DNA from: an uncultured Lachnospiraceae bacterium
GTDB taxonomy: Bacteria; Bacillota; Clostridia; Lachnospirales; Lachnospiraceae
Assembly (NCBI GenBank): GCA_934338765.1
Contig: CAKRHL010000064.1
Location: forward strand, 1 to 10,318
DNA: 10,318 nt
Direction: 5' to 3'
The notes under the pieces were generated by a model. That model was not told the origin of the DNA. It searched no databases and saw only the letters and a program-made list of their open reading frames with translations. How positions within the stretch are numbered: position 1 is the stretch's first letter; every line of letters starts with the position of its first letter. Below are positions 1-10,318 of the stretch, one piece after another. The position numbers were made by a program, and so were the translations under genes.

Positions 1-350
1 GTACAGGGTACCTTGATTGCCTTATAGGTGCCCGGTGTGTCCTCCACCTCATCCTTCAGCCGGAAACGCACGAAAGAGGTCTTTGCCTTGGCTCCCACGG
101 GCAAGGTATCCACCAGTTTATCAATAAATGTCTGCACCTCATCCTGCACACAGTCTTCCTTGTCCACGTCAAAGGATCTCTGATAGGATTTCACCTTATT
201 GGACGCACTCGCCTGATGGATATAGTGCTTGGTCTCTTCCTCAGGGTTCATCTCCTCTGTCAGAGACTCCACCCCATCCCCAAGCAGTTCATACTTGGCG
301 GGTTCTGCGTTCATACTTGTGTCAATGTAATGTCTTAAATCTTCTCTCAC
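1..350 (-). CDS. Phage tail tube protein, N-terminal part (runs off the left edge)
   Basis: The first 116 codons of a gene that continues beyond base 1. The product is probably the major tail protein that polymerises into the tube of a long flexible tail. I chose a GTG start at 350-348. It follows the tail terminator stop by 2 nt and sits 7 nt after a GGGAG ribosome binding site; an internal ATG 12 codons later is a weaker alternative. The visible protein begins VREDLRHYIDTSMNAEPAKY. It has an acidic N-terminus, then a segment around residues 40-80 rich in K, S and D (HYIHQASASNKVKSYQRSFD) that resembles Firmicutes phage tail tube proteins. The family call rests on that resemblance, remembered rather than searched, and on position directly after the tail terminator, the usual order in SPP1/A118-like phages. 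The C-terminus is outside the window, so completeness cannot be judged. Confidence 0.8.
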   Translation of the reverse strand, partial: MREDLRHYIDTSMNAEPAKYELLGDGVESLTEEMNPEEETKHYIHQASASNKVKSYQRSFDVDKEDCVQDEVQTFIDKLVDTLPVGAKAKTSFVRFRLKDEVEDTPGTYKAIKVPC

Positions 351-352
351 AA

Positions 353-763
353 TTATTCTCCCTTCTTAAAATACTCAATGAAAATTGTCATCTGATACAA
401 CGCTTTGTTCTGCTCATTCTTACCCATGTAAAACGGACTGGATACTCCAATCTTCTGAACAGTCACACCATCCAACGCAGGGAAAACCTTCTCCCGGTTC
501 TGTTTGTCGATCCAGTCAGTCAAGGCTTCCAACCATGCTCCGTTTTCCTCACAGTCAGTATTGGTCTGTGTATCCATCCTCGCCCGGATCTGGTAATATT
601 CCTTATGGATCTCTGCGCCGCTGATGAATCTTTTCACATTGACCGTAGGCTCCTTGACCAATACATAATCTACCGTGCCGCGCATCAGATCCGTATCAAT
701 ATGTTTCATTTCCTTCGGATCAAACTTTTTCAACCACTCAATGATTCTTCCGCTTACTGTCAC
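353..763 (-). CDS. Tail terminator / minor capsid protein (A118 Minor_capsid_3-like)
   Basis: A 136-aa protein, the usual length for siphophage tail terminators, which cap the tail tube and form the tail side of the head-tail joint. It starts with an amphipathic helix (TVSGRIIEWLKKF), then shows the beta-rich pattern of this family with YVLVKEPTVNVKRFISG around residues 33-49 and a C-terminal strand pair ending LYQMTIFIEYFKKGE. Proteins of this kind are often left as 'minor capsid protein' in annotations. The start is GTG at 763-761, 7 nt after AAGGAGG. It overlaps the upstream stop by 4 nt (GTGA), so translation is probably coupled. The gene lies between the HK97-gp10-like gene and the tail tube gene, the canonical slot for a tail terminator. 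Function is assigned from family resemblance plus position. Confidence 0.78.
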   Translation of the reverse strand: MTVSGRIIEWLKKFDPKEMKHIDTDLMRGTVDYVLVKEPTVNVKRFISGAEIHKEYYQIRARMDTQTNTDCEENGAWLEALTDWIDKQNREKVFPALDGVTVQKIGVSSPFYMGKNEQNKALYQMTIFIEYFKKGE

Positions 764-1134
764 TTCATAGCCTCCTTGGCTACCTTAATCATATTTTCTG
801 CACCGCCTGCCTGCTCATACCGTTCCGCCCATTGATGCCCTCGGAGACCATCTGCTTGTTCTCCACCGTTCGACCAATTCCAGTCTTTCTCTCCGTAGTA
901 AAGCCGTCTTGCTTTATCATCGCAGTCATAGACTATTTCGCCGGATCCAACAACGGTATGAGTATGCCCGCTGTCAATCAATGCTCCCGTATCCATCGGG
1001 ACATAAGGCTGAACACCACGTAAAAATTCCTCATCTACAGCTTTCTGCACCCTGCCTCCCGGCTCCAGTCCCAGTTCTTCGATAAGGCTGTCCGCGCTAA
1101 AATTGCAGACAAAATCCATTCTTCCTTTACTCAT
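760..1134 (-). CDS. Head-tail joining minor capsid protein (Minor_capsid_2 / HK97 gp10-like)
   Basis: A 124-aa protein of the Minor_capsid_2 / HK97-gp10-like group, which acts at the head-tail interface of siphophages. Supporting motifs are VPMDTGALIDSGHTH (about residues 45-59), the typical 'P.dTG.L..S' signature of gp10-like proteins, and RRLYYGEKDWNWSNGG (about 76-91) followed by GLRGHQWAERYEQAGG (about 96-111), which matches the ARxLYYG...W..R pattern of the A118 minor capsid protein. The ATG at 1134 follows an AAGGTGG-like binding site. The gene overlaps the preceding gene by 8 nt and the following one by 4 nt, inside a tight run of connector genes. No truncation or missing segment is apparent. 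Confidence 0.8.
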   Translation of the reverse strand: MSKGRMDFVCNFSADSLIEELGLEPGGRVQKAVDEEFLRGVQPYVPMDTGALIDSGHTHTVVGSGEIVYDCDDKARRLYYGEKDWNWSNGGEQADGLRGHQWAERYEQAGGAENMIKVAKEAMK

Positions 1135-1573
1135 TACCTACCACCTTAATTGTCTTGAGACGCGGACGGTTACGATTATCCGATACCGCTGTAACAGTGA
1201 CTACATACTGATTATCGTCTGCCAGATCCGACAGCCTATAACCATCCGCAATCTCCCGGTCGCTTTCTCCCAGCACCAGCTTGTCCTGCCCGCTCTTGGC
1301 ATCCAACGTCCAATACCTGACTGCCTCCTCTGCGGGAAGTCGGCGGTACTCCTGCGGCTCCAGGTACGGCTTATTGCCGTAACCACGCTGAAAGTCTACC
1401 GTGATGCTCTCAACCTTGTTCTCTGTCTGCACTCCATTGACCGTTGTAAGCGCCGTTTTGTTATGGCTCCACTGGACTCCCCGGACAATGGATCTGATCC
1501 ACGTCTCCTTATCTGTCTCGGGATCCCTATGGTAGTTGTAAACTGTCATAATATCCGTGAAAAGTACACTCAT
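1127..1573 (-). CDS. Putative head closure protein (A118 minor capsid 1-like position)
   Basis: A 148-aa protein, likely the stopper or head-closure component that seals the portal/adaptor after DNA packaging. Evidence is mostly positional: it follows the gp6-like adaptor and precedes the gp10-like protein, as in SPP1 and A118. The sequence opens with FTDIMTVYNYHRDPET, a beta-strand start typical of closure proteins that begin with '.TVYN'. It then has a central IVRGVQWSHNKTAL segment and a C-terminal strand-rich half (QYVVTVTAVSDNRNRP). The family may be the one catalogued as DUF6751, from memory. The ATG at 1573 overlaps the upstream stop as ATGA, so the two are translationally coupled. No catalytic motif is present, as expected for a structural ring protein. 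Confidence 0.62.
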   Translation of the reverse strand: MSVLFTDIMTVYNYHRDPETDKETWIRSIVRGVQWSHNKTALTTVNGVQTENKVESITVDFQRGYGNKPYLEPQEYRRLPAEEAVRYWTLDAKSGQDKLVLGESDREIADGYRLSDLADDNQYVVTVTAVSDNRNRPRLKTIKVVGNE

Positions 1574-1956
1574 AATGCACCTGCCAATCCCGTACCGGAC
1601 AGGCCGGAACGTATCACAGAGGTAAGTTGCTCTTCCTTCTCCTGCGCTGTTGTGACCTTATAGGATTCCGAATACCCGTCATTACTGACGGATGCTATAC
1701 CGGTACCCATTCCGGAGGCATCCTGTATTGCTATAGCATTAACAAGCTGGCAGAAGGTGTCCCTAATCTGCATATGTACCTGCTGCTGGAAGTCTGTTGC
1801 TGTGTCCTCGATATAAGCATCCTCAAATCGTTTTGCTCTCATATGGGTGATGGAATTAAACTTGATCTCTGCCCGTTTGGAAATCTTATCAAATTCTTCC
1901 TGGTCAGAAATATTAGAATAAAGGGAGCTGTAATACTCCCACGTTATGTAAGACAT
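1570..1956 (-). CDS. Head-tail connector (adaptor, gp6/gp15-like)
   Basis: A 128-aa protein likely to form the adaptor ring attached to the portal on the finished capsid. It starts MSYITWEYYSSLYSNISDQE, the 'y.t..eY...y..i....F' opening of DNA-packaging adaptor proteins (gp6-like / YqbG-like). A helical bundle follows, with F..ISKRAEIKFNSITHMR (about 22-40), a region where adaptors place paired helices, and QIRDTFCQLVNAIAIQD (about 63-79). The C-terminal part, GYSESYKVTTAQEKEEQL, includes the 'vs.dG.S.sY' pattern often seen before the last helix in this family. The start has a strong GGAGG site 7 nt upstream. The gene follows the small coiled-coil protein with a short gap and overlaps the closure gene by 4 nt. 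Confidence 0.78.
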   Translation of the reverse strand: MSYITWEYYSSLYSNISDQEEFDKISKRAEIKFNSITHMRAKRFEDAYIEDTATDFQQQVHMQIRDTFCQLVNAIAIQDASGMGTGIASVSNDGYSESYKVTTAQEKEEQLTSVIRSGLSGTGLAGAL

Positions 1957-1972
1957 ACTGCTCCCTCCTTTT

Positions 1973-2161
1973 CTACTCTTCTACGGGATCCTGATCTTCT
2001 GCCTTGGTCTTTTTGGGGACTTTCTTGGATTTCAGATCTTCGATCTCCTGTTTCAGTGCTTCATTCTCAGATTTCAGCTGTGTATTTTCAGCTTTCAGTG
2101 CTGTGATTTCCTGTTTCAGTGCTGCATCTTTGGGGATCACTCCCATACCTACTGTCCTCAT
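1973..2161 (-). CDS. Small heptad-repeat coiled-coil protein of unknown role
   Basis: A 62-aa protein lying between the capsid gene and the adaptor gene. I do not recognise a named family. Residues 14-46 are an almost ideal coiled coil of four and a half heptads (ALKQEIT, ALKAENT, QLKSENE, ALKQEIE, DLKSK), with leucine at every second position of the unit and Asn in two units, as in leucine zippers. The N-terminus MRTVGMGVIPKD could be a short docking peptide. The C-terminus is a Lys-rich then acidic tail. The ATG has an exact AGGAGG 6 nt upstream, so strong translation is expected. The position suggests a capsid-associated or joining protein, for example a small oligomeric decoration. An assembly accessory is equally possible. 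Its role is inferred only from location and shape. Confidence 0.75.
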   Translation of the reverse strand: MRTVGMGVIPKDAALKQEITALKAENTQLKSENEALKQEIEDLKSKKVPKKTKAEDQDPVEE

Positions 2162-2174
2162 GTACTACCTCCTA

Positions 2175-3179
2175 CTATTGATGGCTCAGATAAATACCAG
2201 CAGCCTTGTTCTTGTAGACATCCACCAGACCATACTTACGATACTTGATGATGTCTGCGTCAGCATCGGGATTTGCGGATGCAGGGATCACATTAGATAC
2301 CACATGCTTGTCATGCTTGATGATGGCAGGCTTATGGATAATCATAAAATTGATAGGCTTTGCAGCTTCCTGCACCATTTCATAGTAAGTACCAATAGAC
2401 TCGGTCTGTGGATTGTTTACCTTGCTGTATACACCACCGCTTTCTGTATAGTAGGTCTTACTGCCTACTACTGCCACATCGGTAGTCTTTGCATACTTGG
2501 CCGTGCCCTTGCGGTAATGGCCTGCTTCCTCTCCCGGTGTTTTACCATCCAACATATCGATGGAAGTGTAAAATCTTCCCTGTGGTACGGGTTTCTTAAT
2601 GGTAAAGGCTGCCAGAATCTCCTTGGACTTATATGTGTCCATCATCAGCAATCCATTCAGTAGATTTACCGTTGCATACAGGATTCTTCCTTCTTCCGGC
2701 ACCTCGTCGTTGTCCATCGTATTCTTTGCTTCCAGTAATTCTGCAAGGAACTCTTCCGGTGTAGCAATCTTCTTGGCTTCGCCCTTGGAAATACCCTTAG
2801 TACCTGCAATGGTTGCAAAAGTGAAGGCATCCGATTCAGGTGCCACTTTGGTACGCATAAGCTCAGCACCAGCCATACCAAATGCAAGGTTATAGGTTTC
2901 CTGGTTGTCCATAGCATCTACGGACAGCTTGGAACCACGATCATAGTTGTACTCCGTGGATACCCACTTGAAATCTACAGTTCCTTTAGTGTAACCACTG
3001 TTACGGTCATAGTCACCAAGACCGGTTACTGCAATCTGGGGATATACAATCTCCTTTGCGTTTGCACCGGCTCTTGCCATTGCAGGATCGCCAGTCAGGT
3101 CACTGGTTACGGATTCTCTCTGGTATACCTCATCAAGCAGAGGCACATAGTTCTTTGCTAATACAATTGTGTTAGGCAT
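2175..3179 (-). CDS. Major capsid protein (HK97 fold)
   Basis: A 334-aa protein that builds the icosahedral shell. Typical features of the Firmicutes HK97-fold family are present: N-terminal LAKNYVPLLDEVYQRESVTS (8-27), an E-loop-like segment with KEIVYPQIAVTGLGDYDRN (42-60), the spine-helix region GMAGAELMRTKVAPESDAFT (101-120), then TIAGTKG, and a C-terminal part INFMIIHKPAIIKHDKHVVS (276-295) ending with DADIIKYRKYGLVDVYKNKA (307-326). It lies directly after the GP20-type scaffold, with AGGGAGG 7 nt before the ATG, as expected for a highly translated gene. Oddity: residues about 229-274, rich in Thr, Tyr and Ser and containing SKTYYTESGGVYSK and GTYYEMV, look like an insertion between two conserved capsid blocks and may protrude on the surface. 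No protease domain is fused. Confidence 0.92.
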   Translation of the reverse strand: MPNTIVLAKNYVPLLDEVYQRESVTSDLTGDPAMARAGANAKEIVYPQIAVTGLGDYDRNSGYTKGTVDFKWVSTEYNYDRGSKLSVDAMDNQETYNLAFGMAGAELMRTKVAPESDAFTFATIAGTKGISKGEAKKIATPEEFLAELLEAKNTMDNDEVPEEGRILYATVNLLNGLLMMDTYKSKEILAAFTIKKPVPQGRFYTSIDMLDGKTPGEEAGHYRKGTAKYAKTTDVAVVGSKTYYTESGGVYSKVNNPQTESIGTYYEMVQEAAKPINFMIIHKPAIIKHDKHVVSNVIPASANPDADADIIKYRKYGLVDVYKNKAAGIYLSHQ

Positions 3180-3191
3180 TTATTTTCCTCC

Positions 3192-3797
3192 CTATTTTGT
3201 CTCCGGCGCAGGCGGCAGTCCCATAGCAGCCCTCATTGCAGCTTCATCTGCATTAGCACTGCTTCCGGTTCTCACCTGTCCGATCAGATTTCCTGTTCCT
3301 ACCGGATTAGGCTCCGGCTCACCGAAGAGCATTTTACTGTCTTCTGCTTCTGTTAAAGTTTTCAATGCTGCGGCAATGTCTTCTTTCTGGTTTTTGGATG
3401 CTTTCAGCGCATTTACATCCAGCAGAGCCATAATTGCCTTAGGATTCTTTCCCTTAGCAGCTGCAATACTTTCCTTTACAAGATCACTGAAGTCCCGATC
3501 CGCAATCTTAGAATCGTAATCTTTCTGAATGTTCTTCTTTTCCTCTTCCAGATCACTGATTCGTTTGTTGAGCCCTGTGACATCCACATCCTTGAATCCA
3601 TCCAACTGGGTCTGCAAATCTTTCATTGCAGTATCATTGGCCTTGATGGTTTCATTCGCTGCGTCCAGCTTCTTGGTCTGGTTGTCATAATCGGTCTGTG
3701 TCTTGTAGTTCTCGAGTACGGCTTTTTCAAAGTCCTTTTTCTTATCCTCCGGCACTTCCAGACCATACTCCTTCATGATTTCAAAAATGTTCTTCAT
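3192..3797 (-). CDS. Capsid scaffolding protein (phage minor structural GP20 family)
   Basis: A 201-aa scaffold of the GP20 family (PF06810 type), which directs procapsid assembly and is then released. The opening MKNIFEIMKEYGLEVPEDKK is the usual family N-terminus. Residues about 35-105 form a long charged coiled coil (QTKKLDAANETIKANDTAMK, then a helix with NKRISDLEEEKKNIQKDY). SIAAAKGKNPKAIMALLDVN (about 110-129) matches the conserved 'GakN.kai.alLD' block of the family, and the C-terminus is flexible and Pro/Gly-rich, ending GLPPAPETK. It lies 12 nt upstream of the capsid gene, with AGGAGG 5 nt before its ATG. No separate prohead protease is present nearby, consistent with scaffold release without proteolysis or with an unidentified protease. 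Confidence 0.9.
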   Translation of the reverse strand: MKNIFEIMKEYGLEVPEDKKKDFEKAVLENYKTQTDYDNQTKKLDAANETIKANDTAMKDLQTQLDGFKDVDVTGLNKRISDLEEEKKNIQKDYDSKIADRDFSDLVKESIAAAKGKNPKAIMALLDVNALKASKNQKEDIAAALKTLTEAEDSKMLFGEPEPNPVGTGNLIGQVRTGSSANADEAAMRAAMGLPPAPETK

Positions 3798-3821
3798 ATT
3801 GTCCTCCTAAAATATTTTGTG

Positions 3822-3840
3822 AATCGCACTTTCTGCGATA
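3822..3840 (-). other. Hairpin between the tRNA and the scaffold gene
   Basis: A perfect 6-bp stem (ATCGCA / TGCGAT at 3823-3828 and 3834-3839) with a 5-nt loop lies between the 3' end of the tRNA and the scaffold ribosome binding site. No T-run follows, so it is not an intrinsic terminator. If the tRNA is excised from the late transcript, this hairpin would sit near the new 5' end of the scaffold-capsid mRNA and could protect it. That role is inferred. Confidence 0.5.
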
Positions 3841-3848
3841 TGGGATAA

Positions 3849-3920
3849 TTGCGGAAGCAGGGATCGAACCTGCGACCTCCGGGGCATGAACCCGGCGAGC
3901 TGCCTCTGCTCCATTCCGCC
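3849..3920 (-). tRNA. tRNA-Met (CAT), initiator (fMet) type
   Basis: A 72-nt cloverleaf (5' end at 3920) with all arms intact. Positions 2-7 of the acceptor pair GCGGAA with TTCCGC, while 1:72 is a G/A mismatch. The D stem is GAGC/GCTC, the anticodon stem CCGGG/CCCGG with loop TTCATGC (anticodon CAT), the variable loop AGGTC, and the T stem GCAGG/CCTGC with loop TTCGATC. Three bacterial initiator hallmarks are visible: the unpaired 1:72, an A11:U24 pair in the D stem, and three consecutive G:C pairs (29-31 with 39-41). The variable loop and T stem equal those I recall for Bacillus initiator tRNA. Oddities are a short 7-nt D loop, G37 and C38 instead of the usual AA after the anticodon, and no encoded CCA, so the host must add it. 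It shares the operon's strand. Confidence 0.9.
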
Positions 3921-3930
3921 ACCGTAGAAC

Positions 3931-3986
3931 ACAAAAAGAGCCGCGGATCAATTCACTTGGAATTGATCACATCGGCTCTAGGCTCT
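3931..3986 (-). terminator. Intrinsic terminator at the end of the zinc-ribbon gene
   Basis: On the minus strand AGAGCCG (3979-3973) pairs with CGGCTCT (3943-3937). An inner perfect 9-bp stem GATCAATTC/GAATTGATC (3968-3960 with 3954-3946) closes a 5-nt loop, and TTTTT follows (3937-3933). The left arm encodes the last residues of the zinc-ribbon protein and the stop codon is inside the hairpin. Just upstream is a second copy of AGAGCC, giving a tandem AGAGCC-T-AGAGCCGAT (3986-3971) that recurs at the 9889-9937 terminator. It lies in the middle of the late operon, so read-through is needed to reach the tRNA and capsid genes from upstream. Confidence 0.85.
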
Positions 3987-4114
3987 ACGTTGATTACTAT
4001 TTCATTTTTGCACCTTTTACAATACGCCGGAAAATTAGAAATCTTCGTGCTCGGCAGTATCTTCAAAAAGTGCGGGTTGCCACATTTCGGGCATTTACAC
4101 CATTTAGAACTCAT
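3953..4114 (-). CDS. Small zinc-ribbon protein (cysteine-rich KTR / Com-like)
   Basis: A 53-aa ORF beginning MSSKWCKCPKCGNPHFLKIL and ending VINSK. It carries two CxxC knuckles (C8/C11 in CPKCGN and C32/C35 in YCKRCKN), with an extra C6, arranged as a single zinc ribbon. The pattern W.xCPxCGN...L.I...T.i.NFPxYCxxCKxE..INVxxxx closely follows the 'cysteine-rich KTR' family known from Firmicutes mobile elements, and more distantly the Com-type ribbons of Mu-like phages that bind mRNA. The family is from memory; the cysteines are seen directly. It has its own promoter 42 nt upstream, a weak AGAAAG binding site inside a small hairpin loop, and its own terminator overlapping the stop. This makes it an independent cassette inside the late operon. 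A nucleic-acid-binding regulatory role is likely but unproven. Confidence 0.82.
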   Translation of the reverse strand: MSSKWCKCPKCGNPHFLKILPSTKISNFPAYCKRCKNEIVINVEPRADVINSK

Positions 4115-4120
4115 ATATTA

Positions 4121-4139
4121 CCAACTTTCTGTAGGTTGG
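4121..4139 (-). promoter_or_regulatory. Leader hairpin around the zinc-ribbon ribosome binding site
   Basis: CCAAC (4139-4135) and GTTGG (4125-4121) can pair, with the only purine-rich Shine-Dalgarno candidate (AGAAAG) in or beside the loop, a few bases before the ATG at 4114. Such a structure could make translation of the zinc-ribbon gene conditional. The stem is only 5 bp, so this is tentative. Confidence 0.35.
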
Positions 4140-4155
4140 CGTGTCTCACATTGTT

Positions 4156-4184
4156 ATTATAAAGCAAACATAAGTTTGTTTCAA
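4156..4184 (-). promoter_or_regulatory. Sigma-A promoter with a palindromic operator in its spacer
   Basis: The -35 box TTGAAA (4184-4179), a 17-bp spacer, and a perfect -10 box TATAAT (4161-4156) read towards the zinc-ribbon gene. The expected start of transcription is near 4149. The spacer contains the dyad CAAAC-TTAT-GTTTG (4178-4165), placed where a bound repressor would block RNA polymerase. The half-sites resemble the Gram-positive LexA box CGAAC-N4-GTTCG with one change in each arm, or a phage repressor operator. Nearly ideal promoter strength with an embedded operator suggests expression outside the normal late programme. Confidence 0.75.
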
Positions 4185-4194
4185 TAGTAATCTA

Positions 4195-4380
4195 TCATTT
4201 TACACCAGATTTATTTTTCTGTTTCCAAAGTGGTATATACTCTCCACTTTTTACAAGGTTAAAATTTCTTGCGTAATATTCTCTCTCGATATCATATTCT
4301 TCAGGAGTCATATCATTTCTCCAAAATGGCACTTCTTTTAATGTCTCTGTTGCCCAATTATTTTCGTCCATCTTGTTCAA
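4195..4380 (-). CDS. Small acidic/aromatic protein, candidate immunity partner of the minor head C-terminal domain
   Basis: A 61-aa ORF of no recognised family, overlapping the 3' end of the minor head gene by 23 nt. The start chosen is TTG at 4380, because GGGGG lies 8 nt upstream; an ATG at 4371 would give 58 aa but sits 17 nt from that site. The sequence is Trp- and Tyr-rich: ENNWATETLKEVPFWRNDMT, then PEEYDIEREYYARNFNLVKS, then GEYIPLWKQKNK. It is predicted soluble and helical, with no signal peptide or membrane segment. Small unrelated ORFs directly after MuF-type minor head genes with variable C-terminal domains are known or proposed to be cognate immunity proteins. That reading fits the overlap and the AT-rich context but is inference. 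It could instead be an unrelated small phage protein. Confidence 0.7.
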   Translation of the reverse strand: MNKMDENNWATETLKEVPFWRNDMTPEEYDIEREYYARNFNLVKSGEYIPLWKQKNKSGVK

Positions 4381-6271
4381 TCAATTTTCCCCCTTTGGTA
4401 TAATCTCGGAGCAGATTATATACTATCATTTGCTCTCTCTTCGATGTCCGCTCTGCTGTAGATATTATACCCTCTCTTACACTTTTATTCAACTCAGCTA
4501 TTTCATTCGGATATAAATCGTCATAAAAGGTAGTTTCAATAGGGCTTCCTTTTCTCTCAGCAATATACTTTACTCCATCGTTTCTGACAGCTATCATAAC
4601 CGGTATTTGTTCCGTGCTAAGCATAGTTCTCAAATCCGACTCCGAGAACATGCCATCCGTATTATGGTTATGTACAAATGCATACTTTTTATTCATATCC
4701 ATAGTTTTCCAAAAATCGTACCCAACCTCTCCGGGCTCTCCATCGGTCTCATAATTACTCAATTCACCCGTATTCAAATCTACCAAATACATATGTTCAT
4801 TATGGTCTTTTCCGCCAAGTTCAGCCACTTTTCTGCTGGCTTCAGATAGTCCTGCATTAACCTTTTCAGAATAGCCGTCTATTGTAATGGAATAATCATT
4901 ATCTGGATTGAATTCTACGCTACGACCGGTATTTCTAGTGGCATCTCTCGCAGCCGCCTGCATCTGCTTCCATGCCTGTGTCTTCTTCAGATTCGATGTG
5001 CCGCATTCATACCGCAGCCGCGCAGGCTTCTCATTCACTCCGGCCGCCTGGCAGAACTCCTTGTACTCTCTGCGCTTCCTGCTGATCTTCACGTTGATCT
5101 CTTGCGTATCCATTCCAAGAGCCTTGAATGCTTCTTTTTCCCGCTTCAGTGCACGGATATTTCTTTCCATTGCCCGCATTTTCTGCGTAACAGCATAATA
5201 GTCATATTCCTTGCCATTGATAATAACAGGGGACGGCTCCGGGCTCTCCTTCGGGTAACTGGACACTCCCTCAAACCACGGATGATGATTATGCCTGCAG
5301 TTATACCCATACATTCCGAGCGGATCATTCTCATGCGCACCATCCACGCTGTAGCCTGTGGCTCTCCAAAGATCCGTTATATAGTCCTGCCCGATGCGCC
5401 TTGCTTCCGCCCGGTAATCCTGCCCTTCTTTGACAAAATATACACGCCCCTGCCACTGTTCATGGTTGGCATGGCCAATTCCCGTATTTCGGGCCCCCCA
5501 ATGCTTGGAGATATATACCAAGTTCTCTCCAGACTCCATAATATTGTTATCCAGTACCTTCCCGGCCATCTGGTGGCATCCGGTTCTAACCGCCATTCTC
5601 GTGGCAGTATCCAGTTGCATTGAGTACCCCGATGCAAAATCAATAGACCGCAGGCCGCTCTGCGCAAGATTATGTACGGTGTCCTGTATCACCTTGTCCC
5701 GACTGAATGTGCCGGAGCATACTTTTATGATAGCCCGATCCAGTTCCCGCTGATACGCATTTTCCACCGCCTCATAGCCGTTCATGGTTTTAAAGCCGGT
5801 AGTTTGCGTCATATTTTTAAGGGCCCCGGCAGTCTGCTCTGAAAACATTTCCACAAGCCTCGGCAGAAAAGAGTTATCCGTCAACTCCTTAGCGTTCTGT
5901 TTCCACACGGACAGATCATCAATCCATGCCATATCCCCGGCACCAGCTACAATTTCATCATTGGCCTTGTATGCCTCCCGGGTAATGTTATTGATAATGT
6001 TGCGGATCTCCCGTTTATATTCCAAGGTGTTTTTAGCCACCGCCTTCCGGTACTCCGGATCGGACGTCAGCAGCTTCATCGCCTCTTTACGGATTCTTGC
6101 CGGACTGTAGCCCAGTTCCCGCATAGAGTGTGCCTGCAGCTCCGCAGTCCTGGTATATGTCATGGTCTTCTGTATCCTGCGGGCAATATCCACTATAACC
6201 TCATGCTCCAGATATTGGAACAGCGGTACAAGGGCTTCTTCTATGATCTCCAACTGCTCCTCTGACAACAT
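4358..6271 (-). CDS. Phage minor head protein (Phage_min_cap2 / MuF-like) fused to a JAMM/MPN-like C-terminal domain
   Basis: A 637-aa protein, longer than the roughly 350-450 aa I recall as usual for plain minor capsid proteins. Residues 1-340 are the structural part: a helical N-terminus, then HWGARNTGIGHANHEQWQGR (257-276) and GMYGYNCRHNHHPWFEG (319-335), the hallmark blocks of Phage_min_cap2. This protein sits inside the head near the portal, and relatives can be ejected with DNA. Residues about 345-415 are a charged helical linker. Residues about 430-637 form an added domain with VHNHNTDGMFSESDL: H534, H536, S543 and D546 fit the JAMM metallopeptidase motif HxH-x6/7-S-xx-D, and E492, 42 residues earlier, could be the catalytic glutamate. 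The Pro usual after the second His is Asn537. The portal stop and this ATG share one base. Base composition falls to visibly lower GC below about 4920, consistent with an acquired domain. Metallopeptidase activity and toxin role are inferred. Confidence 0.85.
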   Translation of the reverse strand: MLSEEQLEIIEEALVPLFQYLEHEVIVDIARRIQKTMTYTRTAELQAHSMRELGYSPARIRKEAMKLLTSDPEYRKAVAKNTLEYKREIRNIINNITREAYKANDEIVAGAGDMAWIDDLSVWKQNAKELTDNSFLPRLVEMFSEQTAGALKNMTQTTGFKTMNGYEAVENAYQRELDRAIIKVCSGTFSRDKVIQDTVHNLAQSGLRSIDFASGYSMQLDTATRMAVRTGCHQMAGKVLDNNIMESGENLVYISKHWGARNTGIGHANHEQWQGRVYFVKEGQDYRAEARRIGQDYITDLWRATGYSVDGAHENDPLGMYGYNCRHNHHPWFEGVSSYPKESPEPSPVIINGKEYDYYAVTQKMRAMERNIRALKREKEAFKALGMDTQEINVKISRKRREYKEFCQAAGVNEKPARLRYECGTSNLKKTQAWKQMQAAARDATRNTGRSVEFNPDNDYSITIDGYSEKVNAGLSEASRKVAELGGKDHNEHMYLVDLNTGELSNYETDGEPGEVGYDFWKTMDMNKKYAFVHNHNTDGMFSESDLRTMLSTEQIPVMIAVRNDGVKYIAERKGSPIETTFYDDLYPNEIAELNKSVREGIISTAERTSKREQMIVYNLLRDYTKGGKLIEQDGRK

Positions 6272-7659
6272 TAGTCTTCATCCTCTCCATCCAAATTATC
6301 ATCAATCTGCAGCTTTTCATCTACCAATTTCTGTGCCTCCTCTTCCGTGAGACTGTATGCGTCCATCAGATACCAAACCGTGAGCTTCGGAATGTCGAAA
6401 GAGAGCGCATCATTACGTTTGCGTTCCAGTTCTGCCTCCCGATCAGTAATATAACTGTCGTCGAAGTCCACCAGGACCTCCTGCTCCAAATTGAAAGACT
6501 TGCCCTGAAACGTATTGGCAAACCACATCACCGCCCAACAAATATCCTGTATGTATCGGATAGCCTCCTGTCGCTGCCGGTTCAACTCCTGCATCTGATC
6601 CTGACGCTCACCCACATACTCGGTTGCTGTGGTGATCTGTCCATTTTCAAAGCTGTATTTCTTCGTGCCATAGCCGAAGGACATGGACAGCAGAGACAAT
6701 GCCAGTTCAAACGCCTTGGTGATCTGCTCCACACGGATCTCCGGATTATACTCCTGAATCATGCCTTTTTCTTCCGGTAGTTTCTCGCCGGTAAATACGA
6801 ACAACTTCTTTTGCTCCGTGGTCAGCTTCGGCTTACCATTCTCATCGAACTCACATAGTAATTCACTAATTAGAATGATCTTTTCTGACTTATCAAGATC
6901 AGAAAAAAGAACGTTATAACACAGATCCACAACTTTCAGCGCCGGGATTGCATCCCACAACTTCGGCAGCCCATAGCCCTCCATATCATCCAGATTATTG
7001 ACCTCAGCATTCCGCATCACGGCAAATGGCTTCACATCACCCAGTTGTACAACGGTTTTCTTATCTGTTATCTCAGTACCTTTATCGTCAAACACATGTG
7101 TCTCTGCAATGTAATTGCCATCCTCGCCAATGGTAAACAGTACCAGCGTGGTCTGCTTCTTTCCCTTGGACAAAGCACTCCCCGAGAAAGCAGCCTCGAT
7201 CACAATATCATCTTCCACGGTCAGCGGCATAAAAGCGTCTGCCTCCACGTAATTTAATTTGATATTACCGCCTTTCACAGATCCATCATCCATAAAGGTG
7301 GCATTGTCCAGACGGATGTAACAGGCCGTTGTCCCGTCCGCTGAGGTCTTTTCCAACTGCTTGCGGTACTGAGTATTAAATTTACTGCCGTCAAGTACTG
7401 CTGCAACATAGTCTGCCTGTTCGCCGTCTCCGGCATTGATCTCCAGTACCTCACACAGGTTTGCATCATCTGAGCAACACCGCTTTCCGAAATTCAACCG
7501 GCTCAGTTCGTAAGAGATCCCGTTCAGCGTTTTGCGCTTATGGAAGTCCTCTATCACCCTGTTGCTGTACCAGTCATCGCATACCTGAATCTTGCTCAGT
7601 GCATTATCATTGACCGTGTATCCCTTTTTCTGTAAAAAATTCTTTACGCATCCTTCCAT
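6271..7659 (-). CDS. Portal protein (A118/SPP1-like)
   Basis: A 462-aa protein forming the dodecameric DNA channel at the capsid vertex. The sequence resembles the A118-type portal family (TIGR01542-like). Signs are the short N-terminus with WYSNRVIEDFHKRKTLNGIS, the central GDVKPFAVMRNAEVNNLDD block followed by MEGYGLPKLWDAIPALKVVD and LCYNVLFSDLDKSEKIILIS, and MSFGYGTKKYSFENGQITTA followed by TEYVGERQDQMQELNRQRQE, which matches the conserved 'S.gt.sf.....TATEV.s...d....i...q' region preceding the crown. The C-terminus is acidic (DDNLDGEDED). The ATG has AAGGAG upstream, starts 10 nt after the TerL stop and shares one base at the end with the minor head gene. Length is as expected for the family and the reading frame is intact. 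Confidence 0.9.
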   Translation of the reverse strand: MEGCVKNFLQKKGYTVNDNALSKIQVCDDWYSNRVIEDFHKRKTLNGISYELSRLNFGKRCCSDDANLCEVLEINAGDGEQADYVAAVLDGSKFNTQYRKQLEKTSADGTTACYIRLDNATFMDDGSVKGGNIKLNYVEADAFMPLTVEDDIVIEAAFSGSALSKGKKQTTLVLFTIGEDGNYIAETHVFDDKGTEITDKKTVVQLGDVKPFAVMRNAEVNNLDDMEGYGLPKLWDAIPALKVVDLCYNVLFSDLDKSEKIILISELLCEFDENGKPKLTTEQKKLFVFTGEKLPEEKGMIQEYNPEIRVEQITKAFELALSLLSMSFGYGTKKYSFENGQITTATEYVGERQDQMQELNRQRQEAIRYIQDICWAVMWFANTFQGKSFNLEQEVLVDFDDSYITDREAELERKRNDALSFDIPKLTVWYLMDAYSLTEEEAQKLVDEKLQIDDNLDGEDED

Positions 7660-7669
7660 TTTCTTCTCC

Positions 7670-9004
7670 TTATCTTTTTAAATCTATATACTCCACGAAA
7701 TCCAACCACGTATAGCAGAAGCTGTCCCACCTGTCGTTGACGTTTCCTATGTTCTTGTCCTCCGGCTGATCCGGGTGGTCCTCATCCCACCGCAGGGAAG
7801 CAATAGCTTTTCTGGTCTGCATACAGCGCTTATTGATTTTGAGACGCCCACTGTTAAGCAGCAGATCAACGGTCTTGGGGCGCTCTGATATCTCATTTTT
7901 ACGACACCCCTTGATGTTCTGGTAAGGCAACCTTGCCTCTTTGGCTGCACTCCGCAGACTGTTGATCATGGTAGGACTAGCGCTGTCTGGGAACACCCAG
8001 TCCACCCTGCCATACTTTTGAATGCACGTACGGTAGAACTCCACAAACTTGTCGCAGATCTTTTTGCTGTCAATATCTTCTGACAACGGTAACCCATCCT
8101 CTTCCAGTGCCTTGAAATCATGATACCTGTTCTGATAGCCGGTAAGGTTGTATGTTGTCATAGAGCCGTTACCGCCGAAGTCAATACCCATTACAATCTT
8201 GAAGAACGGGACTTTCAGTTTTCCTCTATCATCAAAGATATCCGCATCCTCAAACAGATACTGGGAATCATCATCGGCAAAGTATCGGAAGATGATACCA
8301 GATGCCAGCACCCACAGCCCTGATATGAACCGATCATAAAACACACCCTTGTACATACGCTCATATCGTTCGATAATCTCCTGTGCAAGGCTCGGGTTAT
8401 CCCGCATCGTGAAATGTACCCGGATCAGATTCTTTTCGGTGATCTTGTCGATCCATTCCAGTTTTATGTAATGATCGGGACCTTCCGGGTTGCAGTTGAA
8501 CCAATACTTTGACCCTTCCACGGAGCATCGGCCTGTTGCCTGGTTGACAAACGACTCCGGCATCAGGGCTACCTCATCGAAGAATACTCCGGCCAGTGTG
8601 ATACCCTGGATCAGATCCTGCGATCCCTCATCCTTTCCGCCAAACAGGTAAAAGGTATTCTCCTTATCCCCCTTCCGGACAACCATATAATTCTCCGAAC
8701 GGTGCTCTTCGACCTGGTATCTCCTGGATAGAAGCATACGTTTTAGCTGTCCAACTACATTACGGCGGAGTGACTGGATCGTCTTACCACACAACGCAAG
8801 GTTCTGCCCGTCAAACGTTTCCATCGCCCACAAGACGAACGACAGGGACATAACCGTGGTCTTGCCCGAACGAATAGAGCCATCACAGATAATGCCGTCC
8901 TTATCAGCATACGGACTCCCCGGCATCCACCATTCTAAGACGACCCTCTGCTTATGGCTGAATGATGTGAACTTAAACAGTGCCTTACGTTTCAACCGTA
9001 TCAT
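7670..9004 (-). CDS. terL: Terminase large subunit (TerL)
   Basis: A 444-aa packaging motor and headful nuclease. Visible motifs are Walker A GSIRSGKTT (42-50), Walker B GVFFDE (139-144) with catalytic E144, and the coupling motif NCNPEGP (170-176). The RNase H-like nuclease carries acidic residues at D275 (MGIDFGG), D340 (FPDSAS) and probably D427 (DRWDSF). This is the PBSX XtmB/SPP1-type family (Terminase_3 like). It overlaps terS by 20 nt. The listed ATG at 9004 directly abuts AAGGAGG, which is too close. A TTG at 8995, 9 nt after AGGAGG and starting LKRKALF, is the better-spaced start and would shorten the protein by three residues. All catalytic residues are intact, so the gene is probably functional. 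Confidence 0.95.
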   Translation of the reverse strand: MIRLKRKALFKFTSFSHKQRVVLEWWMPGSPYADKDGIICDGSIRSGKTTVMSLSFVLWAMETFDGQNLALCGKTIQSLRRNVVGQLKRMLLSRRYQVEEHRSENYMVVRKGDKENTFYLFGGKDEGSQDLIQGITLAGVFFDEVALMPESFVNQATGRCSVEGSKYWFNCNPEGPDHYIKLEWIDKITEKNLIRVHFTMRDNPSLAQEIIERYERMYKGVFYDRFISGLWVLASGIIFRYFADDDSQYLFEDADIFDDRGKLKVPFFKIVMGIDFGGNGSMTTYNLTGYQNRYHDFKALEEDGLPLSEDIDSKKICDKFVEFYRTCIQKYGRVDWVFPDSASPTMINSLRSAAKEARLPYQNIKGCRKNEISERPKTVDLLLNSGRLKINKRCMQTRKAIASLRWDEDHPDQPEDKNIGNVNDRWDSFCYTWLDFVEYIDLKR

Positions 9005-9866
9005 CCTCCTTGAAGGTTGCCACTACATCGCCCTGCAGCGCATCCATAAAGCCGTCATCCTCGTACTCGGGAGATTCCCCGCCCTCTTTCTCGGCTCTCC
9101 GCTTCTCATATTCCGCCCGGTACTTGCTCTCCGGGTGCATCAGGAAATACTTGGTCAGCCAGTCGAAAGCCTTTTGCTTGTCCGCCAGCTTTATAGATAC
9201 CCCGTCCTTTCCCTGCTTCACCTCCTGGATGATCTGCGTATCCACATTATTGGAATCAGCCAGTCTGACCGCATTCACCTCTTTAGTAAGGTACTGCTTG
9301 GTGTCGGGATCCTTGACCGGGCCGAACGCTCCCATGACCTGCACGTTCTCACGCCCGAACGACATATAATTACCAATGTCCGCAAATGCGATACGCATCT
9401 GAAGTTCCACCACATCCTCGGTGCTGGTGACGATCTGCTGACGTTTCAACTCCTTCAGGCGTTCTATCTCTGCTCGAACCTTATCTTTTGTCAGCAGTCG
9501 TGAGCCATTTGCAATCGCTGACTCATAACTGCATCCATATGCCTTTTGGTAGCTCTGCGCCGCATTGAATGTCCGGCTGTAATAAATACAGAACATCTGC
9601 TGTTCTGCTGTAAGTTCATCGTTCCTCAGTGTCTCTCTCGTCCCATCATCAATGACCGGTTTCTTTTCCGTTCTCTTCTTAACCGAACGTTCGCTTTTCT
9701 TGCTCTTGTCGCATTCCGAACGTTCGCCATCCCATCCGTGCGTACTCTTCCACCGCCGTACCGTTCCCGGAGGTACCTCCAGTTCGGCCGCAATGTCTAC
9801 CAGCTTCATGCCCTGCTTATATAGTTCGTATGCTTTATCACTTAATGGGTTCTTCTTTGCTGCCAC
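8985..9866 (-). CDS. terS: Terminase small subunit (TerS) with N-terminal HTH
   Basis: A 293-aa DNA-recognition subunit of the packaging motor. Residues about 8-44 form a helix-turn-helix (LYKQGMKLVDIAAELEVPPG then TVRRWKSTHGW), as in the phage terminase small subunit N-terminal family. Residues about 46-75 are a basic, repetitive linker (ERSECDKSKKSERSVKKRTE). Residues about 84-240 match Terminase_2/XtmA, with LTAEQQMFCIYYSRTFNAAQ and SYQKAYGCSYESAIANGSRL followed by DIGNYMSF and KLADKQKAFDWLTKYF. The C-terminus is charged. The start is GTG at 9866, 6 nt after a perfect AGGAGG. An intrinsic terminator ends only about 10-15 nt upstream of this site, leaving no room for a promoter between them. 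The gene contains two identical 10-bp palindromes. Confidence 0.92.
   Translation of the reverse strand: MAAKKNPLSDKAYELYKQGMKLVDIAAELEVPPGTVRRWKSTHGWDGERSECDKSKKSERSVKKRTEKKPVIDDGTRETLRNDELTAEQQMFCIYYSRTFNAAQSYQKAYGCSYESAIANGSRLLTKDKVRAEIERLKELKRQQIVTSTEDVVELQMRIAFADIGNYMSFGRENVQVMGAFGPVKDPDTKQYLTKEVNAVRLADSNNVDTQIIQEVKQGKDGVSIKLADKQKAFDWLTKYFLMHPESKYRAEYEKRRAEKEGGESPEYEDDGFMDALQGDVVATFKEDDTVET
9684..9726. repeat. Two perfect 10-bp palindromes inside terS (candidate pac element)
   Basis: CGAACGTTCG occurs at 9684-9693 and 9717-9726, exactly 33 bp apart, close to three helical turns. Both encode Glu-Arg-Ser in the linker after the HTH. In headful phages such as P22 and SPP1 the packaging-initiation site lies in or beside the small terminase gene, so these may be TerS-binding sites. 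They may also be a by-product of an 11-codon protein repeat. Confidence 0.55.
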
Positions 9867-9888
9867 GGGTTACCTCCTTTCTGGCAAA

Positions 9889-9937
9889 ATAAAAAGAGCC
9901 GGCACATGGATTTCTCCACGTATCGGCTCTTGGCTCT
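9889..9937 (-). terminator. Intrinsic terminator upstream of terS
   Basis: On the minus strand AGAGCCG (9930-9924) pairs with CGGCTCT (9901-9895). An inner imperfect stem with G-T pairs (ACGTGG / CCATGT) closes a 6-nt loop, and TTTTTATTTT follows. A second AGAGCC copy lies one base upstream, making the tandem AGAGCC-A-AGAGCCGAT (9937-9922) shared with the 3931-3986 terminator. It would end the transcript of the winged-helix gene, but it also stands between any upstream promoter and terS. Confidence 0.85.
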
Positions 9938-10001
9938 CTAAATCACTATAATAATATACTAGTATTTATTTGCAGTATATCTTATCTCGCATTGCAATAA
10001 A

Positions 10002-10193
10002 TTACAATGCTCTATATTTTCCATCTGGATCTTTCGTTATTAACGTATTTTCTAATAGATTATCGATATCCATTTCTACTATTCTTCCAATTCCATTTCC
10101 AAATTTAGTGCAAAGTTCATTAAAATCTACTGGTCCATATTTCTTAATATATTCCAGCATATCCATATTATACGGCACCCCTGTTTTTATCAT
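10002..10193 (-). CDS. Small winged-helix-like DNA-binding protein
   Basis: A 63-aa protein whose segment MLEYIKKYGPVDFNELCTKF, followed by MDIDNLLENTLITKDPDGKY, has the helix-helix-recognition-helix-hairpin outline of a minimal winged helix ('..yI...Gpv.f.eL......v...l..L.e..li..dpdG.Y'). I do not recognise a specific family. The start is ATG at 10193 with GGAGGG 6 nt upstream. A longer reading from a TTG at 10262 is unlikely, because that TTG is the first base triplet of the -35 box. It has its own promoter and terminator, so it is monocistronic. Its place immediately before the late operon suggests a regulator of late expression, which is inference. No effector domain is present. Confidence 0.7.
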   Translation of the reverse strand: MIKTGVPYNMDMLEYIKKYGPVDFNELCTKFGNGIGRIVEMDIDNLLENTLITKDPDGKYRAL

Positions 10194-10233
10194 AGCATAT
10201 ACCCTCCGTAATCTTATGATACTTTCCTTAGGT

Positions 10234-10262
10234 ATTATACCACTCAGGCTCTTCTTAATCAA
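10234..10262 (-). promoter_or_regulatory. Sigma-A promoter of the winged-helix gene
   Basis: TTGATT (10262-10257), a 17-bp spacer and a perfect TATAAT (10239-10234) lie 40 bp before the ATG at 10193, with CGGAGGG between. This explains why the open frame extending up to 10262 should not be read as coding. No clear operator dyad is seen in the spacer. Confidence 0.8.
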
Positions 10263-10318
10263 TCTTCTTATACTGTAGCTACTCTCAACCTAAAAATAGA
10301 TCTCATGCACTCCTGATC

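Follow-up and report, generated by a model that had tools for sequence, protein, structure and literature searches.

A JAMM-like domain with a tiny, probably protective gene looks like a new kind of toxin cartridge in phage heads

Results

The window and its phage head module

We analysed a 10,318-nucleotide stretch of DNA from an uncultured Lachnospiraceae bacterium (contig CAKRHL010000064.1), hereafter called the window. It comprises the packaging and head region of a tailed phage, including connector genes, with its genes on the minus strand. The features considered here are as follows.

8985-9866, minus strand: terminase small subunit
7670-9004, minus strand: terminase large subunit
6271-7659, minus strand: portal gene (phrog_533)
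4358-6271, minus strand: muF-type minor head gene with a JAMM-like C-terminal domain, 637 aa (ORF; PF06152 at residues 2-408), immediately 3' of the portal gene
4970-6271, minus strand: constant part of the MuF protein, MuF2 domain and linker, residues 1-434 (defined by relatives with other C-terminal domains)
4358-4969, minus strand: exchangeable JAMM/MPN-like domain, residues 435-637 and stop (invariant catalytic set; AlphaFold2; top VIA-align rows)
4796-4798, minus strand: codon of E492, the predicted catalytic Glu (Glu in 175 of the 175 rows having a residue there)
4634-4672, minus strand: HNHNTDGMFSESD, with H534, H536 and D546 (predicted zinc ligands) and S543 (no exception among residues present)
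4195-4380, minus strand: small overlapping gene for a candidate immunity protein of 61 or 58 aa (relatives at the domain loci; purifying selection; orphan copies)
3953-4114, minus strand: KTR zinc-ribbon gene (PF14205, E 6.7e-13)
3848-3921, minus strand: tRNA-Met
3192-3797, minus strand: scaffold gene (SPP1-type, PF06810)
2175-3179, minus strand: major head protein gene

Comparison of the window DNA with annotated phage records gave no near match, and scanning of the window genes with Pfam and PHROG profiles identified no separate prohead protease. In a search for signs of a temperate lifestyle, no integrase over the cut-off was present on the six genomic contigs that carry the JAMM-like domain, these contigs being partial.

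The zinc-ribbon gene, whose product is a Cys-rich protein of 53 aa, is placed after the variable end of the muF gene. Zinc-ribbon-like genes were recognised by eye in nine other loci (L014, L039, L040, L042, L045, L046, L048, L050 and L053), where they stand alongside different C-terminal domains. The tRNA-Met(CAT) lies between the zinc-ribbon and scaffold genes, inside the row of head genes, and a tRNA-Met(CAT) occupies a like place in five of 16 loci scanned (L039, 4454-4526; L040, 7905-7979; L042, 7477-7552; L046, 5898-5971; L048, 6352-6425), while L045 has an uncertain tRNA there and L056 a tRNA-Arg. The head-row tRNA may be an anchor for exchange of the variable slot.

The MuF protein carries an invariant signature of a predicted metal site

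The reading of positions 4358-6271 as a single minus-strand ORF of 637 aa, given in the preliminary description, was confirmed. Pfam placed Phage_min_cap2 (PF06152) at residues 2-408 with an E value of 3.7e-103 and gave no credible match past residue 408; the PHROG minor-head profile extended to residue 526. The preliminary description had seen a JAMM layout in the C-terminal part of this protein, and each of its elements was recovered: the motif VHNHNTDGMFSESDL occupies residues 533-547 and contains H534, H536, S543 and D546, E492 lies 42 residues ahead of H534, Asn replaces the usual Pro after the second His (residue 537), and the gap from the second His to the Ser is six residues instead of the usual seven. 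The domain span first proposed, 4358-4984, does cover residues 430-637 and the stop codon, but its boundary is better set at residue 434/435 (window position ~4969), because relatives with other C-terminal domains diverge there.

A search with residues 421-637 as the query returned 132 homologues. E492, H534, N535, H536, S543 and D546 were found in all 121 sequences made up of the 120 homologues listed and the window protein, a set that had been trimmed by the His/Ser/Asp motif and in which all 121 matched that motif. We also used a wider, profile-made alignment of 209 rows (184 of them distinct), from which L048 had been excluded beforehand and in which a column was counted if at least 80% of rows have a residue. 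Among the resulting 202 columns only six, G486, E492, H534, H536, S543 and D546, were free of exceptions when the residues present were considered, and five of these six are the predicted catalytic set. In 10 of the 209 rows at least one residue of the predicted catalytic set was missing, in each case because the aligned domain is incomplete. Asn537 was common and not invariant (174 of 183 rows, with Pro in one). Judged from these alignments, the JAMM-like signature is more than a chance resemblance, since the catalytic set is invariant across homologues. A lack of conserved His and Asp residues, which would have refuted the preliminary reading, was not seen, and Glu and Ser are likewise invariant. 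The active-site residues that mark the MPN/JAB superfamily (Glu, HxH, Ser, Asp) showed no exception among the 184 distinct sequences. The canonical JAMM motif EXnH[ST]HX7SXXD itself was not matched, the window domain having HNH and only six residues between it and the Ser.

The JAMM-like domain lies in a slot with exchangeable content

Searching with residues 1-420 identified 18 viral loci, some of them near-identical to one another, with 43-79% identity. Four of these end before the C-terminal part (L041, L043, L047 and L052), leaving 14 in which the slot is at least partly visible. Its contents varied widely: PBECR2 (L039, E 2.5e-10; L042, E 1.5e-9), CdiA_C (L049, E 1.1e-16), HExxH-type ends (L040, L046, L050 and, in part, L044), and other ends in five loci (L045 and L051; L053, L054 and L055). 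In L048 the slot holds a second JAMM-like domain, marked by HNHPTNIPPDGAD, and L056 lacks an extension altogether. The HExxH-type ends, including that of L022, were named by eye, their Pfam matches being weak or absent. Nine relatives were 42-83% identical to the window protein over residues 423-434 and 4-28% identical in stretches past residue 435; in two JAMM-bearing controls 65-79% identity was maintained past this point. The domain also recurs on several carriers. Among the 120 homologues listed of the 132, it follows PF06152 in 100, PF04233 in 17, PF25310 in two and a part without a named domain in one, and ten MuF proteins from loci with both the domain and the small gene comprise six PF06152, two PF04233, one PF25310 and one unnamed MuF type. 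By these comparisons of sequence, the JAMM-like domain occupies a swap slot of MuF proteins.

The HExxH-type MuF ends have their own small downstream genes wherever DNA is present (L040, L044, L046, L050 and L022). The ends of L045/L051 and of L053-L055 constitute two further MuF C-terminal types with no Pfam family over the cut-off; where DNA is present, the ORFs behind them measure 88 and 75 aa.

A small overlapping gene accompanies the domain

The ORF at 4195-4380 overlaps the 3' end and stop codon of muF and may start at TTG 4380 (61 aa) or ATG 4371 (58 aa). All 17 loci in which the domain was found (11 viral and six genomic, some near-identical) have a related small ORF in the corresponding position, that of L005 being visible only in a separate small-gene search. 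The motif YxP[LI]W[KQ]Q is present near the end of all 24 distinct small-gene sequences, which measure 53-91 aa as cut. When the first eight codons were left out, pN was below pS in 45 of 45 pairs of 10 small-gene sequences (means of 0.23 and 0.83); therefore the small gene is translated. The protein is well conserved (in an alignment without L029) and is predicted to be helical (pLDDT 85.4, pTM 0.64). No copy was found in annotated phage records.

Searched for by itself, the small gene was found on 25 viral contigs, some near-identical, and the domain lies just upstream in 23 of them, in part truncated at the contig end in L021 and L027. In the two exceptions the small gene is an orphan downstream of a different MuF extension. 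One of them (L020, the contig of L042) has, in order, a MuF protein ending in PBECR2, a short ORF, a frame ending in LVGGKLIEQNGQGK, which resembles the C-terminal end of the JAMM-like domain, and an intact small gene. In the other (L022) an ORF of 66 aa belonging to a MuF protein with an HExxH-type end separates that protein from the small gene, which is again intact. Among the loci that share the window's N-terminal part and have at least 260 bases downstream of muF, the small gene was present in one of 12, namely L042. The small gene probably encodes the cognate immunity protein of the domain.

The domain and the small gene in bacterial genomes

We then considered 397 genomes of the family of G002, the genome that holds L012 and is titled Lachnospiraceae. 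The domain was detected in nine, fused to MuF in G002, G303 and G307 (divergent in the last) and unfused in six. The small gene was matched in six (G002, G303, G307, G067, G041 and G304) and adjoins the domain in the first three, the G307 copy being divergent and without PLWKQ. The copy in G067 is an orphan, 58% identical to that of the window over 53 aa, and 116 bases past it lies a gene that is 73% identical over 48 aa to the gene after the HExxH-type MuF of L040. Within 15 kb of G067, no ORF matched the ten MuF proteins of the comparison set. An arrangement of this kind is termed polyimmunity in work on polymorphic toxins, in the parts of it drawn on here (PMC11699363, PMC3482391).

Two matches were set aside. 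That in G304 is an acetyltransferase and was taken as chance, and that in G041 was not counted as an immunity array because the copy is degenerate, with one in-frame stop, and its neighbours matched nothing clear. The G041 copy lies on the minus strand within a run of short ORFs on the chromosome (L080, G041:C1:520000-538000), which is possibly an old immunity array; two weak matches there (E 0.003 and 0.009) were left unused.

The predicted fold resembles that of JAMM/MPN proteins

Residues 431-637 were modelled by AlphaFold2 with a pLDDT of 92.1 and a pTM of 0.87. In VIA-align, JAMM/MPN proteins, identified by title, filled the first 22 rows, counting row 9, BubCD, which we take to be one of them. 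As modelled, the domain has the MPN fold of the MPN/JAB superfamily, in keeping with what the preliminary description had proposed, although Foldseek alone provided no significant PDB match (none of 407 under E 0.001). A sequence search of the PDB with the domain profile likewise returned no match up to E 10. Peptidase-type JAMM structures ranked above RadC in VIA-align (7.7 to 6.0 versus 5.6), and the closest solved folds are deconjugating enzymes, two of them from bacterial ubiquitin-like systems (8tyx and 9ea4).

Library searches with the domain (Pfam, NCBIfam, PHROGs, PADLOC) gave no family over the cut-off. Toxin-JAB1 (PF15659) matched weakly in one of 21 members (E 0.013) and did not reach its cut-off; in two genomes its profile matched nothing, and neither did the control, which leaves that scan uninformative. 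The NxxxE of Tox-JAB-1 is absent from the window protein, where residue 488 is Lys. Prok-JAB (PF14464) stayed below the cut-off (E 0.16 in one of 21 members), and Pfam gave no row for RadC (PF04002) or DUF4329 (Tox-JAB-2) in the window protein or the 21 members. The domain was not found in annotated phage and plasmid records, and a single-sequence viral scan confirmed none; a profile scan of viral contigs yielded 11 loci with the domain.

A second JAMM-like clade and unfused relatives

The JAMM-like domain of L048 has 54 homologues, carried on PF06152, PF04233, one PF25310 and one unnamed protein. All 54 have E500, N548, H549, P550 and D559, and 53 of them have H547; at the Ser position the sequences listed show T, S or D. 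The window-domain profile detected L048 at E 2.3e-4, and a single profile comparison of the two clades gave a probability of 90.9 with an E value of 1.2e-6. The overlapping small genes of this clade differ from that of the window and, grouped by eye, fall into one type of 42-45 aa (L048, L058 and L059) and another of 66-67 aa (L060 and L061).

The six unfused JAB-like proteins from the family of G002 (185-210 aa) have HNHP, separated from SxxD by six residues as in the window domain, and matched no Pfam family over the cut-off. They are located as follows.

L067, 1435-2019, plus strand
L068, 1402-1959, minus strand
L069, 1384-1992, minus strand
L070, 654-1244, plus strand
L071, 1378-1989, minus strand
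L072, 1144-1776, plus strand

Discussion

A predicted toxin and its candidate immunity protein

We consider it likely that the window encodes a polymorphic toxin of the MuF type, whose JAMM-like part is a zinc hydrolase and probably a peptidase, together with its immunity protein. The preliminary description had already suggested a toxin borne by the capsid, and this role is favoured because the domain is exchanged, the overlapping gene is conserved, displaced orphans of that gene occur, and one of them, in G067, stands in a mixed array. In the scheme that we infer, the constant N-terminal part would join the phage head near the portal, as gp7 of SPP1 does, and the C-terminal cartridge would be a zinc hydrolase with the JAMM/MPN fold, for which peptidase or isopeptidase activity is most likely. 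Zinc would be bound by H534, H536 and D546, E492 would activate water, and S543 would support the intermediate. Each virion may carry a few copies, which would pass into the next cell along with the DNA, and there the injected domain would cleave a host protein; in producing cells or lysogens, the protein of 58-61 aa would bind and block the enzyme.

One rival reading concerns the substrate class. The pair could be a toxin and immunity protein with nucleic acid or nucleotides as the target of the JAMM-like domain, the kind of processing that Zhang 2012 suggested for Tox-JAB-1, Tox-JAB-2 and RadC in the sections concerned (PMC3482391). We hold this to be unlikely, and a peptidase is preferred over a nuclease because of the ranking of structure matches, in which peptidase-type JAMM structures exceed RadC, and because the full Glu/His/His/Ser/Asp set is kept, although neither point settles the substrate.

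The same structural neighbours raise a second alternative, that the injected domain is no general toxin and is instead an anti-defence enzyme that removes ubiquitin-like tags, such as those of type II CBASS or Bil; inhibition of ubiquitin-like defences was among the roles suggested in the preliminary description. The nearest solved folds are indeed deconjugating enzymes, 8tyx and 9ea4 included, and CBASS is described as employing such conjugation together with a JAB-type protease, Cap3. However, a dedicated partner that persists alone beside the downstream gene of another MuF system suits protection from a toxin better, and no PADLOC defence model matched the domain or the small gene; we therefore find this alternative rather improbable. 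An extended version of it appears equally doubtful: a phage-injected JAMM-type deconjugase would strip ubiquitin-like tags in CBASS, Bil or an unrecognised pathway of gut Firmicutes, the 58-aa protein would be a JAMM inhibitor with YxPLWKQ in the active-site groove, and orphan copies would protect resident elements or hosts. A plugging role for YxPLWKQ at the active site is speculative.

The small gene might alternatively encode a chaperone, activator or substrate of the domain and no immunity protein, as its good conservation and predicted helical structure would also allow. Intact copies without the domain in L020, L022 and G067 argue against this, and we give it little credence. Hardly tenable is a head-maturation protease or other assembly function, also raised in the preliminary description: the domain does belong to a head protein, and no separate prohead protease appeared among the window genes scanned, but relatives with N-terminal parts 43-79% identical carry unrelated ends, L056 carries none, and the scaffold gene is of the PF06810 type, which works without a protease. 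A head protease was accordingly rejected, the domain being exchanged or absent in relatives.

Comparison with known systems

As far as sequence can tell, the window pair agrees with the pattern of MuF polymorphic toxins in where the gene lies, in the exchange of its end and in having a downstream gene. Jamet 2017, in the text bearing on these systems, described MuF toxins as MuF1 or MuF2 proteins encoded after the portal, with a variable C-terminal extension and a small downstream ORF (PMC5576092). The window has a MuF domain (PF06152) in a gene after the portal (phrog_533), an extension of 203 aa exchanged at residue 434/435 where at least 100 aa are called for, and a downstream gene of 61 aa, below the 150-aa limit, whose family occurs in 17 of 17 loci. 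No known toxin domain was found over the cut-off in the extension with Pfam or NCBIfam, and the domain is therefore filed as a toxin-like candidate; sister MuF extensions match CdiA_C and PBECR2. The same source reported a metallopeptidase domain in 20% of 191 putative MuF toxins and proposed that MuF toxins enter the cell with phage DNA, whereas JAB, JAMM and MPN go unmentioned in its main text (PMC5576092).

Tox-JAB-1 and Tox-JAB-2 are likewise JAB-fold toxin domains with immunity genes and the E, HxH, S and D residues. In the relevant part of the source they are listed with other delivery systems, whereas the window domain is on a MuF protein, and neither the NxxxE of Tox-JAB-1 nor its lipoprotein partner, Imm65, has a counterpart in the window system (PMC3482391). 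The isopeptidases PfJAMM1, Rpn11 and AMSH/Sst2 share the predicted fold and catalytic residues but only 10-14% identity with the window domain, which has HNHN and x6 where the JAMM motif, as given in the part of the paper cited, has H[ST]H and x7 (PMC300881). RadC of polyvalent proteins also places a JAB fold in proteins of mobile elements (PMC5512222, in part); unlike it, the window domain has no RadC match by Pfam. The MuF partners named in the corresponding portion of Iyer 2017 are PBECR, 2H and RelA/SpoT, JAB not being among them (PMC5512222), and no description of a MuF and JAB pair was found in the accessible part of the open-licence literature.

Bxa-Bsi/BAH and Apk2, as presented in the portion of the study cited, also combine a MuF-fused antibacterial enzyme with adjacent small immunity genes, and those immunity genes have been tested; the enzymes are an ADP-ribosyltransferase and an alarmone synthetase, whereas that of the window is JAMM-like (PMC11699363). 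If the proposed reading is true, the pair would offer a testable protease toxin delivered by virions and, with it, a very small natural inhibitor of an enzyme with the JAMM fold, and the question raised in 2012 of whether toxin JAB domains target peptide or nucleic acid would become directly testable. Next to the MuF toxins with tests, ADP-ribosyltransferases and alarmone synthetases in the part of that study cited (PMC11699363), the JAMM-like enzyme would be an addition: it recurs as a cartridge on three MuF families, and its small cognate protein can persist by itself in the manner of immunity genes.
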